Positions 1 to 60,000 of a stretch of DNA of 60,000 nt are shown here, piece after piece; position 1 is the stretch's first letter, and each line of letters opens with the position of its first letter. Location of the stretch: the NCBI RefSeq assembly GCF_020463795.1, contig NZ_CP080025.1, positions 1 to 60,000 on the forward strand, read 5' to 3'. This DNA comes from Echinicola marina. Lineage in GTDB: Bacteria > Bacteroidota > Bacteroidia > Cytophagales > Cyclobacteriaceae. The position numbers and the translations under genes were made by a program. The notes beneath the pieces were generated by a model. The model ran no database searches. It was not told the DNA's origin and was given only the letters and a program-made list of their open reading frames with translations.

Positions 1-100
1 AGCAAATTTTGATTTTTAATTTAGATTTATTTTCCCCAAATTTGTTGCCCTTCTAGGGTGAAGTAGAGCATCTTTAATTCTTTCTTGTAACCAATTTTAA

Positions 101-1531
101 ATGAGTTCAGAGGCAAAAGCAGTATGGGACGAGTGTTTGCGTGTCATTGAAGATCACGTAAACGACCAAAGTTTTTCCACCTGGTTTAAACCGATAAACC
201 CGGTGAGATTGGACAGTTCAATACTTACCATCCAGGTACCCAGTCAATTTTTTTATGAATGGCTAGAGGACAACTATGTTCAGGTCCTAAAATTGGCCAT
301 CAAGAATGTACTCGGTCCAAACGGAAAGCTTGAATATGCTGTGGTTGTGGATAGAGGAAACTCTCAAAACCAGCCTTATGTGGTCAGCTATCCTCAGGGA
401 AATATCAGCCCCAACAAAAAGAAGGCAGCCGAAAAACTAGAGCAAGAGCAGAGCAAAAGTCCCTTCGATATGAAATCCCTGGACAGTAATGCGCTTTTGC
501 AATCCAACCTGAACCCTAATTACAGCTTCAACTCATATATCGAGGGAGATTGTAACCGCTTGGCCAGATCTGCTGGTTATGCAGTTGCCACCAAACCAGG
601 AGTAACCTCTTTTAACCCATTGATGATATACGGAGGTGTAGGATTAGGAAAAACACACCTGATCCAAGCCATCGGAAATGAAATCAAAAATGGCCCTGAA
701 GAAAAATTTGTACTATATGTCTCCTCTGAAAAGTTTGTAAACCAATTCATGGATTCCATTAAAGACGGGAACATGAAAAGCTTCACCAACTTTTATATGC
801 AAGTGGATGTGCTTATAATTGATGACATCCAGTTTTTGGCCGGTAAGGACAGGACCCAGGAAATGTTTTTCCATATTTTCAACCACCTGCACCAAAACAA
901 GAAGCAGATCATCATGACCTCTGACTGTCCTCCCAAGGACCTAAAAGGCTTGGAAGAAAGGTTACTTTCAAGATTTAAGTGGGGACTGACAGCTGACTTG
1001 CACATGCCTGACTTTGAGACCAGGGTGGCCATCATCAAAAGGAAAATGCAAACCGAGGGTATATATATTCCTGATGATGTAATTGAATACTTGGCCTATA
1101 CAGTCGACACCAATATTCGTGAACTTGAAGGAGTATTGATTTCATTGATCGCCCATGCTTCCCTCAATCGGGTAGAAATAGATCTTGGTTTGGCCAAGAC
1201 TATCATGAAGAATATTGTCAAAGACATTGAAACAGAAGTAGGTATAGACTTTATCCAAAAAACTGTTTCTGATTATTATGGAATAAAACTGGATGACTTA
1301 AAGGCCAAAACCAGAAAAAAGGAGATTGTAGTAGCAAGGCAAGTAGCCATGTATTTCTCCAAAGAATTTACCAATCATTCATTAAAATCCATTGGCTACC
1401 ACTTCGGAGGCAGAGATCACAGTACCGTTATTCACGCTGTACAAACGGTCAACGACCTCATTGAGACAGACACTGCATTTAAGAATGCTATCAATGAACA
1501 AAGGAAAAAATTCAAGATGAGATCATATTAA
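101..1531 (+). CDS. dnaA: Chromosomal replication initiator protein DnaA
   Basis: AAA+ initiator that binds DnaA boxes and opens the replication origin. The 476 residues have the usual family length. Domain I is at about 1-85, a Lys/Gln-rich linker at about 105-120, then the ATPase core with Walker A GGVGLGKTH (178-186) and Walker B ending LIIDD (to 242). The C-terminal DNA-binding signature GRDHSTV is at 437-443. It is the first gene in the window, with only 100 bases upstream, so the sequence was probably rotated to start here. No DnaA-box cluster is visible in those 100 bases. The stop codon runs into a hairpin shared with the convergent lipoprotein gene. Confidence 0.99.
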   Translation: MSSEAKAVWDECLRVIEDHVNDQSFSTWFKPINPVRLDSSILTIQVPSQFFYEWLEDNYVQVLKLAIKNVLGPNGKLEYAVVVDRGNSQNQPYVVSYPQGNISPNKKKAAEKLEQEQSKSPFDMKSLDSNALLQSNLNPNYSFNSYIEGDCNRLARSAGYAVATKPGVTSFNPLMIYGGVGLGKTHLIQAIGNEIKNGPEEKFVLYVSSEKFVNQFMDSIKDGNMKSFTNFYMQVDVLIIDDIQFLAGKDRTQEMFFHIFNHLHQNKKQIIMTSDCPPKDLKGLEERLLSRFKWGLTADLHMPDFETRVAIIKRKMQTEGIYIPDDVIEYLAYTVDTNIRELEGVLISLIAHASLNRVEIDLGLAKTIMKNIVKDIETEVGIDFIQKTVSDYYGIKLDDLKAKTRKKEIVVARQVAMYFSKEFTNHSLKSIGYHFGGRDHSTVIHAVQTVNDLIETDTAFKNAINEQRKKFKMRSY

Positions 1532-1554
1532 AAAGGAGGTTTAACCTCCTTTTT
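1530..1554. terminator. Bidirectional hairpin terminator between dnaA and the DUF3298 gene
   Basis: Arms AAAAAGGAGG (1530-1539) and CCTCCTTTTT (1545-1554) leave a 5-base loop, with A/T tracts on both sides so that it can work in both directions. It overlaps the dnaA stop codon (1529-1531) and touches the stop of the convergent gene (1554-1556). Confidence 0.85.
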
Positions 1555-2333
1555 CATTGTTTAACCACCCCTTCTAAAGCCGACAAAGGGAACTTTAATG
1601 CAGTTTGCCCCATAGAATAAGGTGTGATTTCATAGGTATTGTAAAGCAGAACAAATTCCTCACCTTCATATCCCATTGCAGCTGGAAGGAAAAATGCTCC
1701 ATCATCCAAGAAAAATCTTCCATCATCCTTTAAACTTACCCCTTCTTTTACTTCATGATGCTTTCTAAATGCCTGTTCAGCCATTTCCCTTAGTTTTGCT
1801 TCATCTAAAATTAGATCTTCATTTTTAAGTAAAGACCGCTGCTCCAAATCATAATTTAGGTACTGACTCACATAATTGGGATGAGCGCCTCCTGTGTACG
1901 CACTGTTTAAAAACTCAATAGACACCAAACCTTCCTTCATAAACCCCACTTTGGCCTCAGTTTCGGAATACCATGACTGACTGGAAGTCGGAAACTCTTG
2001 TTTGAAAGCATCAAACTCAACTAAAAAGCCATCTGCCAGCTCATCCAATGAGGGTAGATTATTTGCTTTTTCACCCCACTGCAAATACATCTTTAATTGT
2101 TCAAGCACATGGATATTGAGCAATACATTTGTTGTATCCTCTCCACCACTAAAAGTTGGGTAACTCATTTTCACTTCAGCACAGGATTCTTCCCCATCAG
2201 AACAATTTGACTTTTCAAATGTTTCAATTTTATAGGTCAAAGGCTCCTCTTCAGCTTCTTGCTTTGAAGCATTACAGCCACCTAAAAGTAATCCAATCAT
2301 CAAACATGACCTATGTATGGTTTTCAATCTCAT
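1554..2333 (-). CDS. Lipoprotein with DUF4163/DUF3298 (RsiV-type) domain
   Basis: Predicted exported lipoprotein of unknown role. The start at 2333 gives a classic lipoprotein signal (MRLKTIHR..., lipobox LLGGC) and avoids overlap with meaB; an upstream in-frame start at 2366 would bury the signal and overlap meaB. The C-terminal half has features of the DUF3298 fold found in RsiV-like proteins, including YTGGAHPN and YNTYEITPYSMG. The gene follows meaB by 7 bases on the same strand, so it is probably cotranscribed. In RsiV the domain binds lysozyme; there is no sigma factor here, so that function should not be carried over. Confidence 0.8.
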   Translation of the reverse strand: MRLKTIHRSCLMIGLLLGGCNASKQEAEEEPLTYKIETFEKSNCSDGEESCAEVKMSYPTFSGGEDTTNVLLNIHVLEQLKMYLQWGEKANNLPSLDELADGFLVEFDAFKQEFPTSSQSWYSETEAKVGFMKEGLVSIEFLNSAYTGGAHPNYVSQYLNYDLEQRSLLKNEDLILDEAKLREMAEQAFRKHHEVKEGVSLKDDGRFFLDDGAFFLPAAMGYEGEEFVLLYNTYEITPYSMGQTALKFPLSALEGVVKQ

Positions 2334-2340
2334 TTTTCGT

Positions 2341-3345
2341 CTATTTATTTCGCTTAAAAAAATCATTTACCAAATTTCTTGCCATAGATTGTGGTGAAAA
2401 ACCACCTTCCTTTAAAGAAGGTAAGATACTTTTTATTTTAGCTTGAACATCCTTGTTTTGATAGAACCGAGCCTCCAATATTTGTTGCACATAGGCATAA
2501 AACCAATATTCCCTTTGGTGAAATCGATTTTCATTAAAATGCCCCGAATCATTCATCTTTTTTTCAAATTCCTGTACCACCTGCCATACTTCATCCAAAC
2601 CAACTTGGTTTATGGAAGAGCATTCCATCACTTTGGGCAGCCAACCATCCTCTCTAGCCCCAAAAAACTGACATGCACTTTGCAAAGCCGCCCTGGCCTC
2701 TTCAGCCTTCCCCACCAAGTCTCCGTCCACCTTGGTCAGTACGATAGCATCGGCCATTTCCATAATTCCCCGTTTGATGCCTTGCAGTTCATCACCTGCA
2801 TCTGGTTGTACTAAAAGCAAAAGGAAGTCCACCATTTCATTAACGATAAATTCAGACTGGCCGGCCCCGACGGTTTCCACCAAAATCACATCAAAGCCTG
2901 CCGCCTCACAAAGCAAAATACTCTCCCTGGTCCTAGCCCCCACTCCGCCTAAGCTTTGCGCATTGGGGGAAGGTCTAATAAAAACATTTGAGGCCTTTGA
3001 AAGCAACTCCATCCTCGTCTTGTCACCTAAAATACTTCCCTTTGATTTTTGGCTGCTTGGATCTATGGTAAGCACAGCCAGTCGCTTCCCTCTCTCAACC
3101 AACAATTGTCCAAAATGCTCTATAAAAGTACTTTTCCCCACCCCTCCTGCACCAGTAACTCCAATTCTAATGGAATTCCCTGTGTATTTCATAATCCTAT
3201 CAATCAAGTCCTGTCCCAGTGACTGATCTACCTCCAATTTACTTTCCAGTAGGGTGATGGCCCTACTTAGAATAATCGTATCTTTTGCTAGCAACCCTTG
3301 TTCGTACTCCGACAGTTTCAATCTTTTTCGGTTGGTCATGGACAT
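2341..3345 (-). CDS. meaB: MeaB/ArgK-type G3E GTPase (methylmalonyl-CoA mutase chaperone)
   Basis: GTPase that protects and reloads adenosylcobalamin-dependent methylmalonyl-CoA mutase. At 334 aa it matches the family. P-loop GVTGAGGVGKST is at about 62-73, followed by the switch segment VETVGAGQSE near 155-165 and the base-specificity motif LTKVD near 205. No mutase subunit lies in this window, so the partner must be elsewhere. It sits between a small membrane-anchored protein (33 bases upstream) and a lipoprotein, apparently as one minus-strand transcription unit. A second Met at residue 3 is an equally possible start. Confidence 0.93.
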   Translation of the reverse strand: MSMTNRKRLKLSEYEQGLLAKDTIILSRAITLLESKLEVDQSLGQDLIDRIMKYTGNSIRIGVTGAGGVGKSTFIEHFGQLLVERGKRLAVLTIDPSSQKSKGSILGDKTRMELLSKASNVFIRPSPNAQSLGGVGARTRESILLCEAAGFDVILVETVGAGQSEFIVNEMVDFLLLLVQPDAGDELQGIKRGIMEMADAIVLTKVDGDLVGKAEEARAALQSACQFFGAREDGWLPKVMECSSINQVGLDEVWQVVQEFEKKMNDSGHFNENRFHQREYWFYAYVQQILEARFYQNKDVQAKIKSILPSLKEGGFSPQSMARNLVNDFFKRNK

Positions 3346-3378
3346 AAAAGTGTGTGCTTACTATATTAACAACTTCAA

Positions 3379-3783
3379 TCAATGAAATGGATATTTGACA
3401 AAACCTTCTTCGCCCATAGCCTTTTTTTCAAATTTCCCTAAGCAATATGCATTATACTTTGAATCAAAATAAGGCATGGTCCCACTTACCTTTTTAGGGT
3501 ACTTTCCTTTTGCAGAAAAGAAATAAACCTGCGTATTTCCATATTTGGTATGAGGCATCATCTCCCCATATTTTTCCATTTCTTGCCATAATGTATCAGA
3601 TACAGTGACTAGGTACACCCTTTTAATGGGACCAGTATTATTAAGGTTTCTAAATTTACTAATCTCCGTAAAATCCATCTTCAGGTCTTTTATGCCCGGC
3701 TGCATAAAGGTCTCGACTGATATCCAGACCAATAGTCCCAAAACAGCTAAGGAAATCAAATAAAACAGTTGTTTAGTTTTCAT
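3379..3783 (-). CDS. Small membrane-anchored protein of unknown function
   Basis: 134 residues that I do not recognise. An N-terminal hydrophobic segment (about 7-27) without a lipobox suggests a signal anchor, with the remaining ~105 residues outside the cytoplasm. The body is rich in Tyr, Phe and Lys and has a single Cys near residue 114 (NAYCLGKF). It lies upstream of meaB on the same strand and is divergent from hemJ. It reads as a real gene because the frame fills the space between two well-defined genes and the signal is plausible. Confidence 0.6.
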   Translation of the reverse strand: MKTKQLFYLISLAVLGLLVWISVETFMQPGIKDLKMDFTEISKFRNLNNTGPIKRVYLVTVSDTLWQEMEKYGEMMPHTKYGNTQVYFFSAKGKYPKKVSGTMPYFDSKYNAYCLGKFEKKAMGEEGFVKYPFH

Positions 3784-3837
3784 TATAATCTAAGGTTCTT
3801 CACTCTTAAAACATTAATTTAGGGGAAAAATTTGAAT

Positions 3838-4374
3838 ATGGGGTTTGAATATATCAAAGCACTGCATATTATCTTTATTGTCACATGGTTTGCAGGTCTA
3901 TTCTACATCGTTAGATTGTTTATTTATCAAGTTGAAACCCTCGAGAGGCCTTCTGAAGAACAGCGGTTCCTTAGGCCACAATTGGATATAATGGCCAGAA
4001 GACTTTGGCTGGGCATCACATGGCCCTCCGCTATTCTCACCTTAATTTTTGGTTCTTGGACTTTATATTACCGCTGGGAATATGTAGAATTTGGCTTCAT
4101 GCAGGCCAAATTGGTCTTTGTATTTTTCCTTTATGTCTATCATTTCATCTGCCATAGGATTTACAAAGATCTGCAAAATGGAAACGCTAATTGGACCTCC
4201 ACACAATTAAGGATCTGGAATGAAGTAGCTACGATCATTCTCTTTGCTGTTGTATTCCTGATCGTCATGAAAAGCCTCATCAATATGCTTTGGGGAATCA
4301 TAGGATTGGTACTGTTAAGTGCCCTACTTATGCTTGGCATCAAACTTTACAAAAGATCACGAGAAAGGAACTAA
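3838..4374 (+). CDS. hemJ: HemJ-type protoporphyrinogen IX oxidase (UPF0093/CopD-like)
   Basis: Integral membrane enzyme that oxidises protoporphyrinogen IX to protoporphyrin IX in heme synthesis, replacing HemG/HemY. The start YIKALHIIFIVTWFAGLFY, the loop with LDIMARRLW and the AKLVFVFFLYVYH helix are typical, with about five membrane segments. Start: ATG at 3838 matches the family N terminus; a TTG at 3832 would add two residues and is better spaced from AGGGG at 3821. It leads a plus-strand group with Sco and cytochrome c, which fits a heme/cytochrome oxidase role. Confidence 0.85.
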   Translation: MGFEYIKALHIIFIVTWFAGLFYIVRLFIYQVETLERPSEEQRFLRPQLDIMARRLWLGITWPSAILTLIFGSWTLYYRWEYVEFGFMQAKLVFVFFLYVYHFICHRIYKDLQNGNANWTSTQLRIWNEVATIILFAVVFLIVMKSLINMLWGIIGLVLLSALLMLGIKLYKRSRERN

Positions 4375-4406
4375 TCAATATTTTGAATTGTAGATTATAC
4401 AAAAAA

Positions 4407-5075
4407 ATGCTTAGACACAACCTGACTATTTTCACCCTGTTAGCTTCTATCTTATTGATCTGGAATTGCTCACCAAAAACAGACAATGAAGGCCAACTAC
4501 CTTTTTTGGGCCACAAATACACCGAAGAGAAAACTGTAGATGGCAAAACCATCACGGACACAGTTTACCATACAATCGCCCCATTTTCATTTACGGACCA
4601 AGAAGGAAATACCATCACCAATCAAGACGTTAAAGGAAAAGTATATGTGGCTGATTTTTTCTTTACCTCATGCCCAACTATCTGCCCGGTAATGAAATCC
4701 CAAATGCTACGGGTCTATGAAAAATTCAAAGACAACCCCAGCTTCACCATCCTAAGCCACTCTATAGACCCAACTTATGATACAGTGGAAGTACTAAAAG
4801 ATTATGCAGAAAGGTTAGGTATAGAGGACGCCAGTGCTTGGCATTTTCTTACTGGAGAGCAAGAAAAAATTTTTGAAATAGGGCAAACAAGTTACCTTGC
4901 CACCGCCATGGAGGATAAAAATGAGCCTGGTGGTTTTCTACATAGCGGAGCATTTATCCTGATAGACCAAGAAGGGCATATCAGGGGGGTATATGATGGT
5001 ACGGTTGCGGAACAGGTAAACAAATTAATGAAGGACATTCCAAAAATTTTGAATGCACATGAAAAAGGGGCTTAA
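4407..5075 (+). CDS. SCO1/SenC family copper chaperone lipoprotein
   Basis: Thioredoxin-fold lipoprotein that inserts copper into the CuA centre of cytochrome c oxidase. The start at 4407 gives a lipoprotein signal (MLRHNLTIFTLL..., lipobox IWNCS); the frame is open further upstream but overlaps hemJ. The copper motif is FTSCPTICP (CxxxC), and the third ligand His is in GGFLHSGAF. It lies 32 bases after hemJ and its end overlaps the start of the next cytochrome c gene by 23 bases, so the three genes are probably one operon. No oxidase subunit genes are in the window. Confidence 0.92.
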   Translation: MLRHNLTIFTLLASILLIWNCSPKTDNEGQLPFLGHKYTEEKTVDGKTITDTVYHTIAPFSFTDQEGNTITNQDVKGKVYVADFFFTSCPTICPVMKSQMLRVYEKFKDNPSFTILSHSIDPTYDTVEVLKDYAERLGIEDASAWHFLTGEQEKIFEIGQTSYLATAMEDKNEPGGFLHSGAFILIDQEGHIRGVYDGTVAEQVNKLMKDIPKILNAHEKGA

Positions 5076-5514
5076 GCTGTTCTATATCGGACTTTTCATC
5101 TCCCTGTTTATTGGAGGCTGTCAGGGAAACAAACAAGCTGAAAAGAATCATTTCTCCCTCAATAATATCAAAGACCTAAAAACACGGCAATATGCGATTG
5201 AAGGACAGGTCTTATACGAAAACCACTGTGCCAACTGCCATCAATCTGACGGAACAGGTCTGGGCAGATTGATCCCTCCCCTGAAAAATGCGGACTACCT
5301 CAAAGCAGATATTGGCAGAACCGTAAGGCTGATCAAACATGGCATCAAAGGAGAAATAATTGTCAATGGAGCGGATTACAATAAAGAAATGCCTGCTAAC
5401 CCTGCTTTGACCAATTTGGAAATTGCTGAAATCACTACCTATATCTATACTGCCTTTACAGGTCAAGAAAAAATCATTGAAGTGAATAAGGTCAAAGCAT
5501 TTTTAGAGGAGTAA
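5053..5514 (+). CDS. c-type cytochrome lipoprotein
   Basis: Monoheme cytochrome c anchored by a lipobox (LFIGGC). The heme-binding motif is CANCH, followed by QSDGTGLG; a candidate distal Met ligand is in KEMPANPAL. Two ATG codons (5053 and 5059) are possible; both overlap the 3' end of the Sco gene, which indicates translational coupling. Likely an electron donor to a terminal oxidase served by the Sco protein, by context. It ends in a hairpin shared with the convergent gene. Confidence 0.9.
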   Translation: MHMKKGLKLFYIGLFISLFIGGCQGNKQAEKNHFSLNNIKDLKTRQYAIEGQVLYENHCANCHQSDGTGLGRLIPPLKNADYLKADIGRTVRLIKHGIKGEIIVNGADYNKEMPANPALTNLEIAEITTYIYTAFTGQEKIIEVNKVKAFLEE

Positions 5515-5529
5515 ATTTTTACTCCTCTA
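5504..5529. terminator. Bidirectional terminator with both stop codons inside
   Basis: Arms TAGAGGAGTAAA (5504-5515) and the complementary segment 5517-5529, followed by a T tract. The cytochrome c stop (5512-5514) and the stop of the convergent lipoprotein (5519-5521) both lie within the hairpin. Confidence 0.8.
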
Positions 5530-5959
5530 TTTTTTTAGCTTCTTCCAATGCTTTTTTAATAGCCTCATTTACCTTGGTGACCATTTCCTTCTGCTCATTT
5601 AGATAGATGATAGCTTCTTCTTCCTCCATTTCACTTACATCCGCCTTAAACTGCCTCATCCAAACAAACATCCCCTCATAAGCACCCTCTAAATCTCCCA
5701 CTGCTCCCTTTAACTTCTCTATCCTATCGGTATTATTTACACTATCCTCAAGATGCAATTGTTCTGCTAGGTCCATCAATCTTTTCTGTTCAGATTTCAA
5801 CTCTCCCATCTTTGGCATGACTTCATCATGTATTTGAATCACCTTGTCTTTTAAGGCTTCCTGCTCTGAGACGCCATCACAGGCTATCATAAACGCCACG
5901 CTAATCATTACAAAAACTGCACTTTTGATCATTTTCATATCTCCCATCATTTTCCCCAA
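5519..5959 (-). CDS. Putative coiled-coil lipoprotein, unknown function
   Basis: 146 residues with a lipoprotein signal ending in FMIAC, followed by an almost wholly charged, Glu/Lys/Met-rich helix that should form a coiled coil. Similar Bacteroidota proteins are often labelled viral A-type inclusion protein, a name that reflects coiled-coil similarity and says nothing of function. The start may be Met1, Met4, Met5 or Met8; the shortest gives the most typical signal. It is a stand-alone gene convergent with the cytochrome c gene. Confidence 0.65.
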   Translation of the reverse strand: MGKMMGDMKMIKSAVFVMISVAFMIACDGVSEQEALKDKVIQIHDEVMPKMGELKSEQKRLMDLAEQLHLEDSVNNTDRIEKLKGAVGDLEGAYEGMFVWMRQFKADVSEMEEEEAIIYLNEQKEMVTKVNEAIKKALEEAKKIEE

Positions 5960-6164
5960 ATTTCCCTAATTCAATGATTAGAATGAAATAAAAACCCAAA
6001 TAAATCACATGCGTTTCATCCTTGATCACGCACACACAAATAAGATGAGCAATTGATAGTAATCTATTATCCAAAAACTTATTTTTAACACATAAACCCA
6101 TAGAATCAAACGACCTGCATCTTATTTCTTTTCAACAAGAAACTATCCAATTTAAATCTTTACT

Positions 6165-6986
6165 ATGAAACCATTTTGCTTTGCTCTAGATCAAATTATC
6201 AATAGTGAAAATGCAAGTATGCACCCCATGGACATTGGCTTGATCCGCGGCTATGCTGTATTTGATTTTTTCCGAACCACAAATTACTCCCCCCTATTTC
6301 TAAAAGATTACCTTAAAAGGTTTACCAGTTCAGCCAAAAAGACACATCTCAGCTTAACTTTAGACACCAAACAGTTGGAGTCCGTTATTTTGGAGCTCAT
6401 CAAAAAGAATGACCTTAAGGAAGGCGGTATAAGAATGGTCTTGACGGGAGGAGTTTCTGAGAATCATTTTTCTCCAGACAAAGGGAGCTTGTATATCTTC
6501 TGTGAGGAATTGCTTTTACCCTCACCAGAAAAGTACAACAAAGGTATCAATCTTTTAACAGTAGATTATATTAGGCCTATTCCCGAAATCAAAACTACCA
6601 ATTACGCCTTACCTGTTTACCTTAGCGCTGATTGGAAATCAAAAGGTGTGGAAGATGTACTTTACCATTTTAACGGCATTATATCAGAAAGCTCAAGAAG
6701 TAATATTTTCATTGTTAAAGACGGCCTCATCAGCACACCAAAGGAAAATATTTTATTGGGCATCACAAGAAAAAGAATCCTGGAAATTGAACCGACTATA
6801 GTAGTAAGGGACATTTCATTGCAGGAAGTACTTGAAGCAGATGAAGTATTTATCAGTAGTACCACCAAAAGGATTCTACCTATCACCCAAGTTGATGGCA
6901 AAAACATCGGAAAAGGTATCCCAGGTGATATAACAAAAAGTATTTTTGAGAAATTTTTATCACTGGAAAAAGAAAGCGCCTACTAA
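6165..6986 (+). CDS. Class IV PLP aminotransferase (BCAT / aminodeoxychorismate lyase-like)
   Basis: Fold-type IV PLP enzyme of 273 aa. The N terminus has the family pattern DIGLIRGYAVFDFFRT, the catalytic lysine is K143 in EIKTTNYALP, and the cofactor phosphate loop is in GISESSRSNIF. Branched-chain aminotransferases, D-amino-acid aminotransferases and PabC lyases share this fold. The short length and FFRT resemble the BCAT-like group common in Bacteroidota, but I cannot decide the substrate from sequence alone. It is monocistronic, with a 205-base upstream gap and a strong terminator. Confidence 0.85.
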   Translation: MKPFCFALDQIINSENASMHPMDIGLIRGYAVFDFFRTTNYSPLFLKDYLKRFTSSAKKTHLSLTLDTKQLESVILELIKKNDLKEGGIRMVLTGGVSENHFSPDKGSLYIFCEELLLPSPEKYNKGINLLTVDYIRPIPEIKTTNYALPVYLSADWKSKGVEDVLYHFNGIISESSRSNIFIVKDGLISTPKENILLGITRKRILEIEPTIVVRDISLQEVLEADEVFISSTTKRILPITQVDGKNIGKGIPGDITKSIFEKFLSLEKESAY

Positions 6987-7003
6987 AAAGGCGCTTTCTT
7001 TTT
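6967..7003. terminator. Bidirectional hairpin terminator
   Basis: Arms AAAAAGAAAGCGCC (6967-6980) and GGCGCTTTCTTTTT (6990-7003). The aminotransferase stop codon (6984-6986) is in the loop. It separates this gene from the convergent five-gene operon ending at 7008. Confidence 0.9.
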
Positions 7004-7007
7004 GATC

Positions 7008-7445
7008 TTATAATACCAACTCTGCATCCGTTAAAATATACATGAGTTTTTCTGGATCTTTTTTGTTCAGTTTTAAGGTTCCTTTGACCTTTACCCTCTT
7101 GGAAGTATATTCAATAGGTGTACTTAACATCACTTCCATTACTGTCTCAGGCCCACCGGAGCCGCAAAAATAACATTCCGCTATGGGCAGAGAAGACAAA
7201 ATAATATGCTCAGGCTTAAACATTCCTTCAAAAGGAATAATATATCCCTCTGCAGCCACCTCTTTTCCCTCCAATGATTTTATCTTATCACTAAAAACAG
7301 GCAGGTACAACTCTCCATATTCATCCTCACCAATTTCATAGGTAACCTCAGAAAGATCTTTCCAAACACTTTTCTCAGATTGGGCATGGACATAGCCCAA
7401 TACCCCGATCATCAATACTACTAGTAAACTTAACTTTAATCTCAT
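7008..7445 (-). CDS. Secreted DUF3299 protein with CxxC site
   Basis: 145 residues with a Sec signal (cleavage near VHA-QSE) and a DUF3299-like body. Conserved-looking CYFCG (C91, C94) may bind metal or be redox active, followed by GPETVMEV. It is the last gene of the five-gene operon and follows the ABC permease by 15 bases. DUF3299 genes often lie beside FtsX/LolE-type ABC genes, and some of those loci are zinc-responsive. That link plus the His-rich permease suggests a metal-related role, which is inference. Confidence 0.8.
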   Translation of the reverse strand: MRLKLSLLVVLMIGVLGYVHAQSEKSVWKDLSEVTYEIGEDEYGELYLPVFSDKIKSLEGKEVAAEGYIIPFEGMFKPEHIILSSLPIAECYFCGSGGPETVMEVMLSTPIEYTSKRVKVKGTLKLNKKDPEKLMYILTDAELVL

Positions 7446-7460
7446 TTTTATTCTTCTCTA

Positions 7461-8687
7461 TTATTTGGTCAATTGTTTCGCTATATCTGTCTTATAAGCT
7501 CCCCAAGCTGGAATTAGGGAAGCAAAAATCCCTACGACAATGGCATATACCAAAATCCATGCCTCAGCCTCAAGGAATATCCAAGCTGAAATATTGCTTA
7601 AAGCGCCTTGTTCCTGCCCCATAACCAAAACTGACAGAAAAAGGTGCCCCATGAGTATTCCTACCACCGCACCCAAACCTGTCAAGATAATTCCTTCCAA
7701 AATGATATGCACGAACAATTGCCCTCTGGAAGCCCCTATGGTACGCATAACAGCCAAATCGTATCTACGTTCCTTTAATGAATTATAAAGAGCTATAAAT
7801 ATGCCTAAACCGGCTATAAAAATAATCACAAATGCCAATCCCTTGATAAGCTTTATACCCACCCCCAATAGCTCAAACAGCCTTGAAATCTCAAAAGCTG
7901 GAGAAGCTGCCTGCAATGAACTACGACTATTAATAAACCTGGGCAGTTGTACTGCCGCCATAGGACTTCTATACTGGATCAAAAGGGTAGTAATCTCTCT
8001 ATCTTCATCAGTATCTGGAAACCCTCTTTTGGCCACTGCTTCTTCCATCATATCATGATGGTGTTCCCCTTCTTGGTCATGGGTAAACCAAACTGATTCC
8101 AAGCTAGTCATAATGAGTTTATCCACAACCTTTCCCGAAGCGGCCAATACACCAGTCACAACATAATCATGGTGATCATGCTCATGACTACTGCTCCCAA
8201 TCCCATGAGAGCCCATAAAAGTATCTCCTACCTTAAGCTTTAATTTTTCCGCTACAGCACTTCCCAATACTACATCGAAAGGCTTTTCCCATGCTTGGCC
8301 TGAAACAAAATCAACCTCATAGAGATCCAAATAGTCATGGTTGGTTCCTACAATCCTAAAACCCTTATAATTATCCCCCAAGCCCATAGGAATAGCCTTC
8401 TTGACCAACCTGTTTCTGGAGACTCCCTTGGCTTCCTTCAAATCAATATTTCCTGTCGGAAAATCAATATGGTAAACACTAGAAAGGATCAGTTGCAATG
8501 GACTTCCTTTTGCTCCAATCACCAAGTCCACACCTTTGGCATCCCTGCTCATCTGGTTCTCGAATTGATCCTGAATAAGAATCAAAACAGTAATAATGGC
8601 CAATCCCAATGCCAACAATAAAATATTCAGCCCAGTATTCATGGGCTTTGCTATCAAATATTTCCAACTTAATCGAATCATATTCAT
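7461..8687 (-). CDS. FtsX/MacB/LolE-type ABC transporter permease with His-rich periplasmic domain
   Basis: 408 aa with an N-terminal membrane helix (about 17-40), a large extracytoplasmic domain and three C-terminal helices, the MacB/FtsX layout (four helices). The C-terminal SLKERRYDLAVMRTIGASR is the coupling segment of this family. Unusual are two His clusters in the periplasmic part: SHEHDHHD (about 167-174) and GEHHHDMM (about 207-214). The start overlaps the ATPase stop by 4 bases (ATGA), behind a strong GGGAGGTGA ribosome site; Met3 is an alternative start. It is probably the mechanotransmitting partner of the upstream ATPase. Confidence 0.9.
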   Translation of the reverse strand: MNMIRLSWKYLIAKPMNTGLNILLLALGLAIITVLILIQDQFENQMSRDAKGVDLVIGAKGSPLQLILSSVYHIDFPTGNIDLKEAKGVSRNRLVKKAIPMGLGDNYKGFRIVGTNHDYLDLYEVDFVSGQAWEKPFDVVLGSAVAEKLKLKVGDTFMGSHGIGSSSHEHDHHDYVVTGVLAASGKVVDKLIMTSLESVWFTHDQEGEHHHDMMEEAVAKRGFPDTDEDREITTLLIQYRSPMAAVQLPRFINSRSSLQAASPAFEISRLFELLGVGIKLIKGLAFVIIFIAGLGIFIALYNSLKERRYDLAVMRTIGASRGQLFVHIILEGIILTGLGAVVGILMGHLFLSVLVMGQEQGALSNISAWIFLEAEAWILVYAIVVGIFASLIPAWGAYKTDIAKQLTK

Positions 8688-9319
8688 AACTCACCTCCCA
8701 TGATTATCTGCTTACCTACATGCTCTTTCACTCTCTGGTCATGGGTGACGATAATCAGCACTGATCCCATTTTGTGGGCCTGCTCCTTAAGCATTTTGAT
8801 AACCATCTCGGCATTGGCATCATCTAAACTTGCAGTAGGCTCATCGGCCAAAATCACCTTAGGATTATTCACCAATGCCCTGGCAATGGAAACCCTTTGG
8901 GCCTCTCCTTCACTTAAAGCATTTACTTTTGCCTTTTTTTTATGGCCAATCCCAAGATCATGCAGAATTTTATCGATGGTTGCGGACTTTTCTTTTCTTG
9001 AAAAAAACTGTGCCAGCGCCAAATTTTCTTCTACCGTCAGGGGGGCAAGTATATGGGGTTTCTGAAAAACGATGCCAATATTTGCCCCACGAAACTTGTC
9101 CAACTTGGCTCCTCTTAATTGATAAATATCAGTTTGGTCGATCTTTACCGTACCCTGCTGTGGCTTTAAAAGGCCGCCAAGAATATTCAACAAAGTAGTC
9201 TTTCCGCTTCCAGACTTCCCCAACACCAATAATTCATCGTGCTCATTCAACTCAATTTCCGGTATTTGAATCTGCTGAGCTCCTTTATAACTAAATGAAA
9301 TACCTCTAGCTAAAATCAT
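8684..9319 (-). CDS. LolD/MacB-type ABC transporter ATP-binding protein
   Basis: 211-residue single nucleotide-binding domain. Walker A GKSGSGKTT (34-42), signature LSEGEAQRVSIARAL, Walker B VILADEPTASLD and the switch His in VTHDQR are all intact, so it should be active. The LSEGE signature deviates slightly from the usual LSGGE. It is coupled to the His-rich permease by an ATGA overlap and follows the receiver-kinase gene by only 5 bases, so signalling and transport genes share a transcript. Confidence 0.93.
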   Translation of the reverse strand: MILARGISFSYKGAQQIQIPEIELNEHDELLVLGKSGSGKTTLLNILGGLLKPQQGTVKIDQTDIYQLRGAKLDKFRGANIGIVFQKPHILAPLTVEENLALAQFFSRKEKSATIDKILHDLGIGHKKKAKVNALSEGEAQRVSIARALVNNPKVILADEPTASLDDANAEMVIKMLKEQAHKMGSVLIIVTHDQRVKEHVGKQIIMGGEL

Positions 9320-9324
9320 ATTAC

Positions 9325-10500
9325 TTATCCAATAGGAATTTTCACCACAAATTTTGATCCCTTACCAGCTTCACTTTCCACTGAAATTTCTCCCTTGAGT
9401 ACATCCACACATTTCTTCACTATAGAAAGCCCTAAACCAGATCCTTCTGTAATCCCCACATTCTTGGCCCTAAAAAACCTTTCAAATAATTGAGACTGTT
9501 CCTGTTCTGGAATACCAATACCATCATCTGTAATCTCTGCCAACATTATCCCATCCTCTACTGCAACAGAAAAATCCACTTTGCCTTTCTCCTTGGAATA
9601 TTTCACCGCATTAGAAAGCAGGTTCTCAAAAACCTGATACAACAACTCTGTGTCTGATTTCACCGTCTTCGGCACTTTACTAAATGAGGTCCTAATAGTG
9701 ACTTCATTATCATTATTAGCTTTCACCACATCCAATACTTCATTGAAAAAAGCAGCTGTAAAAAAACGGGATGGTTTATAGTCGATTTTATTGGCATCCG
9801 CTTTACCGAAAAACAGCACCGAAGTAAGCAAGCTGTTCAAGCTTCTTACGGAATTCTCAATTTTCTTGGAATGCTTCACCAACTTCTGTTTTAAAGGATG
9901 ATCCTTTTCTGCATAGATCTGTAAAAGCTGAGCAGAACTTAAAATAGAAGTCAAAGGCGTTTTGAAACCATGGGATACATTTTGGACAATCCTGGACTTT
10001 AGCTCCCCTATTTCACGCTCCTTTTCAAGTGCTTTTTTGAGTTCCTTATTTGCCTCATTTAAGTCTGCTGTACGTTTCCTTACTTTCTCTTCTAGCTCAT
10101 TATTAAGTTTTTGAAGTTCCTTTTCCTTCTTATCCTTAAAGATTGCCAACTCAATCATCATGTTGAGCTCCCGGATGTTAAAAGGCTTGATGACATAAGC
10201 ACTTGGATTGGTCCCAGCAATCTTGTGCAAAGTTTCCTCATCAGAACTTGCCGTAAGATAAACTACCGGAATATCATATTTTTCATTAATGATTTCCGTT
10301 GTTTTAATACCGTCGAGTTCGCCTCCAAGATTGATATCCATCATCACCAAGCTCACATCATTTTCTCCCAAGACCTCCAAAGCCTCCTCTCCGGTAGCTG
10401 CTATGCCAATAATCTCATGATGGTTTTTTTCCAGCGCCTTTTTCAGTAGAAGTGCTGAAACATTATCATCCTCTACTATTAATATTTTAAGTGCGAGCAT
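9325..10500 (-). CDS. Receiver-first hybrid histidine kinase (REC-coiled coil-HisKA-HATPase)
   Basis: 391-residue soluble protein with an N-terminal receiver (phospho-acceptor D55, T83, K105), a coiled coil (about 120-165), a HisKA dimerisation domain with H177 in SHGFKTPLTS, and a HATPase_c domain (N box FENLLSNAVKYS, G1 DDGIGIP, G2 GSGLGLSIV). The H-box reads HGFKTP where most kinases have HELRTP or HEIRTP. With no membrane segment it probably takes phosphate from another kinase; the large propeller kinase encoded 65 bases upstream is the obvious candidate. It is 5 bases from the ABC ATPase gene. Confidence 0.9.
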   Translation of the reverse strand: MLALKILIVEDDNVSALLLKKALEKNHHEIIGIAATGEEALEVLGENDVSLVMMDINLGGELDGIKTTEIINEKYDIPVVYLTASSDEETLHKIAGTNPSAYVIKPFNIRELNMMIELAIFKDKKEKELQKLNNELEEKVRKRTADLNEANKELKKALEKEREIGELKSRIVQNVSHGFKTPLTSILSSAQLLQIYAEKDHPLKQKLVKHSKKIENSVRSLNSLLTSVLFFGKADANKIDYKPSRFFTAAFFNEVLDVVKANNDNEVTIRTSFSKVPKTVKSDTELLYQVFENLLSNAVKYSKEKGKVDFSVAVEDGIMLAEITDDGIGIPEQEQSQLFERFFRAKNVGITEGSGLGLSIVKKCVDVLKGEISVESEAGKGSKFVVKIPIG

Positions 10501-10565
10501 AGATTTTTATTTGTTTCAAAAAAGCAATTGAATAGGTCAATTTTCCACAATATTAACAATATATA

Positions 10566-13500
10566 TTAATTGATTGGCAATTTAACCCTAACAGTGGTCC
10601 CTTCTTTTTGCACACTTTCAATTTCAATGCTTCCTCCCAGAATTTCAACCAGATTTTTTGTAATGGACAATCCCAGTCCTGTACCTTCAAATTTCCTATC
10701 ATAACCTCCGCTTTCCTGCTCAAAAGGCTGGTAAATATTCTTTACAAATTCCTCACTCATTCCTATCCCCATATCCTTTACGCAAAGACATATGTGCCTA
10801 TTATGTTTTTTTACATTTATTTGGATCAATCCTTCATTGGAATATTTGATAGCATTGCCCACGATATTATTCACGATCATCTCCAAATAGCGCTTGTCCA
10901 CGTTAACGATTAGAGGTTTGGTCTCAAACTTTGCCGTGAGCAATAAGTTTTTCTTGATGGCAAGGGTTTTTAGTGGCAGCAATATCTTCGACAAAAAATC
11001 ATTCACATTGGTTTCCTCATAAACAACTTCCATCTTATTGGCCTCTATTTTGGACATATCCAAAATGCTGTTAATGGTATTCAACAAGCGTTCCCCACTT
11101 TCCATTATGATTTCCAGCTGGCCTATCAAAGCCTGATTATTGGGGTTTTGCAGGATGATATTTTCTGTGCTGCCCAGAATTCCATTTAGAGGAGTCCTGA
11201 TTTCATGGCTCATACTTGAAAGGAAATTGGTTTTTATCCGATTGGCTTCTTCCGCCTTTTCTTTCGCCTCTTTTAATCCTTTTTCGTATATTTTTTTATC
11301 TGTAACATCCCTAAAAACTATCAATATCACTTCATGCTCCTCATTCTTTGGGTTTACCCTCGTGACGAAAAGTTCTATGGACTTCAAAGCACTATAAAAA
11401 GGAATATCCACTTCAAAGCTCCCACCTTCACCATCGGTCTTTCTAAGCATACCGACTATTTCCCTCCTATTTTTATAAAAAAAACTTTTGTCCTTAAAAA
11501 GCTCTTTTACATGATTTATGTTTTTTGCATTTTCAAGATTCACGCCTGACATCAAAATAATGGCAGGATTTAGTGCTATTACCGTTCCATCTGTGTGTGT
11601 CAGCACCAGGCCATCTTGAGAGCTCTCCCAGACATTCCTAAATTGGTCTTCTGCAGTTTTTATCACCAAATTCTTCTCATCAATACTTTTCTTAAGCAAG
11701 CCTTGTTCTTTGAATTGATTGACGATCATGTTCAATCCAAAACCTATCATCAAGAAAAAAAACATGAGCAAGCCGATAAACCAAAATTGTAAGTAAACAG
11801 GTTTTACAACAGAAAAACTATCTGAATAAGCCATCTCTGACTCAAATTGGCCTCCCAAACTTGCCTTAAGAACCAGTTGATAATCCCCCGCGGGGAGATT
11901 ATTAAATTGCAGGAAATTCGTCCTGGGATTAATAGAAGTCTGCCAGTCCTCATGCAAGCCCAACAGCTTATAGCTCACAGTAAAATTATCCAACTCCAAA
12001 AAGCTGATAGCACTAAATTCGATGGAGACATTATTGAAAGCATACGGAATTTTATCGATGTTAATATCTCCATCAGTAGTCCCCAAGACCTTAATATTTC
12101 CAACCGACACCATTGGGTTAACCACATAATCTTCATCCTCCTGGGCCATATAAATGGACAGGCCGTTTTGGGTTCCGATCATTACCTGCCCTTCGTCACC
12201 TTTAATCAATGCTCCTCTATTGATTTCATTCCCCGAAAGTCCATTTTGAGCATCAAAAAGTCTGATTGTTTCCCCGTTCAACAATGTAACTCCCTGATCT
12301 GTGCCGATCCACAAATGTCCTCTCGTATCATTTAACAAGGCATAGACAGGACGGTTAATTTTCTGATTTTTCACAATATAATCCCGTGCTTCTCCATCTC
12401 GTACGACCTTCAATCCTTCTGGAGTACCCAGAACCATTTCACCTTTAAAATAAGTCCAATCATACCCTCTGAACATCACCACTTTCTCATTTTGGATGAT
12501 TTGCTGTTCTTCATAAAGCGAGCCCAAAGTCATCAGAACAAACCTGCCATCTTTATCCTTATTGATCTTCCTCACCCCCAAAGGGGCCTTTCCCGTCAGT
12601 TCCTTAAAAAATGAATCTGTAATATCTCTTTTAAACAGTGCTGCGCCTTTTGTGTAAATGTTCGATTTATAGACCTTTAAACCTGCCACTATATACAAAT
12701 CCTCTCCATCAATAAAAATATTAGCCACAATCCTATCGCTGGGACATTTATAGAAGACAGCCTCCTTCTTTTCTGGATCAAATCTCCCCACTCCTCTAAC
12801 AGAAGACGCAATCCAAACAATTCCTCTTCCGTCCCTATGAAAGCTAGTCACCCTATTTTTGGGCTCACCAAGCTCCCCGTCTCCCTTTGATTCATATAGC
12901 AATTTCTCATCCTTCCAATACTGAATGCCATTATTAAAGCCAAATAAAAAATCTTTCTCTCCAAGTTTTTCAATTGCAGAAACTTCCTGTTCCATAAATC
13001 CATCCTGCAAACCGAAATTTTGGAACCTCAAATTTGGGAGATTGACTACCCCCCTTATTGTTCCTATCCAAATAATATTTTCCCTGTCTACCAAAGCAGT
13101 ATTGATATAATATGCCTTCAGTGCATCAAAAGAGGTGATTTCCAGAACACCATTATTTTTAGGGTTGTACTTAAAAAGCTGCGAAGAATAGAAAAAATAT
13201 ACTTGACCTTTTTTCACCTGCAATCCAAATTGTTTTTGGGGAGCATAACTAACTTTGGAAAAACCTTGGTGAACTATTTCAGTGGCCTCATAAGGATCCT
13301 TACCTTTGGCCAGAAAATCACTCCCCAAAAAGTAATAATTTTCATCCTCCTTATTATAGGCTATTTGGCCAATACACCCAGGCAATAATTCGTAATCATA
13401 TTGGATCACTGAAAGCGTTCCATTTTTTAGCCGATAGGCCGATTTTTTAAAATAAAGGACAAAATCATCTTTATCACATTGATAAACCGACATCAGCTCC

Positions 13501-14015
13501 CCCTGTGTCTCCCTTTCAATAAAAAAATATTCCCAATTCGGATTGGTCATATTGGTAATTCCCAGCAAATCTTTTTTATAAATAAAAAGTTTCTTTCTGC
13601 CCTTTGAACCCAATATTTCAAGTTTTATATAGCCAACACTTCCTCCATCCGTAATTTCGGTGGGTAAATCAAACGTATGCCATTCTTCCTCCTCAAAATA
13701 ATACACCTTAGGAATGCCGGCACTATTATACACCCAAACAAGCCCATCTTCATCTACCTTCACGCCTAAATTGTTTCCTAGACTTTCTTCGACATTTTTG
13801 GGCAGGGAATAGGTATTGATCCCATCAGAATAAAAAATCCCCCTATCTGTAGCGAACCACATTCTCCCTTCTAAATCCTGCGCCACTTCAAAAATATTTT
13901 CTGTGGGTAAGGCCAAGCTCTTTATTTGCTTGTTAACCTGAAATGATTGGGAAAATGCCATGCCATAAAGCAATGACATCAATAGAATTAGGATCTTCTT
14001 TTTCATCATAGCCAA
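10566..14015 (-). CDS. Two-component propeller sensor histidine kinase (Reg_prop, Y_Y_Y, PAS, HisKA, HATPase)
   Basis: 1149-residue membrane sensor. After a signal peptide comes a periplasmic beta-propeller half with repeats such as GRMWFATDRGIFYSD, NIIWIGTIRGVV and GHLWIGTDQGVTLLNG. A Y_Y_Y-type domain (around 660-735), one membrane helix (about 745-768), a PAS-like domain (about 790-905), HisKA with H937 in SHEIRTPLNG, and HATPase_c (DMGIGM, GTGLGLSI) follow. Classical Bacteroides hybrid sensors end in a receiver and an AraC regulator; this protein has neither, so its output must be another protein. It heads the five-gene operon. Start is Met1, Met3 or Met4. Confidence 0.93.
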   Translation of the reverse strand: MAMMKKKILILLMSLLYGMAFSQSFQVNKQIKSLALPTENIFEVAQDLEGRMWFATDRGIFYSDGINTYSLPKNVEESLGNNLGVKVDEDGLVWVYNSAGIPKVYYFEEEEWHTFDLPTEITDGGSVGYIKLEILGSKGRKKLFIYKKDLLGITNMTNPNWEYFFIERETQGELMSVYQCDKDDFVLYFKKSAYRLKNGTLSVIQYDYELLPGCIGQIAYNKEDENYYFLGSDFLAKGKDPYEATEIVHQGFSKVSYAPQKQFGLQVKKGQVYFFYSSQLFKYNPKNNGVLEITSFDALKAYYINTALVDRENIIWIGTIRGVVNLPNLRFQNFGLQDGFMEQEVSAIEKLGEKDFLFGFNNGIQYWKDEKLLYESKGDGELGEPKNRVTSFHRDGRGIVWIASSVRGVGRFDPEKKEAVFYKCPSDRIVANIFIDGEDLYIVAGLKVYKSNIYTKGAALFKRDITDSFFKELTGKAPLGVRKINKDKDGRFVLMTLGSLYEEQQIIQNEKVVMFRGYDWTYFKGEMVLGTPEGLKVVRDGEARDYIVKNQKINRPVYALLNDTRGHLWIGTDQGVTLLNGETIRLFDAQNGLSGNEINRGALIKGDEGQVMIGTQNGLSIYMAQEDEDYVVNPMVSVGNIKVLGTTDGDINIDKIPYAFNNVSIEFSAISFLELDNFTVSYKLLGLHEDWQTSINPRTNFLQFNNLPAGDYQLVLKASLGGQFESEMAYSDSFSVVKPVYLQFWFIGLLMFFFLMIGFGLNMIVNQFKEQGLLKKSIDEKNLVIKTAEDQFRNVWESSQDGLVLTHTDGTVIALNPAIILMSGVNLENAKNINHVKELFKDKSFFYKNRREIVGMLRKTDGEGGSFEVDIPFYSALKSIELFVTRVNPKNEEHEVILIVFRDVTDKKIYEKGLKEAKEKAEEANRIKTNFLSSMSHEIRTPLNGILGSTENIILQNPNNQALIGQLEIIMESGERLLNTINSILDMSKIEANKMEVVYEETNVNDFLSKILLPLKTLAIKKNLLLTAKFETKPLIVNVDKRYLEMIVNNIVGNAIKYSNEGLIQINVKKHNRHICLCVKDMGIGMSEEFVKNIYQPFEQESGGYDRKFEGTGLGLSITKNLVEILGGSIEIESVQKEGTTVRVKLPIN

Positions 14016-14078
14016 TAACTAAATTATAAAAAGAATTCATTGGATTGAATTAAATTTGACATTGTTTCCTCATTTCTT

Positions 14079-14108
14079 TTTGTACTAGGCCTTAATCTTA
14101 TATTTTTG
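14079..14108 (+). promoter_or_regulatory. Bacteroidota-type promoter of sucD
   Basis: A -33 element TTTG (14079-14082) and a perfect -7 element TATTTTTG (14101-14108, consensus TAnnTTTG) are 18 bases apart. The -7 box ends 26 bases before the sucD ATG. The spacing and both motifs fit the primary sigma factor of Bacteroidota. Confidence 0.75.
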
Positions 14109-14134
14109 TAATCGAACTTTAAAAATAGCATCAC

Positions 14135-15016
14135 ATGAGTGTTTTAGTAAATAAAGATTCTAAGGTAATCGTGCAGGGCTTCACTGGATCGGAAGGTTCA
14201 TTCCATGCGCAACAAATGATAGAGTATGGCACTAACCTAGTAGGTGGTGTCACTCCAGGAAAAGGAGGAAATACACACTTAGGTAAGCCAGTCTTCAATT
14301 CAGTAGCGGAAGCTGTAGATAAAACTGGTGCAGATACTTCCATTATTTTCGTTCCACCAGCTTTTGCAGCGGATGCGATCATGGAAGCAGCTGATGCAGG
14401 TATTAAAGTAATCATCGCTATTACTGAAGGCATTCCTGTCAAGGACATGATGATGGCAAAACCTTATATCAAAGAAAGAGGGGCAACATTGATCGGCCCT
14501 AACTGTCCAGGTGTGATCACTCCTGGAGAGGCCAAAGTAGGTATTATGCCTGGTTTCGTATTTAAGCAAGGTAGAGTAGGTATCGTATCCAAATCTGGAA
14601 CACTCACCTATGAAGCAGCCGACCAAATTGCAAAAGCAGGTTTAGGAGTATCTACTGCAATAGGTATTGGTGGTGACCCTATCATTGGCACGTCAACCAA
14701 AGATGCAGTAAAATTGTTAATGGAAGATCCTGAGACAGATGCTATCGTAATGATCGGAGAAATCGGAGGTAACTATGAAGCTGAAGCAGCTAAATGGATT
14801 AAGGCTGACGGCAATAAAAAACCAGTTGTAGGATTTATCGCTGGCCAAACAGCCCCTCCAGGTAGAAGAATGGGACATGCTGGTGCAATCATCGGTGGCG
14901 CTGACGACACTGCTGCGGCCAAAATGAGAATTATGAGAGAAAACGGCATTAATGTCGCTGAATCTCCTGCTGAAATTGGTGAAGTAATGGCCCAAGCATT
15001 GAATGTAAAGGCTTAG
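14135..15016 (+). CDS. sucD: Succinyl-CoA synthetase (ADP-forming) alpha subunit
   Basis: Alpha subunit of succinyl-CoA ligase, a TCA cycle enzyme that makes ATP or GTP from succinyl-CoA. The 293 residues are the family length. The CoA-binding Rossmann domain starts with [20 protein letters not shown] is the ligase signature near residue 122, and the phospho-histidine is in [10 protein letters not shown] near 249. The beta subunit gene (sucC) is not adjacent, as is common in Bacteroidota. The gene has its own promoter and terminator, so it is probably transcribed alone. Confidence 0.98.
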
Positions 15017-15040
15017 TTATAAGTAGTTCAATACTTCAAT

Positions 15041-15076
15041 AGAAAGGCGCAAAAATTAAAAACTTTGCGCCTTTCT
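15041..15076. terminator. Hairpin terminator after sucD
   Basis: Perfect 13-bp arms AGAAAGGCGCAAA (15041-15053) and the complement at 15064-15076, followed by ATTTAT on the plus strand. It lies between sucD and the convergent oxygenase gene. Confidence 0.85.
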
Positions 15077-15081
15077 ATTTA

Positions 15082-15696
15082 TCAATATTCTATATCTCTT
15101 AGCCAGCCGGTTATACTGATCCTTGACTTATTAGTAGTCAGTACTTCGTGTGGAATCTCTCCGCTCATAAATACGACTAACTTACCTCCTTCAGGATAAA
15201 CATCCATGATTTCTTCATTCCCATCTCCCATTGGAAGATACATTCGCAATGCACCGCCATCTTCTTTGGACCATGAATCATTCAAATATAGTATGACAGT
15301 CACAACCCTGTATTTTACGTTTTGAAACTGATCCAAATGCCTGAGGTAAAAAGAACCTGGAGGATACATAGAAAAATGCGCTTCGAATGACCGAAGTCCC
15401 AAAAAACACCTTTGGTTAATCTCTCGACGCAATGCTTCCATCTTATCCCAATACACCTCTTGCAACTCAGTCAAATTAATCGGATCCAACCAAAAAACCT
15501 TATCACTTCTGATTTCAGGCCGTATCCTAAAAGCCTCTCCTTTTCCTATTCCCGCATGTCTAAATTGGCCATGCACCAATATTTCCTGCTGTTCATGCAA
15601 CAATTCCTTTCTAAATTCGTCAGAAATAAAATTCTCAGCTATATACCATCCTTGATCATAAAGTCCATTTACTATGGCCTCATACAGGTTTTCCAT
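15082..15696 (-). CDS. 2-oxoglutarate/Fe(II)-dependent oxygenase (prolyl 4-hydroxylase-like)
   Basis: 204-residue double-stranded beta-helix dioxygenase. The Fe(II) triad is visible as H120 and D122 in LRHLDQF and H183 in IPHEVL; the 2-oxoglutarate-binding Arg is R192 in SRISITGW. VVTVILYLN is the typical core strand. Relatives include EGL-9-like prolyl hydroxylases and PKHD-type proteins, some of which act on ribosomal proteins or EF-Tu; the substrate cannot be named here. A perfect inverted repeat lies two bases upstream of the ATG. Confidence 0.85.
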   Translation of the reverse strand: MENLYEAIVNGLYDQGWYIAENFISDEFRKELLHEQQEILVHGQFRHAGIGKGEAFRIRPEIRSDKVFWLDPINLTELQEVYWDKMEALRREINQRCFLGLRSFEAHFSMYPPGSFYLRHLDQFQNVKYRVVTVILYLNDSWSKEDGGALRMYLPMGDGNEEIMDVYPEGGKLVVFMSGEIPHEVLTTNKSRISITGWLRDIEY

Positions 15697-15698
15697 AC

Positions 15699-15730
15699 TT
15701 GATGTATTTTTGCTGGCAAAAATACATCAA
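15699..15730. promoter_or_regulatory. Perfect 15-bp inverted repeat overlapping promoter elements
   Basis: Arms TTGATGTATTTTTGC (15699-15713) and its exact complement (15716-15730) with a 2-base spacer. Each arm contains a TAnnTTTG -7 element: TATTTTTG on the plus strand at 15705-15712 and on the minus strand at 15724-15717. The minus copy is positioned to serve the oxygenase gene starting at 15696. An operator for a dimeric regulator fits best; an RNA hairpin covering the oxygenase start is possible if transcription begins further upstream. Confidence 0.6.
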
Positions 15731-15748
15731 TAATTTTCCAAAAAAGCA

Positions 15749-15756
15749 TAATTTTG
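15749..15756 (+). promoter_or_regulatory. Putative -7 promoter element of the 15814 gene
   Basis: TAATTTTG is a perfect TAnnTTTG match 57 bases before the ATG at 15814. No clear -33 TTTG is seen at the expected spacing, so support is limited. Confidence 0.35.
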
Positions 15757-15813
15757 TATTGAAATAACTCATTATTAATTACTCAGATAAAACATTCATC
15801 AAGCGAAGCTAAA

Positions 15814-16581
15814 ATGTTCCTAAAATCAGACGATATAAAAAGACTCGAAATAGATTTTAATTCAGGAGTAGTCCCCCCTCCTTTCAGCCATGTATTTAAA
15901 TTGAAACTTGGCTTTGAAAAAGACTTTATCAATACCCAATTTACTATTCAATATACCGATCGAGATGAGCTTTCCGAAGAAGAAATTATTGCAGAAGGAT
16001 TTAATCTTGACGATGATTTTGATTTTATAGGGGAGGTAGCCCCCATTTGGGAACAGCCATTCAAAGAATTATACACTGCCAGCAAATGGTCCAATAAAAA
16101 GGAACTGGATGATAATGGGGGAATCAAGATATTTGCAAAAGATATCCATGGTAAAATTGCCAGAAGTATCCCCACCAACCAAGACGAGTGGCACATGCTC
16201 GCTCAAGAATACATTCAGGCCATTTTTGAAATCACTAAAAAAGAAGCCCCATTGACTATTCGGTACAGAAAGGTGACCAAAGAAAACACCACTGATTACA
16301 CGCTTACAGTTAAGTTTTCAGTAAGAAAGGTTATCGTTGAAATAAATGGATCGATCAAGGAAATGGACTGGGAGGAAAGCAGGGAATTACTCTCCAATAT
16401 TTACTTGCCTGACTATGATTATGAAATTGCCTCAGAATCAATCCCTAAGAAACGGGGAGAATATATTGATTGCGGAGATGGAGTTTGGCACAAATTTGGC
16501 AAAGGAGTAACTAACCTTGACGATAACTTTGATGCAATATCATTGGTCCAAAAGGGTTTTGAAAATTTAAACCAACTATAA
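15814..16581 (+). CDS. Unrecognised 255-residue cytoplasmic protein
   Basis: I do not recognise this protein. It has no signal peptide or membrane segment and is acidic, with clusters such as DELSEEEIIAEG and DDDFDFIGE. Alternating hydrophobic/charged stretches (LTIRYRKVTK, YTLTVKFSVRKVIVEI) suggest beta strands. It is followed after 8 bases by an OmpA-like lipoprotein, so the two may be cotranscribed, and it is divergent from the oxygenase gene across a shared regulatory region. Codon use looks like its neighbours. Confidence 0.7.
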   Translation: MFLKSDDIKRLEIDFNSGVVPPPFSHVFKLKLGFEKDFINTQFTIQYTDRDELSEEEIIAEGFNLDDDFDFIGEVAPIWEQPFKELYTASKWSNKKELDDNGGIKIFAKDIHGKIARSIPTNQDEWHMLAQEYIQAIFEITKKEAPLTIRYRKVTKENTTDYTLTVKFSVRKVIVEINGSIKEMDWEESRELLSNIYLPDYDYEIASESIPKKRGEYIDCGDGVWHKFGKGVTNLDDNFDAISLVQKGFENLNQL

Positions 16582-16589
16582 TATTTGTT

Positions 16590-17261
16590 ATGAAAACTTT
16601 TAAATCAGTACTAGGAATTATTTTAAGTTCTGCCATTTTGTTTAGTTGTGCAGACTGGAGCAACACTGGTAAAGGAGCCGCCATAGGTGGTGGTGCTGGT
16701 GGAGCAATTGGCGGGCTAATTGGCTCAAAAAAAGGTAATACTGCTGCCGGAGCAGTAATTGGTGCAGCCGTAGGCGGAGCCGCTGGGGCTGCCATTGGCA
16801 AATATATGGACAAGCAGGCCGAAGAAATGGAAGCCATTGAGGATGCTGAAGTAGAAAGAGTTGGTGAAGGAATCCAGCTTACCTTTGATTCTGGAATTCT
16901 ATTTGGATTTGACTCTTATCAGCTTACCCCTAGCGCTCAGGAAAACGTCATGAAACTTGCCAAAATCCTAAACGATTACCCTGACACGAACATTATGATA
17001 AATGGCCATACAGATAGTAAGGGTAGCGATGAATACAACCAGGATCTTTCAGAAAAAAGGGCCAGTTCTGTAGCTAATTACTTAAAAATGCAAGGAATTA
17101 ACAATATAAGATTGACAACTGTAGGTCACGGTGAAAGCATGCCTGTAGCAACAAACGACACCGATGCTGGCAGAGCGGAAAATAGACGAGTGGAAGTAGC
17201 GATTACTGCAACGGATGAATTAGTTGAAAAAGCTGAAAATGGAGAACTGGATAGCATGTAA
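16590..17261 (+). CDS. OmpA-family lipoprotein with glycine-zipper segment
   Basis: 223-residue outer-membrane lipoprotein. The signal ends in lipobox ILFSC; residues about 30-70 form a Gly/Ala-rich glycine zipper (GAAIGGGAGGAIGGLIGS, AGAAIGKYMDK) that may insert in a membrane. The C-terminal half is a peptidoglycan-binding OmpA domain with NGHTDSKGSDEYNQDLSEKR and the Arg in GRAENRRVEV. It probably tethers the envelope to the cell wall. Family members with this architecture are common in Bacteroidota. Confidence 0.93.
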   Translation: MKTFKSVLGIILSSAILFSCADWSNTGKGAAIGGGAGGAIGGLIGSKKGNTAAGAVIGAAVGGAAGAAIGKYMDKQAEEMEAIEDAEVERVGEGIQLTFDSGILFGFDSYQLTPSAQENVMKLAKILNDYPDTNIMINGHTDSKGSDEYNQDLSEKRASSVANYLKMQGINNIRLTTVGHGESMPVATNDTDAGRAENRRVEVAITATDELVEKAENGELDSM

Positions 17262-17291
17262 TGCTGCTGACCCTTTACCATTTTAATAAAT

Positions 17292-17316
17292 AAGGCGGCT
17301 AAATTTTAGCCGCCTT
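17292..17316. terminator. Hairpin terminator after the OmpA lipoprotein gene
   Basis: AAGGCGGCTAAA (17292-17303) pairs with TTTAGCCGCCTT (17305-17316), then CTTTTTT follows on the plus strand. It separates the gene from the convergent PEGA-like gene. Confidence 0.85.
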
Positions 17317-17322
17317 TCTTTT

Positions 17323-17988
17323 TTATCTTCCTACTCGAGATTGCATTTCAGGGATAATCCCTTCATATTTTCTTAAGATCCTATCCCATTCTCTAAAAGC
17401 TTCATCTGTCTTTACGGAAGCTCCTTTTGCATTGGTATATTCACTGACCAGCTTCACCTTATATTCCAAAGGACTAGTATTCCCTAATTTTACGATACAC
17501 CTTGATCTAACCATGGAACCATTGAAGTTTTGAGCTACCCATGCTGTCCTCAAGTATCCAGTTTCTCTGTCGGTAGTTTCAATTACATCAAAATAGGAAG
17601 TAATGATCCTCGACAACAACTTCCATGTTTCTAACTCATTACCACTAGGCTTAAGGCTAATGTCTACATTAGCGATATCTGAACTGGAAGACGCAGTATA
17701 AGCCTCATCGACAGTCATTCTTATGTATTCGCTCTTCGCTGGTTCTGGTTGATTTTTTTGATCACAAAAAGATCTTTCTTCGACTACAAAGCCTACCTTT
17801 TCAACCCTAACATTGACACAAGTACCTTTTTCGATTTTCAGCTCGACGCTTCCTGTCCCAGTCATTTGTCCATTCACATAAATACTAGCATCCTGCTCAG
17901 AAGCTGAAATCTTAATCTTTTTGTCAAAGGCATGAGCCATTGCTGATGACAAGACAAATAAGGAAAGAATAGTAAATAATTTTCTCAT
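17323..17988 (-). CDS. Secreted protein with PEGA-like domain, unknown function
   Basis: 221 residues with a clear Sec signal (cleavage near AHA-FDKK). The first ~50 mature residues resemble a PEGA-type beta-sandwich (ASIYVNGQMTGTGSVELKI ... VRVEKVGFVVEERSF). The rest is unassigned, containing a WKLLSRIITSYFDVIE helix and an extended strand region. PEGA domains often occur in surface or cell-wall associated proteins. It stands alone, with a 500-base non-coding region upstream. Confidence 0.65.
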   Translation of the reverse strand: MRKLFTILSLFVLSSAMAHAFDKKIKISASEQDASIYVNGQMTGTGSVELKIEKGTCVNVRVEKVGFVVEERSFCDQKNQPEPAKSEYIRMTVDEAYTASSSSDIANVDISLKPSGNELETWKLLSRIITSYFDVIETTDRETGYLRTAWVAQNFNGSMVRSRCIVKLGNTSPLEYKVKLVSEYTNAKGASVKTDEAFREWDRILRKYEGIIPEMQSRVGR

Positions 17989-18487
17989 GAGAATAATTTA
18001 GATTTAGTTATATATTGTTTTCGCTGTCAAACTTAAAATGGGATAAAATCACACAGATTCCCTTAAAATCATATAAATGGTAATATTACGGGTACCAATA
18101 TAATCATACAATACATGAAAAATAGTATATCTCACTTAACAATAGAAAATATTTTTCAAAAACATCTATAACTACTAAAAAACATCAAAATTAACCACCT
18201 ATTCTAGCTCTTTAAAAATCTTCATAAAAATTCATTTCTCCACTTTGATTGACAAATATTTCATCCTACGAATAATATAGGTTAGGTAGGTTAAAAACAA
18301 ACTTTAGCCATTCAGCTTCTCCGATCATTACACATATAGCATATCACTTAGCTATACCCAAATGCCCCACCGTCTTTCTCCTTTTCTCAAGATGGAATCA
18401 TCCAGCATGGAATAAAAAGAGCCACATATGATCTGAAAGAAGCTTTCAGGTCATATGTGGCTCTAACTAAAACAATATTTATTTTCG
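17989..18487. other. AT-rich non-coding region
   Basis: About 500 bases without a convincing reading frame. On the minus strand a perfect -7 element (TAAGTTTG, 18035-18028) lies 40 bases before the PEGA-like gene and may be its promoter; no good -33 is seen. The right end holds the rny terminator hairpin (18418-18464). The middle shows no tRNA, repeat array or riboswitch fold that I can recognise; a small RNA cannot be excluded. Confidence 0.6.
18411..18464 (-). terminator. Strong intrinsic terminator of the pheT-zapA-rny transcript
   Basis: A 22-bp stem (18418-18439 with 18443-18464) with one G-T mismatch and a 3-base loop, followed on the minus strand by TTTTTATT (18417-18411). It lies 23 bases after the rny stop and is one of the longest hairpins in the window. 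Confidence 0.9.
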
Positions 18488-20053
18488 CTATTTGGCGTAA
18501 TTTACAGCTCTCATTTCTCTGATTACTGTAACCTTAATTTGTCCAGGATACTGCATTTCCTTTTCGATCTTTTGAGAAATATCAAAGGACAATTTACCTG
18601 CAGTATTATCATCTACATTCTCCGCATCAACCATTACCCTCAACTCACGGCCAGCTTGCATAGCAAAACACTTATTGACGCCGTCAAAGCTCAATGCCAA
18701 ATCCTCTAGGTCTTTAAGACGCTTGATATAGCTGTCCATAATTTCCCTTCGCGCGCCTGGTCTAGATCCGGAAATGGCATCAGACGCTTGGATGATCGGA
18801 GAGATCATTGAGGTCATCTCAATCTCATCATGGTGAGCTCCTATGGCATTGCAAACTTCAGGATGCTCTTTGTATTTCTTAGCCAATTCCATACCCAAAA
18901 TAGCATGAGGTAATTCAGCCTCTTCAGGATATACTTTCCCAATATCATGAAGCAAACCTGCTCTCTTAGCCAATTTGGCATTCAGCCCCATTTCAGCAGC
19001 CATGGTAGCACAAAGCTTGGCAACCTCTCTAGAGTGTTGTAATAAGTTCTGACCATAAGAAGAACGGAACCTCATTCTTCCCACCATCCTGATTAATTCA
19101 GGATGCAAACCATGAACACCTAAATCGATACAAGTTCTTTCGCCGATTTCTACGATCTCTTCTTCAATATTTTTCTCAGTTTTAGCTACTACCTCTTCGA
19201 TTCGAGCAGGGTGGATCCTTCCATCCTGTACCAACCTATGTAGGGAAAGCCTTGCGATCTCTCTTCTTACCGGGTCAAATCCTGAAATAATAATTGCCTC
19301 CGGTGTATCATCCACTACAATCTCCACTCCTGTAGCCGATTCTAGCGCACGGATATTACGTCCTTCCCTACCAATGATCTTACCTTTAATATCATCACTT
19401 TCTATATTAAAGATAGATACACAGTTTTCGATCGCATGTTCGGTGGCTGTACGCTGTATGGTATCCAACACAATCTTTTTGGCCTGCTTGGTAGCACTTA
19501 ATTTGGCCTGATCCAAAATATCCTTAATATGCGAGGATGCTTTGGTATGTGCTTCATCCTTCAGCATCACAACCAACTGGTCCCTGGCTTCTTCCTTGGT
19601 TAATAAGGCTACCTTCTCTAGGTCCGCGATACGCTGATTGGTTACCCTGTCCAGTTCCTCTTTCTTAACTTGAACAGCGTGCAGCTGAGCACTAAGGTTT
19701 TCTTTTTTACTATCAAGCTCTGCTTCTTTGCGCTTGATTTGTTCCATTTCTTTGGAAAGGATCTGCTCTCTTTGCTTCAACTTCCCTTCATTGGTAATAA
19801 GGATGTTCTTTTTCTTATTTACCTCTTCCTCAAATTCTGATTTCAGCTTAAGGTATTTCTCCTTAGCTTCCAATATTTTATCCTTTTTAATGGATTCTGC
19901 AGTTAATTCTGCTTCTCTAACTAGGCTCTTTGCCTTGTCCTGAGCCTCTTCCTCAAGCTTTTGATTGTTTTTCTTTAAAAAGATCCCAACCAAAGTGGCT
20001 CCAAGAACTAGGCCTACTATGCCCGCTACGATAATGTATAGTGATTCTCCCAT
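18488..20053 (-). CDS. rny: Ribonuclease Y
   Basis: Membrane-anchored endoribonuclease that initiates mRNA decay. N-terminal membrane helix (about 4-26), long charged coiled coil (30-200), KH RNA-binding domain with [15 protein letters not shown], and an HD phosphohydrolase domain with GLLHDIGKV and HDEIEM. 521 aa is the family size. It is the last gene of the pheT-coiled coil-zapA-rny set, after a 68-base gap, and ends in a strong terminator. Confidence 0.98.
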
Positions 20054-20121
20054 AGGTTTTTTAGGTTAATAAAAGACCTACCGGTTTGGATAACTCATCC
20101 AGAAAAGTGGGGGAATAATAA

Positions 20122-20406
20122 TTATAAGATTGATTTCAACTGGTTATTGATACTAGACAAAGTTTCTGAAATTTGCTCACTGTCTTCCGAACTTACCTCA
20201 TTGGCTTCCATGGCCTCAACCATACAGTCAAAGGCGACCATGGCCAAAAGGTCCTGTCTATCATCCAACCCAAATTCTTCTCTATATCTCTTTAATTTAT
20301 CATTAATCAATTTACCGGCCCGCCTGATTTTCGCCTCATCCTCTGCTTTCACTTTCATAGGGTATTCCCTATCGCCTATTTTTATTCTGATAGAAAGCGT
20401 ATCCAT
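20122..20406 (-). CDS. zapA: Cell division protein ZapA
   Basis: 94-residue FtsZ-associated protein that bundles FtsZ filaments at the division site. The N-terminal domain (SIRIKIGDREYPMKVKAEDE ...) and the C-terminal helix match ZapA. It begins one base after the stop of the small coiled-coil gene, which points to cotranslation. Gene order pheT, coiled-coil ORF, zapA is characteristic of Bacteroidota. Confidence 0.92.
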   Translation of the reverse strand: MDTLSIRIKIGDREYPMKVKAEDEAKIRRAGKLINDKLKRYREEFGLDDRQDLLAMVAFDCMVEAMEANEVSSEDSEQISETLSSINNQLKSIL

Positions 20407-20407
20407 A

Positions 20408-20692
20408 TTATTCAGACAGGTAAGTAATTATCTTATCGATTTCCTTAATATAATTATTGATTCTATTTCTCAATTCTGCAGAAGCTATATTTTCTACCGG
20501 TATGTTGTTTACAATTTTACTAATTTTAATTTGATTTTTAAAATGCTCCAATGCAGCCTCCTTTTCATCAACTTCCGCTCTCAAGCCTCCCAATTCATCC
20601 CTCAATGATTGGTTTTCCAGCTCAAGCTGTTCGATCTTTTTGGTGACCTTATTGGTCAGCTGACGCAAATTCTGGAGTTCTTCGTGGATCAT
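20408..20692 (-). CDS. Small coiled-coil protein, ZapB-like candidate
   Basis: 94 residues, the first ~60 a continuous coiled coil rich in Leu, Glu and Lys (heptad run starting LQNLRQLTNKV). It lies between pheT (4-base gap) and zapA (1-base gap). Size, coil and position recall the ZapA partner ZapB, but no diagnostic motif is visible, so this is a contextual guess. Confidence 0.7.
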   Translation of the reverse strand: MIHEELQNLRQLTNKVTKKIEQLELENQSLRDELGGLRAEVDEKEAALEHFKNQIKISKIVNNIPVENIASAELRNRINNYIKEIDKIITYLSE

Positions 20693-20696
20693 TTTA

Positions 20697-23108
20697 TCAT
20701 TTTCTAATCAATGCTCCAATCTCTTTTTCAAAAGACTTCATCAGCCTGTTCATAGACTGTTCAATGATTTTATCCGTCAATGTTTTGGCATTGTCCTGAA
20801 GATAAAAGCTTAAAGCATAAGCTTTCTTTCCTGACTCAATTTTATCCCCTTGGTACACATCAAATACTCCAATATGCTTTAGCAATTTACCACCTGACTT
20901 TTCTGCGATCTTTCTTACTGAATCAAAAGAAATCTCCTTATCAATCACCAAAGAAAGATCTCTTCTTACCTCTGGGAATTTGGATATCTCATTGTATTTT
21001 TTCAATCCAGCAGCTTTCTTTACCAAAATATCCCATCTCAATTCAGCATATAACACTTCTTGCTTTACATCAGACAATTTGGTGATTTTTGATGATAGAA
21101 GTCCCACTTTTCCAATTTCTTTTTTGCCTAAGCTTAACTTAAGAGCATAATCAAACGGAGCTTCATGGATAATTTCGACTTCCGGCATTTTCACATTCAG
21201 CTTATCCAACAATCTCTCCACCACAGTGTAGAGATCAGGAAAACGTACAGGCTTAGCGGGTTCCAGCCAGCTCTCCGCAGACTTATCTCCAGTCAAGAAC
21301 ATGGCAAGATGTTTCTCTTCTCTGTACCCATCATCTTCTTTGAAATAGGCCGCACCAAACTCAAAGAATTTAAGGTCCTTTTGTCTCCTGTTGATATTAT
21401 GCGCTAATACTTCCAAACCAGTAAACAACAAACTCTGTCTCATGACACCCAGGTCTTCACTGAGTTTATTATAGATTTCTACGTTTTCCTCATTTTTAAG
21501 GAAACCTGATTTTTCCGCATATATGGGCTTGGTCAGGGAATTGGTCATGATCTCATGAAACCCCATTCCCGAAAGCAACTCAGAGGTTCTGTACTGCAAT
21601 TTATTGGAATCCTTGGCCGGATGTTCAGCCAAAAACCCGGCCTGATAGGTATCGGAAAGAAGAACATTCTCAAAACCATATATCCTAAGAACTTCTTCTA
21701 TGATATCTGCTTCCCTAGTTACATCCACCCTGTAGGGCTTCACAATGGCCATGAAGCCTTCTTCTGTTTTTTCCGTCACCTTGATTTCAAGGCTCTCCAA
21801 AATTTCGTCTACCAATTCCTGAGGAATATGTTTCCCGATCAGACGATCAATATGAGCATATTTAACGTTGATCTTAAAATCTTCGATCGGTTGCGGGTAC
21901 AAATCCACAATATCTGAACTCACTTCTCCACCAGCGATTTTCTTGATCAATATAGCCGCTCTTTTCAAAGCAAATACAGGCATGTTGGGATCAGTTCCTC
22001 TTTCAAAACGGAAAGAAGCATCGGTTTTCAAACCATGTATTTGGCTTCCCTTTCTTATCACATCAGGAGAGAAGTAAGCACTTTCTAGAAAAATAGAAGT
22101 AGTTCTATCTGTCACCCCAGAATCTTTGCCTCCAAAAATACCTGCCATACAAAGCCCATGATTTTCATCACAGATCATCAATTCCTCTCCCCTCAGCTTT
22201 CTTTCTTTTTCATCCAAAGTAATAAAAGCCGTATCCTTGGGAAGTTTTTTGACGAGAATCTTGTCATTGGCCACCTGATCCAAATCAAAGGCATGTAAAG
22301 GTTGCCCCAAATCATGCAAAATAAAATTGGTGATATCCACTACATTATTGATGGGTTCCAATCCCAATGCTTTGAGATAATTTTGAAGCCATTCAGGAGA
22401 AGGCCCCACCTTAATATTAGAAATGGTCAAGCCGGCATAGCGAGGACAATCCTTGGCATCTTCCACTTCCACTGAAACAGGACGGGAGGTATTATCCACC
22501 TTAAAATCCTCTACAGAAGGAAGGGTCAAATCCCTTTTCAATAAAGCTTTTAGATCCCGGGCTACACCAATATGGGAAGCTGCATCAGCCCTATTTGGAG
22601 TCAAACCAATTTCCAGCACATCGGTAGCCTCAAGTTCAAAATACTCACTTGCAGGAGTCCCGTTTGGAAGATCTGTATCCAATACCATAATGCCATCATG
22701 ACTTTTACCAAGCCCCAATTCATCTTCAGCACAAATCATCCCTTGAGATACTTCCCCTCTTATTTTTGCTTTTTTGATCGTGAAGGCCTCGCCACCTTTC
22801 GGACTAAGTTCTGCTCCCACAGTGGCCACCACTACCTTCTGGCCTTTATCCACATTGGGTGCGCCACAAACTATTGGAACCACCTCTGTCCCTATATCCA
22901 CGGTCGTGACTTTTAGTCTGTCGGCATTGGCATGTGGTTCACAAGTCATGACCTCTCCGATGACTACTCCCCGCAAGCCTCCAGGTATGGACTCAAAAGT
23001 ATCTACCCCCTCCACTTCCAAGCCGGATTGTGTCAATAATTCCGAAATTTTACTGGTGGGTTCATCAAAGGGTATAAAATCTTTTAATCTATTTATAGCA
23101 ACTTTCAT
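20697..23108 (-). CDS. pheT: Phenylalanyl-tRNA synthetase beta subunit
   Basis: 803-residue beta chain of the alpha2-beta2 PheRS. The domains appear in order: N-terminal B1 and tRNA-binding EMAP/OB domain (VVIGEVMTCEPHANADRLKV), B3/B4 editing region, B5, the catalytic-like core and the C-terminal ferredoxin-like anticodon domain (FPEVRRDLSLVIDKEISFD). Length is normal. It leads the coiled coil-zapA-rny group. The alpha subunit pheS is not in the window. Confidence 0.98.
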   Translation of the reverse strand: MKVAINRLKDFIPFDEPTSKISELLTQSGLEVEGVDTFESIPGGLRGVVIGEVMTCEPHANADRLKVTTVDIGTEVVPIVCGAPNVDKGQKVVVATVGAELSPKGGEAFTIKKAKIRGEVSQGMICAEDELGLGKSHDGIMVLDTDLPNGTPASEYFELEATDVLEIGLTPNRADAASHIGVARDLKALLKRDLTLPSVEDFKVDNTSRPVSVEVEDAKDCPRYAGLTISNIKVGPSPEWLQNYLKALGLEPINNVVDITNFILHDLGQPLHAFDLDQVANDKILVKKLPKDTAFITLDEKERKLRGEELMICDENHGLCMAGIFGGKDSGVTDRTTSIFLESAYFSPDVIRKGSQIHGLKTDASFRFERGTDPNMPVFALKRAAILIKKIAGGEVSSDIVDLYPQPIEDFKINVKYAHIDRLIGKHIPQELVDEILESLEIKVTEKTEEGFMAIVKPYRVDVTREADIIEEVLRIYGFENVLLSDTYQAGFLAEHPAKDSNKLQYRTSELLSGMGFHEIMTNSLTKPIYAEKSGFLKNEENVEIYNKLSEDLGVMRQSLLFTGLEVLAHNINRRQKDLKFFEFGAAYFKEDDGYREEKHLAMFLTGDKSAESWLEPAKPVRFPDLYTVVERLLDKLNVKMPEVEIIHEAPFDYALKLSLGKKEIGKVGLLSSKITKLSDVKQEVLYAELRWDILVKKAAGLKKYNEISKFPEVRRDLSLVIDKEISFDSVRKIAEKSGGKLLKHIGVFDVYQGDKIESGKKAYALSFYLQDNAKTLTDKIIEQSMNRLMKSFEKEIGALIRK

Positions 23109-23139
23109 GTATTCAATCTGATTTTCTCGAATTAAGCAG

Positions 23140-23147
23140 CAAATTTA
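23140..23147 (-). promoter_or_regulatory. Putative -7 element of the pheT transcript
   Basis: On the minus strand this reads TAAATTTG, a perfect TAnnTTTG, 32 bases before the pheT ATG. A TTTG at 23167-23164 is 16 bases further upstream, slightly short for a -33 element. Confidence 0.4.
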
Positions 23148-23171
23148 AGATAATTGCCAATGGCAAAAAGC

Positions 23172-23789
23172 TTATTCTTTGTAATTTTTCTCCCCTGCTT
23201 TAATCGGTATCTTTAAAATATTTTCTTTTGGAGGGATAGGACAGGCAAAATCGGGGTTATAAGCACAATAAGGATTATATGCCAAGTTAAAATCAATAGT
23301 TATGGAATTCATTCCATCCTGCCTTAAATTCAAATACCTCCCTCCTCCATAAGTAGATTCACCGCTGGTTGCATCCGCAAAGGTCAGAAAAAAGTTCTTC
23401 CCATCTACTTCATCTTTGGATTGCAACAGCAGAAGGCGGTGGGTACTCCCTTCCAATTCAAATTCAGCAATGGAATGTTTCGTATATAACTCTTGAGAGC
23501 CATCAGACATCGCTATTTCTAGAGTCTGTTTATTTTGCAAGGGAATCAACCTTGCCCGCACCTTAAATTTTTCATCAATTGGAAAGCAATTCAAAGAATC
23601 CAACTTCGCTTTCTGCTCGGTACTGAGCGGTGATTCTTCGTTGAACTTCAAAAACTTAAATTGCCTTTCTCGTTCTTGACTGATTTTATCATGATAGATC
23701 TCTTCTCTATCTCCACCCGCAAACATGTAAACCACTGTAATCAAAGCCACTAAGCCTACAAGCGCCAGGAACAACTGCTTTTGTTTCAT
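23172..23789 (-). CDS. DUF1684 domain protein
   Basis: 205 residues with an N-terminal signal anchor (about 5-24) and a DUF1684 body. Typical segments are FADATSGESTYGGGRYL, IDFNLAYNPYCAYNPDFACP and PPKENIL. The function of this family is not established. It is 63 bases upstream of pheT and 7 bases downstream of radC on the same strand, so it may be in the same transcript as radC. Confidence 0.88.
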   Translation of the reverse strand: MKQKQLFLALVGLVALITVVYMFAGGDREEIYHDKISQERERQFKFLKFNEESPLSTEQKAKLDSLNCFPIDEKFKVRARLIPLQNKQTLEIAMSDGSQELYTKHSIAEFELEGSTHRLLLLQSKDEVDGKNFFLTFADATSGESTYGGGRYLNLRQDGMNSITIDFNLAYNPYCAYNPDFACPIPPKENILKIPIKAGEKNYKE

Positions 23790-23796
23790 TGTTATA

Positions 23797-24492
23797 TTAG
23801 ATCATTGCTTCATCTGCAAAGCTAAAATAGCCAACATCTGTGAAAATCACATGATCTATTACTGGTAACTCTAAATTCCTACCCAAATTCACCAATTTTT
23901 TAGTCAATTGTTCATCTGCTCTTGAGGGCTTGCTATTGCCGGACGGATGGTTGTGCACCAAAATAATAGCTGCAGCTTTATTCTCCAGGGCATATTTAAA
24001 AATAAGTTTTGGATCTGCCACCGTTCCACTTGTCCCTCCCTGACTGATCATTTGTTTTTTGATCACATAATTGGCCCTATTTAGCAGAATAACATAAAAA
24101 TGTTCGACAGACTCATCCATAAGTTCTGGCCTCAACAATTCATACACATCATTGGATGCAGTTATCCTCTCCCTTTTCGGAGGATCTGACATCTTCCTCC
24201 TCCGCCCAAGCTCCAAGGCACTTACTATGGTAATAGCTTTGGCCACCCCTATCCCCTTGAATTTTTGAAGATCCTCCACACTCAATCTCGCCAAATCTGC
24301 CAAATTAAAATTTGTACTGGACAAAATATGTTTAGAAAGATCTACTGCACTTAGGGACTTTGTCCCAGAACCAATAAGAATAGCAATCAACTCCGCATCC
24401 GACAAAGCAGACTTTCCTTTTAACAACAATTTTTCCCTTGGCCTGTCCTCTTCCGCTAAAGAGGATATCTTAATGGATTGGTATCTTTCCAT
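23797..24492 (-). CDS. radC: RadC family JAMM/MPN protein
   Basis: 231 residues with a helix-hairpin-helix segment (KFKGIGVAKAITIVSALELG) and a C-terminal MPN domain. The metal motif is complete: HNHPSGNSKPSRAD, with upstream Glu in EHFYVI. The family name reflects an old mapping to DNA repair; activity in repair is not supported for most members. It is followed by DUF1684 after 7 bases. Confidence 0.95.
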   Translation of the reverse strand: MERYQSIKISSLAEEDRPREKLLLKGKSALSDAELIAILIGSGTKSLSAVDLSKHILSSTNFNLADLARLSVEDLQKFKGIGVAKAITIVSALELGRRRKMSDPPKRERITASNDVYELLRPELMDESVEHFYVILLNRANYVIKKQMISQGGTSGTVADPKLIFKYALENKAAAIILVHNHPSGNSKPSRADEQLTKKLVNLGRNLELPVIDHVIFTDVGYFSFADEAMI

Positions 24493-24562
24493 AGAAAAAT
24501 ATTAGAGAGTAAAAAAATCACAAACAATTGACTGCCAATCAAATTATTAAAAATTAAGCAAT

Positions 24563-24596
24563 AAAAAAAGCTTCACCGAAAAAGGATGAAGCTTTT
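24563..24596 (-). terminator. Intrinsic terminator of rpsT
   Basis: Arms AAAAGCTTCA (24567-24576) and TGAAGCTTTT (24587-24596); on the minus strand the stem is followed by a T tract (24569-24563). Confidence 0.85.
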
Positions 24597-24618
24597 AAAA
24601 ATCTTTATGCAACTTTGC

Positions 24619-24873
24619 TTAAGCAATAGCGTTAACAAATTTGGTCAAGCTAGATTTCTTGTTGGCAGCGTTGTTTTTATGAATGATATTTTTCTTAGCA
24701 AGCTTATCAATCATAGAAGAAACTTTCTTTAATAGCTCTTGCGCCTCAGCTTTATCAGTAGTATGTTTCAACTTCTTGATAAATGTCCTGGTCGTTTTAG
24801 CCTGATATCTGTTTCTCAAACGCTTGGCTTCGTTTGCACGAATTCTTTTTAGAGCTGATTTGTGATTTGCCAT
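24619..24873 (-). CDS. rpsT: 30S ribosomal protein S20
   Basis: 84-residue, very basic primary 16S rRNA-binding protein. It begins MANHKSALKRIRANEAKRL, a textbook S20 start, and keeps the helical-bundle pattern (NIIHKNNAANKKSSLTKFV) at the end. It has its own promoter and terminator. Confidence 0.98.
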   Translation of the reverse strand: MANHKSALKRIRANEAKRLRNRYQAKTTRTFIKKLKHTTDKAEAQELLKKVSSMIDKLAKKNIIHKNNAANKKSSLTKFVNAIA

Positions 24874-24926
24874 ATCTTATTTTTACTTAAATTTCTTTTT
24901 TTCTACTCTTCCCTTAAATAGGAGTG

Positions 24927-24957
24927 CAAAGTTAACTTATTTATTTATAATCCCAAA
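24927..24957 (-). promoter_or_regulatory. Bacteroidota-type promoter of rpsT
   Basis: On the minus strand: -33 TTTG (24957-24954), 19-base spacer, -7 TAACTTTG (24934-24927). Both elements match the consensus exactly. The -7 box is 54 bases upstream of the rpsT ATG. Confidence 0.78.
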
Positions 24958-25088
24958 AGGAATAAGAAACTATACATCAGAAAGTTTGATAAATAACCTT
25001 ATTGATCTATTTTGGTACACTTCCAATCAATTACAAAGGTAAGTAATTTCATCTTCGAATATTTTATTTTTTTTGACTAAATTTCAAT

Positions 25089-26036
25089 ATGAAGCGTATA
25101 TTATTTTTTCTTATCATCTTTTTGATTGATTTTCAAAGCTTTGGATACTGGGGATTTTATGCCCACAAAAAAATCAATCAACTCGCTGTCTTCTCCTTAC
25201 CCTATGAAATGCTGGGATTTTACAAAGAGAACATTCTCTATATCACAGAAAATGCAGTCAACCCAGACAAAAGAAGATATGCCATAAAAGGAGAAGCTGA
25301 AAAACATTATATCGATGCGGATATTTATGGCGACAGTGCAATCCATAAGCTACCAAGGTATTGGAAACAAGCCGTAGAGCTAATTGGAGAGGATAGTCTC
25401 AGGAAATACGGAATCGCCCCTTGGAATGTAGATCAGGTGAAACAAAGCCTTACAGAGGCTTTCAAGGACAAAAATGCTGAAGCCATCCTTAGACTTTCTG
25501 CAGATTTGGGACATTATATTGGAGACATTAATGTACCGCTGCATACCACAGAAAACTATAATGGGCAACTGACCGACCAATATGGTATTCACGGATTCTG
25601 GGAAAGCAGAATCCCGGAGCTTCTTGCGGAAGACTTTGAGCTATTTGTAGGCAAGGCCTATTATATCGAAAACACGCAACTGGCGGCTTGGCAAGCTGTA
25701 ATCTATGCCCACGCTGCACTGGACAGTGTGCTGACCTTTGAAAAAACACTTAGCCAAAAGTTCAACAGTGATAAAAAATATAGTTTTGAGGAACGTGGTT
25801 CCATCAACACCAGGGTTTATTCCAAAGAATTCACCATGGCCTATAACGACTTACTGGCTGGCCAAGTTGAACGCCAAATGAAAAGGTCAATAATCATGGT
25901 GGCCAGCTTCTGGTTTACAGCATGGGTGGATGCCGGCCAACCTAATTTATCATCTCTATCACATCAAAAGATCCCTTTTGAGCAATTACCCCCCACTTCC
26001 CCAAACATCAAGCAAAACAGAACACATGAGCATTAA
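25089..26036 (+). CDS. Secreted S1/P1 nuclease-like / zinc-dependent phospholipase C-fold hydrolase
   Basis: 315 residues with a signal peptide; the mature N terminus would be near YWGF, with W21 and H26 (GFYAHKKIN) as early metal ligands. The core signature LGHYIGDINVPLHTTENYNG and HGFWES provides further His/Asp ligands of a trinuclear zinc site. This fold covers both P1/S1 nucleases and phospholipase C. The sequence does not settle the substrate; phosphodiester or phosphoester hydrolysis outside the cytoplasm is likely. Confidence 0.82.
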   Translation: MKRILFFLIIFLIDFQSFGYWGFYAHKKINQLAVFSLPYEMLGFYKENILYITENAVNPDKRRYAIKGEAEKHYIDADIYGDSAIHKLPRYWKQAVELIGEDSLRKYGIAPWNVDQVKQSLTEAFKDKNAEAILRLSADLGHYIGDINVPLHTTENYNGQLTDQYGIHGFWESRIPELLAEDFELFVGKAYYIENTQLAAWQAVIYAHAALDSVLTFEKTLSQKFNSDKKYSFEERGSINTRVYSKEFTMAYNDLLAGQVERQMKRSIIMVASFWFTAWVDAGQPNLSSLSHQKIPFEQLPPTSPNIKQNRTHEH

Positions 26037-26076
26037 AAAAAGCTGCCCCATTAAACTTGGAAGCAGCTTTCTTATA
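26037..26076 (+). terminator. Hairpin terminator after the S1/P1-like gene
   Basis: AAAAGCTGC (26037-26045) pairs with GCAGCTTTC (26063-26071, last base unpaired); a T-rich stretch follows. The stem is short and the loop is 17 bases, so strength is moderate. Confidence 0.65.
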
Positions 26077-26098
26077 TTCTTTAAACTCTTTTTTTACC

Positions 26099-27409
26099 TC
26101 AAGCTGATTTTAGATAAAAGCGAATACTATTGGCAATTCTTGTAAAGGTATCCCTGAATTTATCTTCATTCTCCTCCAAAAGGGTCACTCTAAAGCCCCT
26201 GAGATTAGAGCAAAAAGAACTTACTGGAACTACACAGATACCTTCGGAAGCCAATAAGTTATAAACAAATCGTTTATCATTTGGCATATCATCCTCTTTT
26301 AGCCACTGGTCTAGATAACCTTTCACCCTCTCATCTTCTACAGGCAGATACTGTTTTTCATTGAGCATCTCCTCGTCAAAAACAATGGTATTATAGAAGG
26401 CTCCTTTAGTCTTATTAAACTTAATTCCGGGAACGCCTGACAATACCTCTTCCATTATCCTACTTCGCTTACCAATCCTTTCATTGGCTTCTTTGCGGTA
26501 AGAGGCATATTCAGGATGGCTCATCACTCTTGGTATGGCCAATTGAGGAAGCATGGTCGAACACACCTCGATCATTTTGGCATTTTCCAAAGTATTGCAC
26601 AGTTTATTAAATTCCACCGAAGCATCTTTATTATAGAACTCCATCCAGCCGCATCTTGATCCTGGCCACGGAAATTCCTTACTGATCCCTTTTAGGGAAA
26701 TCCCTGGTAGGTCTCCGATCACCTCTGACAATGAAATGGCTTCATAACCATTATAGGTAATATTCTGATAAATTTCATCAGCTATCAAAAGCAGGTTAAA
26801 TTCCCTGGCAATTTCCACAAATTTCTCCAACACCTCACGAGGATACACCATGCCAGTAGGATTATCAGGATTGATAATCAGCAAACCTACTATATTCGGA
26901 TTATACTTGACCTTATTATATAGATCATCCATATCCGGATACCAATTATTATCCGGATCCAATTTATAGGTAATCGGAAGAGTATTGGCATGAGCTGCCT
27001 CAGCAGAACTATGGGTGGAATAGGCCGGAGAAGGACCAATTATCCTTGCAGTAGGAATCAAAAACTGATAGAGTTTTGCTATCGCATCTCCCAGCCCATT
27101 GAAAAAAAGAATATCCTCAGCAGAAATCTTCACGCCATCACGCTGGTTATTAAGGCCGGCCAAAAACTCACGCGTCTTCAACATCCCCTTGGAATCAGCA
27201 TAGCCGTAAGTCTTGTCATCACTGACCAATTCCTGTACGATTTCCTTCATCCAAGCAGGAATAGTGTTGCTTTTCTGAATAGGATCACCAATATTTTCCC
27301 AAGTAATTTCATGCCCTAGGCTTTCAATCACCTTTGCCTTCTTAACTATACCCCTGATCTCATAATTTAACTCATCAGCACCCGGAGCAAGCAGTATTTG
27401 TCTGATCAT
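26099..27409 (-). CDS. Class I/II PLP-dependent aminotransferase
   Basis: 436-residue fold-type I aminotransferase related to aspartate/alanine aminotransferases. Key features are the NPDNPTGMVYPREVL loop, the aldimine Asp/Tyr in ADEIYQ and the PLP lysine in SLKGISKEFPWPGSR, with Arg for the substrate carboxylate in LRGFRVTLL. The length (over 430) and the C-terminal region recall AlaA-like enzymes. The amino-acid substrate cannot be determined. Confidence 0.88.
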   Translation of the reverse strand: MIRQILLAPGADELNYEIRGIVKKAKVIESLGHEITWENIGDPIQKSNTIPAWMKEIVQELVSDDKTYGYADSKGMLKTREFLAGLNNQRDGVKISAEDILFFNGLGDAIAKLYQFLIPTARIIGPSPAYSTHSSAEAAHANTLPITYKLDPDNNWYPDMDDLYNKVKYNPNIVGLLIINPDNPTGMVYPREVLEKFVEIAREFNLLLIADEIYQNITYNGYEAISLSEVIGDLPGISLKGISKEFPWPGSRCGWMEFYNKDASVEFNKLCNTLENAKMIEVCSTMLPQLAIPRVMSHPEYASYRKEANERIGKRSRIMEEVLSGVPGIKFNKTKGAFYNTIVFDEEMLNEKQYLPVEDERVKGYLDQWLKEDDMPNDKRFVYNLLASEGICVVPVSSFCSNLRGFRVTLLEENEDKFRDTFTRIANSIRFYLKSA

Positions 27410-27442
27410 AGCAATACCAATAATGCATTTTCAAATTTCCGC

Positions 27443-27450
27443 CAAAGGTA
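27443..27450 (-). promoter_or_regulatory. Putative -7 element of the 27409 aminotransferase gene
   Basis: On the minus strand this reads TACCTTTG, a perfect TAnnTTTG, 33 bases before the ATG. It overlaps one arm of a bulged inverted repeat (AAGGTAGGGA at 27445-27454 with TCCCTAACCTT at 27462-27472). No good -33 is seen. Confidence 0.4.
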
Positions 27451-27533
27451 GGGAAAATTAACTCCCTAACCTTAAATCACCACTAATATAATTTGGCGAT
27501 TATAACTTAGCACAAACTATGTAAACACCTGGC

Positions 27534-29213
27534 TTATTTTATTTTCCTGTACTTAATCCTTTTAGGTGTCACATCACCTAATCTCTTTTTCTTATTCTCC
27601 TCATAATCGCTGAAATTGCCTTCAAACCAATACACTTGGGAATCTCCTTCAAAAGCCAAAATATGTGTGCAAATTCTGTCCAAGAACCATCTGTCGTGAG
27701 ATATTACCACTGCACATCCTCCAAAATTCTCCAAGGCCTCCTCTAAAGATCTCAAGGTATTTACATCCAAATCATTGGTAGGCTCATCAAGCAATAATAG
27801 GTTACCATTTTCCTTTAAGGTAAGGGCCAAATGCACCCTGTTTCTTTCTCCCCCAGACAACACTCCTACTTTTTTCTCTTGATCAGAACCAGAAAAATTA
27901 AACTTACTCACATAAGCCCTGGCATTCATTTCCCTATTACCCAGTTTAATGTTTTCATTACCTTCAGAGATGGTCTGATAAACTGTTTTTTCAGGGTTTA
28001 AATTATCATGTTCCTGATCCACATAGGAAAGCTGAACAGTTTCACCCACTTCAAAGCTTCCGCTGTCAGGCTTTTCATTGCCTGTAATTAGTTTAAACAA
28101 AGTCGATTTACCAGCTCCATTTGGACCAATCACACCAACAATTCCACCTTGTGGCAATGCAAATTCCAAATCTTCAAAAAGCAGTTTATCACCAAATGAT
28201 TTAGAAACACCGTTCACCTCTATCACCTTGGACCCCAACCTTGGCCCTGGAGGAATATACAATTCTAGCTTAGCCTCCCTCTCCTTGGCTTCTTCTCCAA
28301 CGAGCTTCTCATAAGCATTCAAACGGGCCTTGCCCTTAGCCTGCTTTGCCTTAGGGGTCATTCTGATCCAATCAAGCTCTCTCTCTAGGGTCTTTTGACG
28401 TTTGGACTCTGTCTTCTCTTCTTGCTGTAACCTTTTCTGCTTTTGATCTAGCCAGCTGCTATAATTACCTTTCCAAGGAATACCTTCACCACGGTCCAAC
28501 TCCAAAATCCATCCGGCCACATTATCCAAAAAGTACCTGTCGTGGGTTACCGCTATTACTGTCCCTTTATATTGCTTAAGATGCTGCTCTAGCCAAAGCA
28601 CAGACTCAGCATCTAAGTGGTTGGTAGGTTCATCCAACAATAACACATCTGGCTCTTGCAGCAACAAACGACAAAGCGCCACCCTTCTTTTTTCACCTCC
28701 GGATAAATTCTTGACAATCGCATCACTTGGAGGAAGCCTCAAAGCATCAATTGCTTTGTCCAACATCACATCCAACTCCCAAGCATTGGCAGCATCAAGC
28801 TTTTCCTGCACTTCCCCCTGGCGCTCTATTAATTTATTCATAGCATCCGGATCCTCCATCAAGGCGGGGTCCATGAATTTTTCATTGATTTCCTCAAACT
28901 CCTTCAGCAAACCAACGGTTTCGGCTACAGCTTCCTCTACAACTTCTTTAACCGTTTTATCGGGATCCAACTGCGGTTCCTGCTCCAGCATACCCACCGA
29001 ATAACCAGGAGACCATACCACTTCCCCTAAAAACTCCTTATCCACCCCTGCGATGATCTTCAACAAGGAACTCTTCCCAGAGCCGTTAAGACCAAGTACC
29101 CCGATCTTGGCTCCGTAAAAAAACGATAGATAAATATCTTTCAACACTTTCTTCTGAGGAGGGTAAATTTTTGACACCCCCGCCATTGAAAATATAATTT
29201 TCTCGTCACTCAT
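27534..29213 (-). CDS. ettA: Energy-dependent translational throttle protein EttA (ABC-F)
   Basis: 559-residue ABC-F ATPase with two nucleotide-binding domains and no membrane part; it gates the first elongation steps on the ribosome E site according to ADP/ATP. Walker A motifs [11 protein letters not shown] and [11 protein letters not shown], signatures [11 protein letters not shown] and [11 protein letters not shown], and Walker [12 protein letters not shown] and [11 protein letters not shown] are all present. The interdomain linker is rich in Lys/Glu. Length is close to E. coli EttA (555). Confidence 0.95.
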
Positions 29214-29357
29214 ATTTTTTTTGAATTACCTTATGGTTTATATTTATGGAACAACAAATATGGCAAATAATCGCCTTTCTTAGGATAAATGCATCTTAAT
29301 TAATTAATTTGCAGAAAACAAGAATTAGCCTACTTACCACCAACCTATTGAATCGAG

Positions 29358-30614
29358 ATGGAGCATCCATACGGATACATTAAAGACAGCAAAGTTTATC
29401 TAAAGGGTTTTTTGAATCAGGAAGACAGAGTGATCGGTGAAGTCAAAGAAAGTGAAGCTTCCACCATCAAATATTTTGAAGACCGCTTTGTCCTTGCTGA
29501 AAAGAAGGTCGCTGATCTCAAAAAGGATATAGAAGAAAACCAAAACAAGGGTTCTTTTCTTATGAAACTCATCCACTTGAGAGAAGCCCTGATGAATTAT
29601 GATGCCCTTGGAAATTTTGTCCCGCTAATTGAAGAATTAGATCAATTAGAAGAATACCTCAATGAAATCATCCATGCCAACAGAGACAGAAATCTAGAGA
29701 TCAAGAAAGAACTCATCAAAGAAGCTGAAGGGATAAAAGACAGTACTGACTGGAAGGAGACCTCAGAAAAATTCAAGGACTTAAAAATGCGGTGGATAAA
29801 AACCGGACCTGTAGCCCCTGAATTAAAAGAAGAAATTGAAAATGCCTTCCAAAGCTGTGCTGATGAATTTTTCGATAATAGGAAAAACTATTTTGAAGGA
29901 TTGGCCTTGCAAGCAGATGAAAACATCAAGGTTTACGAAGCATTGGTAGTACAAGCAAGGGAAGCCTTTGCCATGCATGATGCCAAACAAGCTTTTGAAA
30001 TCAGCAAAAAAATCCAAAAACAATGGAAAGAATCTGGCAAAGTCCCCGCCGAGAGAAGACAGCCCCTATGGGATGAATTTTCAAAATTGAACAACAGGAT
30101 CTTTAGTCGTTTTAAAAGAACCATGCAAAACGACAGGGCGCCGAGACTGAGACCATTTGAAGTGGTCAAGAAAATCGAAAAGCTCGCTGAAGAAATGAGC
30201 TATCTTGCTCAGGGGGATTCTACTCCGGAAAAAATATCCAAAGCAAAAAGATTACAGGCGGAATGGAAAGCACTACCTCCTAAAAAACCAAGGGAGGCAC
30301 AACAATATTCACGTTTATTCGTCTTCTTTACTGATGTGGTCTTTGAAAAATCTTTCCTAAACAAATTAGCCAGATCTAAGTATGATAACTTCCACGATCT
30401 AAGCGACAGGGAAAAGAATCAAATCAAATCAAATATCATCAAAGACTTGATTGGACGTGATGAAAAGGAATTAAGTACTGTAAAAGAAAATGCTGAGAAA
30501 TTCCACTCTCACGAAAGTGACTTTGAGACAATGCTGTACAGAAAACTCGGCGCATACAAAAGGAAACTAGATGTTAAAAACCATATCTTAAAAGAACTTT
30601 CAAACAAAAATTAA
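29358..30614 (+). CDS. DUF349 repeat protein
   Basis: 418 residues built of repeated ~70-residue alpha-helical DUF349 units, visible as repeats of W-K..G-V..E pattern (WIKTGPVAPELKEEIENAF; QWKESGKVPAERRQPLWDEF; EWKALPPKKPREAQQYSRLF). It is probably an elongated cytoplasmic helical protein. The function of the repeat is not established, although E. coli members have been linked to cell envelope or competence phenotypes. It lies 35 bases upstream of the DUF2795 promoter region. Confidence 0.9.
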   Translation: MEHPYGYIKDSKVYLKGFLNQEDRVIGEVKESEASTIKYFEDRFVLAEKKVADLKKDIEENQNKGSFLMKLIHLREALMNYDALGNFVPLIEELDQLEEYLNEIIHANRDRNLEIKKELIKEAEGIKDSTDWKETSEKFKDLKMRWIKTGPVAPELKEEIENAFQSCADEFFDNRKNYFEGLALQADENIKVYEALVVQAREAFAMHDAKQAFEISKKIQKQWKESGKVPAERRQPLWDEFSKLNNRIFSRFKRTMQNDRAPRLRPFEVVKKIEKLAEEMSYLAQGDSTPEKISKAKRLQAEWKALPPKKPREAQQYSRLFVFFTDVVFEKSFLNKLARSKYDNFHDLSDREKNQIKSNIIKDLIGRDEKELSTVKENAEKFHSHESDFETMLYRKLGAYKRKLDVKNHILKELSNKN

Positions 30615-30643
30615 GTTAGGGTTTTAAAACTTAAAAGATTTTA

Positions 30644-30651
30644 TATTTTTG
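30644..30651 (+). promoter_or_regulatory. -7 promoter element of the DUF2795 gene
   Basis: TATTTTTG is a perfect TAnnTTTG, 39 bases before the ATG at 30691. A weak TTTT (30622-30625) lies 18 bases upstream. It also shows that an in-frame TTG at 30649 is promoter sequence and not the start codon. Confidence 0.55.
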
Positions 30652-30690
30652 CACCCCGCACTGGGCGGAAAAACTAAAAATGTTGACACT

Positions 30691-30912
30691 ATGTATTGGA
30701 CTTTAGAACTTGCGTCTTACTTGGAAGATGCTCCGTGGCCAGCAACAAAAGATGAATTAATCGATTACGCTATTCGTTCTGGAGCTCCCCTTGAAGTAGT
30801 CGAGAACCTTCAAGAGCTTGAAGATGATGGCGAGCCGTATGAAAACATTGAAGAGATATGGCCTGATTATCCTACAAAGGATGACTTCTTCTTCAATGAA
30901 GATGAATATTAA
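30691..30912 (+). CDS. DUF2795 small acidic protein
   Basis: 73 residues starting MYWTLELASYLEDAPWPATK, a strongly conserved beginning in Bacteroidota. The N-terminal part has the DUF2795 pattern (YLEDAPWPATKDELIDYA) and the C terminus is very acidic (DDFFFNEDEY). I chose ATG 30691 because the longer frame from TTG 30649 overlaps the promoter. Function unknown. It ends in a clear terminator. Confidence 0.88.
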   Translation: MYWTLELASYLEDAPWPATKDELIDYAIRSGAPLEVVENLQELEDDGEPYENIEEIWPDYPTKDDFFFNEDEY

Positions 30913-30914
30913 AT

Positions 30915-30943
30915 AAAAAGAGTCCTTTTCAAGGGCTCTTTTT
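30915..30943. terminator. Hairpin terminator after the DUF2795 gene
   Basis: AAAAAGAGTCCTT (30915-30927) pairs with AAGGGCTCTTTTT (30931-30943) with one G-T pair. It also faces the end of the LytTR gene at 30968. Confidence 0.85.
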
Positions 30944-30967
30944 ATTCTTTTTGATTGCCCCAAGGCA

Positions 30968-31696
30968 TCATATCCCCAGAACTTTCTTTAATTTCACCAT
31001 CCCGTTTTTGCTAACTGGAATGGAATCGTCGTCTCTCAACCTTAATACTTGCCCGTCTTTTTCATAAGTTTCTATTTTAGCAATTTCTGCTACCCTTACA
31101 ATATAAGAGCGATGCACCCGGACAAACACCTTTGGATCTAACGCTTCTTCGAAATATTTCAAGGGCTTATTCTTCATGTATCTTTTTCCATCAAAAAAAA
31201 TATTGACATAATCATCATTCGCTTCTAGGTAAGCCACTTTATCTACTGGAATAATCCGTATCTCCCCCCTTTCCTTAACCACAATTCTATGGGCATACCC
31301 TTGCCATATATCATTAGCATTCCAATTACCAGAATACCTTTGTTTCCCCATTACAAGAAACTTATTGACAGCTTGAGCAAACCGCTCCTTTGAAAAGGGC
31401 TTTAAAAGATAATCAAGCGCCTGAGCATCAAAGGCCCTCATAGCAAATTCATCATAGGCCGTAGTAAAAATCACAGCAGGTGCATGATCTAATAGTTCCA
31501 ACATTTCAAAACCATTGATCCTTGGCATTTGAACATCCAAGAATACTATATCAGGTTCATGAGCCTGTATAGCTTTAATTCCCCGAAAACCATCAGAACA
31601 TACTTCCACTACTTGAAAATCAGTAAAATCTTCCAAATATTCTTCTAATAGCTGAGCAGCCAAAGGTTCATCGTCTATGATTATAGTCTTAATCAT
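30968..31696 (-). CDS. LytTR-family response regulator
   Basis: 242 residues: an N-terminal receiver (phosphoacceptor D54 in VFLDVQMPR, T and K conserved in FTTAYDE and LLKPF) and a C-terminal LytTR DNA-binding domain (VAYLEANDDYVNIFFDGKRY, RVHRSYIVRV). LytTR proteins bind pairs of direct repeats about 21 bp apart. It overlaps the kinase stop by 4 bases (ATGA) and is the third gene of a liaF-lytS-lytTR operon. Confidence 0.95.
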   Translation of the reverse strand: MIKTIIIDDEPLAAQLLEEYLEDFTDFQVVEVCSDGFRGIKAIQAHEPDIVFLDVQMPRINGFEMLELLDHAPAVIFTTAYDEFAMRAFDAQALDYLLKPFSKERFAQAVNKFLVMGKQRYSGNWNANDIWQGYAHRIVVKERGEIRIIPVDKVAYLEANDDYVNIFFDGKRYMKNKPLKYFEEALDPKVFVRVHRSYIVRVAEIAKIETYEKDGQVLRLRDDDSIPVSKNGMVKLKKVLGI

Positions 31697-32721
31697 GATA
31701 ATAGGGGAATTCTTAATTTTACATGAAATATATTATTGGATCTGACAAAAGTCAAAAGATCATTCCTTCCAAAAAACAAATAAAGCCTACGCTTTACAGA
31801 CTCCAATCCAAAACCAGTACCTTTCTCACTGATCGATTCCGGATCAAATGGATTTAAAATTTCCACCTCCAAATAGTTGCCTACTTTCCGCATACTTAAC
31901 TTAACCACCACTTTCTCTATCAACCCATACAATCCATGCTTAACCGCATTCTCCAATAAAGGCTGCAAAAGCAAAGGCGGCAATTTATAACTTAAACAGT
32001 TTTCCTCCACCTCAAAATCTACTTCCAACCTATGCCCGAACCTAACTCTTTCTATAGCCAGAAAAAGCTGCAAAGAAGCCGCTTCATCAGCAACACTCAC
32101 CCATTCGTTTTCATTTTCCCTAATTGTTCCCCTCAAAAACGTAGAAAGCTGCAGAATCATTTCCCTCGCCTTTTCAGGCTGTCTTTTCACTAAGGCACTA
32201 ATGGAATTTAGGCTATTGAAAAGAAAATGAGGCTGTAACTGCTGTCTAAGATGAAAAAGTTCCGCTTCCTTAGCCATCTTGCCGATCAGCTCCTCTCGAT
32301 TTCTAATCTCTAACTGATCCTCCAATTTACCATTAACAATTAAGACCAAAACATAGCCCATAAAAATCAATAAGATCAAAGCCCCCCGAATCATCATAGA
32401 CGCTTTAATAAATAACGTATCATCCATCAAAAAAGGCAACAAAAACCGCCCTGTCACAACCACTAAAGAAGCTATCATCAAAGGAAGCAACAATGCCAAC
32501 CATAGATTCTCTTGCTGAGGTTTATAATATTTAAAAACATTCTCTAGAAGTAAAAAACCAACAAATAATAAAACAGTGAATAATCCGCTGTCCATCAAAG
32601 CCAAAGAAATTCCTTCCCCATAATAATGGAGCAAAAAAGCTCCTCCCCCCAAAAAAAACAAGAACAAGGGCAGGAGCTTTAGCCATCCATACTGCGAGGA
32701 AGTTAAAATCTTACCGATCAT
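31693..32721 (-). CDS. LytS-type sensor histidine kinase (His_kinase family)
   Basis: 342 residues with four N-terminal membrane helices (about 13-130), a short cytoplasmic linker, and the His_kinase motif QPHFLFNSLN (H165) followed by an HATPase_c domain (LLQPLLENAVKHGL, EKGTGFGLESVKRRL). It lacks any large sensor domain, so it probably senses the membrane or a membrane partner. The LiaF-like protein gene lies 81 bases upstream. Partner of the LytTR regulator by overlap. Confidence 0.93.
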   Translation of the reverse strand: MIGKILTSSQYGWLKLLPLFLFFLGGGAFLLHYYGEGISLALMDSGLFTVLLFVGFLLLENVFKYYKPQQENLWLALLLPLMIASLVVVTGRFLLPFLMDDTLFIKASMMIRGALILLIFMGYVLVLIVNGKLEDQLEIRNREELIGKMAKEAELFHLRQQLQPHFLFNSLNSISALVKRQPEKAREMILQLSTFLRGTIRENENEWVSVADEAASLQLFLAIERVRFGHRLEVDFEVEENCLSYKLPPLLLQPLLENAVKHGLYGLIEKVVVKLSMRKVGNYLEVEILNPFDPESISEKGTGFGLESVKRRLYLFFGRNDLLTFVRSNNIFHVKLRIPLLS

Positions 32722-32802
32722 TTATTTTTAAGTTTAGAAATGCTCCATACTTACCTTGTAATAAATGGTAAAGCGGAATTATTCACTGTATAGCACTTTA
32801 GT

Positions 32803-33609
32803 TTAGAATGATTTGATCTCTAGCCCTCCAAAAACTACCGTTCCAGTAATGGTCAGCACCTTACCTGTATCCTCTGTTCCTTTAGGATACATTCGCTTAT
32901 CCTCCACGCCAGCAAAAACATTGGTCACCCCCATTCTCAGCTCCCAATGAGGAGGCACCAATAATTTCACCCCACCAAAAGCCACCTCTACATTTAACAC
33001 CGCATTTTCAGCCAAATCTGCTTGGGTAAGATCAATCTCTGTCCCTCCAAAAATAGCAGAAATCTTACCTCCCTTAAAGTTTTTGGATTGTACTCGCTTC
33101 TGTATACCGCAAAATAAAGCTTGAGAATTCAACATATCCAAATCATCAGAATATGAGCTTTTTGAGCCAGTTCTGAAGTCATAACTCGAATCCGACATAA
33201 AGGTCTCTCCTACTCCTTTCCCCTTTCCTTTTATGTCCTCTTGATTGGCAGATCCAAACCCAGAAAAACCATTAAACTTTGGCTGCTTCCTGGTCATCAT
33301 TAAAAAAAGACCAAGCAAAATCAGGATAATAGGAACGACAAAAGCACCTAAGCCTACCGGAAAAAAATGTAACTCATCCTTAAGCAGGAAAAAACCTCCA
33401 AACAGCAACATAAAAGCACCAAATCCACTTCTAAAATTATGCTTGGCCATAACTACCAAACCAATAGCCACAAAGATCATTGGCCAAGAAAAAATCCAAT
33501 CAGGAATTTCAATCCCTAATTTTCGAATCAATAATATTAAACCAACAGAAACCACAATCAAACCAGTAGTAAACCTACCACCATCTGCATTACTCATTCT
33601 TCCTGACAT
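32803..33609 (-). CDS. LiaF/DUF5668-type membrane protein
   Basis: 268 residues with four membrane helices in the first ~115 residues (starting GLIVVSVGLILLIRKLG) and a C-terminal beta-rich domain (AIFGGTEIDLTQADL, VEVAFGGVKLLVPPHWEL) like the C-terminal domain of LiaF. In Firmicutes, LiaF inhibits the LiaS kinase. Here it is encoded upstream of a LytS kinase and LytTR regulator, so a similar control role is plausible by analogy, not shown. Confidence 0.85.
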   Translation of the reverse strand: MSGRMSNADGGRFTTGLIVVSVGLILLIRKLGIEIPDWIFSWPMIFVAIGLVVMAKHNFRSGFGAFMLLFGGFFLLKDELHFFPVGLGAFVVPIILILLGLFLMMTRKQPKFNGFSGFGSANQEDIKGKGKGVGETFMSDSSYDFRTGSKSSYSDDLDMLNSQALFCGIQKRVQSKNFKGGKISAIFGGTEIDLTQADLAENAVLNVEVAFGGVKLLVPPHWELRMGVTNVFAGVEDKRMYPKGTEDTGKVLTITGTVVFGGLEIKSF

Positions 33610-33702
33610 ATCTCTATGTTATATTGTTCAACTTTTATTTATGAACTAAAACTACAACTGTCAATAAAGAAATAGAAGTCAAAATAGGTCATTACCTCAA
33701 AA

Positions 33703-33734
33703 TTCTCGGTAAAGCAGTCTGTTTTCTCGGTAAA
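33703..33734 (-). promoter_or_regulatory. 11-bp direct repeat with 21-bp period, candidate LytTR operator
   Basis: On the minus strand TTTACCGAGAA occurs twice, at 33734-33724 and 33713-33703, exactly 21 bp apart (10-base spacer). It is 94-125 bases upstream of the LiaF-like gene. Two identical elements on one face of the helix fit LytTR regulators, which bind direct repeats about 21 bp apart. A partial -7 match (TATTTTG) is at 33686-33680. Confidence 0.6.
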
Positions 33735-33737
33735 TGA

Positions 33738-34418
33738 TCAATCCTTATGTTTCTCGATCAAATAATTGGCATAATCCATATCCTCTGGGGTAGTAATCTT
33801 AATGTTTTCTAGATTTCCAGCAACCAAACTCACCTGCCATCCCTGATGCTCATACACCGTTGCATCATCTGTAAAATGTCTTAACTCCGTAACATCAAAA
33901 GCCTGCTTAATTTTGGCCAAATCAAAGGTCTGAGGAGTTTGAACCAATCTAAAATACTCTCTTTCCTGAAAAAAAGATTCATTACTGTCTGTCAATTTCC
34001 TGATAGAGTCTTTCAATGGAACCACTGCAATCCCACTACCATTTTTAGCTGCTTCTTGAAATGAATTCCTGATCACCTCTTCCTTTACAAAAGGCCTCAC
34101 CCCATCATGAATAGCCACCAAACCTTCGCCCCAGCCTATACTTCCTAATCCATTTTTCACAGATTGGAACCTCGACTTTCCTCCAGGAACCAAATCATGG
34201 GGTACCTTAAAATCAAACTTTTCACACAGGGCTTTCCAAAACTCAAAATCCGTCTCAGGAATTACCAAAACCAACTTCATTTCGGGATCAAAATCAAAAA
34301 ACACCTTCAATGTATGCATGAGGACCGGCAGACCTCCAATTTCCAAATACTGCTTTGGAATAGACGCCCCCATTCTGGCTCCTTTTCCTCCTGCTACTAT
34401 AATGGCTGCTTTTTTCAT
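33738..34418 (-). CDS. ispD: 2-C-methyl-D-erythritol 4-phosphate cytidylyltransferase
   Basis: 226-residue CTP:MEP cytidylyltransferase of the non-mevalonate isoprenoid pathway. N-terminal nucleotide-binding motif VAGGKGARMGASIPKQYL, VAIHDGVRPF and QTPQTFD are diagnostic. Size is normal. It is the gene directly upstream of the LiaF-like operon on the same strand, 128 bases away. Confidence 0.97.
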   Translation of the reverse strand: MKKAAIIVAGGKGARMGASIPKQYLEIGGLPVLMHTLKVFFDFDPEMKLVLVIPETDFEFWKALCEKFDFKVPHDLVPGGKSRFQSVKNGLGSIGWGEGLVAIHDGVRPFVKEEVIRNSFQEAAKNGSGIAVVPLKDSIRKLTDSNESFFQEREYFRLVQTPQTFDLAKIKQAFDVTELRHFTDDATVYEHQGWQVSLVAGNLENIKITTPEDMDYANYLIEKHKD

Positions 34419-34504
34419 ATATCAATTAATAAATTCCCACAAAAATAGGGAAATTGAAACGCTTCTGATCTAACAATAAATTACCTTTGTTTTAACTAAA
34501 CGGC

Positions 34505-34538
34505 AATAAAAAAGGCTCCAATTGGAGCCTTTTTTATT
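34505..34538. terminator. Perfect 34-bp palindromic terminator
   Basis: AATAAAAAAGGCTCCAA (34505-34521) and its exact complement (34522-34538). The poly-A/T flanks are inside the arms, so it works in both directions. It is the terminator of queA. Confidence 0.9.
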
Positions 34539-35588
34539 TTAGATGATCAACATGGCATCCCCATAGGAGAAGAACCTGTATTTCTCTTTAACTGCTTCCT
34601 GGTAGGCCTTCATTATCAAATCATATCCTCCAAATGCAGCCGTTGTCATTAAAAGGGTTGACTCAGGCATATGGAAGTTGGTGATCAATGCATTGGCAAT
34701 TTTAAACTCATATGGTGGAATGATAAACTTATCTGTCCACCCGCTAGATGCCTTCAATCTGTTATTGGCAGTAACCGAAGATTCAATAGTCTTCAGGGAA
34801 GTCGTCCCAACAGCTACCACTCTTTTCTTAGCATCCAACGCTTCGTTTACTAAACCAACAGTTTTTTCAGGAATATCATAATTCTCAGAATCCATTTTGT
34901 GTTTGGTAAGGTCTTCCACATCTACCTGACGGAAGGTTCCTAAGCCGATATGTAAAGTAATCGGACTTACTTCCACTCCTTTGATTTCCAAACGCTTTAA
35001 CAAATGCGGAGTAAAATGCAGCCCTGCAGTTGGTGCAGCCACTGCTCCCACATGTTCTGCATAGATGGTCTGATATCTTTCTCTATCTTCCTCTTCTACC
35101 TTTCTTTCTATAAAATCTTTGAGAATTGGTGTTTCTCCAAGTGCATCGATGGTCTTATAAAATTCTTCATCAGTTCCATCAAATAAAAACCTGATAGTTC
35201 GTCCTCTGGAGGTAGTGTTATCAATAACCTCAGCGACCAAATCACTATCCCCAAAGTATAATTTATTGCCTACACGAATTTTACGGGCCGGATCCACCAA
35301 CACATCCCAAAGCCTCAGCTCTTGGTTTAATTCTCTAAGCAAGAATACCTCAATTTTGGCTCCGGTTTTCTCCTTATTACCGTAAAGACGTGCTGGAAAC
35401 ACCTTGGTGTTATTGGTAACAAAGACATCGCCTTCGTCAAAATATTCAATGATGTCCTTGAAAATCCTGTGCTCAATTTCGCCGGTATCCTTATGGACTA
35501 CCATTAAACGGGATTCATCCCTGTTTTCTGTCGGATATAAAGAAATAAGCTTTTTAGGAACTTCGAATTTGAAATCTGATAATTTCAT
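34539..35588 (-). CDS. queA: S-adenosylmethionine:tRNA ribosyltransferase-isomerase
   Basis: 349-residue enzyme that adds the epoxycyclopentanediol part in queuosine synthesis. The N terminus [19 protein letters not shown] and the [13 protein letters not shown] and LGTFRQV motifs are diagnostic. The stop touches the terminator palindrome. A hairpin-forming repeat lies 34 bases upstream of its start. Confidence 0.98.
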
Positions 35589-35621
35589 ATATAATTTTAA
35601 GAAATACGATGAATATTTTGA

Positions 35622-35642
35622 TTTTACGATACAGTCGTAAAA
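35622..35642. promoter_or_regulatory. Inverted repeat in the queA leader
   Basis: Arms TTTTACGA (35622-35629) and TCGTAAAA (35635-35642) with a 5-base spacer. On the minus strand it lies just after the predicted transcription start given by a perfect -7 element TAACTTTG (35654-35647). It could be a stabilising 5' hairpin or an operator. It does not resemble a preQ1 riboswitch. Confidence 0.45.
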
Positions 35643-35646
35643 ACCG

Positions 35647-35654
35647 CAAAGTTA
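35647..35654 (-). promoter_or_regulatory. Putative -7 element of queA
   Basis: Minus-strand TAACTTTG, a perfect TAnnTTTG, 58 bases before the queA ATG. No convincing -33 is seen. Confidence 0.45.
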
Positions 35655-35714
35655 TAAAGAATTATAGCTAAATCTACTTATATTGACAAATAGTTTTTAA
35701 ACAAAATTAATCCG

Positions 35715-36962
35715 GTGATAGTTTTTCGACTTATTTGGGAGAGTTTCAGGTTTGCTATCCAAGCCTTAAAATCGAATTTAACCCGCACTGTACTGTCCCT
35801 TTTAGGGGTTACAATAGGCATTTTCGCCATTATTGCAGTTTTCACCTTAGTGGACTCCCTTGAAAAAAACATCAAATCAAGTTTTTCATTTTTAGGAACA
35901 AATGTCTTAAGGGTAGACCGGTTTCCATTTGCCGCTGGGGGTGGAGAATACCCCTGGTGGAAATATTTCAGGAGACCGCCAGGCAACTATTCTGAATTTG
36001 TATTTCTGAAAGAAAGACTTATGAATGCAGAAGCAATTACCATTTCAGCTTCTTCCAGCACCACCATCAAAAGAAAAAGCAGTTCCTTTCAGGGAGCAAA
36101 CCTCCAAGGTGTAGTTTACGACCATCAAAACGTATATGATATTCCTGTCGTAGAAGGCCGGTATTTTACAGAAATGGAGATCACTGCTGCAAGAAACGTA
36201 ACAGTCATCGGAGCCAAAATAGTCGACGCACTCTTTCAGGGGCAGAACATCATTGGGCAAGAAATAAAAATCAAGGGGGAAAAATTTACCGTAATCGGGA
36301 TTCTGGAAGAAGAAGGTGAAGGGTTATTTGACCTCCCTTCAAAAGACGATGCCTGTCTTGTTCCCTATGGGGCTTTTGGAAAAATGTTCTACCTAGGCCG
36401 CTGGGGCGTAGAACCAACCATCGCAGCTAAAGGATTTGACAGCGACGGGGACCTGGTTTCATTGGAAAATGAAATGACAGGCTTATTAAGAGCTAAGAGA
36501 GGCCTGAAACCCGTAGAAGAAAACGATTTTGCTTTAAACAAATCAGAATTTATTCAAAATGCTATTGGGGCCATATTTGACGTGATCAGCATCGCTGGCG
36601 CGGTAATAGGAGGATTCTCCATTTTGGTCGGAGGATTTGGAATAGCCAATATCATGTTTGTATCTGTCAGAGAACGGACCAATATCATAGGAATCCAAAA
36701 ATCATTGGGAGCAAAAAATTACTTCATCCTTTTACAGTTTTTATTCGAAGCCACTTTTTTGAGCTTGTTTGGAGGTTTGGCAGGATTAATCTTGGTATTT
36801 GGCATCACCTTCGTTCCCTTGGGATCACTGGAAGTATTCCTATCAGCCAAAAACATCATTTTAGGCCTTGGACTTTCTTCAACCATAGGCATGCTTTCCG
36901 GATCAATCCCAGCAGCAATGGCCGCCAGAATGGACCCTGTAGAAGCTATCCGCACAAATTAG
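35715..36962 (+). CDS. MacB-type ABC transporter permease
   Basis: 415 residues: N-terminal helix (about 22-44), a large periplasmic domain and three C-terminal helices, with the MacB/FtsX coupling sequence SVRERTNIIGIQKSLGAK. The only plausible start is GTG at 35715; no ATG lies between it and an in-frame stop at 35691. No ATPase gene is adjacent, so the partner must be elsewhere. Efflux of a macrolide-like or lipophilic substrate is a family role only. Confidence 0.9.
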   Translation: MIVFRLIWESFRFAIQALKSNLTRTVLSLLGVTIGIFAIIAVFTLVDSLEKNIKSSFSFLGTNVLRVDRFPFAAGGGEYPWWKYFRRPPGNYSEFVFLKERLMNAEAITISASSSTTIKRKSSSFQGANLQGVVYDHQNVYDIPVVEGRYFTEMEITAARNVTVIGAKIVDALFQGQNIIGQEIKIKGEKFTVIGILEEEGEGLFDLPSKDDACLVPYGAFGKMFYLGRWGVEPTIAAKGFDSDGDLVSLENEMTGLLRAKRGLKPVEENDFALNKSEFIQNAIGAIFDVISIAGAVIGGFSILVGGFGIANIMFVSVRERTNIIGIQKSLGAKNYFILLQFLFEATFLSLFGGLAGLILVFGITFVPLGSLEVFLSAKNIILGLGLSSTIGMLSGSIPAAMAARMDPVEAIRTN

Positions 36963-36964
36963 GC

Positions 36965-36997
36965 AAAAAAAAAGGAAGCCCTTGCTTCCTTTTTTTT
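36965..36997. terminator. Bidirectional terminator between the permease gene and recA
   Basis: A run of nine A plus GGAAGC (36965-36979) pairs with GCTTCC plus eight T (36984-36997), loop CCTT. It separates two convergent genes. Confidence 0.88.
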
Positions 36998-37013
36998 ACA
37001 ATCTTAGAGTCTA

Positions 37014-38042
37014 TTAATTTTCTTCAAGCTCTTCTTCAACAGCTCCGTTTAAGCCAGCTTTACTTTTAATTTTCAGTTCAAGCTCTTCCATCAATTCTGG
37101 ATTATCCAAGATCAATTTCTTCACCGCATCCCTTCCTTGCCCAAGTTTATTCCCTTCATAAGAGAACCAAGAACCTGCTTTTTTGATAATATCAAACTCG
37201 ACACCCAAGTCAATAATTTCTCCAACTTTAGAAATCCCTTGACCATACATAATGTCAAATTCAACCACTTTAAACGGAGGAGCCACTTTGTTTTTCACTA
37301 CCTTAACTTTGGTCCTGTTACCAAGTATATTATCAGCACTCTCTTTAATCTGACCAATTCTTCTGATATCCAATCTTACGGAAGCGTAAAATTTAAGCGC
37401 ATTACCACCCGTGGTAGTTTCCGGACTTCCAAACATCACCCCTATTTTATCCCTCAACTGGTTAATGAATATACAAGCACAACCCGTTTTGTTGATAGCT
37501 CCAGTCAGCTTCCTCAAAGCCTGTGACATCAATCTAGCTTGAAGTCCCATTTTGCTATCCCCCATTTCACCTTCAAGCTCACCCTTTGGCACCAAAGCGG
37601 CAACGGAGTCTATCACGATAATATCAATGGCTCCAGAACGGATCAAGTGCTCAGCAATCTCAAGTGCCTGCTCTCCATTATCTGGCTGGGAAATCAATAA
37701 GTTTTCTGTATCAATACCGAGCTTCTCTGCATAGATTTTATCAAAGGCATGCTCCGCATCAATAAATGCCGCCAAACCTCCTTGCTTTTGTGCCTCAGCA
37801 ATACAATGCATGGTCAACGTCGTCTTACCAGAGGATTCAGGACCATACACTTCTATAATCCTGCCTTTCGGCACCCCTCCTATACCCAAGGCCATATCCA
37901 AGCCTAGCGAACCTGTAGAAATCGCAGGAATATCAACGACCGTATTATCACTCAGCTTCATGACAGTACCTTTACCGTAGGTTTTTTCTAATTTGTCAAT
38001 CGTAAGCTGAAGTGCTTTTAGTTTTTCAGTATTTTCACTCAT
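37014..38042 (-). CDS. recA: Recombinase RecA
   Basis: 342-residue recombinase for homologous repair. Walker [10 protein letters not shown] (67-75), Walker B region [15 protein letters not shown], loop motifs [18 protein letters not shown]. Acidic C terminus. No canonical LexA/SOS box was recognised in the 190-base upstream region. Confidence 0.99.
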
Positions 38043-38233
38043 ATATCAAAAGGTAGAAACTTGGTGTATAATTTAATACGTGAAAGTAATCATTCGCAAC
38101 TTTAATATCAACTTTCCCTACAACCATTGTTTTATAATGACGTTTTTATAAATTAGAAATTCGTAAATTTAGCCCTTGTAAAACTGGTATAACTTTTGAA
38201 CTTCACCGTATGCACAAGTAATTAGCACGGAAT

Positions 38234-39028
38234 ATGCCCATAAATCCCAAATTATTTTTCATTTTATTCTATATGAGTATTGCCTTGTCTACCCCTGCAA
38301 TAGGCCAAAATGGCACTACTGAACCTTATAAAGCAGGAGAAGAACTGACCTTCAAGGTTAAATACCTGTTTTTCAATGCTGCTGAGGCAAAAATGATTAT
38401 TGATAAAGACATTCATCAAATCAATGATCGCCCCAGTTATAAAATCGACGTTTATGGAAAAACACTCAGTATATTCAGCATCTTCAAGGTCAAGGACAAT
38501 TGGGGAACATACATGGATACTACCAAGAACATCCCCTACAGATCATACAGACATATAGAAGAAGGGGGATACCGAAAACATGAAGTGGTGGATATCGACC
38601 ATAAAAACAAAAAAGCCACCACAAAATTATATGATAGGGAAAACCGAAAAATAGTAGAAACACTGGAGCATGATATTGCCCCGGGGATTCAAGACATCGT
38701 CAGTGGGTTCTACTATATGCGACATTTGGAATTTAGTAATTTTAAAGAAGGCGATACCATTAGTATTAAAGGCTTCTTCGACGAAAAAACTTATAACCTA
38801 AAATTAACATATAAAGGTAAAGATAGAATTTCAACCAAAATAGGAGACTTCAACACCTTCGTCATTTCCCCAATTATGCCGAGCAATAAACTTTTCAGTG
38901 GCAAAAACCCTATAAAAATTTGGATTACGAATGACAAAAACAGAATACCGGTAAAAATAGAAGCAGATCTGGTAGTTGGAGCACTTAACATGGAGATAAC
39001 ATCTATAAAAGGATTGCGTAACAAATAA
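38234..39028 (+). CDS. Secreted DUF3108 protein
   Basis: 264 residues with a Sec signal (cleavage near IGQ-NGT) and a DUF3108 body: YKAGEELTFKVKYLFFNAA, GETLSI-like KTLSIFSIFKV, and the DIVSGFYYMRH segment that marks the family. Predicted beta-rich periplasmic protein of unknown role. It lies upstream of the PhoB/PhoR-like pair but with a 149-base gap, so it is probably a separate unit. Confidence 0.88.
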   Translation: MPINPKLFFILFYMSIALSTPAIGQNGTTEPYKAGEELTFKVKYLFFNAAEAKMIIDKDIHQINDRPSYKIDVYGKTLSIFSIFKVKDNWGTYMDTTKNIPYRSYRHIEEGGYRKHEVVDIDHKNKKATTKLYDRENRKIVETLEHDIAPGIQDIVSGFYYMRHLEFSNFKEGDTISIKGFFDEKTYNLKLTYKGKDRISTKIGDFNTFVISPIMPSNKLFSGKNPIKIWITNDKNRIPVKIEADLVVGALNMEITSIKGLRNK

Positions 39029-39177
39029 ATCACTATTACATAACATTACCTTAACACAAGGCCAATGTCGCGAAATATTATATTGATTAAAGTCGCAATT
39101 TTACCGCTATATGTTATTTCTTTTCATAGTTTTCCTAAATTAGCATTGTTTTTAGCAATTTTAACTGGCAAAGTCAA

Positions 39178-39867
39178 ATGAGTGACAAACCAAAAATCAA
39201 GGTTCTGGTAGTAGATGATGAACCAGATATTATTGAAATCTTAACCTATAACTTAGAAAAAGAAGGTTATGACGTCAAATCTGCCAACGACGGCATCAAA
39301 GCAGTTGAAACAGCCTCTAAGTTCAAACCTGATGTGATCCTATTGGACATCATGATGCCCAATCAAGACGGAGTGGAAACCTGTAGACAGATCAGGGACA
39401 TGGAAGAACTGAAAAACACCTTCATCATCTTCCTAACAGCCCGCTCTGAAGAATACTCCGAAGTTGCGGCATTTGATGTCGGGGCAGACGATTATATCAC
39501 CAAACCAATTAAACCTAGGGCTTTGGTCAGCAGGATTTCTGCACTCTTCAGAAGAGAATCAAAGAAGGAACAAGATGTATCACAGATCCGCATCAAAGAC
39601 TTGATCATTGACAGAAGCAGCTTTACCATTGATCAGTCTGGCAAAACTATCACCCTTCCAAAAAAGGAATTCGAACTATTGCATTTCTTAGCTAAAAACC
39701 CTAACATGGTGTTTAGCAGGGATGAATTATTACAAAACATCTGGGGATCCGATGTTTTCGTACTGGCCAGAACAGTAGATGTTCACATTAGAAAAGTTCG
39801 TGAAAAAATAGGAGACAACTATATCACCACCGTCAAGGGCGTTGGATATAAGTTCGACAATAATTAA
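39178..39867 (+). CDS. OmpR/PhoB-family response regulator
   Basis: 229 residues: receiver with D57 in VILLDIMMP and K in ITKPIK, followed by a winged-helix Trans_reg_C domain (KKEFELLHFLAKNPNMVFSR, RTVDVHIRKVREKIGDNYI, TVKGVGYKF). The kinase gene starts 3 bases later. Resembles PhoB, but phosphate control is not shown. Confidence 0.95.
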   Translation: MSDKPKIKVLVVDDEPDIIEILTYNLEKEGYDVKSANDGIKAVETASKFKPDVILLDIMMPNQDGVETCRQIRDMEELKNTFIIFLTARSEEYSEVAAFDVGADDYITKPIKPRALVSRISALFRRESKKEQDVSQIRIKDLIIDRSSFTIDQSGKTITLPKKEFELLHFLAKNPNMVFSRDELLQNIWGSDVFVLARTVDVHIRKVREKIGDNYITTVKGVGYKFDNN

Positions 39868-39870
39868 AAT

Positions 39871-40926
39871 ATGCTTACCACTTCCAGAGGGATTGCCCTC
39901 TTACTGGCATTTGCTATTTCAGTCTTTACAGTCGCATTCTTATCCTTATTGGATGATGCGACTTTATTGTTATTGACCGTTACTTGGGCACTAACCATGT
40001 CCATCTCTTACCTATTGATGAATGTCACTTTGGAATTTTTGATTTTCAAGGAAATCAGTAATATCTATGCTGCCCTCGAAAAAATCCAGAAAAAAGACCT
40101 TTCAGGAATCGCTCAAAAACCCAAGAAAAGCTCTATCTCACCCCTGAGAAAAATAAATAACACCATCAATTCATATGCAATAGCCAAAAACAAAGAAATT
40201 GAGACCTTGCAACGTAATGAGGCATTCAGAAGAGAATTTATCGCTGACATATCCCATGAATTAAAGACACCTATATTTGCGGCTCAAGGTTATGTACATA
40301 CTTTAATGGATGGTGCGGTAGAAGACGTTAAGGTAAGGGATAAATTTCTAAAGAGAGCAGCAAAAAGCCTTAATGCGCTGGACAACCTTGTACAGGACTT
40401 ACTTACGCTTAGCCATATGGAAAGCGGTGTAGTAAAATTCAATTTTGAAGAATTTGATATGGTAAGCCTCATTCACGAAGTAATAGAAGAGCTAGAGCAT
40501 AAAGCTGAAAAAAGACATGTCAATCTCAGGTTCCTCTACAACCAAAACAAGTCTTATACCATCAAAGCTGACCAAGATAAAATCTACCGTGTCTGTCAAA
40601 ACCTGCTTTCCAATGCCATCAAATATAACAGGGAAGGCGGTGAAGCAATTATATCCCTAAAAACCTCCAAAAACAATCTCACTGTTGATATTCAGGACAA
40701 TGGACTAGGCATCCCCCCTGAGGATATCAAAAGGATATTTGAGAGATTCTACCGGGTGGACAAAAGCCGTTCAAGAGAAATGGGAGGCACCGGGCTTGGC
40801 CTGGCCATTGTTAAACATATCCTAGAAGGGCATAAAAGTAAAATATCTGTTTCATCTACAGTTGGAAAAGGTTCTAACTTCAGCTTTTCGCTCCCCCTAG
40901 AGAAGAAGAAAAAAGAAGATAAATAA
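39871..40926 (+). CDS. PhoR-like sensor histidine kinase
   Basis: 351 residues with two membrane helices (about 8-26 and 31-57), a short HAMP-like linker, HisKA with H129 in FIADISHELKTPI, and HATPase_c (LLSNAIKYNREGG, DNGLGIP, GGTGLGLAIV). It lacks a large periplasmic or PAS sensing domain, the compact PhoR-like form common in Bacteroidota. Confidence 0.93.
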   Translation: MLTTSRGIALLLAFAISVFTVAFLSLLDDATLLLLTVTWALTMSISYLLMNVTLEFLIFKEISNIYAALEKIQKKDLSGIAQKPKKSSISPLRKINNTINSYAIAKNKEIETLQRNEAFRREFIADISHELKTPIFAAQGYVHTLMDGAVEDVKVRDKFLKRAAKSLNALDNLVQDLLTLSHMESGVVKFNFEEFDMVSLIHEVIEELEHKAEKRHVNLRFLYNQNKSYTIKADQDKIYRVCQNLLSNAIKYNREGGEAIISLKTSKNNLTVDIQDNGLGIPPEDIKRIFERFYRVDKSRSREMGGTGLGLAIVKHILEGHKSKISVSSTVGKGSNFSFSLPLEKKKKEDK

Positions 40927-40988
40927 TAAAGCGCAAATTTAGCCACATAATATTTGGCTCATCATTTTTTACCTATCCATTTTTTACC

Positions 40989-40996
40989 TAATTTTG
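40989..40996 (+). promoter_or_regulatory. Putative -7 element of the RluA gene
   Basis: TAATTTTG is a perfect TAnnTTTG, 32 bases before the ATG at 41029. No -33 TTTG at the expected distance. Confidence 0.4.
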
Positions 40997-41028
40997 CACA
41001 TTGATTTGGAAGGTGTAAGCCAGGCTGT

Positions 41029-41739
41029 ATGAAAAAAGTAGATTTTAATGATCTTATTCTGTTTCAAAACGAAGACTATATAGTCATCAATAAGCCTCCA
41101 TACTTATCGACCTTAGACGATAGGCATGAAAGACAAAACATTCTCCATTTGGCCAAGAGTCACACTCCAGATGCCCAGGTGTGTCACAGATTGGACAAGG
41201 AAACTTCAGGATGTTTGGTAATTGCAAAAAACCCGGATGCGTACAGAAATATCGCGATCCAGTTTGAAAACAGAAAAGTAGAAAAAGTCTACCATGCAGT
41301 AGTGGATGGAATCCATGAGTACAAAGATGAACTTGTGGAAAGAAACCTGATCGCAACCAATAAGGGGATAGCCAAGATCAGCATTAAGGGAAAACCAGCC
41401 ACCACTTACTTCAATACATTAAAGACCTATTATGCGCACTCATTGATAGAATGCAAACCCATAACAGGCCGTCTTCATCAAATCAGGATTCATTTATCCT
41501 ATTTGAATTCACCGATATGTGGAGATGCAATGTATGGAGGAAAGCCTTTATACCTGTCAGATCTTAAAAGAAGATTTAACCTTAAGAAAGGCACTGAAGA
41601 GCTTCCAATTATGCAGCGGGTTTCACTGCATGCCTACTCCATAGCCTTTACGGGATTGGACGGAGAAACGATCAATATCACCGCCCCCTACCCTAAAGAC
41701 TATTCGGTATTAATGAAACAATTGGAAAAAACCAGCTAG
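41029..41739 (+). CDS. RluA-family RNA pseudouridine synthase
   Basis: 236 residues without an S4 domain. The catalytic motif is CHRLDKETSGCLVIAKN with Asp56, then the C-terminal motif KPITGRLHQIRIHL. It probably modifies 23S rRNA or tRNA; the exact position cannot be named because several RluA-type paralogs share these motifs. It lies upstream of the rplM promoter. Confidence 0.93.
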   Translation: MKKVDFNDLILFQNEDYIVINKPPYLSTLDDRHERQNILHLAKSHTPDAQVCHRLDKETSGCLVIAKNPDAYRNIAIQFENRKVEKVYHAVVDGIHEYKDELVERNLIATNKGIAKISIKGKPATTYFNTLKTYYAHSLIECKPITGRLHQIRIHLSYLNSPICGDAMYGGKPLYLSDLKRRFNLKKGTEELPIMQRVSLHAYSIAFTGLDGETINITAPYPKDYSVLMKQLEKTS

Positions 41740-41855
41740 ATTCAAAAAGATCAAAACTGGATTTTTTCTTCCATTGATTACCATGGGCACTTCCAGGGAT
41801 TTAGACTAGATAATTAGCTATCCTTGTGAAAATTAGGCAGTAAACCTTTATATAT

Positions 41856-41887
41856 TTTGCATATGTATGGAAATCCTTCTATCTTTG
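41856..41887 (+). promoter_or_regulatory. Bacteroidota-type promoter of the rplM-rpsI-rpsB transcript
   Basis: -33 TTTG (41856-41859), 20-base spacer, -7 TATCTTTG (41880-41887), both exact consensus matches. The -7 box ends 56 bases before the rplM start. The leader may fold into a small hairpin (CCCT/AGGG around 41891-41903). Confidence 0.75.
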
Positions 41888-41943
41888 TGTCCCTTTTTGA
41901 GGGTGAAATGTATTTAACAAGCTAATAATTAAACGTTTACACA

Positions 41944-42387
41944 GTGGATACTTTAAGCTATAAGACCGTATCAGCAAACAGTGCTACAGTACAAAAGAAC
42001 TGGGTAATAGTGGATGCCCAATCTATGGTACTAGGTAGATTTGCAAGTGAGGTAGCGAAAATTCTAAGAGGAAAAAACAAGCCAAGCTATACTCCTCATG
42101 CAGACTGCGGAGACAATGTAATTGTCATCAATGCAGACAAAATCAGGTTAACCGGTAAAAAGTGGGATGAAAAAGTTTATGTTCGTCACACAGGTTTTCC
42201 AGGTGGTCAAAGAATCTCTACTCCTAAGTTATTGAAGGAGAAATCTTCTGCTATTCTAATCGAAAAAGCGGTAAAAGGTATGTTGCCTAAAAATAGACTA
42301 GGTAACAAGTTGTATACCAATCTTTATGTATATGAAGGTGCTGAGCATCCTCATGAAGCACAACAACCAAAAGAAATTAAATTATAA
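41944..42387 (+). CDS. rplM: 50S ribosomal protein L13
   Basis: 147-residue early-assembly 50S protein. The frame starts with GTG (MDTLSYKTVSAN), a start pattern of Cytophagales L13. Family motifs KNWVIVDAQSMVLGRFAS, LRGKNKPSYTPHADCGD and MLPKNRLGN are present. rpsI follows after 11 bases. Confidence 0.98.
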   Translation: MDTLSYKTVSANSATVQKNWVIVDAQSMVLGRFASEVAKILRGKNKPSYTPHADCGDNVIVINADKIRLTGKKWDEKVYVRHTGFPGGQRISTPKLLKEKSSAILIEKAVKGMLPKNRLGNKLYTNLYVYEGAEHPHEAQQPKEIKL

Positions 42388-42398
42388 TTTGATCATTC

Positions 42399-42785
42399 AT
42401 GGAAGTTATCAATACAATCGGTAGAAGAAAAACATCTGTTGCAAGGATCTATATGAAGCCGGGCAAAGGTGAAATCACTGTAAATAACAGAAGCATAGAA
42501 TCTTATTTCCCGTTTGACCTGCATCAGATTGTTGTTAAACAGCCTCTTACTTTAGTTAATGAAGGCGAAACTTACGATATCAAAATCAATGTAGACGGCG
42601 GCGGAATCAAAGGACAAGCAGAAGCAGCCAGAATGGCTATCTCAAGAGCCCTTTGTGAAATCAATGAAGAGCACAGACCTGCATTGAAGAAAGAAGGATT
42701 CCTTACTCGTGACCCAAGAATGGTTGAACGTAAGAAACCAGGACGTAGAAAAGCTAGAAGAAGATTCCAGTTCTCTAAACGTTAA
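42399..42785 (+). CDS. rpsI: 30S ribosomal protein S9
   Basis: 128 residues with NTIGRRKTSVARIYMKPG at the start and the invariant basic tail RRRFQFSKR that reaches the P site. Cotranscribed with rplM. Confidence 0.98.
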   Translation: MEVINTIGRRKTSVARIYMKPGKGEITVNNRSIESYFPFDLHQIVVKQPLTLVNEGETYDIKINVDGGGIKGQAEAARMAISRALCEINEEHRPALKKEGFLTRDPRMVERKKPGRRKARRRFQFSKR

Positions 42786-42827
42786 TCTGGATCATACTCA
42801 GATATTATTTAAAACATATATATTTAA

Positions 42828-43592
42828 ATGGCTAAAATCGAATATAAAGACTTACTGGATGCTGGTGTTCACTTCGGACACTTAACAAGAAAGTGGGATC
42901 CTAGAATGGCGCCGTATATCTTCATGGAGAAGAACGGTATCCACATCATTGATCTAAACAAAACGCTCGTTTGCCTTGAAGAAGCATCCAACGCAATCAA
43001 GCAAATCGTACGCTCCGGCAAAAAAGTGATGTTCGTAGCGACTAAGAAACAAGCTAAGGACTTGGTAGCTGAAGAAGCTGCAAGATTGAAAATGCCTTTC
43101 GTAACGGAAAGATGGTTAGGTGGTATGATGACCAACTTCGCTACTATCCGTAAGTCATTGAAGAAGATGTCTTCCATCGACAAGTTGATGAAAGAAGAAT
43201 CTTATACTAGCTTGGCTAAGAGAGAGCGTTTGATGATCACTAGACAGCGTCAAAAATTGGAAAATGTATTGGGAGGTATTGCTGACCTAACTCGTCTTCC
43301 AGCTGCGCTTTTCGTGATCGATATCAAAAGAGAACACATTGCTATTGCCGAAGCCAAAAAGCTTGGTATCCCTGTATTCGCATTGGTAGATACAAACTCT
43401 AACCCTGGTGAGGTGGACTTCCCAATCCCAGCCAATGACGATGCATTTAAATCCATTTCACTTTTGGTGAAAGCCGTTGGTTCAGCAATTGAAGAAGGTC
43501 TTTCTGAAAGAAAGAAAGATAAGGAAGAGGCTAAACTCTCTGAGGAAGAAGAAGCAAAAAAAGCTGCTGACGCTGCCGAAACCAAAGAGTAA
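42828..43592 (+). CDS. rpsB: 30S ribosomal protein S2
   Basis: 254 residues. Signature [35 protein letters not shown] and [20 protein letters not shown]. The C terminus is a Lys/Glu/Ala-rich tail. It lies 42 bases after rpsI and ends in a terminator before tsf. Confidence 0.98.
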
Positions 43593-43616
43593 TCCACTAT
43601 GATTTAATAATAACAG

Positions 43617-43657
43617 AAAATTGAACATACGGTAAACTACCTATGTTCAATTTTTTT
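43617..43657 (+). terminator. Terminator between rpsB and tsf
   Basis: AAAATTGAACATA (43617-43629) pairs with TATGTTCAATTTT (43642-43654), followed by TTT. It suggests that tsf has its own promoter, although some read-through is likely. Confidence 0.8.
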
Positions 43658-43744
43658 GTTATTACCCCTTCGTTTCAGGATTTTGTTCTGCAGCGAGACA
43701 TTAAAATTAAAAGTCATCATTATCATAATTAAAAATATCTAACA

Positions 43745-44575
43745 ATGGCTATTACTGCACAAGAGGTAAACAAACTAAGACAAATGACTGGTGCCGGTAT
43801 GATGGACTGTAAAAAGGCCCTTACCGAAGCTGAAGGAGATTTTGAAAAAGCGGTTGATATTTTAAGAAAAAAAGGACAAAAAGTATCTGCTTCCCGTGCA
43901 GACCGCGAAACTAAAGAGGGTGTAGTAGTTACTAGCGTAAGTGCTGACAAGTCTAAAGGTGTACTTATCACTCTTACTTGTGAAACTGACTTCGTAGCTA
44001 AAAATGAAGAATTCGTAGCATTTGCTAACGCCATTCTTGACCTAGCGGTTGAAAAGGAAGCGGCTAGCAAAGACGAAATCCTTGCATTGCCATACGAAAA
44101 TATTACAGTAGGTGAAAAAATCATCGAAATGACTGGTAAAATCGGTGAGAAAATCGAAATCAGTAACTTCGAAGTAGTTAAAGGTGAAGCCGTTGTCCCT
44201 TATATCCACTCTAACGGTAAATTGGGTGTACTTGTAGCTCTTAATAACGTTAGTGGTGCTGATGTTGAAGAAGCTGGTAAAGATGTAGCCATGCAAATTG
44301 CTGCCATGAACCCAGTTGCTGTTGACAAAGATGGCGTTGATGCTTCTGTAGTAGAAAGAGAAATCGCCGTTGGTAAAGAGCAAGCCCTAGCTGAAGGTAA
44401 GCCTGAAGCCATGATTGAAAAAATCGCTTTGGGTAAACTGAACAAGTTCTACAAAGAGAACACTTTGCTAAGCCAAGCATTCGTTAAAGACAACAGCAAA
44501 ACAATCTCTCAGTACCTTGACGGTGTTTCTAAAGGTCTTACTGTAGTAGACTTCAAAAGAATTGCTATCGGATAA
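43745..44575 (+). CDS. tsf: Elongation factor Ts
   Basis: 276-residue nucleotide exchange factor for EF-Tu. The UBA-like N terminus (ITAQEVNKLRQMTGAGMMDC), the catalytic TDFVAKNEEF motif near 80 and the C-terminal dimerisation part are present. It follows rpsB across a terminator. Confidence 0.98.
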   Translation: MAITAQEVNKLRQMTGAGMMDCKKALTEAEGDFEKAVDILRKKGQKVSASRADRETKEGVVVTSVSADKSKGVLITLTCETDFVAKNEEFVAFANAILDLAVEKEAASKDEILALPYENITVGEKIIEMTGKIGEKIEISNFEVVKGEAVVPYIHSNGKLGVLVALNNVSGADVEEAGKDVAMQIAAMNPVAVDKDGVDASVVEREIAVGKEQALAEGKPEAMIEKIALGKLNKFYKENTLLSQAFVKDNSKTISQYLDGVSKGLTVVDFKRIAIG

Positions 44576-44598
44576 TTCATTCCGAAACAGTATAAAAC

Positions 44599-44633
44599 AA
44601 AAAACCGCAGACCGAAAGGATTGCGGTTTTTTT
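44599..44633. terminator. Bidirectional terminator between tsf and pepP-like gene
   Basis: AAAAAACCGCA (44599-44609) pairs with TGCGGTTTTTTT (44622-44633); flanked by A and T tracts on the two sides of convergent genes. Confidence 0.88.
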
Positions 44634-44638
44634 ATTCC

Positions 44639-45928
44639 CTAATAATTCATCAATGCTTCTATTTCCTCTACTTCAATAGGGATATTCTTCATTAAATCTA
44701 AATTCTTGTCTTTCCCTATCACATAATCGTTCTCCAATCTAACACCTATCCCCTCTTCACGAATATAAATACCTGGCTCGACCGTAAATACCATTCCTTC
44801 CTCGACAGGTTCAAAAACAGATCCCACATCATGCACATCCAACCCCAAGTGATGAGATGTGCCATGCATAAAATACTTTCTATACAATGGATTAGAAGGA
44901 TCCTGCCGTTTAATGTCCATTTTATCCAACAACCTCAATTCGATCAGCTCTGACTCCATTATCTTCCCAACCTCTTTTTGATATTCCTGAATCAACACCC
45001 CAGGCCGAAGCATCGATACAGCCTCTCTTTTCACCCTCAAAACAGCCTCATACACCGATTTTTGCCGGGGGGTAAACCGGCCATTTACAGGAATGGTCCT
45101 AGTCATATCAGCATTATAGTTTCCATATTCAGCTCCTACGTCCATTAGGATCAATTCACCAGAATTGCATAACTGATTGTTTTCCAAATAATGTAAAACA
45201 CAACTATTCTTTCCCGACCCGATAATAGGTTCATAGGCAAATCCCCTACTGCCATTTCTTAAGAATTCATGCATAAACTCGGCCTCTATCTCATATTCCC
45301 TCACACCAGGTTTCACAAAATCCAACACTCTCCTAAACCCCTTTTCAGTAATATCACAGGCGCGCTGAATTTGATCAATTTCATCTTGCTCCTTCACAGA
45401 TCTTAAACGCTCCATAATTGGAGCCAACCTTTCATAATTATGCAATGGAAAAGCATCTTTTACCTTTTTATTATAGCGTGTGTTTCTTGTCTCCACTGCA
45501 TTGTGAGCTCCCCTATGTTCATTGGTATGGAGTAATATATGATTACAGTAGCCCATTAGCTGTTGCAATACCGTTCCATACTCAGAACTCCACCTTATAT
45601 GTTTTACTCCAGAAATTTCAGTGGCAGCAGCTTTGCTCAACTTATTTCCTTCCCAAATAGCTATATGTTCGTTTGTTTCCTTAACAAAAAGAATTTCGCG
45701 CATACCCTCATTAGGAAAATCCGGGCACATCAATAAAATGGTATCCTCTTGATCTATTCCACAGAGATAAAAAAGATCATTATTCTGCCTGAACTTCATC
45801 GTCCCGTCAGCATTGGTAGGCATCAAATCATTGGAATGCAAAATAACCAAAGACCTAGGTTCTAATGCTTTGGCTAGTTTATCTCTGTTTTTTTTATAAA
45901 AGGATTGATTTATAGGTGTATATCTCAT
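44639..45928 (-). CDS. Xaa-Pro aminopeptidase (aminopeptidase P, M24B)
   Basis: 429-residue metallopeptidase that removes N-terminal residues preceding proline. The creatinase-like N-terminal domain (about 1-160) is followed by the pita-bread domain with ligands D in LILMDVGAEYG, D in YNADMTRTIPV, H in MHGTSHHLGLDVHD, E in VFTVEPGIYI and E in GVRLENDYVI. All metal ligands are intact. Confidence 0.95.
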   Translation of the reverse strand: MRYTPINQSFYKKNRDKLAKALEPRSLVILHSNDLMPTNADGTMKFRQNNDLFYLCGIDQEDTILLMCPDFPNEGMREILFVKETNEHIAIWEGNKLSKAAATEISGVKHIRWSSEYGTVLQQLMGYCNHILLHTNEHRGAHNAVETRNTRYNKKVKDAFPLHNYERLAPIMERLRSVKEQDEIDQIQRACDITEKGFRRVLDFVKPGVREYEIEAEFMHEFLRNGSRGFAYEPIIGSGKNSCVLHYLENNQLCNSGELILMDVGAEYGNYNADMTRTIPVNGRFTPRQKSVYEAVLRVKREAVSMLRPGVLIQEYQKEVGKIMESELIELRLLDKMDIKRQDPSNPLYRKYFMHGTSHHLGLDVHDVGSVFEPVEEGMVFTVEPGIYIREEGIGVRLENDYVIGKDKNLDLMKNIPIEVEEIEALMNY

Positions 45929-46202
45929 CTTTTTTTTGAATAGTCCATTCTTACAAACAAACCCAGGTATTACTTTTTCTCTCCGAAATTAACTGACTTC
46001 CTCGCTAACCTCCCCAACATCCTTTAGACTAAGACTGTAAATGCTAATTTCCTGATTGACTTCAAATGTCAGCCAGCCCCATAGAACCGTCATAACTCAC
46101 AGCCTCTTCACTAAATTAAAAATAACATATTTATTACCTTCAAAAAAATATCCAGACAATGTACATTATTTTCGTAATTTCAAAGCTGAAAGCATTTATT
46201 AC

Positions 46203-47432
46203 ATGTCATATAACATCAAGGAATTACAGAACGGAATCCGAATTGTCCATCAAGAAGTCAATCACACTAGATTAGTACACTGCGGATTTATTCTTGATAT
46301 TGGAAGCAGAGATGAAACGTTAGAGCAGGCTGGTTTGGCTCATTTTTGGGAACATATGGCCTTCAAAGGTACTACAAAAAGAAAAGCCTTTCATATTTTA
46401 AATCGCCTCGAATCTGTCGGAGGAGAATTAAATGCCTATACTACTAAAGAAAAAATCTGCTTCTACTCCTCCATTTTAAAAGAACATTTCAATAAAGCCG
46501 CAGAACTTCTCTATGATATTACTTTCCACAGTACTTTTCCCGAGAAACAAATAGAAAAGGAAAGACAAGTAATTCTCGAGGAAATGGCCATGTACAGAGA
46601 TTCTCCAGATGATGCCATTCAGGATGAATTTGATGAGGTCGTATTCCAAAACCACTCTTTGGGAAGAAATATACTTGGCACAGAAGAAACGGTTAACTCC
46701 TTCAGCCAATCCGACTTTTTCGATTTTATCTCCACCAGAATGGACACCTCCAAAATCGTCTTTTCTGTCGTTGGAAACATTTCATTTAAAAAAGTGCTAA
46801 ATCAATTGGAACCCAAATTAAATGAGATTCCGATCAAAAAGAGTCTTTATATAAGAAGTGATTTTGGTCATTATGTCCCACAGCATAAAACAGTATATAA
46901 GGATATTACCCAATCACATTGTGCTATCGGAAAACCAGCCTTTTCCTTATACCACCCTAAAAGGTTTAAACTTTTCCTCCTCAACAATATTTTAGGTGGC
47001 CCCAGCATGAACTCAAGGCTAAACCTTTCGCTAAGGGAAAAATATGGCTACGTTTATAGTGTAGAATCAGCCTATCAAGTATACAAAGACACTGGTTTTG
47101 TAGGCATATTTTATGGTACTGAAGAAAGGACAGCAAAAAAAGCCAGAAACTTAGTAATGCGTGAGCTCAGAAAATTAAGAGAGAAAAAACTAGGCTCGCT
47201 ACAGCTTCATATGGCTAAAGAGCAAGCTATAGGTCAAATGGCCATGGCTGAAGAAAATTATGCCGCTTTGATGCTGGTTTTTGGCAAAAACCTACTTGAC
47301 AAAGGAAAAATAGAATCTCTTGATCATATTTTTGATATAATTAGGAATACCAGTTCCGAGGAGCTTCAGGATATTGCTCAAGAAGTATTCATGGAGGATC
47401 AATTAAGCTTTCTAACCTATTTACCCAACTAA
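46203..47432 (+). CDS. M16-family zinc metallopeptidase (PqqL/MPP-like)
   Basis: 409-residue peptidase from ATG 46203 (MSYNIKELQNGIRIVHQE). The zinc motif HFWEH (H47, E50, H51) is intact with the downstream Glu in QVILEEMAMY. The C-terminal M16 domain has LREKYGYVYSV, the substrate-binding part. An in-frame TTG/ATG region upstream (from 46056) lacks family similarity and was rejected. The start is 2 bases from an O-methyltransferase cluster end, so the genes are coexpressed. Confidence 0.93.
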   Translation: MSYNIKELQNGIRIVHQEVNHTRLVHCGFILDIGSRDETLEQAGLAHFWEHMAFKGTTKRKAFHILNRLESVGGELNAYTTKEKICFYSSILKEHFNKAAELLYDITFHSTFPEKQIEKERQVILEEMAMYRDSPDDAIQDEFDEVVFQNHSLGRNILGTEETVNSFSQSDFFDFISTRMDTSKIVFSVVGNISFKKVLNQLEPKLNEIPIKKSLYIRSDFGHYVPQHKTVYKDITQSHCAIGKPAFSLYHPKRFKLFLLNNILGGPSMNSRLNLSLREKYGYVYSVESAYQVYKDTGFVGIFYGTEERTAKKARNLVMRELRKLREKKLGSLQLHMAKEQAIGQMAMAEENYAALMLVFGKNLLDKGKIESLDHIFDIIRNTSSEELQDIAQEVFMEDQLSFLTYLPN

Positions 47433-47434
47433 CA

Positions 47435-48079
47435 ATGGAATTCATCAGCGAACAATTACAAAACTATTGTGAAGAACATACCAGCCCTGAAGACGAGCTA
47501 TTACAACTCATCAGCAGGGAGACGCATGCAAAAGTGCTAATGCCACGCATGCTTTCAGGACATCTCCAAGGCAAAACCCTTGAATTGTTCACCAAAATGC
47601 AAAATCCCAAAACCGTCCTAGAAATAGGCACCTACACCGGCTACTCGGCCATATGCATGGCAAGAGGTCTAAGTAAAGACGGCAGATTGATCACATTGGA
47701 TAAAAATGATGAATTAGAAGATATGGTCAGGGGATTTTTTGAGAAATCGGGATTATCAGACCAAATCGATTACAAGCTGGGCAATGCCTTAGATATCATT
47801 CCTGAATTAAATGAAACTTTTGATATGGTCTTCATTGATGCTGATAAAAAGAATTATATCAATTATTATAATTTGATCATTGATAAAGTTAGTAAAGGAG
47901 GCTTGATCATGGCTGACAATGTGCTCTGGTCAGGAAAAGTACTCAAAGATACTTCAGAGAAAATCGATAAAGACACCAAGGTAATCATGGACTTTAATGA
48001 CATGATACAATCTGACCCAAGAGTAGAAAATGTACTATTTCCCATCCGAGATGGCATTATGATGGCCAGAAAACTATAG
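47435..48079 (+). CDS. Class I SAM-dependent O-methyltransferase (COMT-like)
   Basis: 214 residues of the catechol/caffeoyl-CoA O-methyltransferase family. SAM motif LEIGTYTGYSAICMARGL, acidic GRLITLDKND, and metal-associated FIDADKKNYINYY and MADNVLWSGKV. Cation-dependent methyl transfer to a catechol-like or small hydroxylated substrate is likely. It starts 2 bases after the M16 peptidase stop. Confidence 0.92.
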   Translation: MEFISEQLQNYCEEHTSPEDELLQLISRETHAKVLMPRMLSGHLQGKTLELFTKMQNPKTVLEIGTYTGYSAICMARGLSKDGRLITLDKNDELEDMVRGFFEKSGLSDQIDYKLGNALDIIPELNETFDMVFIDADKKNYINYYNLIIDKVSKGGLIMADNVLWSGKVLKDTSEKIDKDTKVIMDFNDMIQSDPRVENVLFPIRDGIMMARKL

Positions 48080-48164
48080 CTATGGTCAATAAACTTTAAT
48101 TACTATATTAGGATAAACACCAAAACGTTATTTATCTGATCGGTTTCAATTTTCTTTCACCAGT

Positions 48165-49742
48165 ATGAAATTCTCCTTCCGCCAAAACGTCATATTCGGG
48201 CTAGGCCTCTTTTTTATATTTCTTTCCTCTATACTGTATGCACAGACACCTAAGGTACCAAGCAGCATCCAATTTGCAGGAATGACCATACAACTCAATG
48301 ATCAAGCACAAAGAGACATACAGCTAGATGTGGACGCACTTTGTAGAAGTGAACGTTTTTTCAATATGAAACTGGAAAGGGTCAATCTCTACATGCCGAT
48401 CATTGAAAGAGTACTCCATGAACAAGGCGTTCCCAATGACATCAAATATTTGGTTATCCAGGAAAGTGGACTAATACCTGATGCCGTCTCCACATCCAAT
48501 GCTGTTGGTTTTTGGCAGTTTAAAAAAGGGACTGCCCATGAGGTTTTCCTGCAGGTAGATGGCCAAATAGATGAAAGAAAAAACATAGCTGCTTCAACAA
48601 GAGGTGCAGCCATCTACCTCAAAAAGCACAACAATTATTTTGACAACTGGGTTTGTGCATTAGTTTCCTACCAAATGGGACTTGGAGGAGCCAAAAATTA
48701 CTTTGGAAGTAAATACAACGGCCATTCTAGCATGAAAATCACCAAGGCTAGCCACTGGTATTTCAAAAAATACCTGGCTCATAAAATAGCCTTTGAGAAC
48801 CATATTGGTAAATTCACTAGTAACCAGTATTTAAAAGAAGTCTCCGTCCAAGGACCTATAACCGTTAAGGCACTTTCTAAAAACCTTGGCATCTCTGAAA
48901 CTGAGCTCAAAGAATACAATAAGTGGATCACAGGGAACAAAATCCCTGAAGGTAAAAGCTATTCACTCGTCTACTTAGCTTCTGGTACTGCACCAGTAAC
49001 ACCCTTACTTACTTCATCTGCCAGCAGTGAAAGTAATTCAAACCAGTACAGCCTACCGGCAGAGGGATTTAAAAACGCATCAGGCTACCCCAAAATAACC
49101 GGTAAGCAAGCACAGCCATTTGAGTCTGGTCAAATCAAAGTAAACGGCATCAAGGGAATACAGGCCGTTGTAAATAGCACGACAGAAGCATTTGCCGAAA
49201 AAATAGGTATAAAAGAAAGTAAATTTAGAAGAAGAAATGACCTTTCAAAGAATGATCATGTACAACGAGGCCATTATTATTATACCAAACGAAAAAAATC
49301 CAAGTCGGATGTCCCACACCATATTGTTCAAAAAGGAGAAACACTATGGAGTATTTCCCAAGCTTATGGAATCAGATTACACTCTCTAAAAGCAAAAAAC
49401 AGGATTTACAAAGATGAAGATCTATTGGTCGGTATGGTCTTAAATTTACAAAAATATAGAGGCAGAAATGAAGACATCAAAATTATGACTGTTACCCCTG
49501 TCAATCAACAAGCCAGTTCTGCTCCTTCAAAAACAAAAGCAAACTCCTCCTCAAAACAAGAGATACAACCAAAACTTAACCCAGTCAGCAATAATATTAC
49601 CCATACCGTTTCCCAAGGAGAAACGCTTTACGCCATTGCTAGAAAATATGGTGTCTCTGTTTCGGAAATCCAAACATGGAACAATATCCAAAACCAAACA
49701 GTCATCAAAATAGGGCAAAAGTTAATCATCAAAAAGAACTAA
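48165..49742 (+). CDS. LysM lytic transglycosylase (MltD-like)
   Basis: 525 residues with a signal peptide (cleavage near YAQ-TPK). The SLT catalytic domain has E100 in IQESGLIPDAVS and GFWQFKKGTA; the middle has a degenerate LysM-like stretch; two clear LysM domains are at the end (HHIVQKGETLWSISQAYG and THTVSQGETLYAIARKYG). It cleaves peptidoglycan glycan strands with 1,6-anhydro products. DUF3078 follows. Confidence 0.93.
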   Translation: MKFSFRQNVIFGLGLFFIFLSSILYAQTPKVPSSIQFAGMTIQLNDQAQRDIQLDVDALCRSERFFNMKLERVNLYMPIIERVLHEQGVPNDIKYLVIQESGLIPDAVSTSNAVGFWQFKKGTAHEVFLQVDGQIDERKNIAASTRGAAIYLKKHNNYFDNWVCALVSYQMGLGGAKNYFGSKYNGHSSMKITKASHWYFKKYLAHKIAFENHIGKFTSNQYLKEVSVQGPITVKALSKNLGISETELKEYNKWITGNKIPEGKSYSLVYLASGTAPVTPLLTSSASSESNSNQYSLPAEGFKNASGYPKITGKQAQPFESGQIKVNGIKGIQAVVNSTTEAFAEKIGIKESKFRRRNDLSKNDHVQRGHYYYTKRKKSKSDVPHHIVQKGETLWSISQAYGIRLHSLKAKNRIYKDEDLLVGMVLNLQKYRGRNEDIKIMTVTPVNQQASSAPSKTKANSSSKQEIQPKLNPVSNNITHTVSQGETLYAIARKYGVSVSEIQTWNNIQNQTVIKIGQKLIIKKN

Positions 49743-49796
49743 TTAGAATTGAATAAGAAACGTATCTTTACGTATAAATTCAAACTCCATCCAGGA

Positions 49797-50789
49797 ATGT
49801 CACGGTATTTTACCATTTTTATAACGACTCTCTTATTTTCAGGCTTATTTCATAAAGCATGGGGCCAGGACAATAAAATAGTTCCTGACACTATCATGAT
49901 CAATGGAGACACCTTAATCATGCTAGGAGACTCTCTGATCATCAAGGAAGAGGTAAAACAAAACTACTGGAAAAAGGGAGGTAATTACAACCTAAGTATT
50001 CAACAAGTAAGCCTTTCGAACTGGGCGGCAGGGGGAGCAAGTTCCTTTGCACTAAATACCGGCGTCAACCTTTTTGCCAACTATAAAAAAGGTGGGCGAA
50101 TATGGGACACAAAGCTAACAGTCAACTTTGGATTTAACAGACAAACTGAAAGATCATTTAAGACGCGAAAAACCAATGATAACTTTAAGTTTGTAAGTAA
50201 GTACGGCAGAGAACTATCAAAAGGCTTTTATTTATCTACTCAGCTTGAAGCTCGAACGCAGTTATTAAAGGGGTACAAATACTTCAAGCCAGCCAATTCA
50301 GAAATGGAAGATAGAGATCTAATCTCAGACTTCCTAAGCCCTGCATATATTCAATCTTCCACTGGTCTTAACTTCCAAAAAGACAAAGATGGATTTAAAT
50401 TATCCTCCATATTATCGCCTTTTACAGGCCGTTTCACCATTGTAGCCAACGACTCATTAAGTCAAGCTGGCGCATTTGGTATATTGCCTGGTGAAAAAGT
50501 AAGACCTGAGGCAGGTGCTTCCTTGGGAGCATCCATAGACACTCGATTGATGAAAAATATAGAATGGAAAGCCGACCTTAACCTCTTCTCCAATTATGGA
50601 AAGTTTGGCAATATGGTAGTCAATTTCAATTCAGCCCTCCGCATGAAAGTCAATAAGTACATTAGTACTCGAATAGAGACCGTTCTTATTTATGATGAAA
50701 ATGTGTTTATAAAACAGGATGATGGCAGCAAATCACAAGTTATTCAGTTTCAGAACCTGATCAACTTCGGCTTGGGGCTGGATTTCTAA
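49797..50789 (+). CDS. DUF3078 protein, probable outer-membrane beta-barrel
   Basis: 330 residues from ATG 49797, giving a Sec signal (MSRYFTIFITTLLFSGLF, cleavage near GQD). A TTG start at 49749 would add 16 residues, which would mask the signal. The body has alternating strands and the family segment QQVSLSNWAAGGASSFALN, ending in an aromatic Phe (LGLDF), typical of outer-membrane barrels. The stop codon overlaps the dnaX tau stop on the other strand. Role unknown. Confidence 0.85.
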   Translation: MSRYFTIFITTLLFSGLFHKAWGQDNKIVPDTIMINGDTLIMLGDSLIIKEEVKQNYWKKGGNYNLSIQQVSLSNWAAGGASSFALNTGVNLFANYKKGGRIWDTKLTVNFGFNRQTERSFKTRKTNDNFKFVSKYGRELSKGFYLSTQLEARTQLLKGYKYFKPANSEMEDRDLISDFLSPAYIQSSTGLNFQKDKDGFKLSSILSPFTGRFTIVANDSLSQAGAFGILPGEKVRPEAGASLGASIDTRLMKNIEWKADLNLFSNYGKFGNMVVNFNSALRMKVNKYISTRIETVLIYDENVFIKQDDGSKSQVIQFQNLINFGLGLDF

Positions 50790-51379
50790 AAATCTGTTTC
50801 TAGTCCAAAACGCTTCTGTAACTCTTTCAATGCTGGGGATTTCTTAGTAAGATAGGCCAATTTATCAGTAGAAGTATATAATTTATCCTCCTCTTTTACC
50901 GCTTCCTCCCTAATTTTATAGTGAATTTCAACATAATCATTCTCCAACTTCCTTTTCACAATCCCCATTAACTCGGGCTTAAGTTTGGAAAACAAATGTT
51001 CTTGAAGCTCCCCGTTCAGGAAAAAATTAACGCTATTAGCCTCTACTTCAAACGGCTGTTTTAAAAGTGTGATTTCTTGGTATTTCCTTTTTTGCTTGAA
51101 ATCTAAAATAATCTCTTCAAGCATTGCTCCGAACTTTCCTTTATCAAAAGGCGTATCTCTAAGTTGATCTTCGTTATGAACCTTTACCTGCTCTTTTGCC
51201 TTGGATGCTTGCTCTTTCGATTCTTGTATGCTACTTTTTACTTGCCGCTTTACCTCTGTAATATTAGAAGGAATGGACATGGTCTTCTTTACCTCCCTCT
51301 TTATGGCGGCATCAGAAACCAAGTCTGCCTGACTTGTAACTTCCTTTGAGGTACTGTTATTTTTCTGCTTAGCTAGTCT
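50786..51379 (-). CDS. dnaX: DnaX tau-specific C-terminal region (-1 frame)
   Basis: In the -1 frame the reading is open without a stop from the A run (51388-51379) to 50786, adding 197 codons to the zero-frame product: about 578 residues in total, the size of a Bacteroidota tau subunit. The C terminus ends KELQKRFGLETDF, a tail typical of tau in this phylum. A separate TTG start at 51322 is a poor alternative because the preceding 19 codons are also coding-like. Expressed only by -1 shift or slippage; see the frameshift site. Confidence 0.75.
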   Translation of the reverse strand, partial: RLAKQKNNSTSKEVTSQADLVSDAAIKREVKKTMSIPSNITEVKRQVKSSIQESKEQASKAKEQVKVHNEDQLRDTPFDKGKFGAMLEEIILDFKQKRKYQEITLLKQPFEVEANSVNFFLNGELQEHLFSKLKPELMGIVKRKLENDYVEIHYKIREEAVKEEDKLYTSTDKLAYLTKKSPALKELQKRFGLETDF

Positions 51380-52521
51380 TTTTTTTTTATTTCTTCTTGG
51401 GCCAATGCGGCTAGCGAAATCGCCTGAGGTAATTTGGCCAGTTTCATCAGTGCTAATTCTACGTGCAAACGTTGATTTTTACTCCCCTTGTATTGCATAT
51501 CACATTGATTGCAAATATTGAGTGCCGACAACAAAAATGAAAGGCTGGATTTAGCAGCCTGCTCCACATATCTCTCTTGTGCACTTTCTGAGACTTGAAG
51601 TAATTCAACTGTGGCCGCATCCTTGCAAACCATTAGATTACGAAAATGCTCACTTAGCCCAACAATAAAATTATGCCCATCAAATCCCTTTTTAAGAATT
51701 TCATCAAAAGTGAGCAGCACATTAGAAATACTCTCTTCCAATAAAGCATCCGTCACCTTGAAATAATAATCATAATCCAAGATATGAAGGTTATTGATAG
51801 TTTCCTGGTAGGTCAGTTTATTCCCTGCTGAATAAGTCACAATAAGGTCATAGATAGAAAGTGCATCTCGCAAAGCACCATCAGCCTTTGCAGCGATTAG
51901 CCTCAATGCTTCATCCTCATATGCAATCTCTTCTTCAGAAGAAATATATTTTAGATGTTCAGCAATATCCTTAATCTGAATACGATTAAAATCAAATATC
52001 TGACACCTAGATAGAATCGTAGGAATAATTTTATGCTTCTCTGTAGTGGCCAAAATAAATATGGCGTATTTTGGAGGTTCTTCTAGCGTCTTTAAAAAAG
52101 CATTAAATGCTTGAGTGGATAGCATATGAACCTCATCGATAATATAGATTTTGTAAGATCCTTTTTGTGGAGCATATCGCACCTGGTCCACCAAATTCCT
52201 AATATCATCTACTGAGTTATTGGAAGCAGCATCTAGTTCATGTACATTAAAGGAACTATTAGTATTGAATGCTTTACAAGAATCACATTCATTACAAGCC
52301 TCAAAATCCTCCCTTAAACTTTCACAATTTATGGTCTTAGCCAAAATACGGGCACAGGTAGTTTTCCCCACTCCCCTAGGACCACAAAACAAAAATGCCT
52401 GAGCAAGATGATTATTCTTAATGGCATTTTTTAAAGTAGTGGTAATATGCTGTTGCCCTACCACACTTTTAAAATTAGAAGGTCTATATTTTCTGGCTGA
52501 GACTACAAAATTTTCCATCAC
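51373..52521 (-). CDS. dnaX: DNA polymerase III gamma/tau subunit DnaX, zero-frame (gamma-like) product
   Basis: Clamp-loader ATPase. The zero frame makes 382 residues: Walker A GPRGVGKTT (47-55), zinc ligands C66, C76, C79, C82, DEVHMLS Walker B near 131, sensor regions and domain III. It ends after AAA AAA AAA GAC TAG, so only a gamma-like protein is made without frameshift. Tau needs a -1 shift at the A run. The order is the reverse of E. coli, where the zero frame gives tau. Confidence 0.92.
   Translation of the reverse strand: MMENFVVSARKYRPSNFKSVVGQQHITTTLKNAIKNNHLAQAFLFCGPRGVGKTTCARILAKTINCESLREDFEACNECDSCKAFNTNSSFNVHELDAASNNSVDDIRNLVDQVRYAPQKGSYKIYIIDEVHMLSTQAFNAFLKTLEEPPKYAIFILATTEKHKIIPTILSRCQIFDFNRIQIKDIAEHLKYISSEEEIAYEDEALRLIAAKADGALRDALSIYDLIVTYSAGNKLTYQETINNLHILDYDYYFKVTDALLEESISNVLLTFDEILKKGFDGHNFIVGLSEHFRNLMVCKDAATVELLQVSESAQERYVEQAAKSSLSFLLSALNICNQCDMQYKGSKNQRLHVELALMKLAKLPQAISLAALAQEEIKKKD
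51379..51388 (-). other. dnaX: Run of ten A, candidate frameshift / transcriptional slippage site in dnaX
   Basis: The minus-strand coding sequence is ATA AAA AAA AAA GAC TAG, a run of ten A with slippery AAA codons just before the zero-frame stop. A -1 slip keeps the reading open into the tau C terminus. No clear Shine-Dalgarno-like stimulator was found upstream. A homopolymer sequencing error (true run of eleven A) would also explain it. Confidence 0.65.
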
Positions 52522-52630
52522 CGCAAGATATAAAATTCCTTTAATTTACTCCTGCAAAAAAAATAAAATCCTACACCAATTTCATCAACAAACTAAAAAT
52601 CAAACACTTCAATTTAAGCATAATATAAAC

Positions 52631-54532
52631 TTAGTTAAGTCTATCTAACACGGTAAATCTAGAAGTATTACTGATATATTCAGGAACTATCGATTTAACA
52701 TGCCGCACTATATCCGTTTCAGAATTTAACGCCAATAGTTTCTCAAAATACTCTATCTGGTAATTGATCCTATTAAAAGATATCGGAGCCATCTCTACAA
52801 CTCTGATTTTAGGATGGTAGGTGATTTTCAACTCCTCAGAATTACATACCAATTCCTCATGCATCTTTTCTCCTTCCCGCAAGCCGGTAAAAACTATCTT
52901 AATATCTTTTTCTATCCTTTTCTCACTTAATAAGATCATTTTCTTCGCGAGGTCAAGTATTTTTACAGGCTCACCCATATCAAAAATAAATATTTCCCTT
53001 CCTTTGGACATCGCACCAGCCTCCAATATCAATTGACAGGCCTCTCCTATGGTCATGAAATATCTTGTGATATTAGGATCCGTTACAAACACGGGACCAC
53101 CCTGTTCAATCTGCTTTTTGAACAAAGGAATTACAGACCCATTTGATCCAAGTACATTACCAAATCTGGTTATAGCAAATCTGGTATATTGACCACCTTC
53201 CACTTTCATATAATCACTTAATGCCTGTATATACAATTCAGCAATCCGCTTAGAAGCCCCCATCACATTTGTAGGATTTACGGCTTTATCCGTACTTACA
53301 AACACAAACTGCTTGACATTATTAATAATGGATAAATCTGCCAAATGTTTTGTGGCCAAAATATTACTACGGATTGCCTCCTCTGGGAAAGTTTCCATCA
53401 TAGGAACATGCTTGTATGCTGCCGCGTGATAAACGATCTGAGGCTTATAGGTCTTAAAAATATTAGAAATCGCCTTCTTATTTCGAATATCCGTCAATAT
53501 AGGTTTTACAGGAATCTCCAGTTTTTGGGATTTAAACTCCTGTTCTAAATCATATAGCGCCGATTCAGACTGATCTAACAATATGAGAAGCTTTGGACTA
53601 TGAATAACTATCTGCCTGCACAGTTCACTGCCTATTGAGCCTGCTGCTCCAGTAACTAGAACTACTTTATTATTAATCTGGGTATAAACATGCGGATTAT
53701 CGAGTGTAATTTCAGGCCTTGATAAAAGGTCTTCAATCTTTATTTTTCTAATTTTACCGACATTGAATCCTCCTTTCACCCATTCATCTATTGATGGCAC
53801 AATACTCACCCTTATGCCATACTTAAAACACTCATCAATTATCTCTCTTTTTCTCCTTGGTGAGATATTCATAACAGATATCAACAAATCTGAAATTTTA
53901 TATTTAACGACTAGTTCTTTGAGATCCTCCAAGCCCAAATAAATAGGAACGCCATCTATAAATTCTCCCTCCTTATCTGGATCATCATCAAGAAAAGCAT
54001 GAATTTTTTGTTTATAATCACCGTCTTTCCCCAAAACAATCTTTGACAATCTACCAGCTTCCCCAGCTCCAAAAATCAATATATTCTTGACCGGTAGTTT
54101 ATTCGTAATATAATAGGTATAAACTTCCTTAATTAAACTACGATACAAAATCAAGCTTGAAAACGAAATCAAACTAGCTATTACTAGGACAGATAAAGGC
54201 TGAAAATTATCTAAATCAAAACTGCTTTCTATCCAAATCCCAAGTAAAAACGATATAAGAAGGGCTCCGAACACAATCCTGATAACAGATAGAATATTGC
54301 TGAAATTTGTTTTGGCAATTTTCCAAATGCAATTCTCACACACTACCATAGCAATCAAGCCTGCCCCTGCAAACAACACCCCATCTTCAATAACAGGATA
54401 AGAATCCATTAGGTTTAAATCAAAATTTAGCCTTATAAAAAATGCCAAAATCACTGATTGAAACAAAATGAAAGAGTCAACAAATCGGGTGATCCATTTT
54501 ATCATCTCAAAATCTTTATCTAAAAATGTCAT
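52631..54532 (-). CDS. PglF/WbpM-like UDP-sugar 4,6-dehydratase (membrane, CapD family)
   Basis: 633 residues with four N-terminal membrane helices, a first Rossmann-like domain (ILIFGAGEAGRL) and a catalytic SDR domain with VLVTGAAGSIG (291-301). The active-site set STDK (413-416) and NVMGASK (M424, K428) is the SDR variant of PglF, FlaA1 and WbpM, with Met in place of Tyr. It should convert UDP-GlcNAc to the 4-keto-6-deoxy sugar. A PglC-like and a PglE-like gene lie upstream. Confidence 0.9.
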   Translation of the reverse strand: MTFLDKDFEMIKWITRFVDSFILFQSVILAFFIRLNFDLNLMDSYPVIEDGVLFAGAGLIAMVVCENCIWKIAKTNFSNILSVIRIVFGALLISFLLGIWIESSFDLDNFQPLSVLVIASLISFSSLILYRSLIKEVYTYYITNKLPVKNILIFGAGEAGRLSKIVLGKDGDYKQKIHAFLDDDPDKEGEFIDGVPIYLGLEDLKELVVKYKISDLLISVMNISPRRKREIIDECFKYGIRVSIVPSIDEWVKGGFNVGKIRKIKIEDLLSRPEITLDNPHVYTQINNKVVLVTGAAGSIGSELCRQIVIHSPKLLILLDQSESALYDLEQEFKSQKLEIPVKPILTDIRNKKAISNIFKTYKPQIVYHAAAYKHVPMMETFPEEAIRSNILATKHLADLSIINNVKQFVFVSTDKAVNPTNVMGASKRIAELYIQALSDYMKVEGGQYTRFAITRFGNVLGSNGSVIPLFKKQIEQGGPVFVTDPNITRYFMTIGEACQLILEAGAMSKGREIFIFDMGEPVKILDLAKKMILLSEKRIEKDIKIVFTGLREGEKMHEELVCNSEELKITYHPKIRVVEMAPISFNRINYQIEYFEKLLALNSETDIVRHVKSIVPEYISNTSRFTVLDRLN

Positions 54533-54746
54533 ATTTCCTGATCAAAACCAACAATAATTTTCTAAAAGAATAACTCAATTTAGTTGAACCATTCTAAAAA
54601 AACAAATCATAAAGCAATTTTATTGATCTAAAATACATATAACATAATTCAAAAATCAAAATCAACACGAAATTCACGCTATACACAAAAATAAACCACG
54701 CATTTACCCAAACTATTTGTTAAAAAACATAAACAAATTACCTCTA

Positions 54747-55373
54747 TCAACTATTAATTTCCTTGCCATTGGTTACATTTCCCCTAAATGGCACAACTCC
54801 ACCATCATCCCCATATATCCCCTTAGGCCTAAAAATCTGCTTAGCAGATTTAATTAATATCATCAGGTCCAATCCTAAGGATTGATTATTCACATAAAGA
54901 ACATCATAATAAAATTTCTTCTCCCATGTCAAGCTATTCCTACCATTTACCTGCGCCAAACCTGTTATTCCTGGCTTCACCAAATGCCGCCTAGCTTGTT
55001 CCTCATTATAGTATTTCAAATATTCTACCAAAAGCGGGCGAGGGCCAATTAAACTCATATCTCCTTTTAATAGATTATAAAACTGTGGCAGTTCATCCAA
55101 GGAATAATTTCGAATAACTCTACCAACACCAGTCAATCTAAGATGATCTGGAAGCAACTCCCCATTATCACCCTTCCTATTACTCATTGTCCTAAACTTT
55201 ATTATACTGAATATCCTGTTTTGTTTCCCTACTCGTTTTTGAGAAAAAAATGGATTTCCCCTATGATGAAAGGTAAGTATAATTATCAATATTATCAGAA
55301 TAGGACTTAGTATTACCAAACCCAAAAAGCCTACTCCCCTATCTATTATTGATTTGCAAAATGTAATGTACAT
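54747..55373 (-). CDS. PglC-like monotopic phosphoglycosyl transferase (sugar transferase)
   Basis: 208-residue initiating transferase that puts a sugar-phosphate on undecaprenyl phosphate. One re-entrant hydrophobic helix (about 14-36), then KFRTM, the catalytic SLDELPQ (D93, E94), LKGDMSLIGPRP and KPGITGLAQVNGR. It lacks the extra N-terminal membrane helices of WcaJ-type enzymes. The gene starts 7 bases after the DegT aminotransferase stop. Confidence 0.93.
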   Translation of the reverse strand: MYITFCKSIIDRGVGFLGLVILSPILIILIIILTFHHRGNPFFSQKRVGKQNRIFSIIKFRTMSNRKGDNGELLPDHLRLTGVGRVIRNYSLDELPQFYNLLKGDMSLIGPRPLLVEYLKYYNEEQARRHLVKPGITGLAQVNGRNSLTWEKKFYYDVLYVNNQSLGLDLMILIKSAKQIFRPKGIYGDDGGVVPFRGNVTNGKEINS

Positions 55374-55380
55374 CTTTCAC

Positions 55381-56502
55381 CTATCCATGCCTAAAAAAAT
55401 CAAGAATGGCCCCTGAGGTCTTCTCCAGCTGCTCCTTGGTCAATCCACTACCAGAGGGAAGGCAAATTCCCTTTTCAAAAAGAGTAACCTCATAGTTATC
55501 TCCATAATACGCACAATTTTCATATAAGGGCTGGATATGCATTGGCTTCCAAACTGGCCTTGTCTCTATCTTTTTCCCTTCCAGGTATCTTTTCAGGCCT
55601 TGTACCATATCGCTATCTGGTAAAACGATGCTTGTAAGCCATCTGTTACTAAAATCCCCTTCAATTCCTTGCTGAAAAGTAATTCCATCATTCGAGCTTA
55701 GACGCTCATAATAATGAAAATATGCATCCCTACGTCTTTTAACTTTATCTACCAAACAACTTAACTGTTGAACACCCAATACAGCATTAAGATTACTAAA
55801 CGCATAATTGTAACCAAGTTGACTATGTTCATAATGTGGTGCAGGATCCTTTGCTTGCAAAGCATAAAAATAGGCCCTTTTCAGGTCCAAGGCATTCTTA
55901 GTTACTAATCCTCCCCCACCCCCAGTTGTAATAATTTTATTTGCATTAAAAGATAAAATACCAAAATCCCCAAAAGCACCACACATACCATCAGAAGTAT
56001 AGCTTCCCAGTGCCTCAGCGGCATCCTCAACAATTGGAACATTATATTTCTTACCTATTGCCATGATTTCTTTTATCCGCGCAGGCATTCCGTATAAATG
56101 TACAGGTATTATAGCCCCTACTCTTTTTCCTTTATTTTGTCTATCAACAATCGCTCTTTCAAGAAATTGGGGATCCATATTCCAAGTAGAAGATTCACTT
56201 CCGACAAACACTGGGCTAGCACCTAAAAAACAAATAGGATTAGCAGAAGCAGCAAAAGTCAGAGACTGGCATATGACCTCATCTCCTGGTTTTATTCCAG
56301 CGGTCAAAAGAGCTAAATGAATAGAAGACGTCCCAGAACTAAACAAACCTAAATGTTCCGCATGTAAAATTTCTCCTAAAGCGCTTCTAAATTCATCTAT
56401 ATAACTCCCTACATAACCTACCTCCTTATTCAATAAGGCCGTACGAAAGTCTTCTAGGTTTTCAATCTCAAATTCTGGTTCAGATAACTTGATCAAGTCC
56501 AT
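55381..56502 (-). CDS. DegT/DnrJ/EryC1-family sugar aminotransferase (PglE-like)
   Basis: 373-residue PLP enzyme that aminates keto-sugars. PLP lysine K189 in SFNANKIITTGGGGG, VEDAAEALGSY for the cofactor ring, and SSGTSSIHLAL. It probably uses the 4-keto product of the PglF-like dehydratase to make UDP-4-amino-sugar. No acetyltransferase (PglD) is in the cluster. Confidence 0.9.
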   Translation of the reverse strand: MDLIKLSEPEFEIENLEDFRTALLNKEVGYVGSYIDEFRSALGEILHAEHLGLFSSGTSSIHLALLTAGIKPGDEVICQSLTFAASANPICFLGASPVFVGSESSTWNMDPQFLERAIVDRQNKGKRVGAIIPVHLYGMPARIKEIMAIGKKYNVPIVEDAAEALGSYTSDGMCGAFGDFGILSFNANKIITTGGGGGLVTKNALDLKRAYFYALQAKDPAPHYEHSQLGYNYAFSNLNAVLGVQQLSCLVDKVKRRRDAYFHYYERLSSNDGITFQQGIEGDFSNRWLTSIVLPDSDMVQGLKRYLEGKKIETRPVWKPMHIQPLYENCAYYGDNYEVTLFEKGICLPSGSGLTKEQLEKTSGAILDFFRHG

Positions 56503-56649
56503 TAAATATTCCTAAGAGTAGAAAAACAAATAAAATAAAAATTTAGAACTTACTCAGTGATCTACAGAAAAAATAAAATCAATGGTATATAAAACTACCA
56601 CCAAACTAATATTAAACAAGAAGAGGGCTAAACAACCCTCCAATATATT

Positions 56650-57801
56650 CTAATTCAAATTCACATTTTCTTTCTCAAGAACTCCCCGATCTATCTTTAC
56701 TTTACCCCGCAATCCATGATAGGATCTCTGAGACAATACCCGCGGAGAATCGCGCACAATGCATTTTACCCGTCTTAACGTCACTTTATCCAAAACAATA
56801 CCTGCACTGATGACTAAAACAGAAAATACAGGGAACATAACTATATCTGGCAAACCGTTTAGTACAACAGCTAGACTAATAAACGCAATCTTTACCCCTC
56901 CTAATATCATGGTAACTTGATCATGCCTAAACCCCATCCTTAACAAAAAATGGTGCACATGACTTTTATCTGCAGCCATAGGTGACTTACCTTTACTGGC
57001 TCTCCTGATAAAAACCCTTAATGTATCATAAAATGGAATAATCATTAATACTATAGCAGTGGTAAGTGGTGCACTAAATTTAAAATCAGACTGTTCAAGT
57101 CCCCCATTTACAGAAATGAACTTAATACACATGACCGATAGCGTAAAGCCCAGTGTCAGGGAACCTGTATCTCCCATAAAGATTTTTGCTGGATGCCAAT
57201 TATATACCAAAAATGACAAAATTGCCCCCACAAATGTAAACGCTATAAAACCAAAAGTATCCTCCCCAGAATAAATAAACCAAGAGCCCAAGAATATAAA
57301 AGTGATCAAACTTAAAGAACTCGCAAGCCCATCCAAGCCATCAATCAAATTAAATGCATTCGTAAGCCCTACTATTGCAAATACTGTTAATCCATAACTG
57401 AACCAAAGAGGGAGTTCCTCTATCCCTAGAAATCCATAAAAATTAGAAATCCTAACATCCCCTAAAACCACTACAGTAATTATGGCTATTAATTGACCAA
57501 TCAACTTCTGATAGGCCGTTAATTCAACCAAATCATCTCTCAACCCGAGAATAAACATAATCCCCAAACCTAACAAGAAAAACCTTATTTCCATTAGCTG
57601 CATGTAATCCAACCAAATTAATACCCCACTCAGAAGTGCAATAAACATGGCTATTCCTCCCATAGATGGAACCGAATATTTATGGATTTTTCTTCCACCT
57701 GGTTTATCTAATATATTCCCTTTTTTGATAAGAAAGATTAATAAAGGTGTAATAATTACCCCAATAAAAAAAGACGTTAAAACTGAAAATGCTAATAACA
57801 T
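56650..57801 (-). CDS. MraY/WecA/TagO-family polyprenyl-phosphate glycosyl-1-P transferase
   Basis: 383-residue polytopic enzyme with about ten membrane helices. LRDDLVELTAYQK (D89, D90), NLIDGLDGLAS, GDTGSLTLGF and VHHFLLRMGFRH are the family motifs. GlcNAc-1-P or a related sugar is the expected substrate. It lies upstream of the PglE-like gene, with a 147-base gap. Confidence 0.92.
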   Translation of the reverse strand: MLLAFSVLTSFFIGVIITPLLIFLIKKGNILDKPGGRKIHKYSVPSMGGIAMFIALLSGVLIWLDYMQLMEIRFFLLGLGIMFILGLRDDLVELTAYQKLIGQLIAIITVVVLGDVRISNFYGFLGIEELPLWFSYGLTVFAIVGLTNAFNLIDGLDGLASSLSLITFIFLGSWFIYSGEDTFGFIAFTFVGAILSFLVYNWHPAKIFMGDTGSLTLGFTLSVMCIKFISVNGGLEQSDFKFSAPLTTAIVLMIIPFYDTLRVFIRRASKGKSPMAADKSHVHHFLLRMGFRHDQVTMILGGVKIAFISLAVVLNGLPDIVMFPVFSVLVISAGIVLDKVTLRRVKCIVRDSPRVLSQRSYHGLRGKVKIDRGVLEKENVNLN

Positions 57802-58033
57802 ACAAAAATATTATTTGTTAAAAAAAGGCTACCATTTGGGGCCTACCTATGAAGTCATATAATCTACAATACTATATTATACCAAAGCCAAACTACTTTA
57901 AGAATACCCAAAGATAGCCATTTTTTCATAAAGTGTTAGCTAATAAGAAGAAAGCTTAACGATTTTATAATTACAATCAAGCTAATTTAAAATATGCACA
58001 TCATTTTTACCTTGAAAACTTGGTAAATACAAA

Positions 58034-58072
58034 CAAAAAAAGGCCCCTTTGACATTTCTGTAAAAGGGGCCT
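58034..58072 (-). terminator. Intrinsic terminator of the rRNA operon
   Basis: AGGCCCCTTT (58041-58050) pairs with AAAGGGGCCT (58063-58072); the minus-strand transcript then has a T tract (58040-58034). It lies directly after the 5S gene. Confidence 0.9.
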
Positions 58073-58079
58073 GATAGGT

Positions 58080-58190
58080 GAGGGCGGCGACCTACTCTCC
58101 CGGGTGTAACCCCAGTACCATCGGCGCGACAGGGCTTAACTTCTCTGTTCGGGATGGGAAGAGGTGGATCCCCTGCGCCGTACCGCCCAA
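58080..58190 (-). rRNA. rrf: 5S ribosomal RNA
   Basis: On the minus strand the sequence begins near GGGCGGTACGGCGC and ends near GGTCGCCGCCC; the two ends pair as helix I. The internal TCCCATCCCGAACAGAGAAG and GATGGTACTG are typical of Bacteroidota 5S. It is the last gene of an rRNA operon, after the 23S with an ~85-base spacer that has no tRNA. Ends are good to a few bases. Confidence 0.95.
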
Positions 58191-58274
58191 ATTCTTCTGG
58201 CTAGGTCGCCTAAGTTCTTGCTATTTATGTTTTTAAAGTACCAATGACTACTTAAAGATAATACAACATTTCCA

Positions 58275-60000
<1,726 letters not shown>

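Follow-up and report, generated by a model that had tools for sequence, protein, structure and literature searches.

The dnaX gene of Echinicola marina leaves its reading frame just behind a run of ten A, which raises the question of whether it is a broken gene or one that makes both gamma and tau through a recoding site. The gene lies on the minus strand of the window, that is, the whole stretch of 60,000 nucleotides that was analysed (NZ_CP080025.1, positions 1 to 60,000). The zero frame in the list of open reading frames (51373–52518) encodes a gamma-like protein of 381 residues from ATG 52518, or of 382 from GTG 52521, and the ATG is the likelier start because the alignment to the NCBIfam model begins at residue 2. 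The run of exactly ten A at 51379–51388, which is the proposed slip site, is read in this frame as ATA AAA AAA AAA, and the junction on the minus strand reads ATA AAA AAA AAA GAC TAG. This TAG (51375–51373) and a TAA in the third frame (51371–51369) together shut both non-tail frames within 51369–51375, and the three frames behind the run are 4, 200 and 5 codons long. The 200 open codons belong to the −1 frame, whose translation gives the tau tail (50786–51378, ending with TAG at 50788–50786). With one extra base, tau would by arithmetic have 577 residues if started at the ATG and 578 if started at the GTG. The original prediction had a 382-residue gamma-like frame stopping one codon past the run, and a −1 frame of about 578 residues (578 when counted from the GTG) continuing without a stop from the run to 50786. 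Both were read directly in the sequence, as was the reversed logic by which plain reading gives gamma and a shift gives tau. At the stop codons the dnaX tail shares four bases (50786–50789) with a convergent plus-strand ORF (49749–50789).

The gamma-like protein matched TIGR02397 (E = 8.6e-133) and PRK14971 (E = 5.8e-222) in profile searches, and its Pfam matches comprised a delta-prime-like AAA domain, the lid and domain III of gamma/tau. The tail gave no family in the Pfam search (best E = 0.3) and aligned to positions 429–613 of the 614 in PRK14971 (E = 9.3e-13). When the gamma sequence was searched against its own genome, one full match and four partial matches were obtained, and a second full dnaX was thus rejected. 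The genome of 5.69 Mb contains 23 runs of exactly ten A when both strands are counted, and only 2 of them fall, in sense orientation, within an ORF of 100 residues or more, that of dnaX being one. The other (L159, at about 2916046–2916057 of the same genome) lies in an ORF of 161 residues, 21 codons before its end, and is possibly another slip site.

Conservation of the split gene in the genus

Homopolymers are prone to sequencing error, and such an error had been put forward as the main alternative to a true split. The run of exactly ten A, the gamma-sized zero frame and the tail one frame back were found in all 11 congeneric genomes searched (the window's own and ten others), six of which, the window's own included, are single-contig assemblies. 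The gamma protein is 99% and 92% identical to congeneric loci that are the same as the named loci of Echinicola shivajiensis and E. pacifica, respectively. Because close relatives have the same arrangement, the window dnaX is a real gene, and the homopolymer error is excluded in practice. The −1 tail is constrained as a protein, with a median pN/pS of 0.146 over the 11 congeneric tails, 0.055 in the C-terminal part, 0.587 in a loose linker and 0.013 in gamma, these medians resting on few unsaturated pairs out of 55 (7 for the tail, 5 for the C-terminal part, 23 for the linker and 7 for gamma). The other two frames over the tail carry 9 to 25 stops per gene in these 11 genes. The wider suspicion that the run contains a sequencing or assembly error, or that the gene is dying, can point to another surveyed locus (L293) with a stop within gamma; set against the shared run and split and the constrained tail, it becomes practically negligible.

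The tail might also be translated alone from an internal start, with no fusion into tau, and an ORF of 178 residues starting at TTG 51322 is present in the list of open reading frames. However, neither the residue at this TTG nor the later methionine is conserved in the 11 aligned congeneric tails, the tail is fused in frame in many relatives, and the A run would need no conservation if the tail were made separately. Separate translation of the tail was therefore considered very improbable.

The proposed slip site across order and phylum

The order and the phylum were surveyed for the form of dnaX. Among 194 genomes drawn evenly from the order, 186 had a match, and 150 of the better matches comprised 83 gamma-sized loci (window included), 66 tau-sized loci and one between. 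From the phylum, 148 genomes were drawn evenly and 146 had a match; among the matches listed, gamma-sized loci made up 11 of 31 in the same class and 29 of 109 in other classes (one of them, G310, at a contig end). A total of 283 distinct dnaX loci were read from the phylum, an uneven sample consisting of the best 80 named matches, 30 genomes of the genus g114, and gamma-sized and tau-sized loci picked from the order and phylum searches. Nine duplicates, L250 and L275 (from the same genomes as L187 and L176) and L304 were left out before the count; L001, L147 and L301 are repeats of loci already in the set. The tail frame was assigned as the longest open frame, and a tail profile built from these same longest frames, which was checked on the first 145 loci, gave no match for L039 and L141. 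L017, in which the ten A lie farther downstream, was scored as having a short run. Loci without the run were partly read by eye, and further non-A sites may have been missed among them.

A run of 9–12 A was present in 249 of the 283 loci and was exactly ten long in 205 of the 283, and even genes with more than 55% GC had exactly ten A in 18 cases out of 26. Each of the three codon phases is represented among the runs (136, 88 and 25 loci). Of the 249 tails, 135 require an extra base, 111 follow in frame and 3 lie in the third frame. The original prediction had held that relatives with an uninterrupted dnaX and no A run would speak against the split-gene reading. Uninterrupted genes do exist, but most of those in the sample still have the run (the 111 in-frame genes among the 249 with at least nine A), and for this reason they do not refute it. 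A FastTree tree of the gamma proteins of the 249 loci required at least 32 changes of tail frame, part of which may be sequence or tree errors, against 77 to 96 when the labels were shuffled (n = 20). Within the genus g114 of the same class, 27 of the 30 genomes have the tail in frame, two in the −1 frame and one in the third frame; genera of other classes are mixed as well, with 17 and 3 loci in g138 and 4 and 4 in g143. A metagenome-assembled genome titled Spirosoma fluviale (L094) has a Cyclobacteriaceae-like dnaX (81% identical to the query, ten A, −1 tail), and its name is probably wrong.

The stops behind the run were compared with control positions of the same genes. Of 102 loci with the tail in frame, 87% had a stop within 10 codons in each of the other two frames (control 29%), and so did 95% of 115 loci of the −1 type (control 24%), the loci being related and hence not independent trials. 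Among the loci without a run of nine (34 in all), 12 had at most six A at an earlier stage of the survey, and in none of these did both other frames stop within 10 codons. From these patterns, gamma and tau both seem to be wanted in either arrangement. In the in-frame genes, a stop within five codons was found in 93% for the −1 frame (control 38%) and in 9% for the third frame (control 31%). On account of this bias, the chief alternative in both arrangements appears to be one extra base, that is, a change in the −1 direction.

Polymerase slippage or ribosomal frameshifting

We propose, with a probability of roughly 0.7, that the dnaX of the window is a functional gene with two products and a recoding site, not a broken one, and that tau is obtained through slippage of RNA polymerase on the ten A. 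Gamma would come from plain transcription and translation of the observed zero frame. At the run the polymerase would slip, leaving part of the mRNA with eleven A (or eight, or fourteen), and this mRNA would be read straight into the tail to give tau. Run lengths of the third class would lead to the TAA close behind the run and thus to a gamma-like protein. The same type of site would work either way round, and relatives with the tail in frame would get their gamma by slippage.

Alternatively, the mRNA may be faithful and tau may arise by programmed −1 ribosomal frameshifting, or sliding, on A_AAA_AAA in the run, which we consider unlikely although it deserves serious attention. We give slippage odds of about three to one over the ribosomal shift, since the run is fixed to the base at either end and E. 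coli-like spacing of Shine–Dalgarno (SD) words is nearly absent. Among 72 −1 loci from the order that have the run in the same phase, and that are related and were picked for having the run so that probabilities computed from them are too small, the run invariably begins at the third position of a codon, and this codon encodes seven different residues. Codons ending in A of that kind make up only 14–29% in the genes of these loci. The last lysine of the run is likewise always AAA, though 40% of the lysine codons there are AAG. The fixed ends point to slippage because a ribosomal heptamer needs one end of the run, not both; the run also exceeds the heptamer's need. A run kept near ten A in every codon phase, also in GC-rich genes, likewise speaks for the polymerase. 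At that stage of the survey, 75 −1 loci of the order had the run and only L035 and L139 were without it. A strong SD-like word ending 7–10 nt before the run was found in 1 of 237 loci with at least nine A, and 33 of the 237 had one only at 1–6 nt.

In the 28 bases before the window run, none of five SD-like words tested was present. No shared RNA structure was found in the 11 congeneric sequences, and no known RNA family reached its gathering score at 50700–52700. The fold z-scores of 218 loci showed no enrichment over a control stretch (means of −0.27 and −0.15, respectively; 0.02 for the window), a test that carries little weight because the E. coli stem-loop itself scored only −0.33. One congeneric locus (L012) folds better than its shuffles (z = −2.54).

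Several observations count for the ribosomal shift and against slippage. The A_AAA_AAA heptamer lies in frame inside the window run, and an in-frame −1 heptamer is present in every run. Broad slippage should allow both frames, yet −1 tails far outnumber third-frame tails (135 vs 3 of 249), and third-frame stops in the in-frame genes are rarer than in the control (9% vs 31%). The ribosomal reading draws on the same −1 bias, and this bias, strong as it is, fits both mechanisms. Genes without the run resemble classical ribosomal sites, and the accessible part of one report describes ribosome sliding on poly-A (PMC4363877). The three third-frame tails (L187, L294 and L293) need one base fewer or two more. 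L187 and L294 count against the ribosomal shift because a −1 shift cannot reach the third frame; these loci may, however, be errors, since two of the three are drafts at one place each and L293 has the stop inside gamma. In L302, from the same genus as L294, the run is one A shorter and the tail is in frame.

The loci without the long run include sites of another build. L035 and L281 have A_AAA_AAG in frame, and L139 and L141 have G_GGA_AAG in frame; in all four a stop follows directly, and a GGAGG precedes the heptamer with its end at exactly 10 nt, as far away as AGGGAG in E. coli dnaX. The tail frame of L141 was taken from L139, because the contig of L141 ends before the tail. In L281, a hairpin of nine pairs is predicted to start three bases behind the heptamer. 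Tau and not gamma would be the shifted product in L281, L035, L139 and, by analogy with L139, L141. Three in-frame genes also have A_AAA_AAG, with GGAGG at 10 nt in L311, GAGG at 10 nt in L305 and neither in L037. Ten named Pontibacter loci and L312 all have seven A, and among these 11, GGAG stands at 7 nt in six, only AGGA at other distances in two, and none of these words in three. The named Pontibacter loci (L119, L122, L124, L127–L132 and L136) have the tail in frame, and in several of them a GGCACC...GGTGCC pairing lies some 17 nt past the run. We infer that the genes without the long run may be ribosomal sites that replaced the A run.

Relation to known dnaX genes and implications

The window gene belongs to an arrangement that has been in print since 2013. 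The accessible part of the survey by Antonov et al (2013; PMC3711429) describes 17 two-ORF dnaX genes, spread over 12 genera, in which the transition is −1; nine of them have ten A. It adds three further genes, which have nine, eight and seven A, and proposes transcriptional realignment (slippage) for the genes with ten A. The window gene is like these in its zero-frame gamma, its −1 tau tail and the ten A at the transition, and in that part of the survey nothing differs in a way that matters for it. The arrangement is conserved in the window's relatives too, as the congeneric loci (11 of 11) and the −1 tails of the wider sample (135 of 249) show.

In Thermus thermophilus, slippage on nine A has been demonstrated through heterogeneous mRNA, according to the accessible parts of two sources (PMC1088944, PMC5009743). 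Both dnaX genes have a run of nine or ten A and close stops in the non-tau frames (TAG and TAA in the window); in T. thermophilus plain reading gives tau and gamma arises by slippage, whereas the roles in the window gene would be reversed. The E. coli gene (K-12 sequence; accessible part of PMC5009743) likewise encodes both gamma and tau, its shift site specifies lysine and a stop lies close by, and an in-frame X_XXY_YYZ heptamer is present in both genes (A_AAA_AAA in the window). The E. coli site combines A_AAA_AAG with a stem-loop and with an AGGGAG whose end lies 10 nt before the heptamer, and tau is there the unshifted product. In contrast, the run of the window gene is longer, a word with such spacing is absent, no stem was found in common among the 11 congeneric sequences, and tau is not the unshifted product. 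Atkins et al (2016; PMC5009743), in the part accessible, state that tau is the shifted product in some bacteria, naming one candidate with E. coli-like signals, and that at about 50% efficiency the two roles can be swapped by changing one base.

No phylum-wide survey of the dnaX slip site was found in our literature search, for which most subscription papers were outside reach. Within the literature searched, a run that stays almost constant over a phylum while the tail frame changes, together with the replacement of this run by spaced ribosomal cassettes, is apparently new. As the broken-looking dnaX is a conserved recoding gene, its annotation as a pseudogene, or as a gene without tau, would be wrong. 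The sites also form a natural experiment, in which ten-A sites almost without spaced SD words stand against run-less sites with E. coli spacing, and polymerase slippage and ribosomal shifting would therefore be directly testable in one gene family. It is an evenly balanced possibility that a poly-A slip site kept near ten bases through most of the phylum leaves dnaX almost unaffected by which frame its tail is in. The default product would then have flipped between gamma and tau some thirty times, E. coli-spaced ribosomal cassettes would have arisen in its place where the run was lost, and polymerase-level and ribosome-level recoding may have replaced each other in one replication gene.
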